64,000 bases of DNA. It comes from Streptomyces sp. NBC_01431 (GTDB taxonomy: Bacteria; Actinomycetota; Actinomycetes; Streptomycetales; Streptomycetaceae). The stretch spans positions 372,001-436,000 of the forward strand of contig NZ_CP109496.1 of the NCBI RefSeq assembly GCF_036231355.1, given 5' to 3'. The notes below the pieces were generated by a model, which was not told the DNA's origin, ran no database searches, and worked only from the letters and a program-made list of their open reading frames with translations. The translations under genes and the position numbers were made by a program. Below, piece by piece: positions 1 through 64,000 of the stretch (position 1 is its first letter; every line of letters begins with the position of its first letter).

Positions 1-270
1 CCAGGTTCTGGACGCTGGTCCGGACCTGGAGGCCGACCCGAGCAGGACAGCCGGTATTGGCGTCCGCACTCGAAACAAGAGGCCCCGGCAGATCAAAGAC
101 GAACAGGACAGCCGACTCATGAGACGTGCGAAGGATCGATACGCCAGTTCCCGTGCGGGTGACATGGCGCATCAGGGAGCTGTCGTCAGGGGATGGCCCA
201 GAGGAACAGCAACGCGCCAGGGTGCGGCTCCCCAGTGGAGCCGCCGACTTCTCAGACAGAAAGAGGTTTC

Positions 271-627
271 ATGCGCCTTCGCCACACCGCTGCCGCCGCA
301 CTCGGCGCGCTCACTCTCCTCCTGACGCAGTCCGGGTCGGCGAGCGCCGCCACCGGTGACTTCTCCTACGAGTTCGTCGGGCTCCACGGCCATCCACAGT
401 CGGTCACCCTCCACGACCCCGCAAGTCCCGGCTGCGTGGTGCTCCCTGAAGTAGCGGACCCGGGCTCTTCCGAGCCTGCTTTCGCCCCGCACAACGACAC
501 GGACGAGTGGGTGATGGTGTTCACCGAGCCCAACTGCACCGGCGACTCCTGGACGCTGCGCCCGCACGGGAACCCCACCACAGCCCGCCTCAAACTGCGC
601 TCGGTGTTCCTGACGGGCCGGCACTGA
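271..627 (+). CDS. Small secreted protein, function unknown
   Basis: A 118-residue protein with a clear Sec signal peptide: MRLRH, a hydrophobic stretch, then a cut after SASA near residue 27. The mature part is about 90 residues with two cysteines (in SPGCVV and EPNCTG) that could form one disulphide. I chose this ATG because AGAAAGAGG lies just upstream and the signal peptide starts there; a start 78 bases upstream would bury the signal. The Cys/Gly/Trp-rich mature part resembles small Streptomyces inhibitor or crystallin-like secreted proteins, but I do not recognise a family. It stands alone and has a hairpin about 65 bases downstream. Confidence 0.7.
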   Translation: MRLRHTAAAALGALTLLLTQSGSASAATGDFSYEFVGLHGHPQSVTLHDPASPGCVVLPEVADPGSSEPAFAPHNDTDEWVMVFTEPNCTGDSWTLRPHGNPTTARLKLRSVFLTGRH

Positions 628-690
628 ACTGCCGCGTCATCATCCTGGCTTCCAACCGTCGTCCACGGTGAAAGCCCGTTGATGATCCTG

Positions 691-714
691 CGGCGGCTGC
701 CCCAACAGCCGCCG
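691..714 (+). terminator. Candidate terminator hairpin
   Basis: A perfect 9-bp stem CGGCGGCTG / CAGCCGCCG with a 6-base loop, about 65 bases after the small secreted-protein gene. There is no U-tract, as is usual in Streptomyces. Confidence 0.45.
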
Positions 715-1146
715 TGGCTCACGGACTTCAAGTACCTGCTTGTGAGCCTTGCACCCTGAGCACACGTATGCCAGGCGGGCGGCCGGGAGCTGCCGTGACG
801 GATCGCCACGCGTCGAACAAGGCTGCTCGCACGGAAGTTGTCGGCCATCGTCGGGGATCGCCCTGCTGCACCACTGGTACGTGCCATGCTGCACCCGCCC
901 CGGGGCAGGCGACCGGCCCTCTGCCGACGTGACGGAACACCGCGCCCCGGAGCCCCGCGCCATAGGGGCAGCCGTGTCTCTGCCTGGCCTGGTGAGCTTT
1001 CCATCGCGAGCGGTTTGACCCAGCAATGAAGAAGACTCTGCCCGCCGCGGGCTCCCCCGCGCGACAGCAGTGATCAATTCCCCTGGACGGTGACCCGGAG
1101 ATGCGACTTCGGCAACCGCGACCCGAAGGGGGAGACGGTGTTTCTT
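715..1146. other. Stretch without a recognisable gene
   Basis: Open frames here have no start site, domain or codon pattern that I can support on either strand. It lies between the secreted-protein gene and an IS remnant and may be decayed sequence. Confidence 0.4.
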
Positions 1147-1194
1147 AGGTCGTTTCATGAGTTGTCGCAAGCGGCTAAATGTCTGAAACGACCT
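1147..1194. repeat. 11-bp perfect inverted repeat beside IS remnant
   Basis: AGGTCGTTTCA and its exact reverse complement TGAAACGACCT are separated by 26 bases, directly beside the 3' end of the transposase remnant. It could be an IS terminal-repeat remnant or a terminator hairpin. Confidence 0.5.
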
Positions 1195-1700
1195 CATGCA
1201 ACGGCGCGTGACCCTCGTCGTTCACGAGCACAAGCGGCTCGGCCGCGGGGGCTCGTCATCACAACCGGTGCGAAGAAGGGACAGAACCCATCGCCCGCGA
1301 GCGCCCCAGCCCGTGATCGCCGGGTTCGGAGAAGACACCGCCCAGCGGTTCCTTCTGCAGGTCGCTCTGCTCGCGAGCACCAGCCGCATGCTGATGGGCA
1401 CGGCACACCGTGGAGTCGACGCTCAGGTCCCATCTGATCGCGCCCTTCGCGTCGGCCAACCACTGGAGCCGGGTGAGGAGTCCGGTGCCACGTGTCGTCC
1501 CGCTGCCATCGGCGGACCATGTCGTAGGCCCAGCCCCAGGAGCCCGTACTCGACGGGTGCATCCCGCCACGGGCCACCGGTTCGGACGCGGAACCGCAGG
1601 CCGTCGATCAGTCGCGGCCGGACCGAACGGGCAGTCGCCCCGCCCTCCTTCCCCTCGGCAACAGCCGCTCCCACATCGCCCATTGACCGTCCGTGAGCTC
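1195..1700 (-). pseudogene. IS5-family transposase remnant
   Basis: Read on the minus strand, characteristic IS5-type pieces appear in order but in different frames: RPRLIDGLRFRVRTG then GGPWRDAP, AYDMVRRWQRDDTWHR, and WDLSVDSTVCRAHQHAAGAR. At least two frameshifts separate them and the second half of the transposase is missing. The closest relative inside this window is the split element near 41 kb, which has the matching LIDGIRWRTRTGAPWRDVP and HQHAAGAR motifs. It lies just beyond the 3' end of the bac-type operon and is a trace of past mobility. It cannot encode a working transposase. Confidence 0.8.
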
Positions 1701-1854
1701 ACCCCGCGCCATGGAAAGCGACCATTCACAGATCAAGATCCATTTTCGATACACGGCCTCGCGGCACGCGGAAGGCGCTTGCCCGGGGCTTTTGCCCTGG
1801 CAGGCGCCTTTCGCTCGGACCGCTCAGCCGGTCTGCTCCCGGAGCGGCCTTCTG

Positions 1855-2148
1855 TCACACCTCTACGTCGACGATGACCCAGTCGCTGATCTCCCGCCAC
1901 TGCCGGATCGCGTCGTGGTGAAAGGGATGGACGAGGTAGCGGTCGACCTTGTCCATGTCGTCCATGACTCCCTCGGTGAGAAAGTCGTATGCGATGTCCC
2001 GCGCGGACACGTTGCGCCCGTATCGCCAGTCACGGACTTCGGGTACTTGGCTGCCCACCTTGGCGGCGGTGCGTTCCGCCGCCAAGGCGCGCGGGTCGTT
2101 CCAGTCGACCCCCGGCTTGAACTTGAAGAGCACGATGTGGCGGATCAC
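1855..2148 (-). CDS. Dabb (stress-responsive A/B barrel) domain protein
   Basis: A 97-residue single-domain protein with the Dabb pattern: IRHIVLFKFKPG at the N terminus, a central strand region YDFLTEGVMDD, then YLVHPFHHDAIRQW and a last strand WVIVDVEV. Dabb proteins are small dimeric ferredoxin-like barrels; some act on polyketides or other small molecules. The GTG start overlaps the chorismate mutase stop as GTGA and has GAGGAGA upstream, so translation is probably coupled. It is the last gene of the bac-type operon. Its role is unknown; by position it may act on a pathway intermediate or shield a reactive product. An alternative GTG lies 18 bases upstream. Confidence 0.85.
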   Translation of the reverse strand: MIRHIVLFKFKPGVDWNDPRALAAERTAAKVGSQVPEVRDWRYGRNVSARDIAYDFLTEGVMDDMDKVDRYLVHPFHHDAIRQWREISDWVIVDVEV

Positions 2149-2408
2149 AGGGCTTCTCCTCGGCACAGTTTGAGTACGTTCATCGCGATCTGGGTGCCGC
2201 CCGCTCCGAGTCCGTCCTGGTAGCGGGACAGAATGTCCATTTCCCGGGAGAACACCATGCGCGGCCCGCCGGAGTGCATGCGGCTCTGCTGGATGCGGGC
2301 GGATATCCGGGCCCGTTCGGCGAGCAGGTCGATGATGCGCACATCGAGGCAGTCGATCGCTACGCGATCCGCTTCGATCCGGGCACCGGCTTCGTTCGTG
2401 TCAGTCAT
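2145..2408 (-). CDS. Chorismate mutase, AroQ type, short
   Basis: An 87-residue all-helical AroQ-class protein that should convert chorismate to prephenate, the substrate of the BacA-type decarboxylase in the same operon. Aligned by eye to E. coli chorismate mutase, Arg11, Arg28, Arg51 and Glu52 correspond to Arg15, Arg32, Arg55 and Glu56. Lys39 corresponds to Arg43, and the protein ends before the region holding Gln88. It overlaps the aminotransferase stop by 8 bases and has AAGGA upstream. A pathway-dedicated chorismate mutase gives local prephenate supply. The Arg43 change and short C terminus could lower activity or require a partner. Confidence 0.85.
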   Translation of the reverse strand: MTDTNEAGARIEADRVAIDCLDVRIIDLLAERARISARIQQSRMHSGGPRMVFSREMDILSRYQDGLGAGGTQIAMNVLKLCRGEAL

Positions 2409-3591
2409 GGTCGGGGTCCTTGTGTGTGCCGTTTCGTAAGTCGGCCAGGCGGATGACGGCCTCCTTGAGCCGGTCCTCCGGTGCCAGCAGGCTCACCCGT
2501 ACGTATCCTTCGCCGTGTTCTCCGAACCAACGGCCGGGTGCCACCGCCACCTTGGCCCGGGTCAGCAGGTCGTCGGCGAACGCGCTGGAGCTGCCTCCGC
2601 CGGGCACCGGCAACCAGGCGAAGATCGACTGGGGCAGGTCGATGTGCCATCCGGCGTCCCGTACTCCCGCCACGAAGACGTCCCGTCGGCGCTCGTAGGT
2701 CCTCGCCAGTTCCTCAACGCAGTCCTGGGGGCCGGTCAGGGCGACGGCGGCCGCCCGCTGGATGAAGGACGGGAGGGAGACGTAGTAGTGCTCCTGGAGG
2801 AGGTTGATCGCGGCGACGACATCGGGGTTGCCGACGACGGCTCCGATCCGCCATCCGGCCATGTTGAACATCTTCGACAGCGAGATGAACTCGACGCCCA
2901 CTTCCATGGCACCGTCCGTCTGCAGGAAGGAGCAGGGGGCCCGGCCGTCGAAGCCCAGCGCTGCGTACGCGAAGTCGGATGCCACGACCACCTGGTTCCG
3001 TGCGGCGAACCGGACCGTTTCCTCGTAGAACTCCGGCGGTGCCGTCACGGAGGTGGGGTTGTTGGGATAGTTCAGGAACATCAGCTTCGCCCGGTCGCAG
3101 GTGGCCGGGTCGAGGGCCGAGTAGTCGGGCAGGAAACCGTTCTCCCGCAGTAGCGGCATGGCATGCATCCGCGCCCTGGCGAGGACCACTCCTGACCAGT
3201 AGTCGGGGAAGGCCGGGTCTGGCATCAGGCAGACATCGCCCGGATTCAGCAGACACTGGCTGATCTCCACCAGACCCGCTTTCGCGCCGAACAGGATCGC
3301 GACCTCGGACTCGGGGTCCAGGTGAACCTGGTGATGCGTCGCGTACCACTGGGCGACGGCAGCCTTGAGTTCGAGCAGCCCGGAGAAGGCCGGGTATCGG
3401 TGGGTGGCGGGGTCGAGCACTTCCCTGCGCAGCGCTTCGACGATGTGGGGCGGGGTCGGAAGATCGGGATTCCCCTGGCACAGGTTGACGACGTCCTCTC
3501 CAGCCTTGACGAGTTGGTCGATCCTGCTCACGGTCGTCGCGAACGAACTTCTGGGCAGGTCCAGGAGCCGACGTGCGAACTCAGTCTTCAC
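2401..3591 (-). CDS. bacF: PLP-dependent aminotransferase, BacF type
   Basis: A 396-residue fold-type I class I/II aminotransferase. It has GNPDLPTPPHIVEALR near residue 40, NYPNNPTS near 174-181, the PLP-binding Asp206 in ASDFAYA, and the Schiff-base Lys240 in SLSKMFNMAGWR. These stretches match my recollection of Bacillus BacF closely. In bacilysin synthesis BacF transaminates tetrahydro-4-hydroxyphenylpyruvate to tetrahydrotyrosine, and the same reaction is expected here. The GTG start is chosen for the AAGGTGG just upstream; it overlaps the MFS stop by 11 bases. A start 45 bases further upstream would overlap that gene more. Confidence 0.92.
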   Translation of the reverse strand: MKTEFARRLLDLPRSSFATTVSRIDQLVKAGEDVVNLCQGNPDLPTPPHIVEALRREVLDPATHRYPAFSGLLELKAAVAQWYATHHQVHLDPESEVAILFGAKAGLVEISQCLLNPGDVCLMPDPAFPDYWSGVVLARARMHAMPLLRENGFLPDYSALDPATCDRAKLMFLNYPNNPTSVTAPPEFYEETVRFAARNQVVVASDFAYAALGFDGRAPCSFLQTDGAMEVGVEFISLSKMFNMAGWRIGAVVGNPDVVAAINLLQEHYYVSLPSFIQRAAAVALTGPQDCVEELARTYERRRDVFVAGVRDAGWHIDLPQSIFAWLPVPGGGSSSAFADDLLTRAKVAVAPGRWFGEHGEGYVRVSLLAPEDRLKEAVIRLADLRNGTHKDPDHD

Positions 3592-4903
3592 CGGCGACCA
3601 CCTTCGTCTCGTGTTCCTCGGCCTCAGCGCCCGCACGGGCCGGCTCCCCTTCGTTGCGGCGCCCGTATGCCCATCCGCTCAGGCCGAACGCGACGAGGGT
3701 GATACCGCCGCAGGCCCAGCCCACCGCGGTAAATCCGTGTGCGGCGAACAGGGGGCCGAGGACGGCGGCCCCCATGGCCACGGCGAGGTTGGTCGTGAAG
3801 CTGTAGAAGGCGAGGACGGTCCCGCGATAGTGCTGAGAACTTTCGCTGAGCAGCGTGCTGAGCAGCGTGACGACCAGGCTCTGCATGGCGCCCCACAGGA
3901 AGAGACAGACCATCAGCAGCGGTGTCCAGCGCACGACCAGCGGGACGACCACCAGTGCCGGGACCAGCCCTGCCAGCAGCCCGACGAGCACCTTCTCCTT
4001 GCCCAGTTCGTCGGCCCACCGGCCGGTGACGAAGCTCGTCGAGAACCCCAGCCCGTAGACAAGGATCATGATGCCGGTCAGGAGACTCTGGGAACCGAAC
4101 TGGTACTGCAGGGCGCTGCCGAGATAGGTGTACATGCCGTAGAAGCCGAGCATGTTCAGGAACGTCGCCAGTATGTACACGAGCACGTTGGGCGCCAGGA
4201 AGGCACGGGCGGCCGATCGCGCCCAGCCCTTCCCCGAGGGCCCCGTCGCATCCTCTTCCGACGCGTGTGACGGGGTGTCAGGACGGGGCCGGCTCTCGCT
4301 CCGAACCCGCAGCAGTACGCAGATCACGAGGACACCCAGGACGGTCAGCAGGGCGAACGCCCACCTCCAACTCACCCACTTCCCGATGAAGGATCCCAGC
4401 GGGACCCCCAGGACGAGTGACAGCGACCAGCTCGATACGACGATCCCCATGGCCTTGGCCCGATGGCGATACGGGATCTGATCACCGACGAACGCGTAGG
4501 CAGTCGGCACGAACGCACCCGTCGCCAGGCCGGACAAGGCCCGTCCGGTGAAGAACACCCCCGGCCCGCCGGCGGACGCGCACAGCACGGTGCCCAGGAC
4601 GAACACCGTCATCCCGACCAACAGGCTGAGGCGTCGTGACACCTTGTCCCCGAGCGGGGCGAAGAGCAGGGCACCAACCGCCGTACCGATGCCGTAGACG
4701 GTGACGGAGAGCGCCATCACGGCCACCGACATGTCGAACGACCCGGCCATGTCCACGAGGAGGGGTGAGACAACCAACTCCTCCGAACCGACGGCGAATA
4801 TCCCCGCCATCAGCGCGAGCACCGTGAGTAGGGGGAACCCCGCCGTGCCCTCCCTGCTGCTCAATCCATCCGGCACTCCGGCCAACCTTTCTTCCAGTTG
4901 CAT
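3581..4903 (-). CDS. bacE: MFS exporter, BacE-like
   Basis: A 440-residue major-facilitator protein with about twelve membrane segments; the loop after segment 2 has the MFS signature APLGDKVSRR. Gene order puts it in the place of the BacE exporter, which in Bacillus gives self-resistance by exporting bacilysin. Here it would export the free amino-acid product. I use the ATG of MQLEERL, 13 bases after the upstream stop. GTG and ATG starts 54 and 36 bases upstream are in frame, and none of the three has a good ribosome site. The bacE assignment rests on position and family more than on recalled sequence. Confidence 0.8.
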   Translation of the reverse strand: MQLEERLAGVPDGLSSREGTAGFPLLTVLALMAGIFAVGSEELVVSPLLVDMAGSFDMSVAVMALSVTVYGIGTAVGALLFAPLGDKVSRRLSLLVGMTVFVLGTVLCASAGGPGVFFTGRALSGLATGAFVPTAYAFVGDQIPYRHRAKAMGIVVSSWSLSLVLGVPLGSFIGKWVSWRWAFALLTVLGVLVICVLLRVRSESRPRPDTPSHASEEDATGPSGKGWARSAARAFLAPNVLVYILATFLNMLGFYGMYTYLGSALQYQFGSQSLLTGIMILVYGLGFSTSFVTGRWADELGKEKVLVGLLAGLVPALVVVPLVVRWTPLLMVCLFLWGAMQSLVVTLLSTLLSESSQHYRGTVLAFYSFTTNLAVAMGAAVLGPLFAAHGFTAVGWACGGITLVAFGLSGWAYGRRNEGEPARAGAEAEEHETKVVAGED

Positions 4904-4916
4904 GCGATGGGCACGG

Positions 4917-5666
4917 CTAGATGGCCGTGTAGCCGCCATCGACAGTGAGCGCGGCACCCGTGACGAATGACGACTTGTCCGATGCGAGGAACAGGATCGC
5001 GTTCGCGACGTCTTCGGGGGTGCCCAGCCGCCCGATCGGATTCAGCTTCGCCTTCTGTTCCTTCACAGCGGCGTCGTTGCCGATGGACGTGTCCGTCATC
5101 GGCGTGTCGATGATGCTGGGGCAGACACAGTTGGCCCTGATGTTGTACTTCGCGTAGTCGGCGGCGAGCGATTTCGTCAGCATCATCACTCCCCCCTTGG
5201 TGGTGTTGTAGGCAGCGATGCCGGGCCAGGCCACCAGCCCGCTCACGGAGCAGACGTTCACGATCACGCCGCTCGTCGCCTCGATCATCTGGTGCAGGGC
5301 GTACTTCGAGCACAGGAACATGCTCTTGAGATTGGTGTCGAGCAGCTTGTCCCACTCGGCCACGGGCATCTCGTGAAGCGGCGTGGAGATCTCGATGCCG
5401 GCGTTGTTGACCAGGATGTCGACCCGGCCGAAGTTTCCGGCCGCGGCAGCCATCAGGTTCTCGCAGTCCTCCTCGCTCGTGAGGTCGGTCCTGACGAAGA
5501 CCGCATCGTGTCCTTTGCTCGTCAGCCCGGCGACGACAGCGGTGCCGCCTTCCTCGTCGATGTCCCCGACGACGACCTTCGCGCCCTGGCGGGCGAACTC
5601 GATCGCGGTCTGCTTCCCGATCCCGGACGCGGCACCGGTGACCACGACCACGCTGTCCTCGAACAT
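4917..5666 (-). CDS. bacC: NAD-dependent short-chain dehydrogenase, BacC type
   Basis: A 250-residue classical SDR. The cofactor loop is TGAASGIG (10-17), NNAG is at 87-90, and catalytic Ser140, Tyr153 and Lys157 are present (YNTTK). Distinctive stretches shared with Bacillus BacC as I recall it include NNAGIEI, SGLVAWPGIAAYN, NCVCPSIIDTP and the terminal DGGYTA. BacC oxidises the ring C4 hydroxyl of dihydroanticapsin to the ketone of anticapsin, so its presence argues that the pathway ends at an anticapsin-like epoxyketone. The ATG is chosen for AGGGGA seven bases upstream; an ATG 24 bases earlier is possible. Confidence 0.93.
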   Translation of the reverse strand: MFEDSVVVVTGAASGIGKQTAIEFARQGAKVVVGDIDEEGGTAVVAGLTSKGHDAVFVRTDLTSEEDCENLMAAAAGNFGRVDILVNNAGIEISTPLHEMPVAEWDKLLDTNLKSMFLCSKYALHQMIEATSGVIVNVCSVSGLVAWPGIAAYNTTKGGVMMLTKSLAADYAKYNIRANCVCPSIIDTPMTDTSIGNDAAVKEQKAKLNPIGRLGTPEDVANAILFLASDKSSFVTGAALTVDGGYTAI

Positions 5667-5680
5667 GAACTCGTCCCCTT

Positions 5681-6448
5681 TCACACGCATGTCAGTTGCC
5701 CCCCGTCGACCGAGATCTGTTGCCCGGTCAGATAGGACGCCGCGTCGGATGCCAGAAACCCGATGACGGCGGCGACCTCGTCGGCGCTCCCCGGCCTGTC
5801 CACGGGAATTGCCTCTCTCAGTCGGTCCTCGGCCTGTTGCCGCGATATCCCGCCGGCCCGGCTCATCTGCTCCACGGCTCGGTCGTAGCGCTGGGTCCGG
5901 ATGGTGCCGGGGTGCACGCAGTTCACGGTGATGTTGTGCCTGGCGTACTGACTCGCCAGATACTTGCTCGCATTCGAGACGGCCGCATTCACCAGACCGG
6001 AGAGGAACATGCCGGGGGCGGGCTCTTTCCCGATGTTTCCGACGACATTGACGATCCGGCCGAATTGATCCCTCATCATCACCGGCGCGACGGACTTGAT
6101 CAGGTCCAGGTAGGGCACGAGCTTCTGGCCCATCGCAGAGCTCACGTCATCGCTGGTCACATGATCGAAGAAGCCGGGCGCCGGGCCTGGCGCGTTGTTG
6201 ACCAGCACGTCGATCCTGCCGAATCGGCGTTTCGCGTAGTTGACCAGTTCATCACGGTAGGACGGCACGGTGATGTCGCCCGGAAACACGTGGACCGGCT
6301 GCCCGCCTACGGTGTCTCCGGCGACTCTCTCCAACGCATCCGAACTCCGGGCACAGAGTACGGTCACGTAGCCTTTGGAGCTCAAGTGCAATGCGGTTGC
6401 CCGCCCGATGCCGCGACTGGCGCCCAGAACTATGGCAACCCGCGTCAC
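5681..6448 (-). CDS. bacG: NADPH-dependent SDR reductase, BacG type
   Basis: A 255-residue SDR with GASRGIG (9-15) and NNAPGPAP, but Ser158 occupies the place of the catalytic Tyr (SNASK instead of YxxxK; Lys162 is kept). The same region of Bacillus BacG, as I recall it, also lacks the Tyr, and both share GRIVNVVGNxxKEP, NAAxxNASK and HNITVNC. BacG performs conjugate hydride addition to dihydro-hydroxyphenylpyruvate to give the tetrahydro compound, chemistry that need not use the usual Tyr acid. The GTG start overlaps the cupin stop as GTGA, indicating translational coupling. Confidence 0.92.
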   Translation of the reverse strand: MTRVAIVLGASRGIGRATALHLSSKGYVTVLCARSSDALERVAGDTVGGQPVHVFPGDITVPSYRDELVNYAKRRFGRIDVLVNNAPGPAPGFFDHVTSDDVSSAMGQKLVPYLDLIKSVAPVMMRDQFGRIVNVVGNIGKEPAPGMFLSGLVNAAVSNASKYLASQYARHNITVNCVHPGTIRTQRYDRAVEQMSRAGGISRQQAEDRLREAIPVDRPGSADEVAAVIGFLASDAASYLTGQQISVDGGQLTCV

Positions 6449-7161
6449 TCAGATTCCTGCCCATTCTTCTCCGGCCCGCTGTCCTCTTTGGGCACCCGGT
6501 GATAGCGGGGCGGAATGAAGATGTTGAGGGAGCGCGCCACTCCCGTATTGGGGTTTGCGGCGCCGTGGCCCTCCTGGCTCGCACAGAAGTAGGTACCGCC
6601 GAACCGCAGCTCATGACTCGCCTCTTCGACCGTCATTTCGTACCTCCCTTCGAGGCATATCCCTATCTGCTCGTGTGAGTGCTTGTGATAGGGCATCTCG
6701 CCGCCACTGGGAATATCGGCGATCATGAGCTCGATCCAGTCGGCCAGAAAGAACGTGACGTCCATCCCGACGAACTTGCGCGACTCGATCGGCTCCAGAA
6801 AGTAGCCGTCCGGCGCGGGGTAGGAATCGCCCGGGGTGCCGCGCCGGATCTCCAGGACCACGGTTTCTTCCGCAGACGTGTTGACGGCCGCGAGCGCAAC
6901 GCCGACAGGGGCGACGTAGACGTCCCCCTCGGGCCTCATCAGCTTCGTCACGTCCCCGACCGTCACGGACAGTTCGCCGCGAACCACCATCCCGACCTGC
7001 GCAGCATCGGAGGAACGAGTCTCCAGGACGGCGCCGGGAGGCATGAAGGCAACCCTCACCTCGGTGGCTTCACGCCGATAGGACTCGAAACGGATCCCAT
7101 CCTCGTTGAGCATCACGTCGGGAGCCGGGAAGTAGCGGCGCTCGTGAGTTTGCGCGGTCAT
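6445..7161 (-). CDS. bacB: Bicupin isomerase, BacB type
   Basis: A 238-residue protein of two cupin domains, close to the length of Bacillus BacB. The second cupin has a complete HxHxxxQ...H metal set: His159, His161, Gln165 and His199. In the first cupin the matching positions are Arg49, Ser51, Gln55 and Leu90, so that metal site appears lost. BacB isomerises the endocyclic to the exocyclic dihydro-hydroxyphenylpyruvate. The start is ATG in an ATGA overlap with the bacA stop, with GGAAGGA upstream. The C-terminal tail (VPKEDSGPEKNGQESE) is charged and probably flexible. Confidence 0.92.
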   Translation of the reverse strand: MTAQTHERRYFPAPDVMLNEDGIRFESYRREATEVRVAFMPPGAVLETRSSDAAQVGMVVRGELSVTVGDVTKLMRPEGDVYVAPVGVALAAVNTSAEETVVLEIRRGTPGDSYPAPDGYFLEPIESRKFVGMDVTFFLADWIELMIADIPSGGEMPYHKHSHEQIGICLEGRYEMTVEEASHELRFGGTYFCASQEGHGAANPNTGVARSLNIFIPPRYHRVPKEDSGPEKNGQESE

Positions 7162-7799
7162 TTGCGGTCCTTCCTTCGGGAGAACACAGTCCACGTCATG
7201 GGGATCCGTGAGAATTTGTAGACGAACTTCAGGCTGTGCTGCTCGACGGCCCGCTCATTCGTGATGGCGATGTTGTACCGCCCGTCGGCGACACTTCCGG
7301 CGGCCTGACTCGTGGAGTCCGCGATGGCCAGTTTCACCGGACCGTCGAAATGGTGACCCAGCAACGGAACGGGCGCCGGATGGGATACGACAGTATCCCT
7401 GTAGAGCAGTTCTTCACGGAAGGCGAAATTCAGCCTGGTCGCCAGGCCGTACTCCGGAGTACTCCCACGAAAAACAGCTGCTGGCTCCAAACCCGGGTTC
7501 ATATAGAAGGCGTTTATCTTGGGATAAGCATGGGCCACCAACACGAGGTCGACACGCCCTCCCGTAAGGGAATTTGCGCATTGTTCGTACGTGTTCTCCA
7601 GGAGGATTTGAAATCCTCCACGGTCACCGAGGGTGCGCGCCAGAAGTTGGGCAATGTACTCACTGCTGGTCCCTTCTGGCCCCAGCGTTCCGAGCCTTAC
7701 AGAGGGTGCGGAACCGACTGGAACAAGCGCGTTCAGTGCGCGTCTTTCAATGTCAGGGATCTGGAGTATCTCCACGCCCACCCTCTTTCCTGTCGCCAT
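7158..7799 (-). CDS. bacA: Non-aromatising prephenate decarboxylase, BacA type
   Basis: A 213-residue protein related to prephenate dehydratase but of the BacA/SalX/AerD class. TLGPEGTSSEY (38-48), HAYP, VSHPAP, ITNERA and IPMTWTVF match Bacillus BacA as I recall it. It should decarboxylate prephenate without aromatisation, giving dihydro-hydroxyphenylpyruvate. It is the first gene of the operon. I use the ATG with AAGGC nine bases upstream; ATG and TTG starts 21 and 30 bases earlier are in frame. Hand-counted 60-base blocks near 7501-7620 are only about 50% GC, well below the rest of the window, which suggests acquisition by transfer. Confidence 0.93.
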   Translation of the reverse strand: MATGKRVGVEILQIPDIERRALNALVPVGSAPSVRLGTLGPEGTSSEYIAQLLARTLGDRGGFQILLENTYEQCANSLTGGRVDLVLVAHAYPKINAFYMNPGLEPAAVFRGSTPEYGLATRLNFAFREELLYRDTVVSHPAPVPLLGHHFDGPVKLAIADSTSQAAGSVADGRYNIAITNERAVEQHSLKFVYKFSRIPMTWTVFSRRKDRK

Positions 7800-7829
7800 T
7801 TCGAAAGCCTTCGGCCCCATTGACTGCAA

Positions 7830-8160
7830 GAAAACGCCTACATCCAGTCATTGTTCGGACATGGCGAGATCCACAAAGAACGACACTGCCGAGCGGGTTA
7901 ATTCGGAGGCAAATCCGGAGGTCACCACAGAAATATCCCCTCGCCAGGCGTCATACTCTCCACGCTCTTCACCCTCTTCACGCGAAGCAATGGGCCGCGA
8001 TTGACCTCTTGCTCGAAGCGCACGCCACTATAGGCATCGCGATCTTGAACGAGTCAAGGAAGTGGATCACCGAAAAGTCTCATTGTGTCCATTTCGCGCA
8101 AGCCAGAAACCAGACCTTAACGCCGTTACGCAAACCGAGCGGATTTGGCCAGCCGGGCCG
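7830..8160. promoter_or_regulatory. Leader and probable promoter region of the bac-type operon
   Basis: About 330 bases of lower GC than the surroundings upstream of bacA, with no supportable gene. All eight downstream genes are tightly packed, so the operon promoter should lie here. I could not pick out a convincing -10/-35 pair or operator by eye, and no regulator gene adjoins it. Confidence 0.4.
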
Positions 8161-9550
8161 ATTTTGATGGCTGTGGCCAAAAGGAGCCCGGCGGGAGGAC
8201 GAGAACCCCCCTGCATCCCGCCCTCCTGCCGGTTGTGTTCGTCACCACCGGCAGGCAGATGGCTGGATCTCACCACCCGGAGGGCCGGAGCTGGACGTTC
8301 CATCCGAATAGTTGCCCCTGTCGGTCACAGGAAGGGCAGATCCGACGCAGGACCGAGCCCATGGCGGTGCACAGGGCGATGCTGGTGCGAACCCGGTCAC
8401 CGACCCTGCTGGCTTGCTCCGTGCCCAGCAGGGCTGACGACTCGTGGCCCAGGACAGCAGCGGCCGTCTTCGTGTTCCCGGTCGCGGGTGGGCGTGCGGC
8501 ATATCGGTGCAGTCGAGGCCGTGGCCGCAACTGCCGGAGCTAAACGCGCAGATGGCGCGGCAGTGACGGCGCGGGGCCCGTACCCGCTGGCAACGCGGGT
8601 ACGTGACGAACTGAGCAAACTGTTCACAGCCACTGAGTTCGCCGAGGTGTTCTGAGCGCGGGGGCGGCCGGGCTGGTCGCGCTTGTGGCAAGCAGCGCAC
8701 CGACTCCACCCGCGTGCTGGCGGCGGTCAGTGACCGAACCGGCTGGAGCTGGCCGGGGAGACGCTGCGGACCACACGAGCCAGTAGGCCAGGCACCTCCG
8801 GCGCCAACACCAGCCAGCACCGCAGAACACATGCGATTCACACAGTCCAACTCCGGGGCTCGTATGGGCGGCATGCTCGACGCCTACGGACGGATCGCCA
8901 CCCTGGGCTACGTCTACGTCGCCAACGAGAGCGGCCTGCTGGCCCTGGCCACCGGCGACGGCAACCACTGAACCCTCATGCATTTCTCCAGCCGCGAAGG
9001 CACCGCACCTGCGCGCCGAGAGACGCAGCACGCTGCTCATGCCGCAGGACGACTGGCTGCCACCTCTCTGGCGTCCGGGCCGGTGAGGTGCCAAGCCAAC
9101 TCCAGGCACTGGCTGTGCATGTCACGAGACGTGGAGAGCGGGACGGCGGGAGTTCCATCAAACGGCGCGCCTGGGCGGCGGAATCATCAGGGAGGCGCGC
9201 ACGGCATCTGGAATGGGGGGATGGTGGAACGAGCGGCTTCACCGAGCTTCTTCAACTTGGTCACCCGAGCGTGGCGATCTATGCCTCTGACCTGCTTGTT
9301 CGTCAGATCGCATCACCCGATCGATGGCCATTCTGAAGCAGCTCACTGATCGTTCCAGAATGAGGCTGCCCTCCGGCGCCCAGGTCCTCCTGGTGCAGTC
9401 CGACGCCGCCAGTTGTCTATAGCCGTCTCTTCGCTGTCGTGGGTTGGCCACCCGACGCACTCGAAGCGACCAGAGCCTCAGCGCGATACACCTGGGTGGT
9501 TTACCCGGCGTACCTGCCGGTCGGGCGCATGCCCTCCCCTAACTTCAATG
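8161..9550. other. Degenerate stretch with transposase debris
   Basis: About 1.4 kb without an intact gene. It includes an IS1182-like N-terminal fragment, described separately. A 46-codon plus-strand frame starting near 8831 (GGMLDAYGRIATLGYVYVA) looks protein-like, but I do not recognise it. A minus-strand piece near 8400 (VLGHESSALL, GDRV) faintly recalls zinc alcohol dehydrogenases. Confidence 0.45.
8560..8700 (+). pseudogene. IS1182-like transposase N-terminal fragment
   Basis: The plus strand reads YPLATRVRDELSKLFTATEF then AEVF, an in-frame TGA, and ARGRPGWSR. This fits the start of IS1182-family transposases (VRDELG.LF...EFA..F..RGRP..SP). The stop and the lack of a following DDE domain show that it is dead. 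Confidence 0.5.
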
Positions 9551-9568
9551 CGTAGTCATAGAACTACG
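9551..9568. promoter_or_regulatory. Inverted repeat upstream of the SGNH hydrolase gene
   Basis: CGTAGT-N6-ACTACG, a perfect 6-bp dyad ending 21 bases before the start codon. Its position suits an operator or a 5' leader hairpin. Confidence 0.4.
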
Positions 9569-9589
9569 TTGAGTGAAAGAGGAATTGGG

Positions 9590-10711
9590 ATGCGTCCGAC
9601 GCCTATGGGCCGACTGGCAGCCCTCGCCTCGACGGCCCTTCAGCTGGCCTGTCCTGGAAAATCCATGCGGCACCCCGTTAACCGCCCGCGAACGCGAGCA
9701 CTGGCCGTGGGGCTCGCGCTGACAGCGGCCGCGCTTCTTCCCTCGGGCTCCGCCGGTGCGGCCGACCAGTACGAATGGGCCGCGCTGGGTGACTCGTACA
9801 CCGCCGGCGGGTTCGTCGGGGACCCGCAGCCCCCGCTCGGCAGTGCGTCGCGGGATGGATGTGACCGGACCACCGACGCCTACCCCGGCGTTGTCGACCG
9901 GGAGCTTGCCGAGTTCCCGCCGGGCAAGTACGTCCACCTGACCAACGTCAGCTGCGGCAACGCCACCATCGCCGACATCGCCACGGCCAAGCAGACACCG
10001 ATCAGCCCGGTCCAGCCCCCCGCCGGTGGCTGGACGGCGGTGGACCCGCAGATCCAGCGAGCAAAGCTCAACGACAAGACCGACATCGTCACCATCGGCG
10101 TCGGCGGCAACAGCCTGCCCTTCGGCGGCATGCTCCTCAAATGCCTCGAACTGGGCGCGATGCCCGGCAAGTCGTGCCGCGAGCACTACACCAGTCCTCC
10201 CGAGGGGGAAGAGAGCATCCAGGACAAGCTCGCCAGGGTCCAGGACGAGTACATCGAAATGCTGGCCAAGGTGCACGAGGCAGCACCCAATGCCAAGGTG
10301 ATCACCGTCGGCTATCCGGCCGTCCTGCCGCAAGAGGGCAGTGCCTGCAACCGCCTTGCCCTCACCGAGCTGGGCGCGATCAAGCACGCCGACATCGACT
10401 GGCTCCGTGACAATGTCCTCAAGCCGCTGAACAGCACGATCCAGCGCGTTACGTCGTTCTTCGGCGACCGCTACGTCGACGTCTACTCCTCCAGTGTGGG
10501 CCATGACGCCTGCCAGCCCGCCGGCACCAAGTGGGTCGAAGGAATCTGCGGCGACGCCGCCGACTACTGGCCCGCCAAGCTCCCCGGCACCCTGCTGAAC
10601 TGCGCTCCCATCAACAAGCGCGTCACCCTGGTCCACCCCAACGCCCAAGGCCACGCCAACACCGCCGCCCACGTCGAACGAGCCATCCGCATCGCCCTCC
10701 TCGACCACTGA
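9590..10711 (+). CDS. Secreted SGNH/GDSL hydrolase
   Basis: A 373-residue SGNH-fold esterase. Block I GDSYTAGGF holds the nucleophile Ser69, block II has the Gly of NVSCGN, block III is GVGGNS (usual GxND) and block V is VHPNAQGH with the catalytic His. A signal peptide is present; the hydrophobic core is ALAVGLALTAAALLPSGSAGAA. Several cysteine pairs fit the secreted Streptomyces lipase type. I use the ATG preceded by AGAGGAATTGGG. An internal ATG 75 bases on gives a more ordinary-length signal peptide and could be the real start. Likely substrates are lipid or short-chain esters outside the cell. Confidence 0.88.
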   Translation: MRPTPMGRLAALASTALQLACPGKSMRHPVNRPRTRALAVGLALTAAALLPSGSAGAADQYEWAALGDSYTAGGFVGDPQPPLGSASRDGCDRTTDAYPGVVDRELAEFPPGKYVHLTNVSCGNATIADIATAKQTPISPVQPPAGGWTAVDPQIQRAKLNDKTDIVTIGVGGNSLPFGGMLLKCLELGAMPGKSCREHYTSPPEGEESIQDKLARVQDEYIEMLAKVHEAAPNAKVITVGYPAVLPQEGSACNRLALTELGAIKHADIDWLRDNVLKPLNSTIQRVTSFFGDRYVDVYSSSVGHDACQPAGTKWVEGICGDAADYWPAKLPGTLLNCAPINKRVTLVHPNAQGHANTAAHVERAIRIALLDH

Positions 10712-10801
10712 CCAGCAGGCCGAACCCGACACCAGAGCCACGGCACCTGCATAAAAACGCAGCCCGGAACACCTGGCCGACCAGCACAAGGAACGCCTTG
10801 G

Positions 10802-11330
10802 CTATTGCGGGACAGCGCGAGCCGGGGCCTGTTGTGACAGGCGTCGCCAGCAGATGAGCGCACATCCCAGGGTGAGGAAGGCCTCGTGGATGTCGTCGCG
10901 GATCTCCCAGCGGATCCGTAGGCGGCGGAACCGGTGCAGGTGAGCGAAGGCGCGCTCGGCCACCCAGCGAACCTTGCCCAGTCCGGAGCCGTGAGCGACG
11001 CCGCGGCGGGCGCTCAGGGGTCTGATGCCGCGTTTCACACAGCAGGCGGCGGTACTTGTCGAAGTCGTAGCCCCGGTCGGCGTACAGCCGCCGGGGCCTG
11101 CGGCGCGGGCGGCCCCGAAAACCCCGGATCGGCGGGACCGCATCCGCAAGGGCAGGAGTTGGGTGACGTCGTGTCGGTTGCCGCCGGTGAGCGTGACGGC
11201 GTGCGGGGTCCCGCGTTCCGAGCCGTCGGCGGACTCCAGCTCGACGTGATTGCCGGCCTCGGTCTACCAAGCCCTGATCCCGCCGGCGCGGAAGACCTCG
11301 CCCTCGAACCCAGCCCTGCCTTCAAGCCGA
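10802..11330 (-). pseudogene. IS5-type transposase remnant (DDE domain)
   Basis: The minus strand gives LYADRGYDFDKYRRLL, then in another frame RGVAHGSGLGKVRWVAERAF, AHLHRFRRLRIR and ALICWRRL, the typical end of an IS5-family DDE transposase. Upstream pieces ESADGSERGTPHAV and TGGNRHDVTQLLPL are in further frames. At least two frameshifts are present and the N-terminal part is missing. It belongs to a different IS5 subgroup from the elements near 1.4 and 41 kb. Confidence 0.8.
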
Positions 11331-11362
11331 CCCACCGGCAGCCTCCCGTCGACTCGTACCCC

Positions 11363-11755
11363 TCAAGAGGCGGCCTGCCCAGTCCCCTTGGTCATCGGCC
11401 GCAGGAAGAACTCGCGGACAGGCAGAAGCAGCCCGGCGAGCGACAGCGCGATGAACACCACCTGGTGGACGTGGTCCTTGCCCGGCGGCAATCCACCCAC
11501 GAGGTGCGCACCCCAGAAGACCGGGTAGTACCACAGCACGAGCCACGCCCACCGTTCCCGGCGGCGGAACGGGACCAGGGCGATGAGCACGCCAAAGAGG
11601 CCCATGCCGGTCGCCGCGACACCGTCGGCCCGCATGAGCCGCTCGTCGCCGGACGAGGGTGCCACTGCGGCGATGACGCCGAAGACCAGGATGCCGACGC
11701 CGACGACGGCCAGGCAGATCGATGCGACCTTCACACGGGTGTTGTCGCGCTCCAC
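11363..11755 (-). CDS. Small integral membrane protein
   Basis: A 130-residue protein with four hydrophobic segments: about 8-31 (VASICLAVVGVGILVFGVIAA), 47-63, 68-88 (WLVLWYYPVFWGAHLV) and 97-114. It has short charged loops and a basic end and appears intact, starting at ATG. Similar small four-helix proteins are common in actinobacteria. I know no function, and neighbouring genes give no hint. Confidence 0.65.
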   Translation of the reverse strand: MERDNTRVKVASICLAVVGVGILVFGVIAAVAPSSGDERLMRADGVAATGMGLFGVLIALVPFRRRERWAWLVLWYYPVFWGAHLVGGLPPGKDHVHQVVFIALSLAGLLLPVREFFLRPMTKGTGQAAS

Positions 11756-11844
11756 AGAATGAACCTACCCGCGGCGGGCTGGGCGCACTCCAGCCAACGG
11801 CCCCACCAGCCTGGTTCCATTCCCCCCCCACCACCACCACGCAC

Positions 11845-11990
11845 CGCACCGCACCGCACCGCACGGAGCAGCCCGACCCGCGCCCCACCCCGCCACGCAC
11901 CGCACCGCACGGAGCAGCCCGACCCGTGCCCCCCACCACACGCCGCACGAAGCAGCCCGATCCGCGCCTCACCCCGCCACACACCGCATG
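11845..11990. repeat. Imperfect tandem repeat, three units
   Basis: The motif GCACGGAGCAGCCCGACCCG starts at 11861 and 11907, with a diverged copy at 11945. Spacing is 46 then 38 bases, and each is flanked by CACCGCACCGCA-type pentamer runs. Low-complexity, probably slippage-derived. Confidence 0.7.
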
Positions 11991-12579
11991 GAGGACCTGG
12001 AGAACCGCCAAGGACTCGCGCATCCGCGTCCCTGACAGCCTCAGTAAATTCCTGGTTTCCCGTCGACGCCGTGTGCCACTCCCCTTGCGTGGTGGCATGT
12101 CCAGGACGACACTCCCGGATTGCGCACATGCGGGCACCTTTTGCGTGAAGGTCCTTCGCTAGCCGTACCCGTACCAACTCCGGGTTCAAGAAAGGATGTT
12201 CAGTGTCACGTTCCCTAGCCGGCAGACGCCACCCCGTCAGCCAGCAAGCCGCCCTCGGCCGCCTGGCGTGCCGCCTCCCCACCCCTGCCCAACCCGCACG
12301 TCACCGCCGCTCCCTTCGTGCGACGCGAGGAGCCCGGCGCCTCCCCCGTCCACGGCAGGGGCTAGCGGCGGCTGGGTGATCGCCCCAGGCCCTCCTGCCC
12401 GCTGACGCCGAGGAGCAAGGAGAGCAACCCCGCAGGCCCCTGCGCCGACTCCCCTCTACAACTACGCCCCCAGGACCGCCCCGGCCCCTGGAATCCGGCT
12501 ATCGGCAGGGGAGAGAACACCCCCGCCCAACCCCCGTACGCACGTCGCTCATGTCCGCCTTCCTGAAGAGAGGCAGTCC
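11991..12579. other. Gene-free region upstream of the sialidase-like gene
   Basis: No frame here has a credible start, domain or length. It probably carries the promoter for the secreted sialidase-like protein, whose ribosome site (AGAGAGGC) ends the region. I could not define a promoter by eye. Confidence 0.4.
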
Positions 12580-14799
12580 ATGATCAGACCTTCGTTACGC
12601 CGCAGCCTTCTCGCCACAACGAGCGTCACCGCCCTCACCCTCGCCGGTCTCCTGTTCGCGCAGCCTGCCATGGCCGACGTCACCAACGGCGGTTTCGAGA
12701 CCGGCACCCTGTCCGGCTGGACCACCACCGGGACCACGACAGCGATCAACTTGGGTGCGCACAGCGGCACTTACACCGCCCGGGTCGGCGGCACCTCTCC
12801 CACCAACGGCAACTCCTCGATCGCGCAGACCTTCACCGCGCCGGGCGGATCCCCCTCGCTCAGCTTCTGGTACGACGTGTTCTGCCCGGACACCGTCACC
12901 TACGACTGGGCGACCGCCACCCTCAAGGACAACACATCCGGCACCACCACCACGCCGCTGACCAAGACCTGTACCAGCGGCCAGGGCTGGAAGCAGAAGA
13001 CCGCCGCGCTCACCGCCGGGCACTCCTACACCCTCACCCTGATCAGCAAGGACGACAACTACGCCGGTGACCCCACCTACACCCTGTACGACGACATCGT
13101 GGTGTCGGGCACGGTAGCCAATGACTTCTCGATCTCCGACAGCCCTGCGTCGGCGACCGTCAACGCCGGTTCCTCGGCGACGTCCACGATCTCCACGGCG
13201 GTCGTGTCCGGTACCGCCGAGACCGTGAACCTCTCGGCGAGCGGCCTGCCGTCCGGGGCGAGCGCGGCCTTCAGTCCGGCGTCGGTGACCGCAGGCTCGT
13301 CATCCACGCTGACCATAACCACCGCCACGAGCACACCGTCCGGGACGTACCCGATCACGGTGACCGGAACGAGCCCCTCGGCGACGCACTCCGCCGCCTT
13401 CACCCTGACCGTCAACGGCAGCGGGGCCGCTCTGAGCCAGGTCAGCACCGACCCGTTCACCAACACCTCCAGCCAGCACGCCACCGAGCTGGAGCCGGAC
13501 ACCTTCGCCTACGGCAACACCATCGTCGCCTCCTCACAGGTCGGCAGGTTCACCGACGGCGGCTCCTCCGACATCGGCTGGAACACCTCGACCGACGGCG
13601 GCGCGACCTGGCAGCACGGCATGCTGCCCGGCATCACCGTCTACCAGGGCGGCGGCAGTTGGGCCCGGGTCTCCGACCCTGCGGTCGCCTACGACGCCAG
13701 ACACGGCACCTGGATGGTCTCCGGACTGGTCATCGACGCCAACGCCAACGGCGCGGGCGTCACGGTCAGCCGCTCCTCGGACGGCCTGAGCTGGCAGAAC
13801 CCGGTGCTGGCAGTCGGCAACGACGGCCGGGGCTACGACAAGGAATGGATCGTCTGCGACAACACCGCCACCAGCCCCCACTACGGCAACTGCTACGTCG
13901 AGGTCGACATCACCTCGTCCGGCAACGCAGTCGTGATGAGTACGTCTAGCGACGGCGGCGCCACCTGGTCCGCGCCGGTCGCCCCGTCCGGCGGCCCGAC
14001 CGGCCTCGGCGGCCAGCCCCTGGTCCAGCCGAACGGCACCGTGGTGGTGCCCTACTCCGCCAACGGCTCCTCGATCCAGGCCTTCAACTCTGCCAATGGC
14101 GGCACCAGTTGGAGTTCGACGTCACTGGTCGCGAACGTCAGTAGCCATGGTGTGGCGGGCGGCCTGCGCGACGGCGAGGGCCTGCCCTCCGCCGAGATCG
14201 ACGCCTCCGGAAAGATCTACATCGCCTGGCAGGACTGCCGCTTCCGCTCCGGCTGCCCCGCCAACGACATCGTGTACTCCACGTCCACCAACGGAACATC
14301 CTGGTCCGCCGTGACCCGCGTCCCGATCGACGCGACCAGCAGTACGGTGGACCACTTCATCCCGGGCATTGGCATCGACCACGCCACCTCCGGCACCACC
14401 GCCAGGATCGGCCTGTACTACTACTTCTACCCGCAGGCCAACTGCACCGCATCCACATGTCAGTTGGAGGTCGGATTCCTCTCCTCCACCGACGGCGGCA
14501 CCACCTGGAGCACCCCGCAGACCGTCGCGGGACCCATGTCACTGTCCCAGATCGCCTCCACCACCCAGGGCAGCATGGTCGGCGACTACATGTCCACCTC
14601 CGTCGTGAACGGCAAGTCCGTCGCCGTCTTCGCCGTCGGCAAAGCCCCCACCTCCGGCCAAGCCTTCGACGAGGCCCTGTACACGGCCGGCGCGCTCAGC
14701 CTCACCGGCGGCACCGTCACATCCCAGCAAGCCACAACCGCGCAGAACGCCGACGCATCTCGTACGCCGCGACAGATCCCGCTGACCACCCTTCGCTGA
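12580..14799 (+). CDS. Secreted sialidase-like beta-propeller protein
   Basis: A 739-residue exported protein. The order is a signal peptide (1-32, AQPAMA), a jelly-roll carbohydrate-binding-like domain beginning NGGFETGTLSGW (about 35-180), an Ig-like domain (about 183-279, FSISDSPASATV onwards) and a BNR/sialidase-type propeller (about 285-720). Asp-box motifs S-x-D-G-G-x-T-W occur near 337, 456 and 636, with a weaker box at 398. Such proteins cleave or bind glycans, but the sialidase Arg triad cannot be confirmed by eye, so exo-sialidase activity is only possible. It starts at ATG with AGAGAGGC upstream and stands alone before a strong terminator. Confidence 0.85.
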   Translation: MIRPSLRRSLLATTSVTALTLAGLLFAQPAMADVTNGGFETGTLSGWTTTGTTTAINLGAHSGTYTARVGGTSPTNGNSSIAQTFTAPGGSPSLSFWYDVFCPDTVTYDWATATLKDNTSGTTTTPLTKTCTSGQGWKQKTAALTAGHSYTLTLISKDDNYAGDPTYTLYDDIVVSGTVANDFSISDSPASATVNAGSSATSTISTAVVSGTAETVNLSASGLPSGASAAFSPASVTAGSSSTLTITTATSTPSGTYPITVTGTSPSATHSAAFTLTVNGSGAALSQVSTDPFTNTSSQHATELEPDTFAYGNTIVASSQVGRFTDGGSSDIGWNTSTDGGATWQHGMLPGITVYQGGGSWARVSDPAVAYDARHGTWMVSGLVIDANANGAGVTVSRSSDGLSWQNPVLAVGNDGRGYDKEWIVCDNTATSPHYGNCYVEVDITSSGNAVVMSTSSDGGATWSAPVAPSGGPTGLGGQPLVQPNGTVVVPYSANGSSIQAFNSANGGTSWSSTSLVANVSSHGVAGGLRDGEGLPSAEIDASGKIYIAWQDCRFRSGCPANDIVYSTSTNGTSWSAVTRVPIDATSSTVDHFIPGIGIDHATSGTTARIGLYYYFYPQANCTASTCQLEVGFLSSTDGGTTWSTPQTVAGPMSLSQIASTTQGSMVGDYMSTSVVNGKSVAVFAVGKAPTSGQAFDEALYTAGALSLTGGTVTSQQATTAQNADASRTPRQIPLTTLR

Positions 14800-14821
14800 T
14801 TCCGAACCCGTAGACCAGTCA

Positions 14822-14859
14822 GTGTGGGCGCACCCTCAAGAACCCGAGTGCGCCCACAC
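14822..14859 (+). terminator. Strong intrinsic-type hairpin
   Basis: A perfect 12-bp stem GTGTGGGCGCAC / GTGCGCCCACAC with a 14-base loop, beginning 22 bases after the sialidase-like stop codon. Confidence 0.8.
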
Positions 14860-14908
14860 GGCTGTCCGGCAGCGGGAACCGAGGCGCGGCCCTCGGCGTC
14901 ACAGTGGC

Positions 14909-15553
14909 ATGCATCGGCAAGTGGAGAACGTTGTGGCAGCGGCGCCGAACACAGGCAGCCGGGGACACGGGCCGAGCCTGCTGTGGCTCGGGGTCGCCCT
15001 GGTCGTGACCTCCTGCTTCCTCACCGCCTGCGGAGACAACGACACCGGTACGCAGGCGCGCTCGGCACCCGAGCGCCCTTCCGCCGAGGCACCCTCTGCG
15101 GCACCATCGGGCAGCGGCCCCAGCACCCCCGAACCCCCGGCTTCTCTGCCCAGCACGACACCCGCAAGGTCGTCAGCGCCGGCCCGGACAATACCGGGGC
15201 CCCCGACAGGGACTCCCCCGGCTCCCGGGGCTGGTTCTGCGTCTTCGGGTTGCGCCACCGGTTCTGTGACCACCACCCACGGCAGCACGGATCCAGCCGC
15301 CCGGCGGCTGTGCGTGCGGCCCGGAACGACAGTGACGGTTGTCCTGGAGCCCCGTCCTGGAGGTTCCTGGCCGCCGCCGCACACCAGCAGTCCGATGCTG
15401 GCCACGGTCATCTCGACCGCGACGGACGGGGACGGGACGAGCCACGTCACCTTCCGGGCCGCGCGGACCGGATCGGTAACCATCACCTGGGGCCCCGTCG
15501 ACGCCCCTGCCTTCACCCTCCAACTGGACGTCGCGGCCTACCCAGTTCAGTGA
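14909..15553 (+). CDS. Putative lipoprotein with Pro/Ser-rich linker
   Basis: About 214 residues. A type II signal peptide (LLWLGVALVVTSCFLTAC) ends in the lipobox LTAC. A long Ser/Pro/Ala linker follows, then a small beta-rich domain (SGCATGSVTTTHG to TLQLDVAAYPVQ) with two cysteines. It is probably anchored outside the membrane with the domain held off the surface by the linker. A GTG eight codons downstream, with GGAG six bases before it, is an equally good start. Function unknown. Confidence 0.65.
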   Translation: MHRQVENVVAAAPNTGSRGHGPSLLWLGVALVVTSCFLTACGDNDTGTQARSAPERPSAEAPSAAPSGSGPSTPEPPASLPSTTPARSSAPARTIPGPPTGTPPAPGAGSASSGCATGSVTTTHGSTDPAARRLCVRPGTTVTVVLEPRPGGSWPPPHTSSPMLATVISTATDGDGTSHVTFRAARTGSVTITWGPVDAPAFTLQLDVAAYPVQ

Positions 15554-15680
15554 CTCACGGCGATCACTGCCCCGGGCCGAGAAGCACGGAACGGCCGGCG
15601 CACCCCGCGAAGGCATGCGCACCGGCCGCCGCAGGACGGCGCAGGGACCGGGTCCGATGTGGTCAATCGTTGCCAGTCGG

Positions 15681-15719
15681 AGTGGGTGGTCGAAGTGCGT
15701 GGTCGAAGTGGGTGGTCAC
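15681..15719. repeat. 13-bp tandem repeat, three copies
   Basis: AGTGGGTGGTCGA, AGTGCGTGGTCGA and AGTGGGTGGTCAC follow each other without gaps in an intergenic region. They could be binding-site iterons or slippage products. Confidence 0.65.
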
Positions 15720-16340
15720 CGGTCGGCCTGGCCGGGTCGATGCTCTAGCACGGGAGCGGGAAGTCTGTACGGGCCGGAGGTGATCCAGTTCGTGCCGCAC
15801 CCGTCGGCAGGTGACAGCCCCCGTCCCAGCCCATCCGCACACGCAGCGCCCCGCTCCGAGAACACCGGAACAGGGCGCTGCGTTGTATGTGCACACGTTC
15901 TGCGCACGGCACTGGTCCCAAACGCGTTGGTGAGGCCGCCACCGTAGCGATCCGGAGCAGCGAGGGCGCCGCAGCCGGGCGGCTGCCTTGCGCGCGGGAT
16001 GGATTCACCGAGTTCCTTCCACGGTGGCGCCTCCAGGCCTATTCGCGCGGGTTCCACGATGGCGCGGGCCAGGGGGAGTTCGCTGAGGTGCTCGGCAGCC
16101 GCAGTGTTTGCGGATAGGGCTTCCTCGTCAAAGCAGGTCGGCGCCGACACGGGGGGGGCGCTACCCGCGCACCCTGCCGCTGCCCGCCGCCTACGTCATG
16201 GCCGCCGAAGGCATCATCCGCTGGGCCTTCGTCCACGCCGACTGCACGAAACGCGCCGACCCGGCCGACATCCTCGCCGCACTCCATGCGCTGAGCTGAG
16301 CAACCATCCTGGTGCCAGGGCGAGTTCACCGCTCTCTGGA
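15720..16340. other. Stretch without a supportable gene
   Basis: Open frames exist on both strands. A plus-strand tail (RTLPLPAAYVMAAEGIIRWA, then FVHADCTKRADPADILAALH) looks like the end of a decayed protein. A minus-strand frame beginning MSAPTCFDEEALSANTAAAE is also protein-like at its start. Neither has an identifiable family or start site. Confidence 0.35.
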
Positions 16341-17018
16341 TCAGCCTTTACGGGTCGCCCACACCTCGACATACGGGCCCGGGTCCACGCGATCGACCTC
16401 GAACCCCGCCTCGGTCACGGCGGCGGCGAACTCGTCCTGGCCCCAGACCGTGTACCAGCGGCGTCCATCAGGCTCATCGAGCCAGCCCGTACGGCCAGTG
16501 GCCTTGAGACACACGTACAGCCTGCCACCTGGCCTCAACAACCCGGCGAACTGGCCGAGTACATCCACCGTCTCGGCCTCAGCCAGGTGGACGAGCGAGG
16601 CAGAAGCCCAGATGCCGTCGAACGTCCCAGCCGGAAACTTCGATCCGACTTCGCGCAGATCGCCCTGGGAAGTAGGAGCGTGGGCGCGGGCCATGGCTAC
16701 GAACACCGGGTTGAGGTCGACCCCGCGCACCACATGGCCGTACGCACGGAACCGGGCCAGATCCCGACCAGGGCCGCAGCCGGCGTCCAGGATCAGCGAG
16801 GGCCGCGGCAACCAACCCGCGAACCGCTCCACTCGATCGGTCATCTTCGGAGCATGCGTGGCCGAGTAGTCGTCGGCCCCGTCGCTGTAGACGGCGACAG
16901 ACACGGCAACCGGGTCCAGACCCGGGTCGGGGTCCAGGCCCGGGTTCGCGAACGGGTCGGGGTCCGGGTCCAGGCCCGGATCCGAGTCCGCACCATTGAC
17001 CGCGCCGTGTGTAGCCAT
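16341..17018 (-). CDS. Class I SAM-dependent methyltransferase with Asp-Pro repeat
   Basis: A 225-residue protein. Residues about 8-38 are an Asp-Pro-Gly-Leu repeat (DPGLDPDPDP, NPGLDPDPGLDP). A class I methyltransferase core follows with motif I ILDAGCGPGRD, acidic Asp in GVDLNP, FDGIWASASLVH and LLRPGGRLYV. The substrate is unknown. The family normally starts near VYSDGADDYSATHAP, so the repeat is an added N-terminal extension encoded by a GC-rich hexamer-like repeat. The ATG is preceded by GGGGGCGAC; an in-frame TTG lies 18 bases earlier. Confidence 0.8.
   Translation of the reverse strand: MATHGAVNGADSDPGLDPDPDPFANPGLDPDPGLDPVAVSVAVYSDGADDYSATHAPKMTDRVERFAGWLPRPSLILDAGCGPGRDLARFRAYGHVVRGVDLNPVFVAMARAHAPTSQGDLREVGSKFPAGTFDGIWASASLVHLAEAETVDVLGQFAGLLRPGGRLYVCLKATGRTGWLDEPDGRRWYTVWGQDEFAAAVTEAGFEVDRVDPGPYVEVWATRKG
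16905..16990. repeat. GGGTCC/GGCCCG hexamer-like repeat inside a gene
   Basis: Repeated GGGTCCAGGCCCGG and CGGGTCGGGGTCC blocks encode the Asp-Pro N-terminal extension of the methyltransferase. Slippage would change copy number in six-base, in-frame steps. Confidence 0.7.
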
Positions 17019-17189
17019 GTCGCCCCCATCATCCAAACCGCAACGCGTTCCACACCCTTCCGGGCGTTCCTGGCACAGTCGACCAGTCTGCCACCCCCTC
17101 CGCTGCCGCTCAGGCCTCGCCCGCAGGGCCTCCTCGGGTCAGCCAGATGTTGCACGGCAGCGATGTCATGGGCGCGCGACCCTGGAAGC

Positions 17190-17597
17190 ATGAACCTTGA
17201 ATTCCTGGTCGTGCCGGAGTGTCCGCACACCGGCCCAGCGGCCGCGCTCCTGCGTCAGGTACTCGACGAGGTGGGCCTGCCGAGGACGGCCTACTCAACA
17301 CGGGTGATCGCCAACGAGGCCGTGGCCGAGGCCGCCGGCTTTCACTGGGTCGCCCACGATCCTGACCGACTGCCGCGACCCGTTCACCGAGCCGGGCCGC
17401 CCCCGGGGCTCACCTATCGGATGCACCGGACCTCCGATGGTCTGGCCGGGCTCCCCCAGCCCGACCACCTGCGCCACACCTCCCAACTGCCAAGCCCTAC
17501 AGCAGACTTCATCCTGGAACCATCAGTAAGACGCCTCGGGCAGCGGCAGTCACGCAGCTGCGGCCCTCGAGGCCACGCAGCTCGCCCAGCTCCGTGA
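17190..17597 (+). pseudogene. Thioredoxin-like small protein with compensating frameshifts
   Basis: The start MNLEFLVVPECPHTGPAAAL and the downstream PPGLTYRMHRTSDGLAGLP fit a Streptomyces thioredoxin-like family. The middle (HWVAHDPDRLPRPVHRA) does not. Shifting by one base at 17340-17343 restores GFTGSPTILTDCRDPFTEPG, and a return shift at 17398-17399 rejoins the first frame. So one inserted and one missing base about 57 bases apart cancel out, leaving the frame open but scrambling about 19 residues that include the GSPT and DPF motifs. The C-terminal tail after DHLR also looks non-native. Decay or sequencing error are both possible. Confidence 0.6.
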
Positions 17598-17912
17598 GGC
17601 GACAGCGTGCTCATGCGAAGCGAGTTCGGCTATCCGTCGATGTTCATCGACACGCTGGGCGCGCGGATGTCCTGGGCTGCGAGCCGACCATCATGGTGCG
17701 CCGGGCGCCGAGCGCGCCGATGCGGTGGCGCCTGTCGACACAGCCGCCGAACGCGTCCAGTACCCGTTGCGGACGTGGACTGAGGACGGACTGCTGCCGG
17801 TGTGGACGAATTTCTACCGATGCGGATGACGCAGCCGAAGCACAGCCCTCTCGCTCGGGCCAGCATGCAGCGCCGCAGTGATCCGAGCGCCGCTGCGCCT
17901 TGGCCGGCGTAC
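17598..17912. other. Short gene-free stretch
   Basis: Protein-like pieces such as LMRSEFGYPSMFIDTLGARM and YPLRTWTEDGLLPVWTNFYR appear in different plus-strand frames, suggesting a decayed gene of unknown type. No intact gene is seen. Confidence 0.35.
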
Positions 17913-18755
17913 CTAGTTGGGGCTGTCGGAGGTGATGCGGGCCAGCAGTTCGCGGACCTGCCGAGTTCGTCGGTGTCCCAGGGGCAGGAACTGCTCGCAG
18001 TCCACGAGTGCTTGGCGGGCTTCTGCTTCGGCTTCCGTGCGGCGGCCCAAGCCGTGCAGGGCGGTGGCAGCGCCGAGCGCGACGGCCCCGGCGCCGCCCC
18101 GACCGTGCTCCGGGGTCGGCTTGCGGGCCTCGGCAAGCGCCTCTTCATAACGGCTCTGGCCGTTGAGGCTGCGCACCAGGCCGCAGCCCAGGGCCATGGC
18201 GGCCTCTCCCTGGGCACGGGGCAGCGCACCTCGGGCAATGGCTCCGGCCTCCTCATGGCGGGCCTGACCGTTGAGGGCGTGCACCAAGCAGTGGAGCGCG
18301 GCAAGTTCCACCTTCACGGAATGCTGCGTGATCCGCGCCAGGGCGATCAGGACATCCCGGCACTCGGTCTCGGCCTCGCCAGGCCTGTCCAGGGCGCACA
18401 GCGCCAGCGCACGGTTCACCCGGACCGCGAGCGACGTGACGTAGTGACTCATGCTCGGCGGGTCAACCAACGCCGCCAGCAAACCATCCAGTTCGGACAA
18501 TGCCTGCGCGGCGCGCCCTTGGGCGAGGACGGCGCGCGCGGCCAGCAACGAGGCGGTCACGTTCGTCAGGTCGCCCTGTCCCGGGGCACGCACCGCCGCA
18601 CCCTCGAAAGAGCGCGCCTGTGCCTCGGCCTCCTCGGCGCGGCCCGCACGCAGGAGCTCACTGATACCCCGCAGCACCAGCGCCGCGGCCTGGTCAACCC
18701 CGCCTGCGGCCGACTTGGACTTCTTACGGGTCAGGAGGGTGCGTATGGACTTCAC
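17913..18755 (-). CDS. TPR-repeat protein
   Basis: A 280-residue, Ala/Leu/Glu-rich, wholly helical protein with degenerate 34-residue tetratricopeptide repeats, for example ALALCALDRPGEAETECRDV and ALHGLGRRTEAEAEARQALV. There is no enzymatic domain or signal peptide, so it is probably a cytosolic scaffold. Similar TPR proteins in Streptomyces often accompany regulators, but no partner lies next to it. The start is GTG with only a weak ribosome site. Confidence 0.7.
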   Translation of the reverse strand: MKSIRTLLTRKKSKSAAGGVDQAAALVLRGISELLRAGRAEEAEAQARSFEGAAVRAPGQGDLTNVTASLLAARAVLAQGRAAQALSELDGLLAALVDPPSMSHYVTSLAVRVNRALALCALDRPGEAETECRDVLIALARITQHSVKVELAALHCLVHALNGQARHEEAGAIARGALPRAQGEAAMALGCGLVRSLNGQSRYEEALAEARKPTPEHGRGGAGAVALGAATALHGLGRRTEAEAEARQALVDCEQFLPLGHRRTRQVRELLARITSDSPN

Positions 18756-19017
18756 GGATCGTGAGACTACGGGAGTCGCCCGTTGTTGATCGTCGGTGCT
18801 GCCCTGCCCGTCTCATCCATATCTGCCGGTCCCCAGGCCGCGATCCCCCAGCGCCGGCGTCACGGCCCTCCTACGATCCGCTGGGCGGTACGGGAGGGGC
18901 GAGATCGTCCAGCGGTGACACCGGCGCCGACCGCCGAGTCCAACCGCATACGGGAGGGCTCGTCGGCGGCACCCCTGCGGCTCGCTCAGCAGGTTCTCGG
19001 CCAGGCGGGCGAGTTCA

Positions 19018-19608
19018 TCACGCCCTCCGGCTAGCCGGCCTGAGACCGTCCATAAGCAGGTCGAGCAGGCGCCGGGCCTGGGCAGGATCTCCGGACTTGG
19101 CGGCGACGGCGAGCATGCCGAGGATGCCGGCAGAGACGTCTTCGGCGCTAGCGTCGGCACGGATGTCCCCCGCGGCGGCTCCGGCATCGAGGATCGTGGA
19201 GATGGCCGACAGGAGCTCCTGCCGGGTGTGAGCGAGGGAGATCTCGCCGGAATCGATCATGGCGAGCAGAGTGTCGGTCATGCCGTGTTTGGTGGCCACC
19301 CAGTCCCCGAACAGGTCCATCCACAGACGCAGCGCGTGCGCGGGCGGATGGGCGGCGACCAACTCGTGTGCCCCGCCCGTCAGCCGGACGACCTGATCCC
19401 TATAAACGGCGTCGACAAGCGCTTCCCGGGTTGGGAAATGGCGATAGACGGTGGCGACGCCGACGCCCGCCTGCCGGGCGATCGCGCGCATCGATGGCTC
19501 GGTGTCGGAGGTGGCGAAGGCGCGGGTGGCCGCCGCGAGCACGATCTCGCGGTTGCGCGCAGCATCGGCACGCAGCTGCTGCGCGTTAGGGGAGGGATTG
19601 GTGGCCAT
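19018..19608 (-). CDS. TetR-family repressor
   Basis: A 196-residue TetR regulator. The N-terminal helix-turn-helix spans about 18-65 with AIARQAGVGVATVYRHFPTR, followed by a helical ligand-binding domain. It is divergent from the adjacent oxidoreductase gene across a 96-base gap holding two identical dyads, so it very probably represses itself and that gene. The inducer is unknown; a small electrophile or quinone-type ligand would fit the neighbour. Confidence 0.9.
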   Translation of the reverse strand: MATNPSPNAQQLRADAARNREIVLAAATRAFATSDTEPSMRAIARQAGVGVATVYRHFPTREALVDAVYRDQVVRLTGGAHELVAAHPPAHALRLWMDLFGDWVATKHGMTDTLLAMIDSGEISLAHTRQELLSAISTILDAGAAAGDIRADASAEDVSAGILGMLAVAAKSGDPAQARRLLDLLMDGLRPASRRA

Positions 19609-19615
19609 ATCTAAA

Positions 19616-19683
19616 CGGATCGCGTTCCGGTTGAGGTGCTCACCGGGTTAGTCTAGGCCCCGAGCTAACCGGAGCATGTTCCG
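19616..19683. promoter_or_regulatory. Twin CGGA-N6-TCCG operator candidates
   Basis: Two copies of the same dyad, CGGAtcgcgtTCCG at 19616-19629 and CGGAgcatgtTCCG at 19670-19683, lie 54 bases apart between the TetR gene and the oxidoreductase gene. A further GGTTAG-N13-CTAACC dyad sits between them. One site would cover each promoter. Confidence 0.7.
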
Positions 19684-19704
19684 ATTACCCCTGGAGGAGA
19701 CCTC

Positions 19705-20688
19705 ATGTCCCAACTCCCTTCCGCGCCGGGCACCATGCGCACGGTGCGCTTCCACGAGCACGGCGAGCCCTCTGACGTCCTGCGCCTGGAGACCGCTCCC
19801 GTACCTGAGCCCGGCCCCGGCCGCATTCGCGTCGCCGTGCACGCGTGCGGACTGGCCCCGGCCGACTGGGCCCTGTGCCGCGGGCTCATGCCCGGGACCC
19901 TGCCGCGCGGCATCGGTTGCGACGTCTCGGGCATCGTCGAGGCTGTCGGCGCGGGCGTCACGGACGTGGCCGTCGGCAACCGCGTGTTCGGCACCGCCGA
20001 CTACGCCGACCAGCCGAGCGCCGGCGCAGCGGACCGCGCCGTTCTGGATCACTGGTTCCCCGTGCCCAAGGGGCTGGACCTCACCCGGGCCGCCACGCTC
20101 CCCATGGCGCTGAGCACCGCATCCTGGCATCTCGCGCGACTCGGCCTGGCCGCGGACAGCACGATCCTGATCAATGGCGCCGGAACCACCGTCGGCTACG
20201 CGGCGGTACAGATCGCCCTCATCCGCGGCGCGCGGGTCATAGCGACCGCCGGGGATACCTACGCCGAGCAGTTGCGCGACCTCGGAGCCACGGTCGTCGG
20301 CTACGGCGACGGGCTGGCCAACCGCGTCAAGGCCCTCAGCATCGGCCGGGTCGACCTCGTCTTCGACACCGCGCCGCCCAACAACGCTCTGCCGGAACTC
20401 GTCAAGATCGTCTGCGGCGATCCCAAGCGTGTGCTGACCTGCTCCGACATGGCCGGGGCAGCGGAACTCGGGGTGCGCGACAGCTTTCACGAAGACCCCG
20501 CGACGTGGACCGACGACGAACGCTTCGGCGTCTTCCCCGAGTTCGCACAGCTGGCCGCGGAAGGCAGGTTCACCGTGCCGGTCGCCGGGACCTTCCCCCT
20601 TGCGGACTGGCGCAAGGCTCTCAACATCAGCCTGACCGGGCACGCCCACGGGAAGCTCCTGCTCCTGCCCGCCGACAGCTCCGATTGA
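19705..20688 (+). CDS. Zinc-type alcohol dehydrogenase-like NAD(P)H oxidoreductase
   Basis: A 327-residue MDR-superfamily protein. An N-terminal GroES-like domain (MRTVRFHEHGEPSDVLRLET) is followed by a Rossmann domain with GAGTTVGYAAVQIA near 157. The structural zinc cysteines are absent, as in quinone oxidoreductase or enoyl reductase types, so it probably reduces a quinone, enal or enone with NADPH. The ATG follows an excellent GGAGGAGA. It is likely controlled by the divergent TetR protein. Confidence 0.9.
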   Translation: MSQLPSAPGTMRTVRFHEHGEPSDVLRLETAPVPEPGPGRIRVAVHACGLAPADWALCRGLMPGTLPRGIGCDVSGIVEAVGAGVTDVAVGNRVFGTADYADQPSAGAADRAVLDHWFPVPKGLDLTRAATLPMALSTASWHLARLGLAADSTILINGAGTTVGYAAVQIALIRGARVIATAGDTYAEQLRDLGATVVGYGDGLANRVKALSIGRVDLVFDTAPPNNALPELVKIVCGDPKRVLTCSDMAGAAELGVRDSFHEDPATWTDDERFGVFPEFAQLAAEGRFTVPVAGTFPLADWRKALNISLTGHAHGKLLLLPADSSD

Positions 20689-21358
20689 CCAGGGGGATCG
20701 ACGCGCTTGAAACAGTCGAAGACGTTCAGGTCGGGCGGAGTTGGGCTGCGGGAGCCGTCGGGCACGTCCCTGTGTCAGCCCGGGACAGGGGTCGTTTCGC
20801 CCTCGTCCAGCCATTTCGTCGAGCAGGTAGCCGTTGCGGGGCCATGGCATGGCTTCGCCGGTGCCGGGCGGTGTCGGTGTCGATGCCAATGTCAGTGTCG
20901 GTGTCGGTGTCGGTGTCGCATGGAAGGCCCGTAGAAGTGAGGCGCGGCGCTCGCCGACGAGCCCCAGCATGAGAGAGCGACTGAACTGCTGTTCGGCGGG
21001 CAGGGACTGCGCGACGAGCCGCAAGACAACAGCGACCCCAGGCCGCGGCCGTCTTTGCCACCCGAAACAGTCATCCCAGGTCGCGGATCGGCACACAGTG
21101 TCACGAGGCCGCATTGACAGCGAAGTCAGTCCACGCAGGTCAGTGCCTCGCGTCGGACCAACTTCACTGTCAACCGACATTCGAGATCCAGCGTGCGTAT
21201 CAGGATGCGATTGTCCCGTCCTGGTCGACCGGGTTCTCGTCTCACATGATCTGGTCTGATTCGTTCGCTGTCCCAGATTGTCTGCCCCGAGTTGTTCCTC
21301 CCCGGTCGGGGGAACTCGTCCTTCTCGGGGTGGACGTCTGGGCGCTGTTGCTCTTGCA
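20689..21358. other. Gene-free stretch with hexamer repeat
   Basis: No credible gene is seen. On the minus strand, LVAQSLPAEQQFSRSLMLGL and neighbouring residues look protein-like but are flanked by the hexamer repeat and stops, so this may be a decayed gene. Confidence 0.35.
20870..20920. repeat. GTGTCG hexanucleotide tandem repeat
   Basis: About eight near-perfect GTGTCG units, with ATGCCA/ATGTCA variants in the middle, in an intergenic stretch. Confidence 0.8.
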
Positions 21359-21960
21359 ATGCCGGCAGACATGATGCCTGGGTTTACGAGTACGGCAGCA
21401 CCTTTGGTGGGTCGCGCCAGATGGCCGGGATATGCAGCGGCGGCGTGGGGGCTCGTATTCTCTCTGCCCATTTTCTACTGGGCGGCAGGTGGTGTGGCGG
21501 GCGCCGCAACCACCGTTGCTCCCGCCTTGGTAAGACTGGTTCAGGAACGGGTCACCTGGTTCATCGTGGTCCTGTGGGTGACCTGTCTGCTCAAGGTCGT
21601 CGGCGGTCTGCTCGGTCTCGCATTGGTGGGCAGTTGGGGCCGGTGGGGGAGCCGCCTTCTGCAACTGGCAGGCTGGGGTGCGGGGGTGTTGCTCTTCTGG
21701 CACGGGGGTTGTTCCTGGTCCAGGGGCTGCTCGTACAGAGTGGCATCGTCACGATCGCGCCGGAGCTGCTGTCGGTCAGCCGTTGGTACACCTTCCTGTG
21801 GGGTCCCTGGTTCATGGCCGGTGGGCTCTTGTTCATCATGGCCGCGCGGATCCACCTGCGATCTGTACGCGACTGGCGGAGTGGCGCGATCGCGGGCGCG
21901 GTCGGCGGGTTCGGCACACTGGGTCTTTCGGTGGCCATGCTGACGGCGGGTATCGGATAG
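21359..21960 (+). pseudogene. DUF3995-like membrane protein, frameshifted
   Basis: The first part (WPGYAAAAWGLVFSLPIFYW to LLQLAGWGAGVLLF) holds two or three membrane segments. After about 21700 the continuing protein (ARGLFLVQGLLVQSGIV, WYTFLWGPWFMAGGLLF) is found only in another frame, ending at a stop near 21960. Joined, the two halves give a roughly 200-residue four-helix protein of DUF3995 type. One indel near 21690-21705 explains the break. This is either a fresh pseudogene or a sequencing error. ATG codons at 21359 and 21371 are both possible starts. Confidence 0.7.
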
Positions 21961-22493
21961 CAAGTCCGGGACTACCAATTGTGGCTCAGCGCCCTGAGAT
22001 TGGCACCACTTCGAAACAGCACCGGCAGACCAGACCAGATCGCCCGAGACGCCGACAGCGACCGCACGCGCCAGACCAGACAGAGCATCTGAGATTTCGG
22101 GTCACCGCCCGTCGCAATCGATCTGGTCGTCGCAGGGCGCAGCCCCGGCCTTGGACCAGATCAGCTGCGACGGGACAGCGATCCACGCCCCGCGGCCGCG
22201 CAACCAGACGCTCACGGGCCCATCCCCGCCCCGCCCGCAGACCAAGCCGCGGCCCTTCTCTTTCTTGACCATCGGGCGCAGGGAGGCCGGCGGAAGAGGT
22301 TGTCACCCCCCCCTCCACCTCCAATCGCGCGGTCTGGCCAGGCCGTTCCCGTCGGGTACCGGATGCTGGGGGCAGCAAATGATGCAGCAGATGCGGCGAT
22401 TAGACACTTGCCGGGGCGGCTGGCTTCAGCCCGCCGCATCCGCCCCCGCTATGGGTGGCTCAGCATCCATAAGGAAACGCCGCCGAGCCTTGT
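21961..22493. other. Gene-free stretch
   Basis: No open frame has protein-like composition or a start signal. It lies between two broken genes and contains GACCAGA-rich low-complexity sequence around 22030-22090. Confidence 0.4.
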
Positions 22494-22823
22494 CTAGTGC
22501 GCCGAGAAACACACGCTGGAGAACGAAGTGTCGGCCGGTCCGTGCTGCCCCAACGCCAGGCGCTTTGATCCGCCGTCGCACTTCTTACCGGTGTAGATAG
22601 TCACTGGGCCCGTAGTGCCGTTGTACGCGCCGCGCGCCTCCTGGCTCATGGCCAGGCACTTACCGTCCGGCGGGTTCTCGACGAAGAACGGCTTGCCTTT
22701 GGGGCCCAGCCACGTAAAAGAGCCCTTGCTGGCGAAGGCATCGCTGGCGGGAAGAGTTGCGGCCAAAACCAACCCTTACAGCACGGCGATGCCGGAACGA
22801 CGCATACGCGTAAGTGATCCCAT
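22494..22823 (-). pseudogene. Small secreted protein with stop codon in signal peptide
   Basis: In one continuous minus-strand frame the sequence reads MGSLTRMRRSGIAVL, TAA, then GLVLAATLPASDAFASKGSF and a compact 75-residue mature part with three cysteines ending SSVCFSAH. A single nonsense codon at 22776-22778 splits the signal peptide; one base change (TAA to TTA, or to a sense codon) would restore it. A TTG four bases past the stop could still start a protein with a short signal. The mature part resembles small secreted Streptomyces proteins of unknown function. Confidence 0.65.
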
Positions 22824-23246
22824 GCCGGGTCAACGAGCTTGCCGGACCCCGGTCACGACTTGACGAATACTGCTCGGCGACAGGAGGACGCATGCAAACA
22901 GGTGCCCAATTTGTCGTTTATGGTCCGGGGTCGAAGGCGGATCGAATTTGTTGAGCGTTTTCGCAGTTCGCCGGATGCGGAAGTGGCCTTCCGTTGATCC
23001 TTTGCTCCGTCACAGCGGCAGAGGAACCAGCTTGGAAAGGCCGTGGTCGTGAATTTGGTGCATCAGGCGTCCTGCAGGATGCGTTCGCGGAAGCGTCACA
23101 CTTCCCGCGGAAGCGTGACACTTCCCGTCGGAGCTGCACGCGTATCTAATCGCTCGGGGCGACGCATTGTACGAGCTGTGCGACGCGCTGTTGTGCCCGG
23201 ACGGCCGGGGTGCCGCTGTCCCGTGGCCGCGCTGGAGAGCGCCACG
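22824..23246. other. Gene-free stretch before transposase remnant
   Basis: No intact gene. It contains the tandem 20-bp dyad repeat and, from about 23040, degraded sequence that probably belongs to the upstream part of the transposase remnant. Confidence 0.35.
23087..23126. repeat. Two tandem 20-bp units, each a small dyad
   Basis: GCGGAAGCGTCACACTTCCC is followed directly by GCGGAAGCGTGACACTTCCC, with one mismatch. Each unit contains GGAAG-N7-CTTCC, so each can fold or bind a dimer. Confidence 0.75.
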
Positions 23247-24214
23247 ATGACAACGGTCCAGATCCGCGAGGTCATCGAGCGGCTCGTGGAAGCCAGGCAG
23301 TGGCAGGAGGGCGATCCGGAGGTGCTCGTGGTGATGGAGGCCGGATATGACGCACCGCGCATTGCTCACCTGCTGGACAGTCTGCCAGTACAGGTTTTCG
23401 GCCGTCTCCGCTCCGACCGGGCGATGCGACGGCCGACGCCGCCGCGGATCTACGATCCGCAGGGAGGCCAATCACCCAAATACGGTGGGGAGTTCGTCCT
23501 CGGCCACCCTGTCACCTGAGGAACCGAGAAGGCTGTGACCACCACGGACACCCGCCGCCACGGGCAGGCGACCGCGCAGGCATGGGACTGGCTGCACCCC
23601 AGGTTGACCCGCAGGGCGACTTGGCTCGACCACGACGGACCGCTGCCCATCATCAAGGTCACCGCATCCGCCTGGTTGCCGAGAAGCCCCCCAGCGGCGG
23701 GGTGAACAAGCCCGTCTGGCTGGGGTGGTCGGGTACCGGTGCCACCACAGCGGACATCGACCAGTGCTGGCCGTCCTTCCTCTGCCGCTTCGACCTGGAG
23801 CACACGTTTTGCCTGTTCAAGCAGACACTCGGCTGGACACAGCCCCGGCTTCGCAGCTCGGATGCGGCCGACCGGTGGACGTGGCTGGTGATCGCCGCCT
23901 ACGCCCAGTTCCGGCTGGCCCGCCCGCTGACCACCGATCTCCGGCGGCCCTGAGAGGAGCCGGCACAGCCGAACAAGCTCACGCCCGACCGTGTCCGAAG
24001 GGGCTTCAGAAACCTGCGAGCGAAGACCGGTTCTCCAGCCAATGCACCGAACCCGTCCTCCCGCGGTCCCGGCCGCCCACTCGGCTCGAAGAAGCACCGC
24101 CCTGCCACCCGTCACGACGTGGGCCGAGTCCTCACCACCGACGAGTCCTACGCCCACCCCGCACGCCACAAGGTCGGCACGAAAAACGCCGACGAACAGG
24201 CTGACAAGGGACAA
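23247..24214 (+). pseudogene. NF041680/IS701-like transposase remnant
   Basis: In order, but across three frames, the plus strand carries VVMEAGYDAPRIAHLLDSLP, AWDWLHPRLTRRA, LGWSGTGATTADIDQCWPSF, FDLEHTFCLFKQTLGWTQPR, DRWTWLVIAAYAQFRLARPL and RVRRGFRNLRAKTGSPANAP then GRPLGSKKHRPATRHDVG. These are successive parts of a Streptomyces transposase that contains the FDIEHT.RF.K.TLGW motif. Several frameshifts and a missing N terminus make it non-functional. Confidence 0.85.
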
Positions 24215-24236
24215 TGAGGATCAGCACAATGAACAC

Positions 24237-24503
24237 ATGCGATACGAGGAGAAAGCCAAGCTCATGGCCGTGAAGGGCCTGATCCCGCCGGCCATCCTCG
24301 TCGCGTCACCCGCGTTGCTGATAGCAGGAGCGCCGATCCGCCGCCGTTACCTCCGCTACGTCTGCCGCGATGAAGCCCCGCAAATCCTCGACAAGGAGCG
24401 GGGCTGGGTCAGTGCCCACTACTTCGTCATCAGCCATCCGCTTCTCGAATGGCTCTGCTGGCCCACAGAGACACTTGCCCGGCTCGTCGAGCACCGAGGT
24501 TAA
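24237..24503 (+). CDS. Hypothetical 88-residue protein with one membrane segment
   Basis: Starts MRYEEKAKLMAVKGLIPPAI, with one hydrophobic helix (LIPPAILVASPALLIAGAPI), a basic patch RRRYLR and a soluble tail. ACGAGG-type sequence near the start is not a good ribosome site. It follows directly after the transposase remnant and could be a cargo gene or a chance frame. Confidence 0.35.
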   Translation: MRYEEKAKLMAVKGLIPPAILVASPALLIAGAPIRRRYLRYVCRDEAPQILDKERGWVSAHYFVISHPLLEWLCWPTETLARLVEHRG

Positions 24504-24979
24504 ACCAGCTCACCTTGCCGGTCGAGCGCACCTTGCCCCGGGCCGGTCCGTTCTGGGGGACGCCGAGCCCCCCCCCCGTCGCTCGGACACCACCGTAGCC
24601 GCGCAACCAACAACGCCCAGGCCGCCCATCCCCGCCTCACCCACTCACCCACTCACCCACTCACCCAAGCCCCCACCCGCTGTTTCGACTACCCCGCCAA
24701 CCCGAGCCAGAAGCTCTGGACACCCCTCCCCCGCGCTATCACTGCGCCCAGAGAGCAGGCGAGGCCCGCCCCGTTCGGGCGTCGGACCGGCGCGCAGAGC
24801 GCTGCGTTGGCGCCACCGCCGCCCGGGGATACCGCGATGCCGCTGACAACTCGGGGTTGTCACTCCGAACCCGCCACGGGCGGCCCGCGACGACGATGCA
24901 GCGGATCGCGGAGTTGAACCGCCGGAACGGAGTGAACTCCCCCCGGCGTTCTCCCGTACAACTGCGCCGAGTCGACGCA
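24504..24979. other. Gene-free stretch with octamer repeat
   Basis: No gene can be supported. Cytosine-rich low-complexity sequence including four copies of an octamer, then GC-rich sequence leading into a Tn3 transposase fragment. Confidence 0.4.
24636..24667. repeat. CTCACCCA octamer, four perfect copies
   Basis: Four consecutive CTCACCCA units without interruption in an intergenic stretch. Confidence 0.85.
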
Positions 24980-24999
24980 CTTCAGTCTGGGGCGCAGGT

Positions 25000-25290
25000 T
25001 GGGCCCGGACCTCCTCGGTGCACTCATTGAAGCCGAACGGGCCTCAGATCTTCATCCGGTGCCGCTTGATCGCCCGCCCCGACCAAGTCGTAAACGGCGC
25101 TTCCTCCTCGGGCACCTCCACCTGCTGAGCGATGCACGACACTGCCGGCACCGAAATCTCTCCAGCGTCCTCCGGGAACCGGGCCTCCGCCTCAAAGAAC
25201 TTCAGACACAGGGCGAACCCCCAGCCAGTTCGCTCCCGACTGGTGATCGCTTCCAACTGGTTCAGTGGTTGTAGGTGGTCAGCGCCTGCG
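25000..25290 (-). pseudogene. Tn3-family transposase N-terminal fragment (DUF4158)
   Basis: The minus strand reads RERTGWGFALCLKFFEAEAR, FPEDAGEISVPAVSCIAQQV and TWSGRAIKRHRMKI, then a stop and GPFGFNEC. This is the DUF4158 region at the start of Tn3-type transposases (LGFA..LKFFE.EARFP; WSGRTIKYHR..IR..FGFRE). About 90 of roughly 1000 residues remain, so this is an old Tn3-family transposon scar. Confidence 0.8.
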
Positions 25291-25360
25291 TGTCCGGGTG
25301 GCCGCGCATGAACCTGGCTCCACTCATCAGGCCTTGGAATCAATCCTCTAGGCTGACGTG

Positions 25361-26212
25361 ATGACTGATGAGCAGGAGCGGGTGCAGCCGTCGGGAGTAT
25401 GGGCCACGGCGGTGGGGGTGGCCAGGGTGCGGGCGCGGGAGACCGAGCGGGAGAACGCGCTGTTCCGCGACCCACTGGCACAGGCCTTCGCCACCGCTGG
25501 CGGCCGGTGGCCCTCCTCGCCGCCGCAGCCCGATGACGAGGCTGCGCGGCGCCGCAGGCTGGGAGTGGCGTTCTCCATCGTCATCAGGACGAAGTTCCTC
25601 GACGACCTGTTGCAGGAGGCTTCAGCGTCCGGGGTCCGGCAAGTCGTACTCCTCGGCGCCGGTATGGACAGCCGGGCCTTCCGGATGGACTGGCCCGAGG
25701 GCACCCGGCTGTTCGAGGTCGACACCGCCGCGCCACTGGACTTCAAGGCTTCGGTTCTGCGCCAGGAGCGGGCCGTCGCTGGCTGCGAGCGGATCACCGT
25801 CGCGGTGGATCTGCGTGAGGACTGGCCAGGCGCGCTGGCCGCCGCCGGGCACGACCCGACGGTGCCGACCGTGTGGATCGCCGAAGGGCTGCTGATCTAT
25901 CTGCCCGAAGACGCGGTGGAGCTGCTGCTGGCCCGGATCAGCACGCAGTCGGCGGCAGGCAGTCGGATGGGGCTGACGTTGGGCTCGCGCGGCGTGATCG
26001 AGCGCTTCGGTGCGGGCGCCGTGCCGGGATCGGCGGCGTCCATGTGGGTATCGGAGATGCCCGACGACCCGGTGGGCTGGCTGGCCGAGCACGGCTGGGA
26101 GGCCGCCAGCCACACCCTGCGCGAGCGCGCTGCCGCCTACGGCCGCCCGATCAGCACCCCGCCGCAGCACGAAGAGGGGCCCGGCGGACTGATCTCGGCG
26201 GTGCGCCGGTAG
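25361..26212 (+). CDS. SAM-dependent methyltransferase, LCMT/TIGR00027 type
   Basis: A 283-residue protein of the leucine-carboxyl-methyltransferase-like family common in actinobacteria. The N-terminal helix ATAVGVARVRARETERENAL precedes the SAM-binding VVLLGAGMDSRAFRMDWP (near 93-110), the acidic FEVDTAAPL and the signature WIAEGLLIYLPEDAVELLL. It probably O-methylates a carboxylate of an unknown small molecule or protein. A GTG codon immediately precedes the ATG. It is complete and alone. Confidence 0.88.
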   Translation: MTDEQERVQPSGVWATAVGVARVRARETERENALFRDPLAQAFATAGGRWPSSPPQPDDEAARRRRLGVAFSIVIRTKFLDDLLQEASASGVRQVVLLGAGMDSRAFRMDWPEGTRLFEVDTAAPLDFKASVLRQERAVAGCERITVAVDLREDWPGALAAAGHDPTVPTVWIAEGLLIYLPEDAVELLLARISTQSAAGSRMGLTLGSRGVIERFGAGAVPGSAASMWVSEMPDDPVGWLAEHGWEAASHTLRERAAAYGRPISTPPQHEEGPGGLISAVRR

Positions 26213-26288
26213 AGCGCCTCCTGGTTCGGCGGCCCTCTGACCAGGAAGGTTCACCAGGGCGGTACTTCGCCTCGATAGTCTGCACGGC

Positions 26289-27089
26289 GTGATCAATTCG
26301 TACGCGGGTTCCGACGATGCTGAAGTAGCGATAGCCGGGGCGCGGGCCGGCGCACATGTGGTCCGCGCCATGTACGCCCAGCAGCTCAACCGCATCGACA
26401 AGGGCGCCGGGGACTTTGCCACCGCCGCCGATGTGGAGGCCGAAAAGGCGATCCTCGGCATCATCCGTGCCGCACGGCCCGATGACGCGGTGCTCGGCGA
26501 GGAGGGCGGGCAGCAGGGTGCCACCGGCGCTGTGCGCCAGTGGTTGGTGGATCCCCTGTGCGGCACACTGAACTACGCCGTCGGCAACATGTTGGTGGCT
26601 GTCAACGTGGCGCTGCGCGATGGGGCGGCCGCGGTGGCCGACCCGTTCAGCGGCGAGGTGTTCTTCACCGACGGGGAGTCTGCCTGGGTGCGGCAGGACG
26701 GGGCTGATGACGCCGTGCTGACGCCCTCGTCCGGTACCCGTCTGGTGGACGTCAACCTGGATCCGCCGTTTCCGAATGCACCCGGGTTCCGGGCGGTGAA
26801 TCTGCTGGCCCACTCTGAATTCGTCGGGTGTTTCCGGCCGCGGGTCGTGTCCACGACGCTGGCGCTGGCTTGGGTTGCTGCCGGCAAACGCGCCGCGTAT
26901 GTCACCGATGGCGGCGACCTGTCCAGGAGTGTGCACTTCGCCGCCGGCATCGCTGTATGCCGAGCCGCGGGATGTGTTGTCACCGGGATCGACGGTGGCC
27001 CGATTGGTGAATCGGGTCGTGGGCTTGTGGTCGCCGCGGACAACGAGACCCACGGGCTGCTGGTGTCGATGATGCGCAGCCGAAGGTAA
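26289..27089 (+). CDS. Inositol monophosphatase-like protein, altered metal site
   Basis: A 266-residue IMPase-superfamily protein. The first metal region is recognisable (GDFATAADVEAE, GEEGG with Glu71-Glu72). Motif DPxDGT reads DPLCGT, so the second Asp is Cys91. Motif WDxAAG reads VHFAAG, so Trp-Asp is Val215-His216. Two of the canonical metal ligands are therefore replaced, which suggests an inactive or re-purposed enzyme. The GTG start has a weak ribosome site. The gene lies close behind a methyltransferase on the same strand (77-base gap) and may be co-transcribed with it. Confidence 0.8.
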   Translation: MINSYAGSDDAEVAIAGARAGAHVVRAMYAQQLNRIDKGAGDFATAADVEAEKAILGIIRAARPDDAVLGEEGGQQGATGAVRQWLVDPLCGTLNYAVGNMLVAVNVALRDGAAAVADPFSGEVFFTDGESAWVRQDGADDAVLTPSSGTRLVDVNLDPPFPNAPGFRAVNLLAHSEFVGCFRPRVVSTTLALAWVAAGKRAAYVTDGGDLSRSVHFAAGIAVCRAAGCVVTGIDGGPIGESGRGLVVAADNETHGLLVSMMRSRR

Positions 27090-27270
27090 TCCAAGGGAAG
27101 CCGATGAGGTGTTTGCTCAGCCAGGTCTTGGTCTCGGCAGTGTTGTGGGTGGCGCTGTCACGCACCAGGTGCACGCCGGATCGGGTGGGTACGGCCTTGT
27201 CGATACGGATCAGGACTTCTTGACCTCGATCGCACGGTGGTGGCGGTGGAGTTGGGATATCCACGTGGCA
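27090..27270 (-). pseudogene. IS630-type transposase fragment
   Basis: The minus strand reads IHVR-like DKAVPTRSGVHLVRDSATHN then TAETKTWLSKHLIGFPW, matching the DDE core of IS630 transposases (IHLV.DN..THK...V..WL). Both ends are missing. Confidence 0.7.
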
Positions 27271-27400
27271 GCGCCACCCTTAAGTCCTGGGGAAGTATGG
27301 CGTGTTGACCGAAGTATTCCGTCATCGCTGCCTTCCGCCCAGAGTGCCGAGAAACGGCGCCGCGGCGGCCGCGATCGCAGTAACGGTGGCGGCCGAGGCG

Positions 27401-28178
27401 TCATCCGGGCTGGCCGATACCGCGGTCACGGTCCTTGGCCGTCGGTGGTCGCCGCGGCTGTTGTTCCGCGATGACCGCCCAGTCGTCTGCCCCGTGACCG
27501 TCGGCGATGGCTTGATCGAAGACAGCGTGCAGCAGCTGACCGATCGGGAGCGGAGTGTCGTGGTCGGTGGCCGCATCGAGGGCGAGGTGGAGGTCCTTGC
27601 GGCCCAGGATCGTGGTGAATCCGGCTGGCTGGTAGCGCCGTTCGGCGATCATCGACCCATAGCCTGCGTAGACGGCTCCCGGGAAGAGTGTCGAGGTCAG
27701 CAGTTCGACGAACTGCCCGGAGTCGACACCGGCGCCTTCCGCGAGGCTGACGGCCTCGCCCAGTGACTGAATTGCGCAGGCGATCAGATGGTTCCCGAGG
27801 ATCTTCACGATGTTGGTCTGCTCCGGACGTTCGCCGAGTCGCCACGTCCGCGAGCCGATCACATCGAAGAACGGCTGCACGCGGTTGATCTGCCTGCCCT
27901 CACCGGCCGCAAGGATGTTGAGTGCTCCGGCTTCGGCGACCGGAACACGGCCGAAGACCGGTGCCGCGACATACCCGACACCGGACTCGGCGTGCGCTGC
28001 GCCGACCCGGCGAGCCAGGCCGGCACTCACCGTGGCGAGGTTGACGTGAACAATCCCGGCCGGGATCTGGGAGAGGACACCGGAGTCGATGAACGTCTCG
28101 GCGACGGCCCGGTCATCGGACAGGACCGAGAAGACCACCGGCGAGTGCATGGCCTCGGCGACCGAGGCGGCACGTCGC
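27401..28178 (-). pseudogene. NAD(P)-dependent hydroxyacid dehydrogenase, N-terminally truncated
   Basis: About 250 residues of a 6-phosphogluconate-dehydrogenase-like/beta-hydroxyacid dehydrogenase. Present are SPVVFSVLSDDRAV, the VNLATVS region, APVFGRVPVAEAGAL, the catalytic Lys region VKILGNHLIACAIQSLGEAV and C-terminal GRKDLHLALDAA. The first 40-50 residues with the GxGxxG dinucleotide motif are missing. In-frame residues RRAASVAEA before the first ATG show the homology continues a little upstream and then stops abruptly near 28180. It cannot bind NAD(P)H normally and is probably a rearrangement product. Confidence 0.75.
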
Positions 28179-28611
28179 CACCGCGCGGGTGCACGTCCTG
28201 GACGCCGACACCGTCAACCGCGAACTACCCATCGCACGCAAGGCGATCCGCTGATCCGAAACCGTGCCCGAGCCCCGAGAAACGCGGCAACCTCACCGAT
28301 TGGTTCGCGGCTGCCGACCCCGTCGGCACCTGCTCACCGCCCGCACTTACCGCACCGAAACGCACCGAAACGCCCCAGCGCTTCACCGTCTGAAGGCAGG
28401 CCGTCGGCTGCTCCACCACCGCTGGCGGACGCGGCCGGCCCACAGGGAATCCCCACTCTGACGCGCCCTCAAATCCGCCATCTCCGACAACGTGACAGCG
28501 CCACTTCGCCAGCACGGGGCCGTTTGAGTGGGACCGCCGGGCCTCCCGGTGCCTCGGCGAGCACCGCGCGTTAGACCGGACACCCCATCCCACGAGAACG
28601 GGAGAAACCCG
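28179..28611. other. Gene-free stretch
   Basis: A short plus-strand tail (VHVLDADTVNRELPIARKAI, then a stop) looks like the end of an unknown decayed gene joined to the truncated dehydrogenase. The rest shows no coding signal. The ribosome site of the next small gene ends the region. Confidence 0.4.
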
Positions 28612-28857
28612 ATGCGTGTCCGCTCCATCGTCACCGCCCTGCTCCTGGCCGGCGCAGCCGTCATCCCCTTGTCCAGCCCGAGCACCGCGAAGCCCAACCC
28701 GACGCCTTTCGGGTCCTGCCAGCGGGAAGGGGCAATGTCCGTTGGAGGACAGGGGTTCTACACCTGCACCCAAGGCCGGTACATCCCGCGTGACTGTGTC
28801 CCCGGCGCCCGGCCCGTGCAGATCAGCGAGGACATCGTCATGTGCACCGACGAGTGA
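28612..28857 (+). CDS. Small secreted cysteine-containing protein
   Basis: An 81-residue protein with a clear signal peptide (MRVRSIVTALLLAGAAVIPL, cut near STA) and a mature part with four cysteines: SCQREG, YTCTQG, RDCVPG and VMCTDE. The spacing and the aromatic/Gly pattern resemble a small chitin-binding (CBM14-like) module, which is a guess from pattern alone. The ribosome site GGGAGAAA fixes the start. Confidence 0.65.
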   Translation: MRVRSIVTALLLAGAAVIPLSSPSTAKPNPTPFGSCQREGAMSVGGQGFYTCTQGRYIPRDCVPGARPVQISEDIVMCTDE

Positions 28858-29606
28858 CGGCGCTCGCCGCCCGGCGCGGAGCCAGGTACCCCACAACACG
28901 GCCCGCACTCACCAGCGGTGCCCGGCCACCCCGGCCGGGCACCAGTTGCACGACGGTGCCATACAGGGCGCGGCAGTCGCCGGACAGGGCGTAATGGCAG
29001 GCCACAGACCGCGGCCGAGCGGTTCATCGAACTGCCCGCCGGACACCGCAAGACGGTCAGCGACTTCATCATCACTCAGGTAGGCCGGGGGTGACTTCAC
29101 CCATCAGCTCACCGATGGCGTACTCGCCCGCCGCAAGGCTTCTGGCCGTCGTGGCCCGGGTGATTCGTGGCCCGGGTGATCAGGTCGCGGACCTGATCAC
29201 CCGGTGCCTCACCTCCCACCCTCGCTTTCTCACCAGGCAGGCGAGTTGCGTCGGTGCCATCGTCAGTCGTCGCCCACCGCGAGCAGGATCACGAAGTGCT
29301 CGGCGCAGGTTCCCGCACCGACGACATCGATGCCCTGCCGGGTGACGAGCGGCCACGCACAGCGGTTGCCCACAGCCGCCGTGTTCGTGACCCAGCTCGC
29401 CCCCCCAGCCCACCAACTTCGCTTCTCGCGTCTCCGCCTGCTCCGCGCGAACACGGTCCCGAAGAAGGCGCCGCGAGTAGACGAGGTTGAGCTGGTGCGG
29501 GTCGGTGCAGCCGCGTTGTCGGGGCTTTTGAGGCGCGCCGTGGCCGCCCCGGTGGCAGACGCCGTGGCCGCCCCGGTGGCAGTAACTGCCCCACGTCGTG
29601 CTTCAA
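28858..29606. other. Gene-free stretch
   Basis: About 750 bases with no intact gene. Frames on both strands are long only because of the high GC content. The imperfect direct repeat GGCCGCCCCGGTGGCAG occurs twice near 29548-29585. Confidence 0.4.
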
Positions 29607-30989
29607 CTATGGCGTCGTCAGGCCCCAGAACAGGGCCCAGGCCAGGAACAGTGTGCTCGCGAGACCCAGTAGCCCGAGTCGGGCATTGGTCCAGCCGGAG
29701 ACTGACGTCCTGACGCGCCACCAGCCCACCGCTGTCGCCACGGCCGCCAGTGCCGTCCCGGCTGTCAGAAGTTGCAGGACGAGCCAGAACACCGGACGGT
29801 TGCCAAACACCGGGCCAGGGGTCAGCGTCATCGTCACGAAGCCGAAGTAGCCCAGGAAGCCGAGCAAGGTGGCCAGTCCTGCCGCGGCCAGCCAACGCGG
29901 TGCCCGGCCCGCCCCGGGAGCACACGGGCGCCTGCGCAGGAGGCGTACCAGTTCCCCCAGCAGATGTGCCGCGAACGAGACGACCATGAGTACGAATGCT
30001 GCGGTCTGAGCTCCGGATGCCTCGTATGCAGGTAGAGGAGCCAGAGCATGGCTTCGCCTCGCTTGATGAGGTAGCGCATCGTTGGTCCGGTGTCCGTGGC
30101 CCGCGACCCAGGCTGCCATGGTGTCGACGTAGCCAGGCACCAGTTGCTCGCCCCGCTCGAACCCGTCCCTGGAGGTGTGCAGTTTGTGATCGGCATGCGG
30201 GAAGAAGCGGAGGGTCACATCGGTGTTCCCGCCGTCCCCCAGTGCCTTCGCGATCGCCACGGCGCTCTCCGCCGGTGGCGACTGTTGGTCGTCACCCCAC
30301 ACGGCGAGGACCGGCTGGCGCAACCGCCGCAGCGCGGGCAGCGGGTCGTAGTCCGCCTCGGGGAGCAGGCGTGCGTCTGCGAGGAACCGCGTGCCGGTGA
30401 CGGGTACGGTCCGCAGCAGCGATCCCCCGACGCCTTCGTGCCGCAGCTTGTTCTCCAGGGACCACGCCGATTGCCGGGCCGGGGACACCCCGGATGCTCC
30501 TACCAGGACCACATACGAGACATCTGCCGAGCGTGAGGCCGCGAGCGGAACAACCCAGCCGCCTTCGCTGAAACCCCAGAGCCCGACCTTGCCGGGATCC
30601 ACATCGGCGCGCCCGTGCAACACCTGGACACCCGCCAGGGCGTCGTCAGCGAGTTGGGCATAGGACCGCTGTGTGAGCGAGTATCCCGTGGTTCGTTTGT
30701 CGTAGCTGAGGACCACGAACCCGGCCCGTGCCATGGCCTGTGCCTCGGCGCGGTACTTCGCCCGGGTCTCCGGGCCCGAACCGTGCACCAGCACGACCCC
30801 GGGCCGCCGTTGTCGTGCCGCCCCCGCCGGTGCGGTGACCGTGCCATGCAGCGTCACGTCCCCACTGTGGAACTCCACACTCTGCTCGATGTCCTGCACC
30901 GCCCGCGCCGGACCCGCCACGGCCGCCCCGCTTGCCGTCGCCACAGCTGCCAGCGCCACGACCAGACACATAACCAACCAGGCCCGCAT
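29607..30989 (-). CDS. Alpha/beta hydrolase with C-terminal membrane domain
   Basis: A 460-residue protein. The signal peptide or anchor covers 1-30. A serine-hydrolase domain follows with oxyanion VLVHGSGPETR, nucleophile Ser141 in WGFSEGG, an acid in VWGDDQQSPP (near 237) and His in HADHKLH. From about 325 there are four membrane helices, for example AAFVLMVVSFAAHLLGEL and WLAAAGLATLLGFLGYFGFV. The catalytic domain is probably outside the cell and held at the membrane. Esters or acyl-peptide bonds are likely substrates. The ATG is chosen for AGGGGGCGGA upstream. Confidence 0.85.
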   Translation of the reverse strand: MRAWLVMCLVVALAAVATASGAAVAGPARAVQDIEQSVEFHSGDVTLHGTVTAPAGAARQRRPGVVLVHGSGPETRAKYRAEAQAMARAGFVVLSYDKRTTGYSLTQRSYAQLADDALAGVQVLHGRADVDPGKVGLWGFSEGGWVVPLAASRSADVSYVVLVGASGVSPARQSAWSLENKLRHEGVGGSLLRTVPVTGTRFLADARLLPEADYDPLPALRRLRQPVLAVWGDDQQSPPAESAVAIAKALGDGGNTDVTLRFFPHADHKLHTSRDGFERGEQLVPGYVDTMAAWVAGHGHRTNDALPHQARRSHALAPLPAYEASGAQTAAFVLMVVSFAAHLLGELVRLLRRRPCAPGAGRAPRWLAAAGLATLLGFLGYFGFVTMTLTPGPVFGNRPVFWLVLQLLTAGTALAAVATAVGWWRVRTSVSGWTNARLGLLGLASTLFLAWALFWGLTTP

Positions 30990-31414
30990 TCCGCCCCCTG
31001 ACCGCCAAGACTTCCCGCCCGAAAGCCTCGGCCGGTTTCCCCCTTCGTCAATCGTGCTGCGCAAGGCAGCAGCAACCCATCCAGCAAGCCCCCTAACGTT
31101 GAAGGGGGATACCACCACCCATCTCCCGAGCCAGCCAGCGGACCGAGCGGCGACGGCACCGGCCACCTCCACGAAGAACAGCCGAGCCGCCCCATCTCTC
31201 CCGCCGACAGTGGGAGTTCAGGCCCGAGCAGCAACGAACAATCGCCCACATACGGAAAGCGGATGCCGTCTGAGCGCAGCGACGGCGCCTGGAAGAGGCC
31301 GCGAGGAGGTGGCGCGGCTGTGGGAGGAGCCGTCGAAGCGGTGGTGCGGCGCGCCGAGACCGTCCCCGGCCAGATGTTCGGCGTGGTCGAAGCCGCCGGG
31401 CTCGTCCTGGTCCT
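30990..31414. other. Intergenic stretch
   Basis: No gene is supportable. It should hold the promoter of the membrane hydrolase and the 3' end region of the HxlR gene. Confidence 0.35.
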
Positions 31415-31795
31415 TCAGCAGTCTCCCGGGACGCCCGAAACAACCTCGTCGGTTTCGGACTCTCGGAATTCCACCACGGCCGCGCCGTGCTCGTGAGCCC
31501 ACTCGGTCAGCACGGCGATCGGCTTCACCAGCGTCCGGCCCAAGTCCGTCAGCACGTACTCGATCCTCCCGGCCTCGGCATGGCGGTCCACCAGGCCGTA
31601 CCCCTGCAACCGCCGCAGCGTCTGGGTCAGCACCTTCCGCGAGATTCCGCCGATCAGGTCGACCAACTCACCGTGTCTGCATGGTTTCCGGCTCAACGCG
31701 AACAGCACGACCACCGCCCACTTGTCGGCGATGATCTCGATCGCCAGCCGAGCCGGGCAGTCGGCGAGGAAGACACTGCCGGAGTACTCACGCAT
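31415..31795 (-). CDS. HxlR-family transcriptional regulator
   Basis: A 126-residue winged-helix protein. Cys13 in LADCPARLAIEII, the recognition region ISRKVLTQTLRRLQGYGLVD and the wing RIEYVLTDLG are typical of HxlR. The conserved N-terminal Cys suggests sensing of electrophiles or oxidants. It is divergent from the deacetylase/NmrA pair and probably regulates it. Confidence 0.9.
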   Translation of the reverse strand: MREYSGSVFLADCPARLAIEIIADKWAVVVLFALSRKPCRHGELVDLIGGISRKVLTQTLRRLQGYGLVDRHAEAGRIEYVLTDLGRTLVKPIAVLTEWAHEHGAAVVEFRESETDEVVSGVPGDC

Positions 31796-31884
31796 GCCCC
31801 TGACGGTAATCCGTTGTCAGGAACCCGGAGGTACCTACCGCCTCACTAGCGTCCACGGCGCAAGCTACCGAGCAGGGGAACCGA
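31796..31884. promoter_or_regulatory. Divergent promoter with AGGTACCT palindrome
   Basis: A perfect 8-bp palindrome AGGTACCT (31829-31836) inside GGAGGTACCTACC lies in the middle of the HxlR/deacetylase gap. GTAC-centred sites are common HxlR targets. Confidence 0.5.
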
Positions 31885-32709
31885 ATGAGAGCACAGACCC
31901 AATGGCCGGGCGGGCGGAAGGTCGTCGCGCTGGTCACCGTCGCGCTGGAGCTGTGGTCACCGGGGCACTGGCCCGCCTACGCGCCGATGGCCGCGGCGTG
32001 GCCGGTGCCCGGCGTCGACGACACACACAGCACCTCCTGGGCGGACTACGGCGTAACCACCGGCATCTGGCGGCTGCTCGATGTCCTCGGTGACCTGCCC
32101 GCCACCGTCGGCGTCAATGGGCTGGTGGCCGAGCGGCACCCCGAGACCGTCATGGCCGTACACGAGGCGGGTCACGAGATCGCCGCACACTCCTGGGCCC
32201 AGGAGGTGGTGCCCGCGCTGCTCGATGTCGATGCCGAGCGGACCAACATCCGTCGTTGCACCGACATCCTTCGCCAAGTCACCGGCGTTCGCCCGACGGG
32301 CTGGATGAGCCCACGCGCCACCGGTTCGAGGCACACTGCCGACCTGCTCGCCGAGGCCGGCTACCGCTGGACCGGCGACCACAGCGACCACGACCTCCCA
32401 CAGGTGCTGTCCACCGCTCACGGTCCGCTGGTCTCCCTCATGCACAGCGACCACTCCGACGTCCGCGACGCTGCGGCCGGTCCGTACGCCTACCGCGACC
32501 TGCACCGTGAGCTACTGGACCAGGTGCTCGCCGCCCCCGGCCCAGGCGTCTTCCACCTGACCATCCACGCCCACGTAGGAGGCCGACCGCTCCTCGCGGG
32601 CATGGTCGGCCAGATCCTCGACCACATACGTGAGTCCGGCGACGTCTGGGTTGCCACCCACACCCAGCTGGCCGAACACGTCCTGACACACCAGGGAAGC
32701 ACGCCATGA
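31885..32709 (+). CDS. Polysaccharide deacetylase-like (PuuE/allantoinase type) protein
   Basis: A 274-residue NodB-fold protein: VALVTVALELWSPGHWPAYA, then WADYGVTTGIWRLLDVLGDL, HEAGHEIAAHSWAQE, the GWMSPRATGSRHT region and HLTIHAHVGGRP. The lack of a signal peptide and the trimmed metal motif resemble cytosolic amide hydrolases such as PuuE more than wall deacetylases. The start has CAGGGGAA upstream. Its stop overlaps the next start as ATGA, so the pair is co-translated and may act on the same small molecule. Confidence 0.8.
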   Translation: MRAQTQWPGGRKVVALVTVALELWSPGHWPAYAPMAAAWPVPGVDDTHSTSWADYGVTTGIWRLLDVLGDLPATVGVNGLVAERHPETVMAVHEAGHEIAAHSWAQEVVPALLDVDAERTNIRRCTDILRQVTGVRPTGWMSPRATGSRHTADLLAEAGYRWTGDHSDHDLPQVLSTAHGPLVSLMHSDHSDVRDAAAGPYAYRDLHRELLDQVLAAPGPGVFHLTIHAHVGGRPLLAGMVGQILDHIRESGDVWVATHTQLAEHVLTHQGSTP

Positions 32710-33632
32710 CCCACGTCCTCGTCGTCGGCGGCACCGGAGCCATGGGCCGCCACGTGATCCAACATCTGTTGGCCACCACCGACGCCACCATCATCGTCCC
32801 CACCCGCCACCCGGAGTCCACCCACGCCACCGAACTCGCCGCCACCGCGCCCGACCGCGTGCGACTGGTCCGCTCCGACCCGGCGGCCCTTGAGGTCCTG
32901 ATCGGGCGGGCCGACCACGTGTTCGCCAACACCGATTTCTTCGCGACGGGCAGCGCCGTGGGCGAGTATCGGCAAGGGCTGCACTTGCTGGCCGCGGCGG
33001 AGCGAGCGGGAGTGGAGCGTTTCATCTGGTCCTCGTTGGACAGCGCGGTGTCCCTGACCGGCCGCCCCGTCCCGCACTTCGACAGCAAAGCCGCCGTCGC
33101 CGCCCACATCGGCCTGATGCGATCGGAGGAAATGCTCCGCAGGGAGACCGACGGCTGGTACACAAACCACGTCTCCGTACTGACCACCGCGCCGTACTTC
33201 GAAAACCTGCGGGACCGACTCACCCCCCGACCGAACGGCCGGGGCGGCCTGACCTTCCGGCTCCCCCTCGGCGCCGCCCACTACCCGCTCGTCGCCCTCG
33301 ACGACATCGCCTGGTTCGCGGTCCACATGTTCGACAACTGGCAGTCCTGGGGCGCCCGCGACCTCGCGGTGATCGGCGACAGCCTCACCGGCGACGAGAT
33401 CGCCGCTACCTTCGCGCAGGTCACGGGCACCCCCAGCACCTACATCCCGATGCCGCACGACGACCTGCACGCCGCCGTCCCCGACTTCAGCCACGATTAC
33501 GCAGCGATGTTCCAGTTCTTCGCCGACCGTGACCTCTACGCCCAGGACCGGGACATCAACCTCCTGCGCCGCCTGCACCCCGACTTGATGACCTTCGAAG
33601 ACTGGCTCCACCACACCGGATGGACGGGATGA
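32706..33632 (+). CDS. NmrA-like NAD(P)-binding oxidoreductase
   Basis: A 308-residue atypical SDR: VLVVGGTGAMGRHVIQHLL at the N terminus (GxxGxxG), ARAGVERF-type AERAGVERFIWSS, and NHVSVLTTAPYFENL where NmrA proteins have their substrate pocket. It reduces or senses an unknown compound. It is translationally coupled to the deacetylase gene and presumably under HxlR control. Confidence 0.85.
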   Translation: MTHVLVVGGTGAMGRHVIQHLLATTDATIIVPTRHPESTHATELAATAPDRVRLVRSDPAALEVLIGRADHVFANTDFFATGSAVGEYRQGLHLLAAAERAGVERFIWSSLDSAVSLTGRPVPHFDSKAAVAAHIGLMRSEEMLRRETDGWYTNHVSVLTTAPYFENLRDRLTPRPNGRGGLTFRLPLGAAHYPLVALDDIAWFAVHMFDNWQSWGARDLAVIGDSLTGDEIAATFAQVTGTPSTYIPMPHDDLHAAVPDFSHDYAAMFQFFADRDLYAQDRDINLLRRLHPDLMTFEDWLHHTGWTG

Positions 33633-33765
33633 CCGCACACATGTCAGCCACCGTGCCCCGGCCATCTCGCGCCCCGCCATGACATCGTGTGGCTGGACGT
33701 CCGTGTCGCCGCCATCCCACACTCTGATGACCTGCACGTAGTCAGGATGAAAGAGGTTAAGAGGT

Positions 33766-34310
33766 TCACTGACCCGTGGCGGCTTCTTCCGCACGCGGCC
33801 GCTGAATGATCTTCAGCCGGCCGAACGCCAGGAGCCCTTGACTGCCCCCTTCGTAGCCGTAGCCGCTCGCACCGCGACCGCCCAGGGGCGCGTCCGGGGC
33901 GGCGCCCGCAGTGCAGTTGAGGGAGACGCTGCCCGCGTTGAGAGAACGGCACAGGCGGTCCGTCCGTCCCGGATCGCCGAAGACGTAGGCGGACAGTGCG
34001 TAGTCGGTGCTGTTCGCCAAGGCGATCGCGCTGTCTTCACCGTCGTAGGCGACGACGGGCGCGATGGGCCCGAACGGCTCCTCCAGCAGGACGCGGGCAT
34101 CCACCGGAACATCCGTGATGACCGTGGCCGGGTAGTAGCGGCCGCTCCGGTCCGAAGGAGCACCCCCGAGCCGCAACCGGGCTCCTCGGCGCACCGCGTC
34201 GAGAACCAGTCCGTGGACTGCCTCCACCCGGCGGGCGTTGTTGAGGGGGCCCATCGTGCCCGGCGCGCCGGACGGGTCCTGCTGGATCTGGGATCTGAGG
34301 TCCAGAGGAA
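33766..34310 (-). pseudogene. Aldehyde dehydrogenase C-terminal fragment
   Basis: About 180 residues from the end of an ALDH: MGPLNNARRVEAVHGLVLDA, YYPATVITDVPVDARVLLEE, PFGPIAPVVAYDGEDSAIAL, ANSTDYALSAYVFG and GGRGASGYGYEGG near the C terminus. The NAD-binding half and the catalytic Cys segment are missing. Homology ends near 34310, where IS3-type sequence begins, so an IS event probably removed the 5' part. Confidence 0.85.
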
Positions 34311-34330
34311 GTGGTGCCGTGCCGGGTGGG

Positions 34331-34905
34331 AAGCAAGTACACGAAGCGGTACACAAAGCGGTCCACGAAGCAGTACTCGGACGAGTACGAGCGCGACGCG
34401 ATCGAGGTCGTGAGCCCGTGCGCTCGGGGGCTCGGGGGCTCAGGGGCTCGGGGGCTCGTCCAGACGGAGGGTGATTGATGTCGCCCGCGAGTTGGGCATC
34501 AGCTCCGAGAGTCTGCACTGGTGGGCCAAGAAGTCGCGGGTCACGGACCCACGGGGCACGGAGCCGCGGACCCACCGGTAACGGAGCCGTGGGTCACGGA
34601 ACCTGCGAGAACACCGGCTCAGGCGGTGCGAGTGCGGCCGAGCGGGACGGGGAGCTCAAACAGCCAGCCGCGGCTTCCACGCTGTCCGCCTCGGCATGAA
34701 AGCCGTCGGGCCCTGTGATTCACACCGGCCGCAGGGCAGGTTGGAGTACCCCTCGGCCCAATTGCGCGACTGAATCGAGGAGTTGGGTCCGCGGCGAAGC
34801 ATGGGGCGGGCCGGGACCTGCTTGGACAACGCGGCGGCCGAGTCGCTCTTCGCCGTCCTCAAAGAGGAGATCGGCACCCGCTTCCGGCCCGGCCCAACCC
34901 CAGCC
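34331..34905 (+). pseudogene. IS3-family element remnant (orfA and orfB pieces)
   Basis: An orfA-like start, SKYTKRYTKRSTKQYSDEYE then RDAIEVV, is followed in another frame by VIDVARELGISSESLHWWAK. Further on, an orfB piece reads SMGRAGTCLDNAAAESLFAV then LKEEIGTRF. The intervening sequence is replaced by short repeats (GCTCGGGG and ACGGAGCC types). The integrase core is mostly gone. Confidence 0.8.
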
Positions 34906-34916
34906 CGCACCCCGCC

Positions 34917-34944
34917 CAACACCCCAACACCCCAACACCCCAAC
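34917..34944. repeat. ACCCCAAC octamer tandem repeat
   Basis: Three perfect ACCCCAAC units preceded by a partial one, at the end of the IS3 remnant. Confidence 0.8.
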
Positions 34945-35022
34945 AAGCCACCCCCGCCCCTCGCGGCCGGAGGCGGGAGTCCGGGAACCATGGTCGTCAG
35001 GTGGGAATGTGCGTTTCCTCGT

Positions 35023-36063
35023 TCAGTACGGTCGGGCGGCCTGCCGATTGGCCGGGGCCAGGCGGGCTGCCTCGGCCTTGGGGAAGCTGATCTTCTTCGG
35101 GTCTCCGTCCGAGGTGTAACGCTTGACCGTCCCGTCGCGCAGCTTGTCCAGCCAGACCGTCGAGGTGAACTGCGCATCCGGGCCGGTCGCCGCCTGGGAG
35201 CGGATCCGCGGGATGGCACCCGGGTCGAAGGCGGCCGAGAAGGGGGAAGGAGCGGGGTTGGCTCCCACCAGGTAGACGCCCTGATGCTGGTAACGCACAC
35301 CGTCGGCGGCCCCCTTCAGCACCAGTTGCCGGGACTGGGACATCGAACCGTTGGGGAGTGCGAGCGACACCACCGACAGGCCGGGCACGGCTTGGGTGAT
35401 CGCCCTTTGGTTGTCGGCGATGGCCTTCTGGGCGGTGTCGTCGTCCACCGTCCCCAGGGCGGTGTGTCGCAGCGTGTGGTTGCCCACCTCGAATTGGTGC
35501 TTGACGAGCCAGTCCAACGACTTTCGACCACCTGGCTCGCGGAACGGGTCGGCGTTGACGAAGAAGGTGGCCACGGGGCGGAATCCGGGGTGCTTCCGGG
35601 CGACGTCAAGGAGGATGCCCACCGCGGTGTCGGACGCGGGCCGGCCATCCGCGCCCAGGTGGAACTGGGTAGCGGTCGAGTCGTCGAAGGTCAGCACCAC
35701 CGGGTGGGTACCGGCGGGAATGTCAATCTTCCCACTGCTGAACTCCCGTGCGGTGACGGGTACGTACCCCTCCCCGGCCAACCGTTCCAGTTCGGCGCGG
35801 AAGTCCTGCGGCGTGCGGTCGTACACACTCCCGGGCTCGGCCACCAGTTGGTGGTACATCAGCACCGGGACCGCACCGAGCTCGTCGGCCTGCACGGTCG
35901 CCGGGTCGGCAACCGCTACCTGCCCGCCGACCTTGCGCGCCCGTCCCGACGGCCCGTCCTGACGGCCCCCTTCCGGCGGGGACTGGGCTGCCGAGCAGGC
36001 GGTGAGCAGCAGGATGGCCGATGCCACGACGACCGCGCCGCCGCTTCGGTGGGATTGACGCAT
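35023..36063 (-). CDS. Polysaccharide deacetylase lipoprotein
   Basis: A 346-residue exported protein. The lipobox LLTAC anchors Cys23. A NodB domain begins at VLMYHQLV with motif 1 VLTFDDS (catalytic Asp pair) and motif 2 GNHTLRHTALG (His-x3-His). It probably removes acetyl groups from cell-wall or extracellular polysaccharide at the membrane surface. The ATG has CGGAGGC upstream. It is divergent from a secreted glycosidase-like gene, suggesting joint work on a polysaccharide. Confidence 0.9.
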   Translation of the reverse strand: MRQSHRSGGAVVVASAILLLTACSAAQSPPEGGRQDGPSGRARKVGGQVAVADPATVQADELGAVPVLMYHQLVAEPGSVYDRTPQDFRAELERLAGEGYVPVTAREFSSGKIDIPAGTHPVVLTFDDSTATQFHLGADGRPASDTAVGILLDVARKHPGFRPVATFFVNADPFREPGGRKSLDWLVKHQFEVGNHTLRHTALGTVDDDTAQKAIADNQRAITQAVPGLSVVSLALPNGSMSQSRQLVLKGAADGVRYQHQGVYLVGANPAPSPFSAAFDPGAIPRIRSQAATGPDAQFTSTVWLDKLRDGTVKRYTSDGDPKKISFPKAEAARLAPANRQAARPY

Positions 36064-36241
36064 GATGCCTCCGGATGTGAACGAGACGCTTCCCGTCACC
36101 TCCAGCCTCGGGCAACAGCGTGCCCCACACCCCGGCTTGATAGGCCGAACGCATGATTACCCGCTCGAAACCTCTTGGGCGGACGGCGTGGCGGTTATGT
36201 CATATCGCAAGGAACCCTCATTCGAGAACGGCAGAGTGAAC

Positions 36242-37831
36242 ATGCGCGGAAAACGACCCCGAACGCGGTACGCCGTCATAGCAATATCCCTGCTGGTCCC
36301 GGTCTGCACGGCGCTCGGGGCCTTCGCGATACAGTCCTCCTCCCGCCAGCTCCAGGTCGAAGGGCTCAGCTCCAGGGACGTGCTGGGCCGAGCCGACGTC
36401 AGCAACCCGCGCCTTGCGATCACGGCCAAGGAGGGGGCCGACCTGGCCGAGATAGAGGTGCGGCTCGACGGGAAACCGGTGCACACCCACCGGGCCGACG
36501 GCCGCCTCGTACTCGACACCCCCTCGCTCACCGAGGGCAAGCACGAACTCACGGCCACGTCCCACAGTGGCCTGCCCTTCCTGCACGACGTGTCCCGGAC
36601 GTTCACCGTGGACACCACCGCCCCGAAACTGCGGCTGTCCCCCGCCCCAGCCACCAAGCCGGGCGCACCGGTGACGGTAAGCGGCCGCGTCGAGGACGCC
36701 GGGCAGGTGAAGGTCTCCATAGCCGGTGCTCCCGTGCCCGTCGGCGACGACGGCACCTTCTCCCGGCGGCTCGAAAAGCCCCCCGCCCGTATCGAGGTGG
36801 TGGCCACGGACGCGGCCGGCAACATCACCCGCGAGCACGTGAACGCGATCGCGCCCTACCCCCTCACCCGGGCCGCGCACCTGACCGCCATCGGCTGGTC
36901 CTCAGATGTGGTCCGCGACCCAGTTCTCCGGCTCGTCAAAGACAAGAAGATCAACGCCGTCGAGCTCGACATCAAGGACGAAAACGGTGAGGTCGGCTAC
37001 AACTCCTCCGTGCCGCTGGCCCGCGAGATCGGCGCCGTGAAGAACCGGTACGACGCACGCAAGGTGATCGACACCCTGCATGGCATGGGAGCCCGCGTCG
37101 TCGGCCGCATCGTCGCCTTCCGCGATCCCATCCTGGCCCAGGCGTCCCACCGCCAGGGCAAGGACAACCGTCTGGTCCAGGCCCCTGACGGCAGCCCCTA
37201 CGACGGCGGCCACTACGGCACGCTCTCGTTCACCAACTTCGCCGATCCCGAGGTCCGCGAGTACAACATCGCCCTGGCCACCGAAGCGGCCAAGCTGGGC
37301 TTCGACGACATCCTGTACGACTACGTGCGCCGCCCCGACGGAAAGCTCTCCACACTGCGCTTCCCCGGCCTGGGCAAGCAGACGCCCGAGAAGTCCATCG
37401 CCGACTTCGTCGCCGACACCCATCGCCGCCTCCAGCCCGAAGGAAAATACCTCGGGGTCTCGGTCTTCGGCATCGCCGCCACCCGGCCCACCGAAATCGC
37501 CCAGGACATCCCCGCCCTGGCCCAACACGCGGACTACATCGCTCCCATGGTGTACCCCTCACACTGGGCCGAGGGCGAGTACGGGGTCGCCAGTCCGAAC
37601 GCCAGCCCGTACGAGATCGTCAACCGGTCGCTGGCCGACTTCGCGAAGCAGGTCAAGGGCACCAGAGCCACGGTCGTCCCCTGGCTCCAGGACTTCTCCC
37701 TGGGCGTCCACTACGGCCCCACCGAAGTAGCCGACCAGATCAGGGCGGCGGCTGGAGACGGCATGAACTCCTTCCTGCTCTGGAACGCCGGAGCCAGCTA
37801 TCAAGGGGCGGCACTGACCACCCTGCGATGA
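36242..37831 (+). CDS. Putative exported glycoside hydrolase (DUF4015/GH13-like)
   Basis: A 529-residue protein. An N-terminal membrane anchor or signal (YAVIAISLLVPVCTALGAFA) precedes Ig-like segments (about 45-200, with KPVHTHRADGRLVLD and a DTTAPKLRLSP-type repeat) and a TIM-barrel domain (about 215-529). The barrel has VRLVKDKKINAVELDIKDE-type strands, LGFDDILYDYVRRPDG, VSVFGIAA and IAPMVYPSHWAEGEYG, typical of the DUF4015 putative glycosidases. The ATG is chosen to begin just before the anchor; another in-frame ATG lies 45 bases earlier. Its function is probably hydrolysis of an extracellular polysaccharide. Confidence 0.85.
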   Translation: MRGKRPRTRYAVIAISLLVPVCTALGAFAIQSSSRQLQVEGLSSRDVLGRADVSNPRLAITAKEGADLAEIEVRLDGKPVHTHRADGRLVLDTPSLTEGKHELTATSHSGLPFLHDVSRTFTVDTTAPKLRLSPAPATKPGAPVTVSGRVEDAGQVKVSIAGAPVPVGDDGTFSRRLEKPPARIEVVATDAAGNITREHVNAIAPYPLTRAAHLTAIGWSSDVVRDPVLRLVKDKKINAVELDIKDENGEVGYNSSVPLAREIGAVKNRYDARKVIDTLHGMGARVVGRIVAFRDPILAQASHRQGKDNRLVQAPDGSPYDGGHYGTLSFTNFADPEVREYNIALATEAAKLGFDDILYDYVRRPDGKLSTLRFPGLGKQTPEKSIADFVADTHRRLQPEGKYLGVSVFGIAATRPTEIAQDIPALAQHADYIAPMVYPSHWAEGEYGVASPNASPYEIVNRSLADFAKQVKGTRATVVPWLQDFSLGVHYGPTEVADQIRAAAGDGMNSFLLWNAGASYQGAALTTLR

Positions 37832-37855
37832 CGAGAGCCTTGAACCCCGGCAGGA

Positions 37856-37876
37856 GGACCGTAAACAGAACGGTCC
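37856..37876 (+). terminator. Candidate terminator hairpin
   Basis: GGACCGT-N7-ACGGTCC, a perfect 7-bp stem 25 bases after the glycosidase-like stop. Confidence 0.5.
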
Positions 37877-38123
37877 CTGAGCAGGTGCCCGGCGTGTTGG
37901 ACCGACACCAGCGCCGCACGTCCCGTTCGCCGACGAGATCGGGACGGCGGCTGGTGGGAACGCCGGCACGGTACTTGGTCATCCGGTCTTCGAGGCGCTG
38001 TCGGCTACTCGGCACACCCCGCTTTCCCACAGCACGCAACCGCAGGGTTCACCTCCGGGGCAGGGGCGCCGTCTCATGGAAGGCGCCCTGTCGGTCAACG
38101 ACCTCGGCGCGTAGCGTGCGTAC

Positions 38124-38966
38124 ATGGCGAACGGGACTCCGAACAACGCTGCGCCGTCGGCGCGGGCACGCCGCCACACCTTCGGCGACGATGCCGAGGA
38201 GTACGACGCGTTCCGGCCCGGCTATCCCGCCCAACTGATAGACGAGGTCCTGGACTTCGCCGGCCTTGATGACGGCGCCCTTGCCCTGGAGGTGGGCGCC
38301 GGCACAGGCAAGGCGACGCGGGCTTTCGCACAGTCCGGCGTACCGGTGACCTGCGTCGAGCCCGACGCCCGCATGGCGCGTGTACTACAACACCGCTGCG
38401 GAGGGCTCCCCCAGGTGACTGTCGAGATCGCCGACTTCGAGACCTGGCGGCCCACACGGCGTTACGGGCTGCTGTACTGCGCCCAGGCATGGCATTGGGT
38501 GGACCCAGCCGTGCGCTGGCGCAGAGCGAAAGCCGCGCTGTCGCCGGGCGGAGCGATCGCCCTCTTCTGGAACCACTGGTTTCTGGAGTCCGACGACCTG
38601 ACGGCTGAGCTGACGGGCGCCCACACTCGACACGGCATAGATATTCCTGAGCACACCATCCTGGATCCCCGCCCCGGCCCAGCGCGCTACGGGTCCGAGG
38701 CCCGCCAGTGGCGTGACATGGTGGCCGCCGGATTCGTGGATCCGGCCCACCGCCTGTACGGATCCGTACACGACCGCTCCCCTTCCGCTCTGATCGGCCT
38801 GCTCGCCTCCTACTCGGGCTACCGGATACTTCCGCCCCGCAAGCGGGAGCGAATCTTCGCGGACATGGCCCACACCATGGCCGAACAGGGCGGAAGCGTA
38901 CGAGTGAAGGTGACGACAAGTCTCTTTCTCGGGCGGGCGAGCGCCGACGGCAACCCTCCGCGCTGA
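38124..38966 (+). CDS. Class I SAM-dependent methyltransferase
   Basis: A 280-residue methyltransferase. The family lead-in FGDDAEEYDAFRPGYPAQLI precedes motif I ALEVGAGTGKATRAFA, acidic VEPDARMA and the AQAWHWVDPAVRWRRAKAAL region with LSPGGAIALFWN. This is the common Streptomyces Methyltransf_11 type in which the YDxxRPGYP lead-in is diagnostic. Substrate unknown. It starts at ATG and stands alone. Confidence 0.88.
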   Translation: MANGTPNNAAPSARARRHTFGDDAEEYDAFRPGYPAQLIDEVLDFAGLDDGALALEVGAGTGKATRAFAQSGVPVTCVEPDARMARVLQHRCGGLPQVTVEIADFETWRPTRRYGLLYCAQAWHWVDPAVRWRRAKAALSPGGAIALFWNHWFLESDDLTAELTGAHTRHGIDIPEHTILDPRPGPARYGSEARQWRDMVAAGFVDPAHRLYGSVHDRSPSALIGLLASYSGYRILPPRKRERIFADMAHTMAEQGGSVRVKVTTSLFLGRASADGNPPR

Positions 38967-39136
38967 GGGATCGATCAGTGGTTGCTGCCGCTTGGTGGCT
39001 ACGGGACCGAGTCCCTGGCCGAGGTGCGCTCCGACGCCGACGTGATGTACCTGCCCTGCATGGCCAATGGCGTACTTCTGCGAGGACGGCGCTCCGGGCC
39101 ATCGTCAAAGTTTCACCAAAACCAGACAAGGAACTA

Positions 39137-39155
39137 TTAGGCAAGGCTCCCCTAA
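39137..39155. promoter_or_regulatory. DmdR/IdeR-type iron box
   Basis: TTAGGCAAGGCTCCCCTAA matches the actinobacterial DtxR/DmdR box (TTAGGTTAGGCTNACCTAA) at all but three defined positions and keeps the perfect TTAGG...CCTAA ends. It lies 68 bases before the ZIP transporter start. Confidence 0.75.
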
Positions 39156-39222
39156 CCTAGTGTTTGTCTGTCCCCGAGGACCATCCCCACGGGGTCCTCA
39201 CAGCACTTTCCCCGGAGCCCCC

Positions 39223-40050
39223 ATGTCCAGCGCGAACATCGCCCTGCTCGGTGCGATCGCAGGCTTCACCATCTACCTCGGCCTCCCGCTCGGCCGACTG
39301 CGCACACCGACGCCGCGCTTGAAGGCCGGGCTCAACGCCGTCGCCATCGGCATCCTGATCTTTCTCGTCTGGGACGTACTCACCCATGCCTGGGAACCGG
39401 TCGACGCCGCACTGAGCGACCATCACTGGGGAACGGTCGCCTCGACCGGGTCCGTGCTGGCTGCCGGACTCGCCGCCGGCCTGCTCGGTCTCGTCTACTA
39501 CGACGCCTGGATGGCCCGCCGCCGGGCCGCCGCCGACCGTGCCGCCGGTCCCGGCTGCGCCACCACTGCGGAACTGTCACCGAAGACCCGCAGCCAGGCG
39601 GGCTCCCTCGCACTCATGATCGCGACCGGCATCGGGCTGCACAACTTCGCCGAGGGCCTGGCGATCGGCAACTCCGCCGCCAAGGGCGAACTCTCCCTGG
39701 CAGTCCTCCTCATCATCGGCTTCGGCCTGCACAACGCCACCGAGGGCTTCGGCATCGTAGCCCCGCTCGCCGCCGACGGCGAGCGCCCCTCGTGGATCAG
39801 CCTGATCTGGCTCGGCCTGATCGGCGGCGGCCCGACATTCCTCGGCACACTCGTCGGCCAGCACCTCGTCAACGACACGCTCTCCATCGCGTTCCTTGGG
39901 CTGGCCGCCGGCTCGATCCTCTACGTCGTCATCGAGCTACTCGCCATCGCCCGCAAGACCGGCCTGAAGACGCTCACCACCTGGTGCATCCTCATCGGCC
40001 TGCTCCTCGGATTCGCCACCGACGCCGTGGTCACCGCGGCCGGAGCCTGA
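39223..40050 (+). CDS. ZIP-family divalent metal transporter
   Basis: A 275-residue membrane protein with about eight helices. The two ZIP signature helices hold GLHNFAEG (His140, Asn141, Glu144) and GLHNATEG (His170, Asn171, Glu174), forming the metal site. The variable loop is about 100-125. It imports zinc, iron or manganese. The upstream DtxR/DmdR-type box points to repression by iron and so to iron or manganese uptake. The ATG follows GGAG; an upstream in-frame start would cross the box. Confidence 0.92.
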   Translation: MSSANIALLGAIAGFTIYLGLPLGRLRTPTPRLKAGLNAVAIGILIFLVWDVLTHAWEPVDAALSDHHWGTVASTGSVLAAGLAAGLLGLVYYDAWMARRRAAADRAAGPGCATTAELSPKTRSQAGSLALMIATGIGLHNFAEGLAIGNSAAKGELSLAVLLIIGFGLHNATEGFGIVAPLAADGERPSWISLIWLGLIGGGPTFLGTLVGQHLVNDTLSIAFLGLAAGSILYVVIELLAIARKTGLKTLTTWCILIGLLLGFATDAVVTAAGA

Positions 40051-40063
40051 ACCGCCATCAGCT

Positions 40064-40095
40064 GATCGCGCACCCGCGAGCGCGGGTGCGCGATC
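40064..40095 (+). terminator. Strong hairpin after ZIP gene
   Basis: GATCGCGCACCCGCG / CGCGGGTGCGCGATC, a perfect 15-bp stem around AG, 13 bases after the ZIP stop codon. Confidence 0.85.
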
Positions 40096-40205
40096 TCTGG
40101 TGTCGGTCATCTCCGCGGACGCGGCGGCAGACCACCTGTTGCAGGTCGAGCGCCTCGTACTCGGCGAGGGCCTCACCCTTCACTGCGCGGAGTACCCACT
40201 TTTGT

Positions 40206-40728
40206 TCAGGCTGCCTGCTCGCAGTACCTGACGAAGGCGTCGAGTCTGGTCGCGAACCCCCTGGAATCGACCAGGTGGACGAAGTGCCCGTCGCCCAGCC
40301 ACTCCTCGACCTGTACGTCCGGCAGTCGGTCGAACCGCTCGCGCTCGCCGTCAGTGACAGGACGGCCGAACACCGCGAGGCATGGAACCCGGATACCGGC
40401 CGTATTTTCGTCGATCCAGGCCTGCAGCTCCGCCGGATCGGTGGTCAGGACCTGATTCCAGTAGCCGAGCACGACATCCTGCTCGACCTTGTGCGTATCC
40501 AGCACCAGCGTGCGTGTCGGCTCGGGGATGCGGTCGAGCCCGAGGCTCTTGTCGATGTTCGGCCAGACCTGGGTGAAGGCGGGGCCGCGCAGCATCGGTG
40601 CGATCGAGCGGAGCATCTGGGCGAAGGGGAGTACCTCCGTCGCCTGGTCCACCCAGACAATGCCGCGCGCCGGGTTGCACGGCCGCGTAGAGTCCCGCCA
40701 CTGCGGCCGCCATGGAGTGCCCAACATC
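40206..40728 (-). pseudogene. Alpha/beta hydrolase, truncated and frameshifted
   Basis: The 3' two-thirds reads ARGIVWVDQATEVLPFAQML to FGRPVTDGERERFDRLPDVQ, with EEWLGDGHFVHLVD carrying the catalytic His. The nucleophile segment VGHSMAAAVAGLYAAVQP is in another frame; removing one C near 40677 joins them. Upstream of VGHSM the gene is lost because IS5-type sequence begins near 40730. It is therefore doubly inactivated. Confidence 0.8.
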
Positions 40729-41550
40729 ACCAGCCGTGGGGCGTGGAGATCTGACGAACGACCAGTGGGCTCGGCTTGAGCCGTTGCTGCCGCTGGGCAA
40801 GAAGCCGGGCCGTCCACCGGTGTGGACCCGGCGGCAGTTGATAGACGGCATACGGTGGCGGACCAGGACCGGTGCCCCGTGGCGCGACGTGCCGGAGCGG
40901 TATGGGCCGTGGGACCGGGCCTACGACCTATTCCGGCGCTGGCAGCGCGACGGCACCTGGAAGCGGATCTTCGAGCAGCCGCAGGCCGAGGCCGACGTGA
41001 AGGGCCTAATGACGTGGGACGTCAGCGTGGACTCCACGATCGCCCCAGCCCATCAGCACGCCGCCGGGGCGCGTAAGAAGGGCGCTGCAGAAGGGGCCTC
41101 CCAGCGGCGTCGACACCGAACCCGACGATCACGGCCTGGGACTCTCGCGCGGCGGGCTGACTACCAAGCTGCACCTGGCGGTTGAGCAGGGGCAGAAGCC
41201 TCTTTCGCTGCTTTTCACCGCTGGCCAGCGGCACGACAGTCCGCACTTCCAGCCGGTCCTGGAGGGCATCCGGGTGCCCCGCATCGGTCGGGGCCGGCCG
41301 CGAACACGGCCGGACAAGGTCCGCGCCGATAAGGCATACGGCTCCCGCGGAAACCGCGCCTACCTGCGCAGACGCGGCATAGGCTCCACCATCCCGGAGA
41401 AGGCTGACGAGGTCCGCAACCGCAAGAAGCTCGGCTCTCGCGGAGGCCGTCCGCCGAAGTTCGACAAAGCCGATTATAAGGAGCGCCACGCGGTGGAATG
41501 CGGAACCAACCGCCTCGAGCGCCACCGCGCGGTCGGCCACGAGATACGAC

Positions 41551-41780
41551 TGTGAGGATGGTCGGGTGCCGCCCCGGGCGGTGGTCTGGCCCGAGGTACG
41601 ACTGGCGCTGATGCCTTGAGCTTGATCTGCCGACCACTGCCCGAGGCGGTGCGTGCTGCCGCCGGACCAGTGGGCGTGTCCCGATAGGGGCCTTCGCGAC
41701 GCGCACCGTCACAGTCCTGACCGCCTCACCGGCCCGGCGCCGGCCACCAGTCCCCCCAGGCGTTCAGGAGACAGACGACC
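41551..41780 (+). ncRNA. Candidate bridge RNA region of IS110
   Basis: A 230-base non-coding stretch between the left end of the element and the transposase start. IS110-group elements encode their bridge RNA here. GC-rich dyads fit a structured RNA: CCGCC-CCG-GGCGG near 41570 and GGCCCGGCGCCGGCC-type sequence near 41730. Guide loops were not assigned. Confidence 0.55.
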
Positions 41781-42893
41781 GTGCCCAGCATGACCCGGCA
41801 AGCCCCTCCGCCGCACGACACGACCAGCCACCCAGAGGACATCGTGCTGGGCGTGGACACCCACAAGGATGTGCACGTCGCTGCGGTGATCACTTCTACC
41901 GGAGCCATGCTTGACACTCGTAGCTTCCCGACCACGCGAGAGGGATACCGACAACTCCTTTCATGGGCACGGGCCTTCGGAATTCTGAAGCGGGCTGGAG
42001 TCGAGTGCACCGGCTCCTATGGTGCCGCGCTGACCCGCTACCTTCAGAGCGAAGGCATCGCGGTCACCGAGGTCAACCAGCCGGACAAGGCCTTGCGGCG
42101 CCGACGAGGAAAGACCGACGCGATCGACGCGGCGGCCGCCGCCCAAGCGGTGCTCTCAGGCCGCGCCACCGCCACCGCCAAGACCACCGACGGTCCGGTG
42201 GAGGCAGTCCGGATGTTCAAGATGGCCAAGAGCTCTGCGGTCAAGTCACGCTCGCAAGCGATCAACCAGCTCAAGGCCGTCCTGGTCTCCGCAGACCCCG
42301 CGCTGCGTGAATCGCTGGCAGGCCTCAGCAACCCTAAACTCATCCGTCGATGCTCCGAGTTGGAGGACTCAGCCGGGGCCACCCCGGCCATGGCTGCACG
42401 CCACACCCTGCGGCTGCTAGCCAGCCGGATCCGTCACCTCACCGAGGAGATCAACGACCTCACCAGACGGATCACCTCGGCGATCACCTCCTACGCGCCG
42501 AAGCTCCTGGACTGCTACGGCGTCGGCCCTGACACCGCGGCCGCATTGCTGATAGCAGCCGGCGACAACCCGGACCGGATGGGCGGCGAGGCTTCCTTCG
42601 CCGCCCTCTGTGGCGTCAGCCCGGTGGAGGCATCATCCGGCAAGACTCAGCGTCGCAGGCTCAACCGAGGCGGTGACCGACAAGCCAACTCCGCCCTCTA
42701 CGCAATCGTCCTGGCCCGACTGCGCTGGGAGAGCCGCAGCCGCGAGTACCTGGAACGACGCATCGCCGAAGGCAAGACCCGCCGCGAGGCCATCCGCTGC
42801 CTCAAACGCTACGTCGCCCGCGAGATCTACCAACTCATCACCATGCACGGGAAGGCCACTCCTGCACCAGCGCCAGCCGCAGGACGATATTGA
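41781..42893 (+). CDS. IS110-family DEDD transposase (recombinase)
   Basis: A 370-residue RNA-guided-type recombinase. The N-terminal RuvC-like DEDD domain (about 20-165) has GVDTHKDVH, VECTGSYG, NQPDK and KTDAIDA. The C-terminal Tnp_20 domain (about 235-325) has YGVGPDTAAALLIAAGDNPD, FAALCGVSPVEASSGKTQRR and RLNRGGDRQANSALY with the conserved Ser. All motifs are in one uninterrupted frame, so it looks active. The GTG start has GGAG upstream; an ATG nine bases on is possible. Confidence 0.92.
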   Translation: MPSMTRQAPPPHDTTSHPEDIVLGVDTHKDVHVAAVITSTGAMLDTRSFPTTREGYRQLLSWARAFGILKRAGVECTGSYGAALTRYLQSEGIAVTEVNQPDKALRRRRGKTDAIDAAAAAQAVLSGRATATAKTTDGPVEAVRMFKMAKSSAVKSRSQAINQLKAVLVSADPALRESLAGLSNPKLIRRCSELEDSAGATPAMAARHTLRLLASRIRHLTEEINDLTRRITSAITSYAPKLLDCYGVGPDTAAALLIAAGDNPDRMGGEASFAALCGVSPVEASSGKTQRRRLNRGGDRQANSALYAIVLARLRWESRSREYLERRIAEGKTRREAIRCLKRYVAREIYQLITMHGKATPAPAPAAGRY

Positions 42894-42995
42894 CATCCAT
42901 AGGGGCATCAAACTCGCCGTCCGCTACGAGGCGACCGTGCTGATCGCAGCCATCAACGAATGGCTCTGACCGGCAGGCGACCTCCCGGTCGTCGC

Positions 42996-43337
42996 TCACC
43001 AGTCCCGGGTGGCAATCAGCTTCTCTACATCCGCGTCCGTAAACCCGTATGCCGACGCGACAAACCAGAAGTCCTCAGCGATCATCTCGCGCGCGACCGT
43101 CTCGATCTCACTCCCGGCTGCCTCGAACTCCGCTTCCAGACTGTTGAACTCCTCGGTTGCAGCCTGGGTGAGCGCATACAGAGCCTCCAGATTCGACGGC
43201 TGCTCAGCCTCAATCCGCTCGCACAGCCGCAACAGGATCGCCCTGCCCCGGTCGACGACATGATCGGGGAAGTACGAGTCCGCATACATCTGCCGCAGGA
43301 ACACGTGCCCTGCTACCTGCTGGTTCGTGACTGGCAT
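42996..43337 (-). CDS. DUF5713 family protein
   Basis: A 113-residue soluble, helical, acidic protein: FLRQMYADSYFPDHVVDRGR, ILLRLCERIEAEQPSNLEAL, YALTQAATEEFNSLEAEFEA and AEDFWFVASAYGF then LIATRDW. This pattern is that of DUF5713, found in many bacteria without known function. The ATG follows GGGGAAG. Confidence 0.85.
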   Translation of the reverse strand: MPVTNQQVAGHVFLRQMYADSYFPDHVVDRGRAILLRLCERIEAEQPSNLEALYALTQAATEEFNSLEAEFEAAGSEIETVAREMIAEDFWFVASAYGFTDADVEKLIATRDW

Positions 43338-43464
43338 GGCGCTTCCCCATCCCCGTAGAAGAACTGACGCGCCGATCATGCACGACACCACTGACAACGA
43401 CGCCGCCCATGTACGCCAGGCCGCTCGTGGCCAGCACTTTCACACCAGGCCCTAGGCTTCGGGA

Positions 43465-44562
43465 ATGGATATGGGTGACGTAGCGGGAAGGGTTCTTCCG
43501 GTGTCTCGGTTCCCGCCGGTGCGGGTAGCCGGTCGGGCGCGTGGCTGGTATCGAGGTGACTGCCATGTGCATACCGTGTCCTCGCACGGCGGTGTGCTGA
43601 CGCCGGCGGAGCTTGTGGCAGGTGCTCGTGCGGCGGGACTTGATTTCCTTGCCATCACCGAGCACAACACTGCTGAGACGCATGGCGCCTGGAGCCGGCA
43701 CGTCGGCGACGACTTGCTGGTGATCCTGGGTCAGGAGGTCGTCACGCGGACCGGACACTGGCTCGCGCTGGGGTTGCGCCCGGGTCAGGTAGTCGACTGG
43801 CGCTACGGCGTGCGGGACAACGTGGTCGATCTGCATCTGGATGAGGTTCACCGAGCCGGTGGGCTCTGCGTGGCGGCTCATCCGTACGCGCCCTACGCCT
43901 CGGGCACGCTCATGTACTCGTATCAGGGCTTCGATGTGGTGGAGGTGTGGAACGGGCAGTGGAGTTCGGATGTGCCATGGCAGGCGGACAACGAGGCGGC
44001 CTTGGCCGAGTGGGGACGCACTCTGGCCGCGGAGATCTGCCAGGGACGGTGGCGGCCTGCGGTAGGGAACAGTGACACCCACCTGGAGGGCCAGATCGGC
44101 AGCCCCCACACCGTCGTGCTGGCTGACGAGCTGAGTGTCGACGCGGTCCTCGCCGGTATCCGCGCCGGCCACAGCTGGATCGCGGCATCAGGAGCCATCG
44201 AGCTGTCGTTCACGGCCTCTGCTGGTGATCGCAGCGCTGGGATCGGGGAACGATTGAAAACCGGCGATGAGCCAGCCGTGGTGCGAGTTGCCGTACACGG
44301 CGTGCCCGGCGGCACTGTCAGCCTCCACACCGAGAAGGGAAAGGTGTTCGTCGAATCGTTGCCCAGCACGGGATCGGGCGCCGTGAAGTGGCACATCGGT
44401 GCCGACGAATCAGCGTTCATTCGCACCGAGGTTCGCGATCGAAACGGTCACATGGCGGCGCTCAGCAACCCGATCACGTTGGCCGGACGGTACTCCCCCC
44501 AGGCCAAACCCCTGATCGCCACGCCCCAGACCTGCATCTCCCCAACCGGAGACGCCAGTTGA
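43465..44562 (+). CDS. PHP-domain metallohydrolase (CehA/McbA family)
   Basis: A 365-residue protein. The PHP metal site is complete: GDCHVHTVSSHGG (His34, His36), ITEHNT (Glu66, His67), GQEVVT (Glu91), AAHPYAPY and GNSDTH. A beta-rich C-terminal domain (about 245-355) follows. The family includes phosphoesterases and the carbaryl hydrolase CehA; the substrate here is unknown. It has no signal peptide. A second ATG lies two codons downstream. Confidence 0.9.
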   Translation: MDMGDVAGRVLPVSRFPPVRVAGRARGWYRGDCHVHTVSSHGGVLTPAELVAGARAAGLDFLAITEHNTAETHGAWSRHVGDDLLVILGQEVVTRTGHWLALGLRPGQVVDWRYGVRDNVVDLHLDEVHRAGGLCVAAHPYAPYASGTLMYSYQGFDVVEVWNGQWSSDVPWQADNEAALAEWGRTLAAEICQGRWRPAVGNSDTHLEGQIGSPHTVVLADELSVDAVLAGIRAGHSWIAASGAIELSFTASAGDRSAGIGERLKTGDEPAVVRVAVHGVPGGTVSLHTEKGKVFVESLPSTGSGAVKWHIGADESAFIRTEVRDRNGHMAALSNPITLAGRYSPQAKPLIATPQTCISPTGDAS

Positions 44563-45173
44563 GCTCGGCAGCAGCAGCGGAAGGCGGGCCGCAACGTGCT
44601 GCGGAAGACGCACGCGAGAGCATGGCTGGCGCACCACGGGCGGGGCGGCGCATCGAAACCGCGAAGTAGTCGCCCGTGCAAGGCAGTTGGGTGGTGACTC
44701 ACCAACATCCGCCGCGCCCGGTGGTCCAGGCAGAGACCCGGTACGCGCCGACCAGCTCGCGGTGGTCGATCCGGAAGCCACCGTCGCCGTCTCCTCTCCG
44801 GAGTCTCAACTCGTACGGAGAGCGGAACAGTGGAAGAGGTGTATGAGTGCCACCCCCGGAGTGCCACCCCCGTAGCATGCCCGGCCAGCTCACCGTCCTG
44901 CCGCTGTCCAGCGTCCCGCTCGCCGACTCCACGGTCCTGGTCCCCCACTCGGTATCGAAGGGCTCACCGGCCGCGCCTGTCTTCGGGGTTGTCCGCGAGC
45001 CGGCCGCCGGGCCGTCCAACCGGGCTCGTGCCGCTGAGCCTGGCGCTCTCAGCACGCCAGGCTGCCGACTTCATCGCAACGACTGCCCCGTGCGGTGATC
45101 ACAGTTCTCCTCCTCCGGGATGAACCGCGCTCCGCTCAGCCCGACTTGGCCCCCTCCTCTGTGGGCACGGGCT
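44563..45173. other. Gene-free stretch with a short tandem repeat
   Basis: No intact gene. A minus-strand piece (ELRLRRGDGDGGFRIDHREL) looks like a decayed protein of unknown type. GAGTGCCACCCCCG is repeated in tandem near 44845-44872. Confidence 0.4.
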
Positions 45174-45935
45174 TCAGTAGCGGAATGGACGAATGCCCGT
45201 CAGGGACCACGCGCGCGCGAACCGGCCGGAGCGCACCGTCAGGAGGTCGACACCGCCGACGGAGGCACCGTCGGCCCCGGTTTCGGCTGTCCAGAGGAAC
45301 GCTACGTGCCTGCGCCCGGGGTCGACGATGGGCTGCCGGTGGATCGTGATGACGGGCGGGTCGTTGGTTTCGGCCTGTCGCTCGATCAGGTCAGCCAACT
45401 CGGAGGGGCCGTGCGCGTCGCCAGCCGCTTCGGCGCCCGAGAACAGATCGAAGTCGCCCGTCACCACGTCCTTGGCCAGCTCGGCCCGGCCGTTGCGGAG
45501 CTGAACCCACTGGCGGCACAGATCCTCGATCGTGGCCGGGTCGGTGTGACCGGCCGCCCCGGGTTCTGGATCGGATCGCTCACAACGCCGCTCCGCCACG
45601 AACGTCCAGTTCTCCCGTACGCGGCCATCCTTGAGGTGGTTGACGTCGATGCCGGTCAATACCTGGCCGTCGGCCTTCCTCACATCCCACAGGTACGCGA
45701 ACCGATCACCGGCGTCGGCGAGTACTCGTGGGCTGAAGATGTTCACATGCCTCGCGCGGTACCCCGCGACGAAGCGTTCCTGCTCGTGTGGGCCGACCAC
45801 GGTGTCCAGTCCGGCCCCGTGATCCGACCACTGCGTGCAATCATCGGTCATCAGGTCGTGGGCCAGGGAGGGGTCTTCGTTCCACATGCGGCACCACGTG
45901 GTCATGCGCTTCTCGTTGTCCATGGTGAACAGCAT
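45174..45935 (-). CDS. SnoaL-like/NTF2-fold protein, two domains
   Basis: A 253-residue soluble protein with two NTF2-like halves. The first has WNEDPSLAHDLMTDDCTQWS, VVGPHEQERFVAGYR and VNHLKDGRVRENWTF. The second begins at DPATIEDLCRQWVQLRNGRA and has HVAFLWTAETGADGASVGGV. Such folds serve as cyclases, isomerases or binding proteins. The ATG follows GAGGGG. It lies downstream of a WYL-type regulator on the same strand (38-base gap), which probably controls it. Confidence 0.8.
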   Translation of the reverse strand: MLFTMDNEKRMTTWCRMWNEDPSLAHDLMTDDCTQWSDHGAGLDTVVGPHEQERFVAGYRARHVNIFSPRVLADAGDRFAYLWDVRKADGQVLTGIDVNHLKDGRVRENWTFVAERRCERSDPEPGAAGHTDPATIEDLCRQWVQLRNGRAELAKDVVTGDFDLFSGAEAAGDAHGPSELADLIERQAETNDPPVITIHRQPIVDPGRRHVAFLWTAETGADGASVGGVDLLTVRSGRFARAWSLTGIRPFRY

Positions 45936-45973
45936 TGCGGCCCCTCGCGACACCGTGCTGTCGGTGTTTCAGA

Positions 45974-46672
45974 TCACAGAGCGAAGGGTTCGGCATCCAA
46001 GCGCTTCAACTCGGCGCTCCACTGCGGCTCCCGGGCCGCCACTCGTTCGTCCGACGGTTCCAGTGAGGTGATCCGGTCGAGCTGGAAGCCTCGGACCGCC
46101 GACCGTAGGCGGCACCACGCCGCCAGGTACCAGCCATTCGGTCCCCACAGGAGCCCCAGCGGCTCGACGTCGCGCGTGGTCCCCGCGCCGGCCCGGTCCG
46201 TATAGGTGAGGTGCAGGACATTTCCGGAGACCACGGCCTCGACGATGATCTCGCTCAGCACGCCGCTCCCGCCAGGCGCGTGGTCCCCGACCCGGTACAC
46301 CAGCCGCGCCAGCGCTTCCTCCCGCTGTCTCACGTCAGCGGGCAGCACTGCCAGCACCTTCTGAGCGGCGCGGTGTGCGGCTGCCGCGAACGGCGTGGAC
46401 GCAGCCGTACGAAGCGCGACGCTGACGGCGAGAGCCTCGGCGGCGCTGAGTGTCACGGGCGGGAGCGTGCGGTCCCGGTCCAGGCTGTATCCACCAGCCC
46501 GACCGGCATCACTGCGGATCGGCAAGCCCGACTGCCTCAACGCTTCGAGATCCCGCTCTATGGTGCGCACACTGACCTCGAACCGCCGTGCCAGCCACGG
46601 AGCACTGCGCGGCCGGGGCGCCACCGCTCGAAGCTCCTCGACCAGCGCATACAAGCGATCTGTGCGGTTCAC
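45974..46672 (-). CDS. YafY/WYL-domain transcriptional regulator
   Basis: A 232-residue protein. The N-terminal HTH_11 domain has LARRFEVSVRTIERDLEALR, and the GRAGGYSLDRDRTLPPVTLS linker is typical. The C-terminal WYL-type ligand domain has VEPLGLLWGPNGWYLAAWCR and RSAVRGFQLDRITSL. It probably controls the SnoaL-like gene behind it. The ligand is unknown. Confidence 0.9.
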   Translation of the reverse strand: MNRTDRLYALVEELRAVAPRPRSAPWLARRFEVSVRTIERDLEALRQSGLPIRSDAGRAGGYSLDRDRTLPPVTLSAAEALAVSVALRTAASTPFAAAAHRAAQKVLAVLPADVRQREEALARLVYRVGDHAPGGSGVLSEIIVEAVVSGNVLHLTYTDRAGAGTTRDVEPLGLLWGPNGWYLAAWCRLRSAVRGFQLDRITSLEPSDERVAAREPQWSAELKRLDAEPFAL

Positions 46673-46838
46673 CGCCCCACCCTAACCGCCGCCACCGAGC
46701 CGATCCCCGAGTTCCACACCGTTGACGCCCTCACCCGCTCCGTCAGCCTTCCCGACAGTTGAGGTGTCGGAGGAGGCTCCGGCCTGGTCCGAGCAGATGG
46801 GTTGCCCGTACGGCCTCGCACCACAGGCTGGCGTACGC

Positions 46839-48293
46839 CTACTTCGGTGCCTGGAAGCCCCCGATGCTCTGCTCCAGGAGTTCGGCCAGTCTCAGCGGGG
46901 TGTGGTCTTCGAGCATGGGACCGATGATCTGTACGCCCACCGGCAGGCCCTCAGGGGACCGCCCCGCGGGTATGGCGGTGGCGGGCAGGCCCGGCATGGT
47001 GGCCAGACCGGCCCAGACGAGCTGGTCGAGGTAGGGGTACTCGACGCCGTCGATATCGATCCGGCGTCCCCTCGGATCGGGTCTGTGGTCGTGCGGAAAC
47101 GCGGGAGTGGGGGTGATGGGACACACCACGGCGTCGAACTGGGTGAAGAGCTGCCGCCAGCCGTGGCGGTGCACCTCCCGTCGGTTGTTCACCTCGATCC
47201 AGTCCCGGTGACTCAAGACCATGCCGCGCACCCGCGCCGCGTCGAGGCTCTGGTCGTCTGCGCCCAGTTGGGCGGCGCGGGCCCGCAGTTGCTCGTACAC
47301 CTCGTCGGGAAAGTGCGCAGCGGATCCCGAGCACCGCAACTGCGTGTAGATCAGCGCGGCTTCGGTGAGATCGGGCAGGAGCGGGCTGTTGTCCCGTTCG
47401 ACGCGGGCGCCGCCATCGGCGAGCGCGTCGGCCACCCGGTTCACGGCCGCCCGCACCGCAGACCCGGTCGGAATGAGCGGATGCTCTTCGAGGACCAGGA
47501 CCCGGAAGTCGCAGAGCCGCTCATGGCGTGCGGCCGGCAGCGTCACGGCGTGTGCCACACCGAGTGTCAGCGGGTCCGGTCCGGCCATGACGTCGAGCAG
47601 AAGCCTGAGGTCGCGGGCAGTGCGCGCCATCGGGCCGACTACTGCGAGGTCGTGTTCGGCCGGCAAGGCCGGCACGCGTGGCGGCACCATGCCTCGGTTC
47701 GCCGCGAGCCCGAGTGTCGGCTTGTGTGCGTAGATCCCGCAGAAGTGGGCGGGGGTGCGCAGCGACCCAGCGATGTCGGAGCCGATGGACAACGCGCCGA
47801 ATCCGGATGCCAGGGCCGCTGCTGACCCGCCGGAGGATCCGCCCGGCGTACGAGCGTGGTCCCATGGGTTGTTGGTGGTGCCGTAGATCTCGTTGAAGGT
47901 CTGCACATCCTGCAGTGCCACGGGCACGTTGGTCTTGCCGAGCACCACCGCGCCGGCGGCCTTGAGCCGCGATACCTGCACCGCGTCCTCGGCGGGCAGG
48001 TAGTTCCGGTGTAGCGGCATGCCCCAGGTCGTGGGCAGGCCGGCGATGTTGTAGGACTCTTTGACCGTCACCGGAATACCGAGCAGCGGCCGGTCCTCGC
48101 CGCGGGCGCGCGCCTGGTCTGCGTCGCGCGCTGCGGCCCGCGCACGCTCGAAGTCCGGCACACAAACCGCATTGATCGCCTTGTCGTCCCTCTCGATACC
48201 CGTGATCGCCTGGTCGGTCAGTTCCACCGAGCTCACTTCACCGGCACGCAAGGCAGCAGTGAGTTCCCCGGCCGCTCGAAAATTCCACTCCAT
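46839..48293 (-). CDS. Amidase (amidase-signature family)
   Basis: A 484-residue amidase with the full Ser-cisSer-Lys triad: Lys78 in VTVKESYN, cis-Ser153 in GGSSGGS and Ser177 in GSDIAGSLRTP. The spacing (75 and 24 residues) equals that of FAAH. It hydrolyses an unidentified amide, possibly an acyl amide or a xenobiotic. It is cytosolic. The frame stays open far upstream, but homology starts at MEWNFRAAGELTAALRAGEV, which follows a short leader lacking a ribosome site. Confidence 0.92.
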   Translation of the reverse strand: MEWNFRAAGELTAALRAGEVSSVELTDQAITGIERDDKAINAVCVPDFERARAAARDADQARARGEDRPLLGIPVTVKESYNIAGLPTTWGMPLHRNYLPAEDAVQVSRLKAAGAVVLGKTNVPVALQDVQTFNEIYGTTNNPWDHARTPGGSSGGSAAALASGFGALSIGSDIAGSLRTPAHFCGIYAHKPTLGLAANRGMVPPRVPALPAEHDLAVVGPMARTARDLRLLLDVMAGPDPLTLGVAHAVTLPAARHERLCDFRVLVLEEHPLIPTGSAVRAAVNRVADALADGGARVERDNSPLLPDLTEAALIYTQLRCSGSAAHFPDEVYEQLRARAAQLGADDQSLDAARVRGMVLSHRDWIEVNNRREVHRHGWRQLFTQFDAVVCPITPTPAFPHDHRPDPRGRRIDIDGVEYPYLDQLVWAGLATMPGLPATAIPAGRSPEGLPVGVQIIGPMLEDHTPLRLAELLEQSIGGFQAPK

Positions 48294-48620
48294 GACTAGA
48301 ACGGTACGGGTCTGTACGAGGGCCACGAAATGCCGCTTCGCGCAAGAGGGTTGGCGCCGCCTCTGGCCGCGGAGGCGTCCGGCGGACCCAGACCATGAAC
48401 GACCCCGATCAACAGCAACAAGCCCGCGGCCACACCGCCGGCCGGGGCGCGCGTACACCATCACGGCGTTAATTCCGGACGCTTGGCAGGCTGGCGAATA
48501 GCAGCGTCGGGCGGCGTCGCGGGGTGAGCCTGACCGGACTTCCGCGCGCAGGATTTGATGATTCCGCAGCGAAGGCAGACGATGGAAAAGATAGCGACCT
48601 CGGGGCTGGGAGGTATGACT

Positions 48621-49256
48621 ATGTTCAGGCGAATCACGGCCTCGGCGATGGTGCTTGCCGCCGGGATCGGCGGCGGGCTCATCGCACCGTCGGCCGCCAG
48701 CGCTCAGGACTCCGGGCCCAGCACCTGCAGACAGGGATATGTGTGGCGGGTCGCGCGTGCCAGCGATCTCACGTGTGTCACACCGCAGACACGTACGGAT
48801 ACCGCCAACGACAACGCTCTGGCCCCAGGCCGGACCCTCCCGAACGGCTACTGCAAGCAGGGCTTTGTCTGGCGTGAGGGCTGGGGCTCCGACGACCTCA
48901 CCTGTGTGACCCCGGAGACCCGCGCGCAGGCGCGATACGACAACAGTCAGGCCGATGACCGGCGGTTGGCGGTACGGGTGTGGGTCAATACGGAAGGCGG
49001 CACCCTCAAGGTCAGCGGCGACCACTTCAACGTCAACAGCCCGGTCCGCATCGTGTTCTCCGGCGCTGTCAACAGGTCCTGGACGGTCACTGCCACCAGG
49101 TACTCCGGACACGCGGGCGGAAGCTTCGGTTTCCTCCCCGGCTTCACAGGACCGTGCGCTCCCGGAAACCCGAACTCCTCGGTTCACGCGGTCGATCTGA
49201 CGTCGGGTCGAAGCACGGCCAGCGTCCCGTTCGTCTACTGCGTCAGGTTCGACTGA
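48621..49256 (+). CDS. Secreted protein with two Cys-containing repeats
   Basis: A 211-residue exported protein. The signal peptide is MFRRITASAMVLAAGIGGGL to ASA. Two tandem 24-residue units follow: CRQGYVWRVARASDLTCVTP and CKQGFVWREGWGSDDLTCVTP, each ending in QTR or ETR, with paired cysteines. A beta-rich domain (about 115-211) with two more cysteines completes it. The repeat unit occurs widely in actinobacterial secreted proteins; function unknown. The ATG used is seven bases from GGGAGG; the ATG two codons earlier is too close to it. Confidence 0.75.
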   Translation: MFRRITASAMVLAAGIGGGLIAPSAASAQDSGPSTCRQGYVWRVARASDLTCVTPQTRTDTANDNALAPGRTLPNGYCKQGFVWREGWGSDDLTCVTPETRAQARYDNSQADDRRLAVRVWVNTEGGTLKVSGDHFNVNSPVRIVFSGAVNRSWTVTATRYSGHAGGSFGFLPGFTGPCAPGNPNSSVHAVDLTSGRSTASVPFVYCVRFD

Positions 49257-49280
49257 AGCCCGTTCGGGGCCGGGTAGTTG

Positions 49281-49318
49281 CCGCGCTTCGGGTGACCTGC
49301 GGGTCACCCGAAGCGCGG
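49281..49318 (+). terminator. Very strong hairpin terminator
   Basis: CCGCGCTTCGGGTGACC / GGTCACCCGAAGCGCGG, a perfect 17-bp stem around TGCG, 24 bases after the secreted repeat-protein stop. Confidence 0.9.
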
Positions 49319-49554
49319 CTTCATGTACAGGTAGCTCCGGCTGACGGCGCCCGCCGCCACTTCTCGGCCGACGGTCCGACCGACCCGCCGCCGCAAATCA
49401 ACCCGCGCATCACATCACCGATCGGCTTTTGAGTTCATGGCGGTTGTCGGCCTCTGTGTTTACGGCGCCGATCACCGCTACTCGTTTGGGGTCCGCAGGA
49501 TTTCTTCGTCCGCGCTTACCGCCGCAGATGTTCCGGCTGGCCCTGCATCCACGA

Positions 49555-52404
49555 TCACGAGTTCGTATGCCTCACGAGCAGCGTCTCGGCCTGCTTGCCG
49601 ATCGCTCGGCCGAGTGTCTGGTAGGCGTCGAATCGCCGGTCGTCGAACCACTGGTCGCTGGTGCCGTCGTGCGGGAACTCCTGGTCGGCCTGGGCGTAGG
49701 CGAGGAGTTCGTAGGGCATGCCCGGGGTCAGGGCCGCTCGGGCGACGATCAGCCGTCCCGTCGTGCCGAGCCTGCGGCCCTCGTCGTCCACCAGCTCGCG
49801 CGGATAGGTGATCGTGCCCTCGACCACTGCCGAGGCCGAGAGCCGGAGGTTGAGCCCGGCCAGCGGGTTCGGTGGGTCCAGCGTGCCCGGCGATGGTTGC
49901 GGGTTTCGCGGTTCGAGGGGAGGCGCGCTGCCGGGGATGAGCTTCAACCACTCCTCGTGGGCGATCGAGATCTCGACGCCGAGTTCCTCCCATGCCAGGG
50001 AGATCGCCTCGCCCAGAGCGGCGGCGAAAGCCCCGGACCCCCCGCTGGCGTCGACGCACACGGCGGTGGTGACGCCGTGCCGGAGCAGTTCGACCAGTCC
50101 GAGGTTCTCGTAGTGGCCGCCGTCCGTGACCAGTAGCATCCGGTCGTCCATCGGATAGCGGCCCGACACCTCCCGCAGCAGGTACGGCAGACGGCGGATG
50201 CCCGGCATCGGAGGCAGTCCCCAGTCGGGGTCCTTGCACCAAAGGGCGCCCAGCACGCCGGGGTTGGGCAGCCAAGCACCGAGCCGGGCATTGGAGAGCG
50301 CCAACAGCGTCTGGAACGCGCGCGCCTGACGTCCCATGGCCGAGGCGAAGGCCGCGCCGGAGACGGCCATGGCGGATTCGACGGTGAGGTCCCTGCGGAT
50401 GACTCGCCTGGCGCGGTGGAACAGGACGTCCGTACGGGCGTATCCGACGTCCGGACCGCCGAGGTAATCGTGCGACAGCGTGAACGACACCGCGTGCCGC
50501 CCCGGCGGTGTCCGGTCGTCGCCGGACAGGTTGGCCGCCGCGGCGAAGATGACCTGGGGGAAGTCGCGGTGTCGTCTGTCGTACCAGGCAAGCGGTGTCG
50601 GCTCGTCGAACTGGTAGGGCACCGCGATCTGTTCGCCGTCCGGGGAGGTCCTGCGGCGGACGGCGAACGCGGAGGCCAGCCGGGCACGGTAGAAGGGGTG
50701 GAGGCCCATCCATGTCTGGTCGAGGCTCAGCACAACCAGCCCGAGGACGGCGACGAGGGCGATCTGGCAGGGCTTCGGCCAGGTCCGGCCGGTGGCGATC
50801 ACCCAGCCCAGCAGGAGCAGGGAGGCCGCTGCCACCACCACGAGGACCAGCCACACCAGGAGGTACTTGGCGAACCCGTTGGGCACGGCACGCGCCAGCC
50901 GGGAGCGCTCGGCGGCGCCGACCGTGTGCCCGGCGGACTCGATGCGTCGCCATGTGGTGCTCAACAGCACGGTCACATAGGTGAGCAACGCGGCGCCGCC
51001 GGCGCTCGCCCCCGTCGCCGGGGCCTGCAGTTTCCACACGTGCGGCGTCACCCACGCCAGGGCGGGGCAGACGACCACCACAACGCCCAGCAGCAGCCCC
51101 GTCACCACGAAGGTGAGGAAGACCCACTTCAGAGTGCTTGACAGGAGCCCCCTGGCAAGGCACAGGGACACCAGCCAGAGGAACCAGAACACGACGGCGA
51201 GACCGGCCAGAACCGCGAGGGCCCACAGCGCCGGTCCCCGGAAGACCAGATGCTGGGGCGGCGGGGTCGCCTCCGTCAGCGGAACGAGGTGGTAACCCCA
51301 GCTCAGGGCGAGCCCCAGGACCAGCAGTGCGGCGGTGAGCAGGCTCAGTGAGGCCAGCAGCCCCCGCAGCACGGTGCCCGCGGCGGCCAGCCACTGACCG
51401 GTGCCTTCCGCGACGTACTTGGAGTGCCGACGGGTGTGGTCCTCCTCCGGCGTGCCGGGCATGAAGACATCGCCGGGACGAGGTCCGTCCCGGTCCTTCC
51501 CGGCCAGCGCGAGTTGGAGGGCGCCCGTCGTGTAGCCGCCGCCGGAGACCGACACCAGGTAGCGGGCCCGGCACAGGTGGGAGCGGAGGACCTGCAGCGC
51601 GCCCAGCGTGACGCAGGCCGAGCGGATGCCGCCGCCCGAGACGCAGAAGCCGAGCCCGCCCTGTTCCCGGCCCGGCGGCACCTGGCTGCCGTTCTCCCAC
51701 CGGGCCTCCCGGGAGCGGGGAGGAACCTTGCGCACCGCCGCCGGCCAGCGGCGTCCGTCCGACTGCATCACGGGCCAGGGCAGGATGACGTCGGGCCCGC
51801 GGGGACCGGGGGCGCCCGGGTGGTATTCGCCTGCCCCGTCGCGGTCATATCGGCGCTGCGCCCACCCATAGCACAGGGCCCGCTTGAGGACGATCACGAC
51901 CACGCACGCCGCGACGGGCACGGTCAGGACGAGCAGCAGCCACTTGACCGTCGCGAGGCCCGCCGCCACCGCGAACGGCCAGTCCGCGCCGTCGAGTCCG
52001 TGGAGCAGCAGCAGCTTCTCCGCAACGGCACACCCGCACGTGATGAGGGCACCGGCGATCCCGTACCGGACGAGGCAGCGGTGCCGCATGCGCACCGCGA
52101 TGGTCCGGGTGCTCAGCCAGAACACGAGCACCGTGCTGATCGTGTACGCCCCGATGAGGAAGAAGTCGGCCGTCAGCGCCTTGTGGAATTCGGCCGTCCG
52201 GCCGCCGACTACGGCTTCCGCCGCCCGCGCGCTGCCCGCCAGTTGCAGCCCCACGTCATCGACGGCGGGGGCGTTGTGACGGATCCAGAGACCCACGGCG
52301 AAGACCGCCATGGCCAGGACGGCCACCATGATGGCGACCCCTCGCGGCAGGCGCGGAGGGTCGCCAGCCTTACGGTACGAGTGCCAGGCTGCGCGTTCCA
52401 TCAC
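49555..52404 (-). CDS. Membrane-embedded patatin-like phospholipase
   Basis: A 949-residue protein with at least nine membrane helices (pairs at 22-40 and 80-170, a group at 345-470 and one at 520-590). A patatin domain is split around them: oxyanion GFCVSGGGIRS (252-262), nucleophile Ser287 in SVSGGGY and the dyad Asp in VTDGGHYENLG near 760. It should release fatty acids from membrane lipids. It starts 12 bases after the haem dioxygenase-like gene, the only upstream enzyme in the operon, whose expected substrate is free fatty acid. ATG ATG gives two adjacent starts. Confidence 0.88.
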   Translation of the reverse strand: MMERAAWHSYRKAGDPPRLPRGVAIMVAVLAMAVFAVGLWIRHNAPAVDDVGLQLAGSARAAEAVVGGRTAEFHKALTADFFLIGAYTISTVLVFWLSTRTIAVRMRHRCLVRYGIAGALITCGCAVAEKLLLLHGLDGADWPFAVAAGLATVKWLLLVLTVPVAACVVVIVLKRALCYGWAQRRYDRDGAGEYHPGAPGPRGPDVILPWPVMQSDGRRWPAAVRKVPPRSREARWENGSQVPPGREQGGLGFCVSGGGIRSACVTLGALQVLRSHLCRARYLVSVSGGGYTTGALQLALAGKDRDGPRPGDVFMPGTPEEDHTRRHSKYVAEGTGQWLAAAGTVLRGLLASLSLLTAALLVLGLALSWGYHLVPLTEATPPPQHLVFRGPALWALAVLAGLAVVFWFLWLVSLCLARGLLSSTLKWVFLTFVVTGLLLGVVVVVCPALAWVTPHVWKLQAPATGASAGGAALLTYVTVLLSTTWRRIESAGHTVGAAERSRLARAVPNGFAKYLLVWLVLVVVAAASLLLLGWVIATGRTWPKPCQIALVAVLGLVVLSLDQTWMGLHPFYRARLASAFAVRRRTSPDGEQIAVPYQFDEPTPLAWYDRRHRDFPQVIFAAAANLSGDDRTPPGRHAVSFTLSHDYLGGPDVGYARTDVLFHRARRVIRRDLTVESAMAVSGAAFASAMGRQARAFQTLLALSNARLGAWLPNPGVLGALWCKDPDWGLPPMPGIRRLPYLLREVSGRYPMDDRMLLVTDGGHYENLGLVELLRHGVTTAVCVDASGGSGAFAAALGEAISLAWEELGVEISIAHEEWLKLIPGSAPPLEPRNPQPSPGTLDPPNPLAGLNLRLSASAVVEGTITYPRELVDDEGRRLGTTGRLIVARAALTPGMPYELLAYAQADQEFPHDGTSDQWFDDRRFDAYQTLGRAIGKQAETLLVRHTNS

Positions 52405-52416
52405 CCACCCCCGGTC

Positions 52417-54231
52417 TCACCGTGAAGGCCCCGCCGCGGTCCACGGCGCGAAGGCGTTGTCCACCGACCGCAGGGACGCACGCAGCCCCGGGAAGTGCCG
52501 TAGCAGCACACTGGTCATGTCATTGTTCTCGATCCAGTCCAGACCGGTCTGCGAGTACACCTGAGGCGTGTAGTCCCTGGTGAGGTACCGGTCGCTGTTG
52601 AGGCGGCGGGACGCCATCAGGACGAAGATGCGGAAGGCCGTGTCGCTGAACGCGAAGCCCCGCGGGCGGGGTTCGGCGAACATGCCCACCGAGAGGTCCA
52701 CCCGCTCGATGTCCCCGTCGTAGGCCCGGCGCAGTTCCTCGGCCCAGACGGGATCGTCCGTGAGGGCGTCGAAGTCGGCGGCCGGCAGGAGGTGGAGCTG
52801 GCGCCGAAACTCGTTGTAGCGGGGCACGCCGACCTCCCGCGAGCGCAGGATGTCCACGGCTCCGAGGTCCATCAGCTTGCCGTCCGGCCGCTGGAACTCC
52901 TGTAGGAACCGCGGGTAGTTGTGCAGGGTGACCAGGCCGGGGTGCGAGGTGCCGAAGGAATAGAGGAGGTCGGTCAGGGTGTGTTTGCCGAGGACGTCGT
53001 AGGCCTTCCGCCCCGTCAAATCCCGGAAGGTGGTCTCCTGCAGCAGCGTGTCATCGGCGGCCGACCGGAAGCTCCAGTCGTCGGGGATGAGGGGGTGCAT
53101 GCGGTAGACGGCGACGAACTCCTCGGTGAGCGAGTACGGGACGCCGAAATGGTCGGTGCGGCCGCCCACGATGCCGCTGAGCACCTCGCTCTTGCTCAGG
53201 CGCCCAAACAGCTTGTGCAGGCGCCCGCCCAGCAGGCCGTACCAGTTGGCGTGCATGGCGGCGACGGTTGTCGGGTGGCTGATGACGGCAGGAGTCCACT
53301 CCACGGTGTGAATCTTGGCGATGAGCGCGGCGGTGATCAGCCGGGCCCGCTGGAAGAGCTCTTCGTCGGGCCAGACGGGGTAGGCCTCGTGCAACCTGTC
53401 GCAGATCGCGTTGTGTTCGAGCAGGAAGACCATGTGCATCATGGCGAGACCCAGCCAGAAACCGGGTACGCCCGCCGGGTCCTTGTCCGGTGCGTCCGGG
53501 AACAGCGGGCCGTTGGGAACCCGCAGCCTGCCGCCCTGGCCCGCGCGCCGTGAGCGCTGCTCGTCCACGCTGGTGCCGTACAGCTGGGAGCCGTCCCACC
53601 AGGGCGAGTTGTCGTTGAGGAACGTTGGCGGCAGGCCGTCGTCCCCGGCGGGGCGAGTCGGGTCCGCGATAGTGCGCGGCACGACCATCGGGGGCGCGGG
53701 CCACGGGTCGTCGGCGGCCAGGCCGATGTGCCAGGGGCGGTCCGTGCTGCCTTGCCCGTGGCTGACCCAGTCCTTGATCATGAACTGCAGCCACGCGGCG
53801 ACCAGGACGTTGACGGACTCGGCGGGGATGAACTCGCGCCGGGTCAGCAGCGCCCGGCTCACCTCACGGGGGCTCGGTGAAAGGATCCCCGGCTCGGGTT
53901 CGGGGAAGGCCCGCTCCGGTGGCACGTTGCGGCCGAAGCGCGAACGGGCCATGCCCATGCGCGGGTCCGCCAGGTCGTTGTACGTCCCGTCGGCCGTCCG
54001 CCCCGTGACGTCCTGCGCGCCCGGCGGAGCGATGTCCGGCAGGTTGCACGAGGGGTAGGAACCGGTGTCGAAGAGGTTCTTGCGGCGCAGGTTGTCCCGC
54101 AGCCCGATGAGGGTCAGTAGTCCGAGCGGTTTGGGCAGGTTCTGCCAGCCGACCTTCTGGTCGACGGCGACCGCCAGCCTGTCGTGCAGCTGCACGAACC
54201 ACGGCGCGGCGCCGCGTGGTGCTGCGCTCAT
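52417..54231 (-). CDS. Animal-type haem peroxidase/fatty-acid dioxygenase-like protein
   Basis: A 604-residue protein of the alpha-dioxygenase/prostaglandin-synthase branch of animal haem peroxidases. The WLQFMIKDW region near 147-155 aligns with the distal-haem motif QFMIHDW of plant alpha-dioxygenases, but Lys153 replaces His. DNSPWWDGSQLYG (207-219) and the radical Tyr376/proximal His379 pair in YRMHPLIPDDW are kept. It probably oxygenates fatty acids, making 2-hydroperoxides or related oxylipins. It has no signal peptide. It starts 55 bases after the DUF4267 gene. Confidence 0.88.
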   Translation of the reverse strand: MSAAPRGAAPWFVQLHDRLAVAVDQKVGWQNLPKPLGLLTLIGLRDNLRRKNLFDTGSYPSCNLPDIAPPGAQDVTGRTADGTYNDLADPRMGMARSRFGRNVPPERAFPEPEPGILSPSPREVSRALLTRREFIPAESVNVLVAAWLQFMIKDWVSHGQGSTDRPWHIGLAADDPWPAPPMVVPRTIADPTRPAGDDGLPPTFLNDNSPWWDGSQLYGTSVDEQRSRRAGQGGRLRVPNGPLFPDAPDKDPAGVPGFWLGLAMMHMVFLLEHNAICDRLHEAYPVWPDEELFQRARLITAALIAKIHTVEWTPAVISHPTTVAAMHANWYGLLGGRLHKLFGRLSKSEVLSGIVGGRTDHFGVPYSLTEEFVAVYRMHPLIPDDWSFRSAADDTLLQETTFRDLTGRKAYDVLGKHTLTDLLYSFGTSHPGLVTLHNYPRFLQEFQRPDGKLMDLGAVDILRSREVGVPRYNEFRRQLHLLPAADFDALTDDPVWAEELRRAYDGDIERVDLSVGMFAEPRPRGFAFSDTAFRIFVLMASRRLNSDRYLTRDYTPQVYSQTGLDWIENNDMTSVLLRHFPGLRASLRSVDNAFAPWTAAGPSR

Positions 54232-54286
54232 GAGGAGGCTCCTTCCGGCGTCTCGGCCAGGGGAGTTTGGCAGGGCGGCGCCGACG

Positions 54287-54676
54287 TCAGCCGGAGTCCG
54301 GTGGCCGGCACGGCCACCCCTGGGCCACGAGGGTCAGGGCGACGTTGACCGTCGAAATGACCGTGGTCGCCGCGGCCATGCGGCATGGGAGAAGGCCTGC
54401 GCGGCCGGCGCCGGCGGCCGCCAGCGCGTCGCTCGCGTGGATGAGAGTGCCGGTCCGCAGCGCCCGGACGAGCTCGTCCGCGTCCGCGGGGCACAGCAGT
54501 TGGGCGCCGATGACCACGGTGCGCACACCGAACATGCGGAGCACGTAGATCAGCGCAGGCTGCTCGGGGTCCGCGCCCAGTCGGCGGGCCATCACTCGCG
54601 GGGCCAGCAGTGCCGCTGCACCGTTCATCAGTCGGATACCGGCCAGGGAATAGCGCGCAGCGGTCCGCGCGTCCAT
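54287..54676 (-). CDS. DUF4267-like small membrane protein
   Basis: A 129-residue protein: RLMNGAAALLAPRVMARRLG, YVLRMFGVRTVVIGAQLL and a C-terminal helix TTVISTVNVALTLVAQG. This matches the small DUF4267-type membrane proteins common in actinobacteria. In this operon it could help position the dioxygenase or lipase at the membrane. The ATG follows GGGGGCGC; longer starts lack a ribosome site. Confidence 0.65.
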   Translation of the reverse strand: MDARTAARYSLAGIRLMNGAAALLAPRVMARRLGADPEQPALIYVLRMFGVRTVVIGAQLLCPADADELVRALRTGTLIHASDALAAAGAGRAGLLPCRMAAATTVISTVNVALTLVAQGWPCRPPDSG

Positions 54677-54824
54677 CTCAGCGCCCCCTTCCCGGGGGAC
54701 ATCCAGCGGAGTGTTGCGCCCTTGGTTCGACGATATGGGAAGTGCTCCCGATGCGCGCGCTGGGATGGTGGCGCGAACGGTGGCCGCGAATGGATACGGC
54801 ATCTCAGGCACCTTCGCCCCGGCT

Positions 54825-55283
54825 TCAGGGTTGCGGATCGCGGAAACTCAGGCCGAAATGGAGAATCCTGTGCCGCCCCCAATAGACGACGCCGAGATAG
54901 GTCCCGTGGCCGGTGCAGCGAATCTCGTCGCGGATCCAGTGGGCCAGGAGCGAGGTGTGCGAATAGTCGAGAACGATGCATTCACCGTCGTCCAGCCAGC
55001 TCTCGTCCCGGTAGACCTTTGCCCTCACGGCGCGCACTCCGAACGGCGTGACCATATTGCGCAGTTCGCCACGGTCGTAGTCGAAGACCTTGCCCTGCCA
55101 GGCGAGACGGCGCACGAGCGTGGCCGCCACGGTGGAGACCTTCGTTCCGCGCCCCAGGAGCACCGTGCCGATTCCCTTGCCCCACGGAATCCCGCCGGGC
55201 GGACTGGCGAGAAACAGCCGATCCAGCTCGGGCCGTGACATCGCCAACAGCCGGCCGGTGTCGAATCCGGTGCCGTGGCTCAT
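54825..55283 (-). CDS. Conserved protein of unknown function, oxylipin-type operon
   Basis: A 152-residue soluble protein: FDTGRLLAMSRPELDRLFLA, PWGKGIGTVLLGRG, RLAWQGKVFDYDRGELRNMV and TSLLAHWIRDEIRCTG, ending in a beta-rich YLGVVYWGRHRILHFGLSF. I recall similar proteins in actinobacteria but no function. The lipocalin-like alternation of strands and the conserved Arg/Trp residues would suit lipid binding. It is the first gene of the operon, with GGAGGT five bases before the ATG. Confidence 0.75.
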   Translation of the reverse strand: MSHGTGFDTGRLLAMSRPELDRLFLASPPGGIPWGKGIGTVLLGRGTKVSTVAATLVRRLAWQGKVFDYDRGELRNMVTPFGVRAVRAKVYRDESWLDDGECIVLDYSHTSLLAHWIRDEIRCTGHGTYLGVVYWGRHRILHFGLSFRDPQP

Positions 55284-55911
55284 CGTGCACCTCCATGAGC
55301 CCGTGCCGGTGCTCATTGGCTACAGCCATCGTAGTTCGGCCCGTATCCCTCCGGCATCTCGACCGCTCCCCGGCTACCTCGCACCCGCCGCCTTCCAACA
55401 GAGACCAACTCAGCCCGCATCGCCTCATGGCAACCCGCGTCCACGATCAAGGTGAGCCCCTCACCGCTTCACCACCTGGAAGCAGGTCACCGGCTCCACA
55501 GCAACCGCCTGAAGCGACCAGCACACCCAACGAGGCCAGTTCGGAGGCGGTGGTGCGCAAAGAGCCCGGAACGACTCTGACCCGATGTCTATGCCCAGCA
55601 CCACTACTTACAGAGGATGAGTTCCGCAGCACCCGCCCGCAACTCGCCTATTCAAATCGGTCTTACTCGGACAATTAGCCATTCCACTAGACACGCCGCG
55701 ACCGGGTGACCCTTAATACATCCTATGTTGGTCGAGGAGTCATCGGTGGTATCACGGATTCCATGCCGCTTCCCGAGCCTGGCAGGCCGAGTTCGTCCGA
55801 CCTGCTCCGCAGCTCGCCCCCTGGAACTGGCCGCACCGCCGTCCCCGAATCTCCTTGCGCACCCGCCGTATTCGCCTTCCCGCGCCCTTCGACACTGCCA
55901 GGAGCCGCTCC
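55284..55911. promoter_or_regulatory. Divergent intergenic region
   Basis: About 630 bases between the oxylipin-type operon and the fucosidase gene, with no supportable gene. GC falls around 55640-55735, a likely promoter zone. No clear operator was seen. Confidence 0.4.
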
Positions 55912-57705
55912 ATGTCCTCCGCTCTCAGTAGACGCTCCCTCATCAAGGCCGCCGCCCTCGCCGGAGGAACCGCGGCCTTCGGACTGCCGCAGGCCCTGTG
56001 GCCCGCCGCCGCCGAGGCGTACTCGGTCCCCTCGAAGATGGACTGGTGGTACCAGGCCCGTTTCGGGATGTTCATCCACTTCGGGTCCTACTCCTACCTC
56101 GGCCACGGAGAGTGGGCCTTTAGCGCCGAGAACTGGACCAAGGCCAACTACCAGGCCCAGGTGACCACCCCGTTCAACCCGACCAGCTTCAACGCCGCCA
56201 CCATCGCCGAACTGGCCAAGAACGCCGGCATGAAGTACCTGGTGATCACGGCCAAGCACCACGAGGGCTACGCGATGTGGGACTCCAATGTCGCGGGCTT
56301 CACCGACACGACCGGCACCAAGCAGTACAACCTGCACGACTACAACGGCTACCAGACCGACCTGCTGGCCCAGTTGAAGACCGAGTGCGAGAACCGGGGC
56401 ATCAGGTTCGGGCTCTACTACTCGATCCTGGACTGGAACCACCCCTCGCAGACCTGCGACAACAGAACTCTGTACTCCGACATGGCATCGCAGAGCGCCC
56501 GCACCGGCTACATCAACGACATGAAGGCGCAGTTGCAGGAACTTCTGGACCGCTACGACCCGGCCGTCCTGTGGTTCGACGGTGACTGGTGCGGCAATCC
56601 CTCCACACCCACGCTCACCGACTGGTGGACCGAGGCCGACGGCCAGGACCTGTACAACTGGCTGATCGCGCGCAAGCCCCGCCTCGTCGTCAACGAACGG
56701 GTCAAACGGGACCTGGGCCTCGGTGACTTCGCCTGCCCGGAGCAGACGGTTCCCGCCGCGCCGCTGGACCGGCCCTGGGAGACCTGCGCCACCATGAACG
56801 GCGCATGGGGTTACAACAGTGGGGCGGAGAACTCCTACCGGTCCGTGAAGGACATCATCCGGGAGATGGTCACGGTCGTCTCCCGCGACGGCAACTACCT
56901 GCTCAACATCGGCCCCAAGGGCGACGGCACCGTGACCCCCGGAGCCGTGACCGTCCTCAACGGCCTGGCCTCCTGGATGGCCACGTCCTCCGACAGCGTC
57001 CACGGCACCAGCGGCAGCCCCTTCGCCACCGAGCCGTCCTGGGGCAGGGTCACCAAGAAGAGTGGCAAGCTCTTCGCCCACGTGTTCACCTGGCCCACGA
57101 ACGGCACGCTCCAGATTCCCGCCGTCTACAACACCATCAACCGCGTCTACCTGATGAACAATCCCTCCACGTCGCTCCCGTACACCGTCAGTGGCGGCAC
57201 CATCAACGTCACCGTGCCGGCCACCGCGCCGAACGCGAACGACTCGGTGGTCTGCGTCGAGGTCAACGGTGTGCCGGCTGTTCTCGCCGAAGGTGTCTAC
57301 CGGTTGGTGAGCGTCCGCAGCGGCAAGGCACTCGACAACGGCAACGTCACCACCGACGGCAGCCAGGTCATTCAGTGGACCCGGAACGGCGGCTCTCCGC
57401 AGCAGTGGACGGTCACGGGCCTGGAGCACGGCTACTACAAGCTAGTGAGCGTCCGCAGCGGCAAGGCACTCGACGACAACGGCAGCACCTCCGCGGGAGC
57501 GGCGATAGTGCAGAAGACCGACGACGGCAGAAAGCAGCAACAGTGGGCCGTCACCGCGCTGGACAACGGCCAGTACCGCATCACCAACCGGCACAGCGGA
57601 ATGGTGCTGGACAACGGCAACACCGACGCGGACGGGAGCCCAGTCATCCAGTGGTCCGACAACTCCGGGGCACCGCAGCGATGGGCCATGACCAAAATCG
57701 GCTGA
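55912..57705 (+). CDS. Tat-exported alpha-L-fucosidase with ricin-type lectin domain
   Basis: A 597-residue GH29 enzyme. The Tat signal SRRSLIK leads a 36-residue signal peptide. The GH29 barrel (about 40-380) has FGMFIHFGSYSYLGHGEW, ITAKHHEGYAMWDS, GLYYSILDW and the nucleophile Asp in VLWFDGDWCG (near 223). A beta-sandwich follows. A ricin-B/CBM13 domain (about 465-597) has three repeats: SVRSGKALDNGN, SVRSGKALDDNG and RHSGMVLDNGN, each with a QQW or QRW strand. It releases fucose from extracellular glycans, with the lectin aiding binding. CAGGAG precedes the ATG. Confidence 0.93.
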   Translation: MSSALSRRSLIKAAALAGGTAAFGLPQALWPAAAEAYSVPSKMDWWYQARFGMFIHFGSYSYLGHGEWAFSAENWTKANYQAQVTTPFNPTSFNAATIAELAKNAGMKYLVITAKHHEGYAMWDSNVAGFTDTTGTKQYNLHDYNGYQTDLLAQLKTECENRGIRFGLYYSILDWNHPSQTCDNRTLYSDMASQSARTGYINDMKAQLQELLDRYDPAVLWFDGDWCGNPSTPTLTDWWTEADGQDLYNWLIARKPRLVVNERVKRDLGLGDFACPEQTVPAAPLDRPWETCATMNGAWGYNSGAENSYRSVKDIIREMVTVVSRDGNYLLNIGPKGDGTVTPGAVTVLNGLASWMATSSDSVHGTSGSPFATEPSWGRVTKKSGKLFAHVFTWPTNGTLQIPAVYNTINRVYLMNNPSTSLPYTVSGGTINVTVPATAPNANDSVVCVEVNGVPAVLAEGVYRLVSVRSGKALDNGNVTTDGSQVIQWTRNGGSPQQWTVTGLEHGYYKLVSVRSGKALDDNGSTSAGAAIVQKTDDGRKQQQWAVTALDNGQYRITNRHSGMVLDNGNTDADGSPVIQWSDNSGAPQRWAMTKIG

Positions 57706-57717
57706 CCGCAACACCGC

Positions 57718-57748
57718 AAGCCGCCCCGGGAATTGCCCGGGGCGGCTT
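57718..57748 (+). terminator. Strong hairpin after fucosidase gene
   Basis: AAGCCGCCCCGGG / CCCGGGGCGGCTT, a 13-bp perfect stem with loop AATTG, 12 bases after the stop. Confidence 0.88.
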
Positions 57749-57961
57749 CGTATCGCCGGCAGCGGGTTTCCCGGGCCGTTCTGCCGACCATTCGTAGGGT
57801 GCCCGGCTGGCTGCGCGAGCGGGTCGGCATGTCCCCGGCTCAACCCGGCCACCTCGTCCCAGGGTTGCGTCAGTGAGAGAGTTGCCCAGTTCGATCGGAC
57901 AGACATGCTGAACGACGGTGCTCTGCTGCACCCGCGGATGATCCGAAAGCTCGGTATTGGG

Positions 57962-58525
57962 TCAGCGTTCGGGGCCGCGGATGCCCTCAAGCAAAAGCGC
58001 GACGTACCTACGCCAGTCACCGGTACCGGTCATGTTCGCCATGGCGCCACGGGTGATGAGGACGAAGTCCTGAGCGTGAAAATCCGTACGCAGGCGACCG
58101 GCGGCAACGGCACGCTGCACGATGCGATCGGTGATCGCCGAGAAATCTGTCTTTTCGGCGGCGATGTCGTTCCAGCTCGGCTCTTCCGGGCCAATGAGCG
58201 CGAAGCGGAACGCGGCGTCGGCCTGCGCGGACTCCAGATACGCGTAGAGCAGCGTCTCGAACGCCGCCCACGGGTCCTCGGTCTCGTCGGCGGCGCGGGC
58301 GAGGGTGGTCATCGCCTCGAACCGGCGGCCGATGATCGCCGCGAGGAGCGCTTGCTTGTCGGCGAAGTGCCGGTAGAGGGTGCCGACGCCCAGACCGGCG
58401 CGCTCGGCGATCTCGTCCATCTGTACGGCGTCGCCTCGCTGGGCGAACAGCTCGCCGGCGGCGTCGAGGACGGACTCGCGGTTGCGCCGGGCGTCGGCGC
58501 GCAGCGGGCGTTCGGGAGCGGTCAT
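57962..58525 (-). CDS. TetR-family repressor
   Basis: A 187-residue TetR protein. The HTH region has MDEIAERAGLGVGTLYRHFA, and FRFALIGPEEPSWNDIA is typical of a common Streptomyces subgroup. It is divergent from an NmrA-like oxidoreductase gene 83 bases away and probably represses both. Confidence 0.9.
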   Translation of the reverse strand: MTAPERPLRADARRNRESVLDAAGELFAQRGDAVQMDEIAERAGLGVGTLYRHFADKQALLAAIIGRRFEAMTTLARAADETEDPWAAFETLLYAYLESAQADAAFRFALIGPEEPSWNDIAAEKTDFSAITDRIVQRAVAAGRLRTDFHAQDFVLITRGAMANMTGTGDWRRYVALLLEGIRGPER

Positions 58526-58573
58526 GGTCGCTCCACTCTAGTTGACGACGTGCGGAAGTTGCCCCTACATTCG

Positions 58574-58591
58574 GAACCGGAGTTCAGGTTC
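58574..58591. promoter_or_regulatory. GAACC-N8-GGTTC dyad
   Basis: A perfect 5-bp inverted repeat in the TetR/NmrA gap, 17 bases before the NmrA-like start. It is the best operator candidate here. Confidence 0.45.
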
Positions 58592-58608
58592 ATGTTAGAG
58601 GAGATGCG

Positions 58609-59493
58609 ATGATCGTCGTCACCACGCCGACCGGACAGATCGGCAGCCATTTGCTCCGCCAATTACTCGATCAGGACAAGGAGATCCGGGTCATCGTTCG
58701 TGACGCCTCGCGTCTGGATCACTCGGTCCGCGAGCGCGTCGAGACCATCAGTGGTTCCCACGACGATCCGGCCGTGCTCGACAAGGCCCTGCCCGGGGCC
58801 GAGGCGCTGTTCTGGCTGGTCCCGCCGAACCCGCAGGCGCCGAGCGCCGAGGCGCACTACCTCCATTTCGCACGGGCGGGCGCCGCCGCCATCGCCCGCC
58901 ACGAGGTCGGCCACGTCGTCGGTGTGTCCAGCGCCGGACACGGCTGGCCGGCCCCGGCGGGCCTCCTCTCGGCGGCCTTCGCGATGGACGCCGAACTCGG
59001 CAAGTCCGGTGCGGCGTACCGGGCCTTGTCCATGCCCTTCTACATGGAGAACCTCCTGCGGCAGCTCGATGCCATCCGCGAGCAAGGCGCGTTCTACCTG
59101 ACCTGTGCAGGTGACCTGCCACTGGCGTCGATCGCGACGCGGGACATCGCCGGCGTTGCCGCCGACCTGCTCACCGATCTGTCCTGGAGCGGGCAGGAGA
59201 ACCTCCCCGTGTTCAGCCCCGACCGGCTTACCCCCGACGGAATGGCCGAGGTGATCAGCCAGGAACTCGGGCGTCCGGTCAGCTACCGCCGCATGAGCAT
59301 CGACGACTACGCGTCACTGCTCCGCTCCCAAGGCGCGAGCGATCAGACGGTCAAGGACATGACCGAGGCGTTCGCCGCGCAGGACCACGGCATCTACGAC
59401 CCGGACTGGGCGATCGCCAAGCCGACACCAACGGACTTCCGCACCTGGTGCAGGGAAGTACTCAAGCCCGCCGCAGACGCACGGGCAACCTGA
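58609..59493 (+). CDS. NmrA-like NAD(P)-binding oxidoreductase
   Basis: A 294-residue atypical SDR: VVTTPTGQIGSHLLRQLLDQ (nucleotide loop), LPGAEALFWLVPPNPQAP, HVVGVSSAGHGW and YRALSMPFYMENLL. It is of the NmrA/ergot-AgaI-like type that reduces or senses quinones or iminium compounds. GAGGAG precedes the ATG. Likely repressed by the divergent TetR protein. Confidence 0.9.
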   Translation: MIVVTTPTGQIGSHLLRQLLDQDKEIRVIVRDASRLDHSVRERVETISGSHDDPAVLDKALPGAEALFWLVPPNPQAPSAEAHYLHFARAGAAAIARHEVGHVVGVSSAGHGWPAPAGLLSAAFAMDAELGKSGAAYRALSMPFYMENLLRQLDAIREQGAFYLTCAGDLPLASIATRDIAGVAADLLTDLSWSGQENLPVFSPDRLTPDGMAEVISQELGRPVSYRRMSIDDYASLLRSQGASDQTVKDMTEAFAAQDHGIYDPDWAIAKPTPTDFRTWCREVLKPAADARAT

Positions 59494-60205
59494 CGACATG
59501 AGCGCGGCTTAGCCTGCCGGAGCAGACCCGGCAGTTGTCGTGGCGATCGGGCACCCCGCTCCCTGTCGCAGCACTCGGTCGAGCTTCTCGTTCAGCCCCT
59601 TCTGCCACTGCGGCGAAGACGCCTACCTTTGCCGCCCAGCCCCCTTGTGGGCCGGTGGGTCAGCCGGGACTCAAGCCGCCGGTGTACGCCCTGGCCGAGG
59701 CGGACCGGGAGTCACCGGACGCCGTGGAGCGGAGGGCGGCTCGGCCTGGGAGCCCGTGTTACGTGCTCGTTGGTGTCGGCTGTCGCAGAAGTCCACTGGT
59801 TGCGCCACCTGTTGTCCTCCACCGGCGGCCTACGTGCTGTGCTGGATCCACAAGGAGGCAAGGCTGACGAGGGCTGTGCCGGATCCGTAGCAGATGCCTC
59901 GGAGCACGTGGCCAGTGGCGGTCCGCCGATGACGCGCCGTCCAGGAAAGCAGTCGGCGTAGAGGGCGGGCGGTCTTGCGCCCGGGGGCTGGGGCGGGGCT
60001 ACTGTGCATGGCGGATGCCCTTCACCTTGAGGGTGTTCGCGCGAGGAGCCCTTTCGACCCGGTGGGCAGTGGAGATACACACGATCAGCCCGACAAAACC
60101 CCAGCCCAGCGACCGACCTCAAGGCATGCACCGGACGCCCCCCATCCCGCTGAGGCCATCACCCCGCCCACTCACAACTGGTCAAACCCGCTTGCCCAGT
60201 TGCCC
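59494..60205. other. Gene-free stretch
   Basis: About 700 bases without an identifiable gene on either strand. Frames are long only through base composition. Confidence 0.4.
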
Positions 60206-60880
60206 TCAGGTCGTCGTCATTTCCCGGTCACGGCCGTCATGCTCACTGATGCCGGTGCCGCCACTTTCGCCACTCCTGCTCCGCGCGTTGGCATACAGGA
60301 CAAGCAGCGATGCCACCAGCGTGAAGGCCAGCGTGATGATCACCGACCAGATCGCCACGTGCCCATAGCCTCCCGGCTTGCGGGGGTCGAGGAAGTCGTA
60401 CGGATACCAACCGGCACTCGGCCCGCGCAGCAACGAGTAAGCAAGGTAGAGCAGCGGGAAGGCCAGCCACGGGAGAGACCTGGTCCAGGGGATACGGCGC
60501 AGTGGAGGGCGCAATATCCAATCGGCGAGGAAGACGGCCGGCATGACGCCGTGCACGACGTCATTGGCCCAGATGATCGTGTGCGCGTCGATGGTTCCGG
60601 CCAGCAAGGTCCAGTAGACCGCTCCGGTGATCACGAGATAGAGCGTGGCGGCGCCGCGCAACAGCTCGGGGACGGGGCGGGTGGCCCGCAATAGGGCCAG
60701 CCCACCGGTCAGCAGGACGGTGGCGCCGAGCAGGTTGGAGAGATTGGTGAAGTACGAGATCCAGTTCGCGGCGCCCTCGTCGGTGTGTACTGCCTGGTTC
60801 AGTGAAGTGGCGAGGGCGGCGACGGCCAGCAGCGCGAGCCCTGCCTTGACCGACCCTTCCAGCCTGGTGCTTAGTGACAT
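60206..60880 (-). CDS. Pr6Pr family membrane protein
   Basis: A 224-residue integral membrane protein with six helices: AGLALLAVAALATSLNQAVH, YFTNLSNLLGATVLLTGGLA, GAATLYLVITGAVYWTLLAG, VVHGVMPAVFLADWIL, LPWLAFPLLYLAYSLLRG and VAIWSVIITLAFTLVASLLV. The FTNLSN, NDVVHGVMP and GWYPYDFLDP motifs are those of Pr6Pr/FAR-17a-like proteins. Function unknown. The frame remains open upstream but homology starts at MSLSTRLEG. Confidence 0.88.
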   Translation of the reverse strand: MSLSTRLEGSVKAGLALLAVAALATSLNQAVHTDEGAANWISYFTNLSNLLGATVLLTGGLALLRATRPVPELLRGAATLYLVITGAVYWTLLAGTIDAHTIIWANDVVHGVMPAVFLADWILRPPLRRIPWTRSLPWLAFPLLYLAYSLLRGPSAGWYPYDFLDPRKPGGYGHVAIWSVIITLAFTLVASLLVLYANARSRSGESGGTGISEHDGRDREMTTT

Positions 60881-61265
60881 GGCCTGGATGTTACTTGCGT
60901 GTAGACCGGCGGAGACCTCAGCGTCGCGCCGAGGTGCTGAACTCCCGGGACACCTGGTCGACAGCCCCCGCGGCACGGGCTCCATCCACCCCCTGGCTGC
61001 GCCGTACGTGCTGGTCCGGGGCCTTGCACTCGCGGTCCTCACCGCCCACCAGTTCCTGATCCATTCGCTACCCACAGCACGTGCGGCACGGGGGGGGTCT
61101 CCTCCCACGACGAGCACCCGGCCGAGCAGCTCACCTCCCCCGCCTGTCCCCAGGCGAAAGCACCAGCACCCACCCGAGCACCGGGACCGTCGACTGCGCG
61201 GAGATCTACGGCAATGGCAAGGCGATCCGCAGCCGATGGCCGAACTCCGTAAACGGCTCGACCGC
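60881..61265. other. Gene-free stretch
   Basis: No supportable gene. It leads into an IS5-type remnant on the plus strand. Confidence 0.35.
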
Positions 61266-61269
61266 CGGT

Positions 61270-61560
61270 GAAGTACGACGGCGTACGGACTCGCGCCGGC
61301 CCATCTGCGGTGCGGGACGCCTATGCCCAACTCGCCGCCGGATTCCGCGTCCGGGCTGCGGCGGTCTACCGCTACATACGCGAGGCCGTCGAGGTCCTGG
61401 CCGCCACCGCCCCTACCCTGGCCGAGCTGATGAGCGGCATGCACACGAAGGGGGTCCGGCAGGCCTGGGCAACCGGGCACGCCGTGACGGCGACCTTCAC
61501 GAGCAGCGCCGGCGACATCTCCGGGATCCGCTGGATGCCTAGGGACCTCCGGCGCAGCCA
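61270..61560 (+). pseudogene. IS5-type transposase HTH fragment
   Basis: The plus strand reads YAQLAAGFRVRAAAVYRYIR, EAVEVLAATAPTLAELM, which fits the helix-turn-helix start of a common Streptomyces IS5-type DDE transposase (TYAKLAAGFGIG..TAYRYIREAVEVLA). The catalytic part is absent and the continuation is scrambled. Confidence 0.7.
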
Positions 61561-61828
61561 GGAGATCACACCAGTGCCGCCGGCCGCCGCGCCGACACCG
61601 GTTCCCCAGGGGCGCTGGACGTCCGCTTGGACAGCACCCCGACGCAACGCACCTTGCGCACCACGCTGCGCGGTGCCCGCGACTTCCTCCGGCGCGAGCA
61701 CTGACGCGTACCTCCTTCCTCAACACCACCAGATCAGAAGCGAGTTCGCCGTCCCGCGGGCCAACTCCGGCGCTCAACAGGGCCAGCTCAAGCCCTCACG
61801 GACCGGCGGAACAGGCGACCGCCAGGGT
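61561..61828. other. Gene-free stretch
   Basis: A short tail (LDSTPTQRTLRTTLRGARDF then a stop) looks like the end of a decayed gene. Nothing else is supported. Confidence 0.3.
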
Positions 61829-62788
61829 TCAGGCCCGTACCCGTGGCAACCCGGTAACACTCATCACCACCGAATAGAGAGAGGTATTGGCGGTGATGAA
61901 GAGGCGGTTGTTCTTGGGCCCGCCGAAGGCGACGTTGGAGACGGGCTCGGGGATCAGGAGCCGTCCGATGAGCGTGCCGTCGGGGTCGTAGCAGTGCACG
62001 CCGCCCGCCATGGCGGCCGCCCAGAGCCGCCCGCCGTCGTCGAACCGGATGTTGTCGAACCGGCTGCCGCCGTCGGAGGCCTCGGCGAACACCTTGCCGT
62101 CCGAGAGCGTCCCGTCCTCCCCCACGTCGAAGACGCGGATGCACCCACCCCGAGTGTCGGACACGTACAACTGACGCTCGTCGGGCGAGAAGACGAGCCC
62201 GTTGGGCGCCTCGAACCCGTCCGCGACGATCCGCACCTCGCCGGTCGACGGGTCGGCCCGGTAGACGTGGCAGCCGCCGATCTCGGGTTCGGCGCGGATG
62301 CCCTCGTAGTCGCTGGTGATGCCGAAATCGGGGTCGGAGAACCAGACGGACCCGTCCGAGCGCACGACCGCGTCGTTGGGACTGTTGAACCGCTTGCCCT
62401 CGAAACGGTCTGCGATCACGGTGATCCGCCCGTCGGGCTCGGTGCGGGTGACCCGGCGATTGCCCTGCTCGCAGGTGATGAGCCGCCCCTCGCGGTCGAG
62501 CGTGTTGCCGTTGGGATGCCCGGCGGGCGAGCGGAAGACGGAGACCGCGCCGGTCGCCTCGTCCCAGCGCAGCATCCGGTCGTTCGGGATGTCGCTCCAG
62601 ATGAACTGACGCCACGCGGGCAGGTAGAGCGGCCCCTCGGCCCAGCGGCAGTTGTCGTGGAGCACCTCAAGCCGGTCGTCCCCGGCGGTGTACCGCCCGG
62701 TCCGGAACCGCTCGTCCAGGATCTCGTACAGCGGTGTGTGGGGCTGGAAGGACACGGTATCCCCTGACGTGATCGAACTGAATGACAT
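61829..62788 (-). CDS. SMP-30/gluconolactonase family protein
   Basis: A 319-residue six-bladed propeller lactonase. The metal and substrate residues are in place: Glu in CRWAEGPLYLP, Asn in GHPNGNT and FNSPNDAVV, and Asp in YVSDTRGG. It hydrolyses an aldonolactone or similar lactone in the cytosol. The frame stays open upstream, but homology starts near MSFSSITSG with only a weak ribosome site. It is divergent from an Lrp-type regulator that probably controls it. Confidence 0.9.
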   Translation of the reverse strand: MSFSSITSGDTVSFQPHTPLYEILDERFRTGRYTAGDDRLEVLHDNCRWAEGPLYLPAWRQFIWSDIPNDRMLRWDEATGAVSVFRSPAGHPNGNTLDREGRLITCEQGNRRVTRTEPDGRITVIADRFEGKRFNSPNDAVVRSDGSVWFSDPDFGITSDYEGIRAEPEIGGCHVYRADPSTGEVRIVADGFEAPNGLVFSPDERQLYVSDTRGGCIRVFDVGEDGTLSDGKVFAEASDGGSRFDNIRFDDGGRLWAAAMAGGVHCYDPDGTLIGRLLIPEPVSNVAFGGPKNNRLFITANTSLYSVVMSVTGLPRVRA

Positions 62789-62806
62789 TCTCTGGATCAC
62801 GACTAT

Positions 62807-62830
62807 GCCAGAACGAGATATGGTTCGGCC
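62807..62830. promoter_or_regulatory. GAAC-N8-GTTC dyad next to Lrp start
   Basis: GCCaGAACgagatatgGTTCgGCC, an imperfect dyad lying directly before the Lrp start codon and 18 bases from the SMP-30 start. It is a candidate Lrp operator controlling both genes. Confidence 0.45.
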
Positions 62831-63292
62831 ATGGGAAACGTGGACGAGATCGACCGCAGGCTGATCGCCCTGCTCCAGCAGCACGCCAACACGGCGTACG
62901 CGGCGCTGGGCAAGGAGGTGGGGCTCTCGGCCGGCGCCACGCATGAGCGGGTTCGCAAGCTGCGCGAGCGCGGGGTGATCAGGCGCACGACGGTCGAGGT
63001 CGACCCCGCGGCCCTGGGCCAGGGCGTACTGGCCTTCGTGATGGTCGACTCCACCTCGTGGATGGGCGACTCGGCGGCGGCCTTCGCGGCGATCCCCGAG
63101 ATTCAGGAGGCCCATGTGATCGCGGGCAGCGCCTCGGTGCTGGTGAAGGTGCGCACATCGACGACCGAACAGCTCCAGGACGTCCTGCGCAGGCTGTACG
63201 CGATCGACGGTGTGAGCGGCACCCATGCGACGGTGTCCCTGGAGACGTTCTTCGAACGCCCGGTCTCCCCGCTGCCTCCGGCCGGAGGCTGA
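62831..63292 (+). CDS. Lrp/AsnC-family transcriptional regulator
   Basis: A 153-residue protein. The N-terminal HTH has IDRRLIALLQQHANTAYAAL and LSAGATHERVRKLRERGVI. The C-terminal RAM-type ligand domain has GVLAFVMVDS, HVIAGSASVLVKVRT and GVSGTHATVSLETFF. It probably senses an amino or aldonic acid and regulates the divergent SMP-30 gene. Confidence 0.92.
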   Translation: MGNVDEIDRRLIALLQQHANTAYAALGKEVGLSAGATHERVRKLRERGVIRRTTVEVDPAALGQGVLAFVMVDSTSWMGDSAAAFAAIPEIQEAHVIAGSASVLVKVRTSTTEQLQDVLRRLYAIDGVSGTHATVSLETFFERPVSPLPPAGG

Positions 63293-63388
63293 CCGAAGGG
63301 TCGCGGGGTGGGGCCGGGCGCGGTCACCGGCATGGGCCGAATCTAGGAACGGGGCCAGCCACCCACCCGCACCCCCTGCCCACACACA

Positions 63389-63658
63389 ATGCCGTCGAGC
63401 TGCCAGCGCGCGCCCTACGCGGGATGCCTGACCTGCCAAGACGGGCTGGGGCTGCCTTTCATGTTCATGCCTTCGTCCGCGGCGGATGGCGCCCCGCACG
63501 CCGACCTGTACCGGCGCAACGCCAACGGCCGACACCTCGACGCCCTGGCCGCCGAACGCCGCGAACGCGCTCGCATGGGTAGCGAGAAGGGCATCCATCG
63601 GCGCGGACGCCCTTCTCGCCGTGGTCGCACGGCCAAGCGGACCCGGTGGTCTGCCTAG
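63389..63658 (+). CDS. Hypothetical small Arg-rich protein, doubtful
   Basis: An 89-codon frame: CQRAPYAGCLTCQDGLGLPF, then ADLYRRNANGRHLDALAAER and an Arg/Gly-rich tail. The pattern looks partly protein-like (two CxxC-type cysteines) but there is no ribosome site and no family I know. It converges on the GNAT gene with a 4-base overlap. It may be a decayed fragment. Confidence 0.25.
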   Translation: MPSSCQRAPYAGCLTCQDGLGLPFMFMPSSAADGAPHADLYRRNANGRHLDALAAERRERARMGSEKGIHRRGRPSRRGRTAKRTRWSA

Positions 63659-63999
63659 TTGTTCGTCAGGTCCTTGGTCATGACCAGTTCCCTGCCCGTG
63701 CCATCGGCCAAGAGGTCGCCCAGCACATCGGTGTCCCTGAACCCGTGGCGCTCGTAGAGAGCAGCAGCCCGCTTGTTGTCCGGCATCACGGACAAACTCA
63801 GAGACTTGGCACCCCGCTCCGCAGCCCACCGGGCAATCTCCCGGATCAGGCAGTCGCCGACCCCACTGCCCCGGGCCGCGGGACTCACCCACATCGAGAT
63901 CAGCTCAACGCCGTCCTGCTCGCCCGGAATGCCGCTGGCCATCCCCGCAGGACGGCCGTCAACCACGGCGACGACATTGTGTGCGCCGGGGATCTCCAT
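63655..63999 (-). CDS. GNAT N-acetyltransferase, cut by window end
   Basis: At least 114 residues of a GNAT domain: VVAVVDGRPAGMASGI (beta4), ISMWVSPAARGSGVGDCLIR (acetyl-CoA P-loop, R-G-x-G-V-G), LSLSVMPDNKRAAALYERHG (signature) and a final GRELVMTKDL strand. The frame is open to the window edge, so the N terminus is probably missing. Substrate unknown. Confidence 0.85.
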   Translation of the reverse strand: MEIPGAHNVVAVVDGRPAGMASGIPGEQDGVELISMWVSPAARGSGVGDCLIREIARWAAERGAKSLSLSVMPDNKRAAALYERHGFRDTDVLGDLLADGTGRELVMTKDLTNN

Positions 64000-64000
64000 A

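What the first reader, a model, noticed from the sequence alone, without database searches (positions are those of the whole stretch)
1855..7799. Bacilysin-type anticapsin operon without the BacD ligase
Eight tightly packed minus-strand genes encode BacA, BacB, BacG, BacC, a BacE-like exporter and BacF, plus chorismate mutase and a Dabb protein. The matches to the Bacillus proteins are specific (BacC NNAGIEI and IIDTP, BacG NASK in place of YxxxK, BacA TLGPEGTSSEY). No ATP-grasp ligase is in the window. Established knowledge: BacD joins Ala to anticapsin, and free anticapsin was, as I recall, first isolated from a Streptomyces (S. griseoplanus). Inference: this operon makes free anticapsin or a close relative, with prephenate supplied within the operon.
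Basis: partly seen in the sequence, partly recalled or inferred. Interest (0 to 1): 0.95.

Follow-up and report, generated by a model that had tools for sequence, protein, structure and literature searches.

The report
Anticapsin operon with a replaced isomerase
This Streptomyces DNA carries genes that match those Bacillus uses to build the antibiotic warhead anticapsin, but not the ligase that joins it to alanine, so it would release the free amino acid; one metal site of its enzyme BacB is gone, and a small barrel protein, encoded beside predicted prephenate decarboxylases in distant bacteria too, likely does that lost step instead.

Summary
The eight-gene minus-strand operon is real (1855-7775). 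BacA, BacB, BacG, BacC and BacF are homologues of the Bacillus bacilysin enzymes; no BacD lies in this window or near 12 other actinobacterial bac operons. Two points change the reading. (1) The exporter matches Bacillus YwfA (52%, 407 bits), not BacE; BacD and BacE are absent together. (2) BacB keeps one of four ligands of its N-terminal cupin metal site, while the C-terminal site is intact in all 51 BacB rows. The Dabb protein at the operon's end is the likely substitute: 12 of 12 actinobacterial genomes searched with an N-lost BacB hold a close Dabb (66% or more), 0 of 6 genomes with an intact N-site do. Of 19 plasmid records with a BacA homologue, 18 hold a Dabb homologue within 5 kb (Streptomyces, Pantoea, Pseudomonas, Photobacterium), 11 of them without BacB. 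The cyanobacterial isomerase AerE keeps the N-site and not the C-site, which points to allylic isomerisation as the step taken over. Product, Dabb activity and the C-cupin's role are inferred. The full operon is in 2 of 392 Streptomyces.

The parts
7158..7775 (-). bacA homologue: predicted prephenate decarboxylase, 205 aa, GTG start
   Evidence: 36-40% to Bacillus BacA, TLGPEGTSSEY
6445..7161 (-). bacB homologue: bicupin; C-terminal metal site HHQH intact, N-terminal site lost (R,S,Q,L in place of H,H,Q,H)
   Evidence: 3h7j 208 bits; ligand table; overlaps bacA by ATGA
5681..6448 (-). bacG homologue: SDR reductase with NASK in place of YxxxK
   Evidence: 3u49 best PDB hit, 228 bits; motif
4917..5666 (-). 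bacC homologue: dihydroanticapsin 7-dehydrogenase type SDR, 249 aa, YNTTK
   Evidence: 5itv best PDB hit, 279 bits; best NCBIfam model is anticapsin_BacC, 294 bits, but below its cut-off of 525
3581..4903 (-). MFS exporter matching Bacillus YwfA, not BacE (start codon uncertain, ORF opens at 4957)
   Evidence: 407 bits to the gene upstream of bacA in Bacillus, next Bacillus MFS 79 bits; no BacE match
2401..3591 (-). bacF homologue: class I/II aminotransferase, 396 aa, GTG start; one TTA codon
   Evidence: 6l1l 369 bits; 45-46% to Bacillus bacF
2145..2408 (-). chorismate mutase type II, 87 aa
   Evidence: PF01817 and NCBIfam NF005894 over cut-off
1855..2148 (-). Dabb (dimeric alpha/beta barrel) protein, 97 aa, GTG start; predicted H2HPP isomerase replacing the BacB N-terminal cupin
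   Evidence: PF07876 63 bits; model pLDDT 92; co-distribution

Best explanation
The operon encodes homologues of the Bacillus anticapsin enzymes BacA, BacB, BacG, BacF and BacC with a YwfA-like exporter and no BacD ligase, so it likely makes and exports free anticapsin, and its Dabb protein likely carries out the double-bond isomerisation that the lost N-terminal metal site of BacB is predicted to perform in Bacillus. Steps: chorismate mutase supplies prephenate (predicted from family); BacA decarboxylates it without aromatising (known for Bacillus BacA; inferred here); Dabb, by acid-base catalysis in a dimeric barrel, moves the endocyclic diene into conjugation, the predicted job of the N-cupin of BacB and AerE (inferred); the conserved C-terminal cupin of BacB does a second, anticapsin-specific step, E/Z control or epoxidation (inferred, unresolved); BacG reduces, BacF transaminates, BacC oxidises the C7 hydroxyl (known in Bacillus, inferred here); the YwfA-like pump exports the amino acid and protects GlmS (inferred). 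Shown here: gene content, the pump's match to YwfA, absence of BacD and BacE near the operons, loss of the N-site with relaxed constraint on that domain, and the Dabb co-distribution.
For: BacA/B/G/C/F homology. Pump. BacD absent near the actinobacterial operons and best 38% genome-wide there, while the same search scores 54% in Tumebacillus and 100% in Bacillus. N-site intact in 8 of 51 BacB rows (five Bacillota, L013, P0058, P0065), C-site in 51 of 51 (some rows are the same protein from two sources). Dabb of 66% identity or more in 12 of 12 actinobacterial genomes searched with N-lost BacB, in 0 of 6 with intact N-site: L013's genome has only a 41% Dabb, five Bacillota none at 1e-8 (Fisher p 5e-5, uncorrected for kinship). 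In 78 pairs of 13 N-lost loci the N-domain dN/dS exceeds the C-domain's in 77 (medians 0.41 and 0.12; one search showed 11 of the pairs); six Bacillus pairs 0.02-0.08 against 0.03-0.08. Domain identity 59.5% N / 84.3% C among N-lost, 79.6 / 83.5 among the three intact actinobacterial rows. Plasmids: 18 of 19 BacA records hold a Dabb within 5 kb, BacB in 7 of those 18. Chromosomes: the three best Dabb hits outside the own genome lie near a BacA homologue and no BacB. AerE 5zbe keeps the four N-site ligands and one of four C-site ligands, by eye in the printed alignments, and is listed as a 1,3-allylic isomerase (PMC7700177, table passage). Dabb keeps the two histidines that align with His5 and His78 of olivetolic acid cyclase (that these are catalytic is recalled).
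Against: No chemistry was measured. The N-site label needs only 3 changes on the BacB tree (bootstrap 2-3), so the 12/0 split is not 12 independent events. Vibrio halioticoli has a BacA homologue (30%) with neither Dabb nor BacB in the 16.6 kb fetched. Bacillus and Tumebacillus have no Dabb, so it is not needed for anticapsin as such. The literature's producer, S. griseoplanus (now Peterkaempfera griseoplana), is not among the 15 loci or the named protein hits. L032 holds BacB plus Dabb without BacA nearby, and L012 lacks BacC. The fold matches include cofactor-free oxygenases (SnoaB), so the fold does not choose isomerase over oxygenase. General Dabb proteins (39-48%) occur in many Streptomyces; all but three of those were not inspected for a BacA neighbour.
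Confidence: 0.55

Rival explanations
1. The operon makes a dipeptide after all: a ligase encoded elsewhere in the genome joins anticapsin to an amino acid, so the product works like bacilysin.
For: The own genome has four LAL_C2 matches and a ligase 36% identical to BacD over residues 83-364 at C1:7747724; similar ligases (36-38%) in the genomes of L006 and L011. Free anticapsin enters cells poorly (PMC9293202, passage), so a dipeptide would be the better weapon.
Against: That ligase type occurs in 36 of 295 Streptomyces, in only 3 of 12 actinobacterial operon holders, and lies far from the operon, beside a PAS-LuxR regulator and, in L041, a PPDK_N protein. BacE is missing too.
Confidence: 0.2
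2. The product is not epoxidised: with the BacB N-site gone the pathway ends at tetrahydrotyrosine or a cyclohexenone amino acid.
For: BacB's N-site is lost. The four-enzyme Bacillus route ends in tetrahydrotyrosine (title of Mahlstedt and Walsh 2010 seen in the reference list of PMC5754491). No dedicated epoxidase is in the operon. L012 lacks even BacC.
Against: BacC, whose Bacillus substrate is the epoxide dihydroanticapsin (PMC9147277 section 4), is kept in 11 of 12 other actinobacterial operons (L005-L014, L031, L036; exception L012) and in the window. The C-cupin is invariant.
Confidence: 0.25
3. Dabb is the epoxidase (a cofactor-free oxygenase like SnoaB) rather than an isomerase.
For: SnoaB and proteins titled antibiotic-biosynthesis monooxygenases are in the fold matches; an oxygenase is what the pathway lacks on paper.
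Against: Five Bacillota genomes with bac operons have no Dabb match. Dabb sits with BacA homologues in nine loci (L101-L103, L105-L110) without BacB; no BacG or BacC match there except one general SDR, 38% to BacC, outside the module in Pantoea. Its presence tracks loss of the N-cupin, whose relative AerE is an isomerase.
Confidence: 0.15
4. The N-site loss is unrelated: the N-cupin is only a scaffold in actinobacteria and Dabb is a bystander carried along.
For: Few independent losses.
Against: Dabb accompanies BacA homologues in 18 of 19 plasmid records across two phyla; the N-domain shows relaxed constraint where the site is lost and not in Bacillus.
Confidence: 0.15

Closest known systems
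Bacilysin (bac/ywf) operon of Bacillus
   Same: BacA, BacB, BacG, BacC, BacF homologues (36-54% identity) and a match of the neighbouring gene ywfA
   Different: No BacD, no BacE; gene order A-B-G-C-pump-F; chorismate mutase and Dabb added; BacB N-terminal metal site lost
'Anticapsin' cluster match reported for Streptomyces sp. JV178 (antiSMASH/PRISM; PMC5754491, passages)
   Same: Proteins named for that strain, P0022 and P0060, are 66% and 70% identical to window BacA and BacB; this type of cluster is thus in print as an automatic match
   Different: The passages seen give no gene content and do not mention the missing ligase, YwfA, Dabb or BacB metal sites
Tumebacillus lacus bac locus (L015)
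   Same: A-B-G-C order; BacC 65% and BacF 67% identical to the window's
   Different: Has a BacD orthologue (54%) and a second ATP-grasp protein, shikimate-type genes upstream (by eye), intact BacB N-site, no Dabb
Aeruginosin AerD-AerE-AerF (Choi) route of cyanobacteria
   Same: Prephenate-derived, with a bicupin isomerase and a reductase; 5zbe and 6jh7 are the second-best PDB hits of BacB and BacG (that these are AerE and AerF is recalled, in line with titles)
   Different: 5zbe keeps the N-site and one of four C-site ligands, the mirror image of the window's BacB; no epoxide in the product (recalled)
Dabb / ligase-like / transaminase / BacA / OCD module on Streptomyces, Pantoea, Pseudomonas and Photobacterium plasmids
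   Same: BacA homologue with a Dabb
   Different: No BacB match; product unknown to me

Membership tests
Bacilysin biosynthesis operon | BacA, BacB, BacG, BacF, BacC enzymes | tested here: met
Bacilysin biosynthesis operon | BacD alanine-anticapsin ligase | tested here: not met
   none in window or near 12 other actinobacterial operons; so it is not filed as a bacilysin operon
Bacilysin biosynthesis operon | BacE exporter | tested here: not met
   no tblastn match at E 0.01; the pump matches YwfA
Anticapsin pathway (free amino acid) | anticapsin or dihydroanticapsin made in dependence on the operon | not testable with these tools
   needs LC-MS
BacB bicupin isomerase | two HHQH metal sites | tested here: not met
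   C-site met, N-site R,S,Q,L; it is a BacB homologue with one site
Dabb family PF07876 | match over the curated cut-off and ferredoxin-like barrel fold | tested here: met
H2HPP allylic isomerase (function) | isomerises the BacA product | not testable with these tools
   inferred from co-distribution only
YwfA transporter | reciprocal best match to the gene next to Bacillus bacA | tested here: inconclusive
   one direction met by a wide margin (407 against 79 bits); YwfA was not searched over the whole own genome, but the window pump's best paralogue there scores 80 bits

The most novel reading that the evidence does not exclude
BacB is two enzymes in one chain: the N-terminal cupin is the allylic isomerase of prephenate-decarboxylase pathways and the C-terminal cupin, the only metal site common to every anticapsin operon seen, is the long-missing epoxidase. 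Streptomyces reveals the split by having outsourced the first half to a Dabb protein, the founding member of a new isomerase class that partners prephenate decarboxylases in Actinobacteria and Gammaproteobacteria.
Probability: 0.22. Interest if true: 0.87.

Novelty: new variant of a known kind. Interest (0 to 1): 0.7.

Why it matters
Anticapsin is the active part of bacilysin and acts by blocking GlmS. Which enzyme makes its epoxide has, to my knowledge, not been settled, and I found no paper on the genes for free anticapsin in actinomycetes in the searches run. A natural operon in which one half of BacB seems to have been replaced separates its two metal sites and turns both questions into simple enzyme assays. 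The Dabb link also offers a function for a common 'stress barrel' family and a handle on a set of unread gene clusters with BacA homologues. The pump result predicts that YwfA, not BacE, exports the free amino acid.

Tried and rejected
BacD near the operons: looked for with Bacillus and Tumebacillus BacD and the second Tumebacillus ATP-grasp; none. LAL_C2 (PF18603) as a proxy for BacD: dropped, because Bacillus BacD itself does not match it; its four own-genome hits are 25-30% to BacD. A resistant second GlmS: two full GlmS genes in the genome, neither near the operon; two copies are usual in Streptomyces (recalled), so nothing was made of it. A larger cluster: about 12 kb left of the window, read by eye, shows nothing that looks like part of it. 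In the 11 loci, apart from the operon genes and reading frames overlapping them, flanking families are shared only by the sister pair L009/L010 (eight) and by the window and L005 (one); that map kept only reading frames with coding-like base composition, as did those. Promoter and terminator scans found nothing on the operon's strand. The BacB-like protein of G943 (31%) lies in another cluster beside what looks by eye like a Rieske protein and was set aside. Fold classes: no choice between isomerase and oxygenase could be made. Absence in print rests on the ten searches, of open-licence papers only; of these I saw listings (one search listed 30 of 34) and passages of the papers named; one search was mostly noise. 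Rajavel 2009, Parker and Walsh 2013, Mahlstedt and Walsh 2010 and two 1970-71 anticapsin papers are not held; what I say of them beyond titles is recalled, among it that an N-terminal mutant of Bacillus BacB lost activity and that a ligand sat in the C-terminal site. Contig-length links between BacB and Dabb clusters (10 pairs) were used only as a lead; P0065, an intact-site actinobacterial row, has no Dabb of its contig length, but clustering could hide one, and P0058's contig (2250 bases) is too short to tell. Relatives of L013: no further BacB in 48 others. Selections: alignments A1, A2 and A3 used 13 of 33, 12 of 39 and 26 of 48 protein hits besides the query. The earlier dN/dS run showed 11 of 36 pairs; one search did all 78 pairs of 13 loci, with one pair against the trend.
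Full report
Observation. The window holds eight overlapping or adjacent minus-strand genes between 1855 and 7775. Family scans give Dabb, chorismate mutase, class I/II aminotransferase, MFS pump, two SDR enzymes and a cupin; BacA matches no Pfam model at 0.001. Against solved structures the best hits are Bacillus BacB (3h7j), BacG (3u49), BacC (5itv) and an aminotransferase, 6l1l. Against the bac loci of four Bacillus genomes (L016-L019) identities are BacA 40%, BacB 44-46%, BacG 44%, BacC 52-53%, BacF 45-46%. The operon lies 374-380 kb from the start of an 8.18 Mb contig that I take to be a linear Streptomyces chromosome; its upstream half is in a stretch of lower G+C (0.63 for 4001-8000, 0.66-0.70 elsewhere).

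How common. BacB was found in 3 of 392 Streptomyces genomes, the own one included; two hold the full operon and one (G179, L032) only BacB and Dabb. In 394 genomes of the family 5 matched, the own one included and one only a distant cupin; in 394 genomes of the class only the own genome did. A pattern scan of the collection of 84,980 species gave 10 actinobacterial and 5 Bacillota loci. Seven Streptomyces plasmid records carry BacA, BacB and Dabb; in pSMg1-1 of Streptomyces sp. Mg1 I read the operon. Flanking genes are hardly shared between loci. It is a rare cassette that seems to move.

The ligase. BacD from Bacillus and Tumebacillus finds nothing near any of the actinobacterial operons. Genome-wide, the controls score 100% and 54%; the own genome has seven weaker matches, best 36% at C1:7747724, none in the window. 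That ligase type is in 36 of 295 Streptomyces at E 1e-30. BacE is missing as well. In Bacillus, bacD and bacE lie side by side between bacC and bacF, so the pair looks like a dipeptide module absent from the actinobacterial form. Tumebacillus, closer to the window in BacC (65%) and BacF (67%), still has BacD, which makes loss plausible; I did not root a tree to test this.

The pump. The window's MFS protein hits the gene directly upstream of bacA in Bacillus at 52% and 407 bits; the next Bacillus MFS scores 79 bits. That this gene is ywfA follows from its place and from papers that list ywfA with the bac genes (PMC8773019, passages). It does not match BacE. I infer that YwfA exports the free amino acid.

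BacB. Bacillus BacB is reported to bind Fe and Co (PMC3765361, passages). In 51 BacB rows the four C-terminal ligands are intact in all 51; the four N-terminal ligands in 8: five Bacillota, L013, P0058 and P0065. The window has R, S, Q, L. Some rows are half way (P0049 H,H,R,L; P0043 H,R,Q,L; P0066 H,R,Q,C). In 77 of 78 pairs of N-lost loci the N-domain has the higher dN/dS (medians 0.41 and 0.12); in Bacillus both domains are held alike. Domain identities agree.

Dabb. L013, the only actinobacterial operon with an intact N-site whose surroundings I could read, is also the only one of the 12 with a readable downstream end that lacks Dabb. Searched genome by genome, 12 of 12 actinobacterial genomes with an N-lost BacB have a Dabb of 66-99% identity; L013's genome has only a 41% Dabb and five Bacillota have none at 1e-8. 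L010's operon is cut by its contig end, but its genome has the Dabb on another contig. Kinship is not removed: on the BacB tree the label needs 3 changes, and L013 and P0065 group with Bacillota at 89/91, below the starred level.

Dabb outside the operon. In L032 BacB is followed by Dabb at the end of an NRPS cluster with two carbamoyltransferases. In 394 class genomes the three best Dabb hits outside the own genome (G223 72%, G408 and G725 46-47%) each lie within about 4 kb of a BacA homologue (36-40%) with no BacB match; the lower hits, 39-48%, were not inspected. In 72,556 plasmid records BacA homologues occur in 19 and Dabb homologues in 20; 18 are the same records, and in all 18 the two lie within 5 kb. 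These are about seven lineages: S. goshikiensis/Mg1/ADI95-16, S. scopuliridis, NBC_00464/01022, WZ-12, Pantoea, Pseudomonas, Photobacterium. Eleven of the 18 have no BacB match. Exceptions: Vibrio halioticoli has a BacA homologue without Dabb; Paracoccus and Burkholderia have weak Dabb matches without BacA. A common order is Dabb, phenylacetate-CoA-ligase-like protein, transaminase, BacA homologue, ornithine cyclodeaminase, with DUF2000 after Dabb in Pantoea and Pseudomonas. In nine non-bac loci (L101-L103, L105-L110) no BacB matched at E 0.1 and no BacG or BacC at 0.01, but for one SDR outside the module in Pantoea.

Mechanism. The cyanobacterial relative 5zbe (AerE, recalled) keeps the N-site ligands and one of the four C-site ligands (by eye), and AerE is listed as a 1,3-allylic isomerase (PMC7700177, table passage). 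So the N-cupin is the likely isomerase, and Dabb, present where that site is lost and beside BacA homologues where BacB is absent, its likely replacement. The Dabb model is confident (pLDDT 92); fold relatives include olivetolic acid cyclase, 4-methylmuconolactone methylisomerase, LsrG and the cofactor-free oxygenase SnoaB, so acid-base isomerisation fits without excluding oxygenation. The C-cupin is then the only metal site I recognise that is common to all these operons; whether it epoxidises is open. Against it, the four-enzyme Bacillus route ends in tetrahydrotyrosine (title only); for it, a review's table has BacB make epoxy-H2HPP (PMC9147277, passages and section 4).

Known and new. An anticapsin cluster match has been reported for Streptomyces sp. 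JV178, and NCBI names some of these genes BacA. S. griseoplanus is reported to make anticapsin (PMC9272926, PMC9293202, passages). I found no paper on the missing ligase pair, YwfA as its pump, the lost BacB site or Dabb with prephenate decarboxylases in the ten searches listed under Tried and rejected, which cover open-licence papers only. Verdict: a real, rare, BacD-less variant of a known pathway, with a testable replacement of one enzyme half.

Noticed in passing
L015:4545-16306: Tumebacillus lacus bac locus sits behind shikimate-type genes (by eye) and carries, after BacD, a second ATP-grasp protein and another MFS pump; it may make a longer anticapsin peptide.
   Followed up: partly
L012:9388-14613: Streptomyces coeruleorubidus operon, about 10 kb from the chromosome end, has no BacC; its product may stop at dihydroanticapsin.
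   Followed up: no
L032:29-10298 and L037:928-6343: BacB and Dabb as a pair at the end of an NRPS cluster with two carbamoyltransferases and genes that look by eye like the 4-hydroxyphenylglycine route; no BacA match nearby.
   Followed up: partly
L106:6227-11771, L107:5645-11073, L108:5753-11172, L109:5142-10792: Conserved module Dabb, (DUF2000), phenylacetate-CoA-ligase-like protein, transaminase, BacA homologue, ornithine cyclodeaminase in Streptomyces, Pantoea and Pseudomonas plasmids; product unknown to me.
   Followed up: partly
L039:9290-10930: ATP-grasp protein 36% identical to BacD on the other chromosome arm beside a PAS-LuxR regulator; this kind of ligase occurs in 36 of 295 Streptomyces genomes and in L041 lies beside a PPDK_N protein.
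   Followed up: partly
window 1194-1729: Overlapping reading frames that look like a decayed IS5-type transposase just downstream of the operon (by eye only).
   Followed up: no
L101:8379-15093: In G223 a bac-type Dabb (72%) follows a chorismate mutase and a menaquinone-type (VitK2_biosynth) protein and precedes a BacA homologue; a Dabb shared between two pathway types.
   Followed up: partly
L067:8199-10242: A bicupin 31% identical to BacB with an apparently intact N-site next to what looks like a Rieske-type oxygenase in another Streptomycetaceae genus.
   Followed up: no
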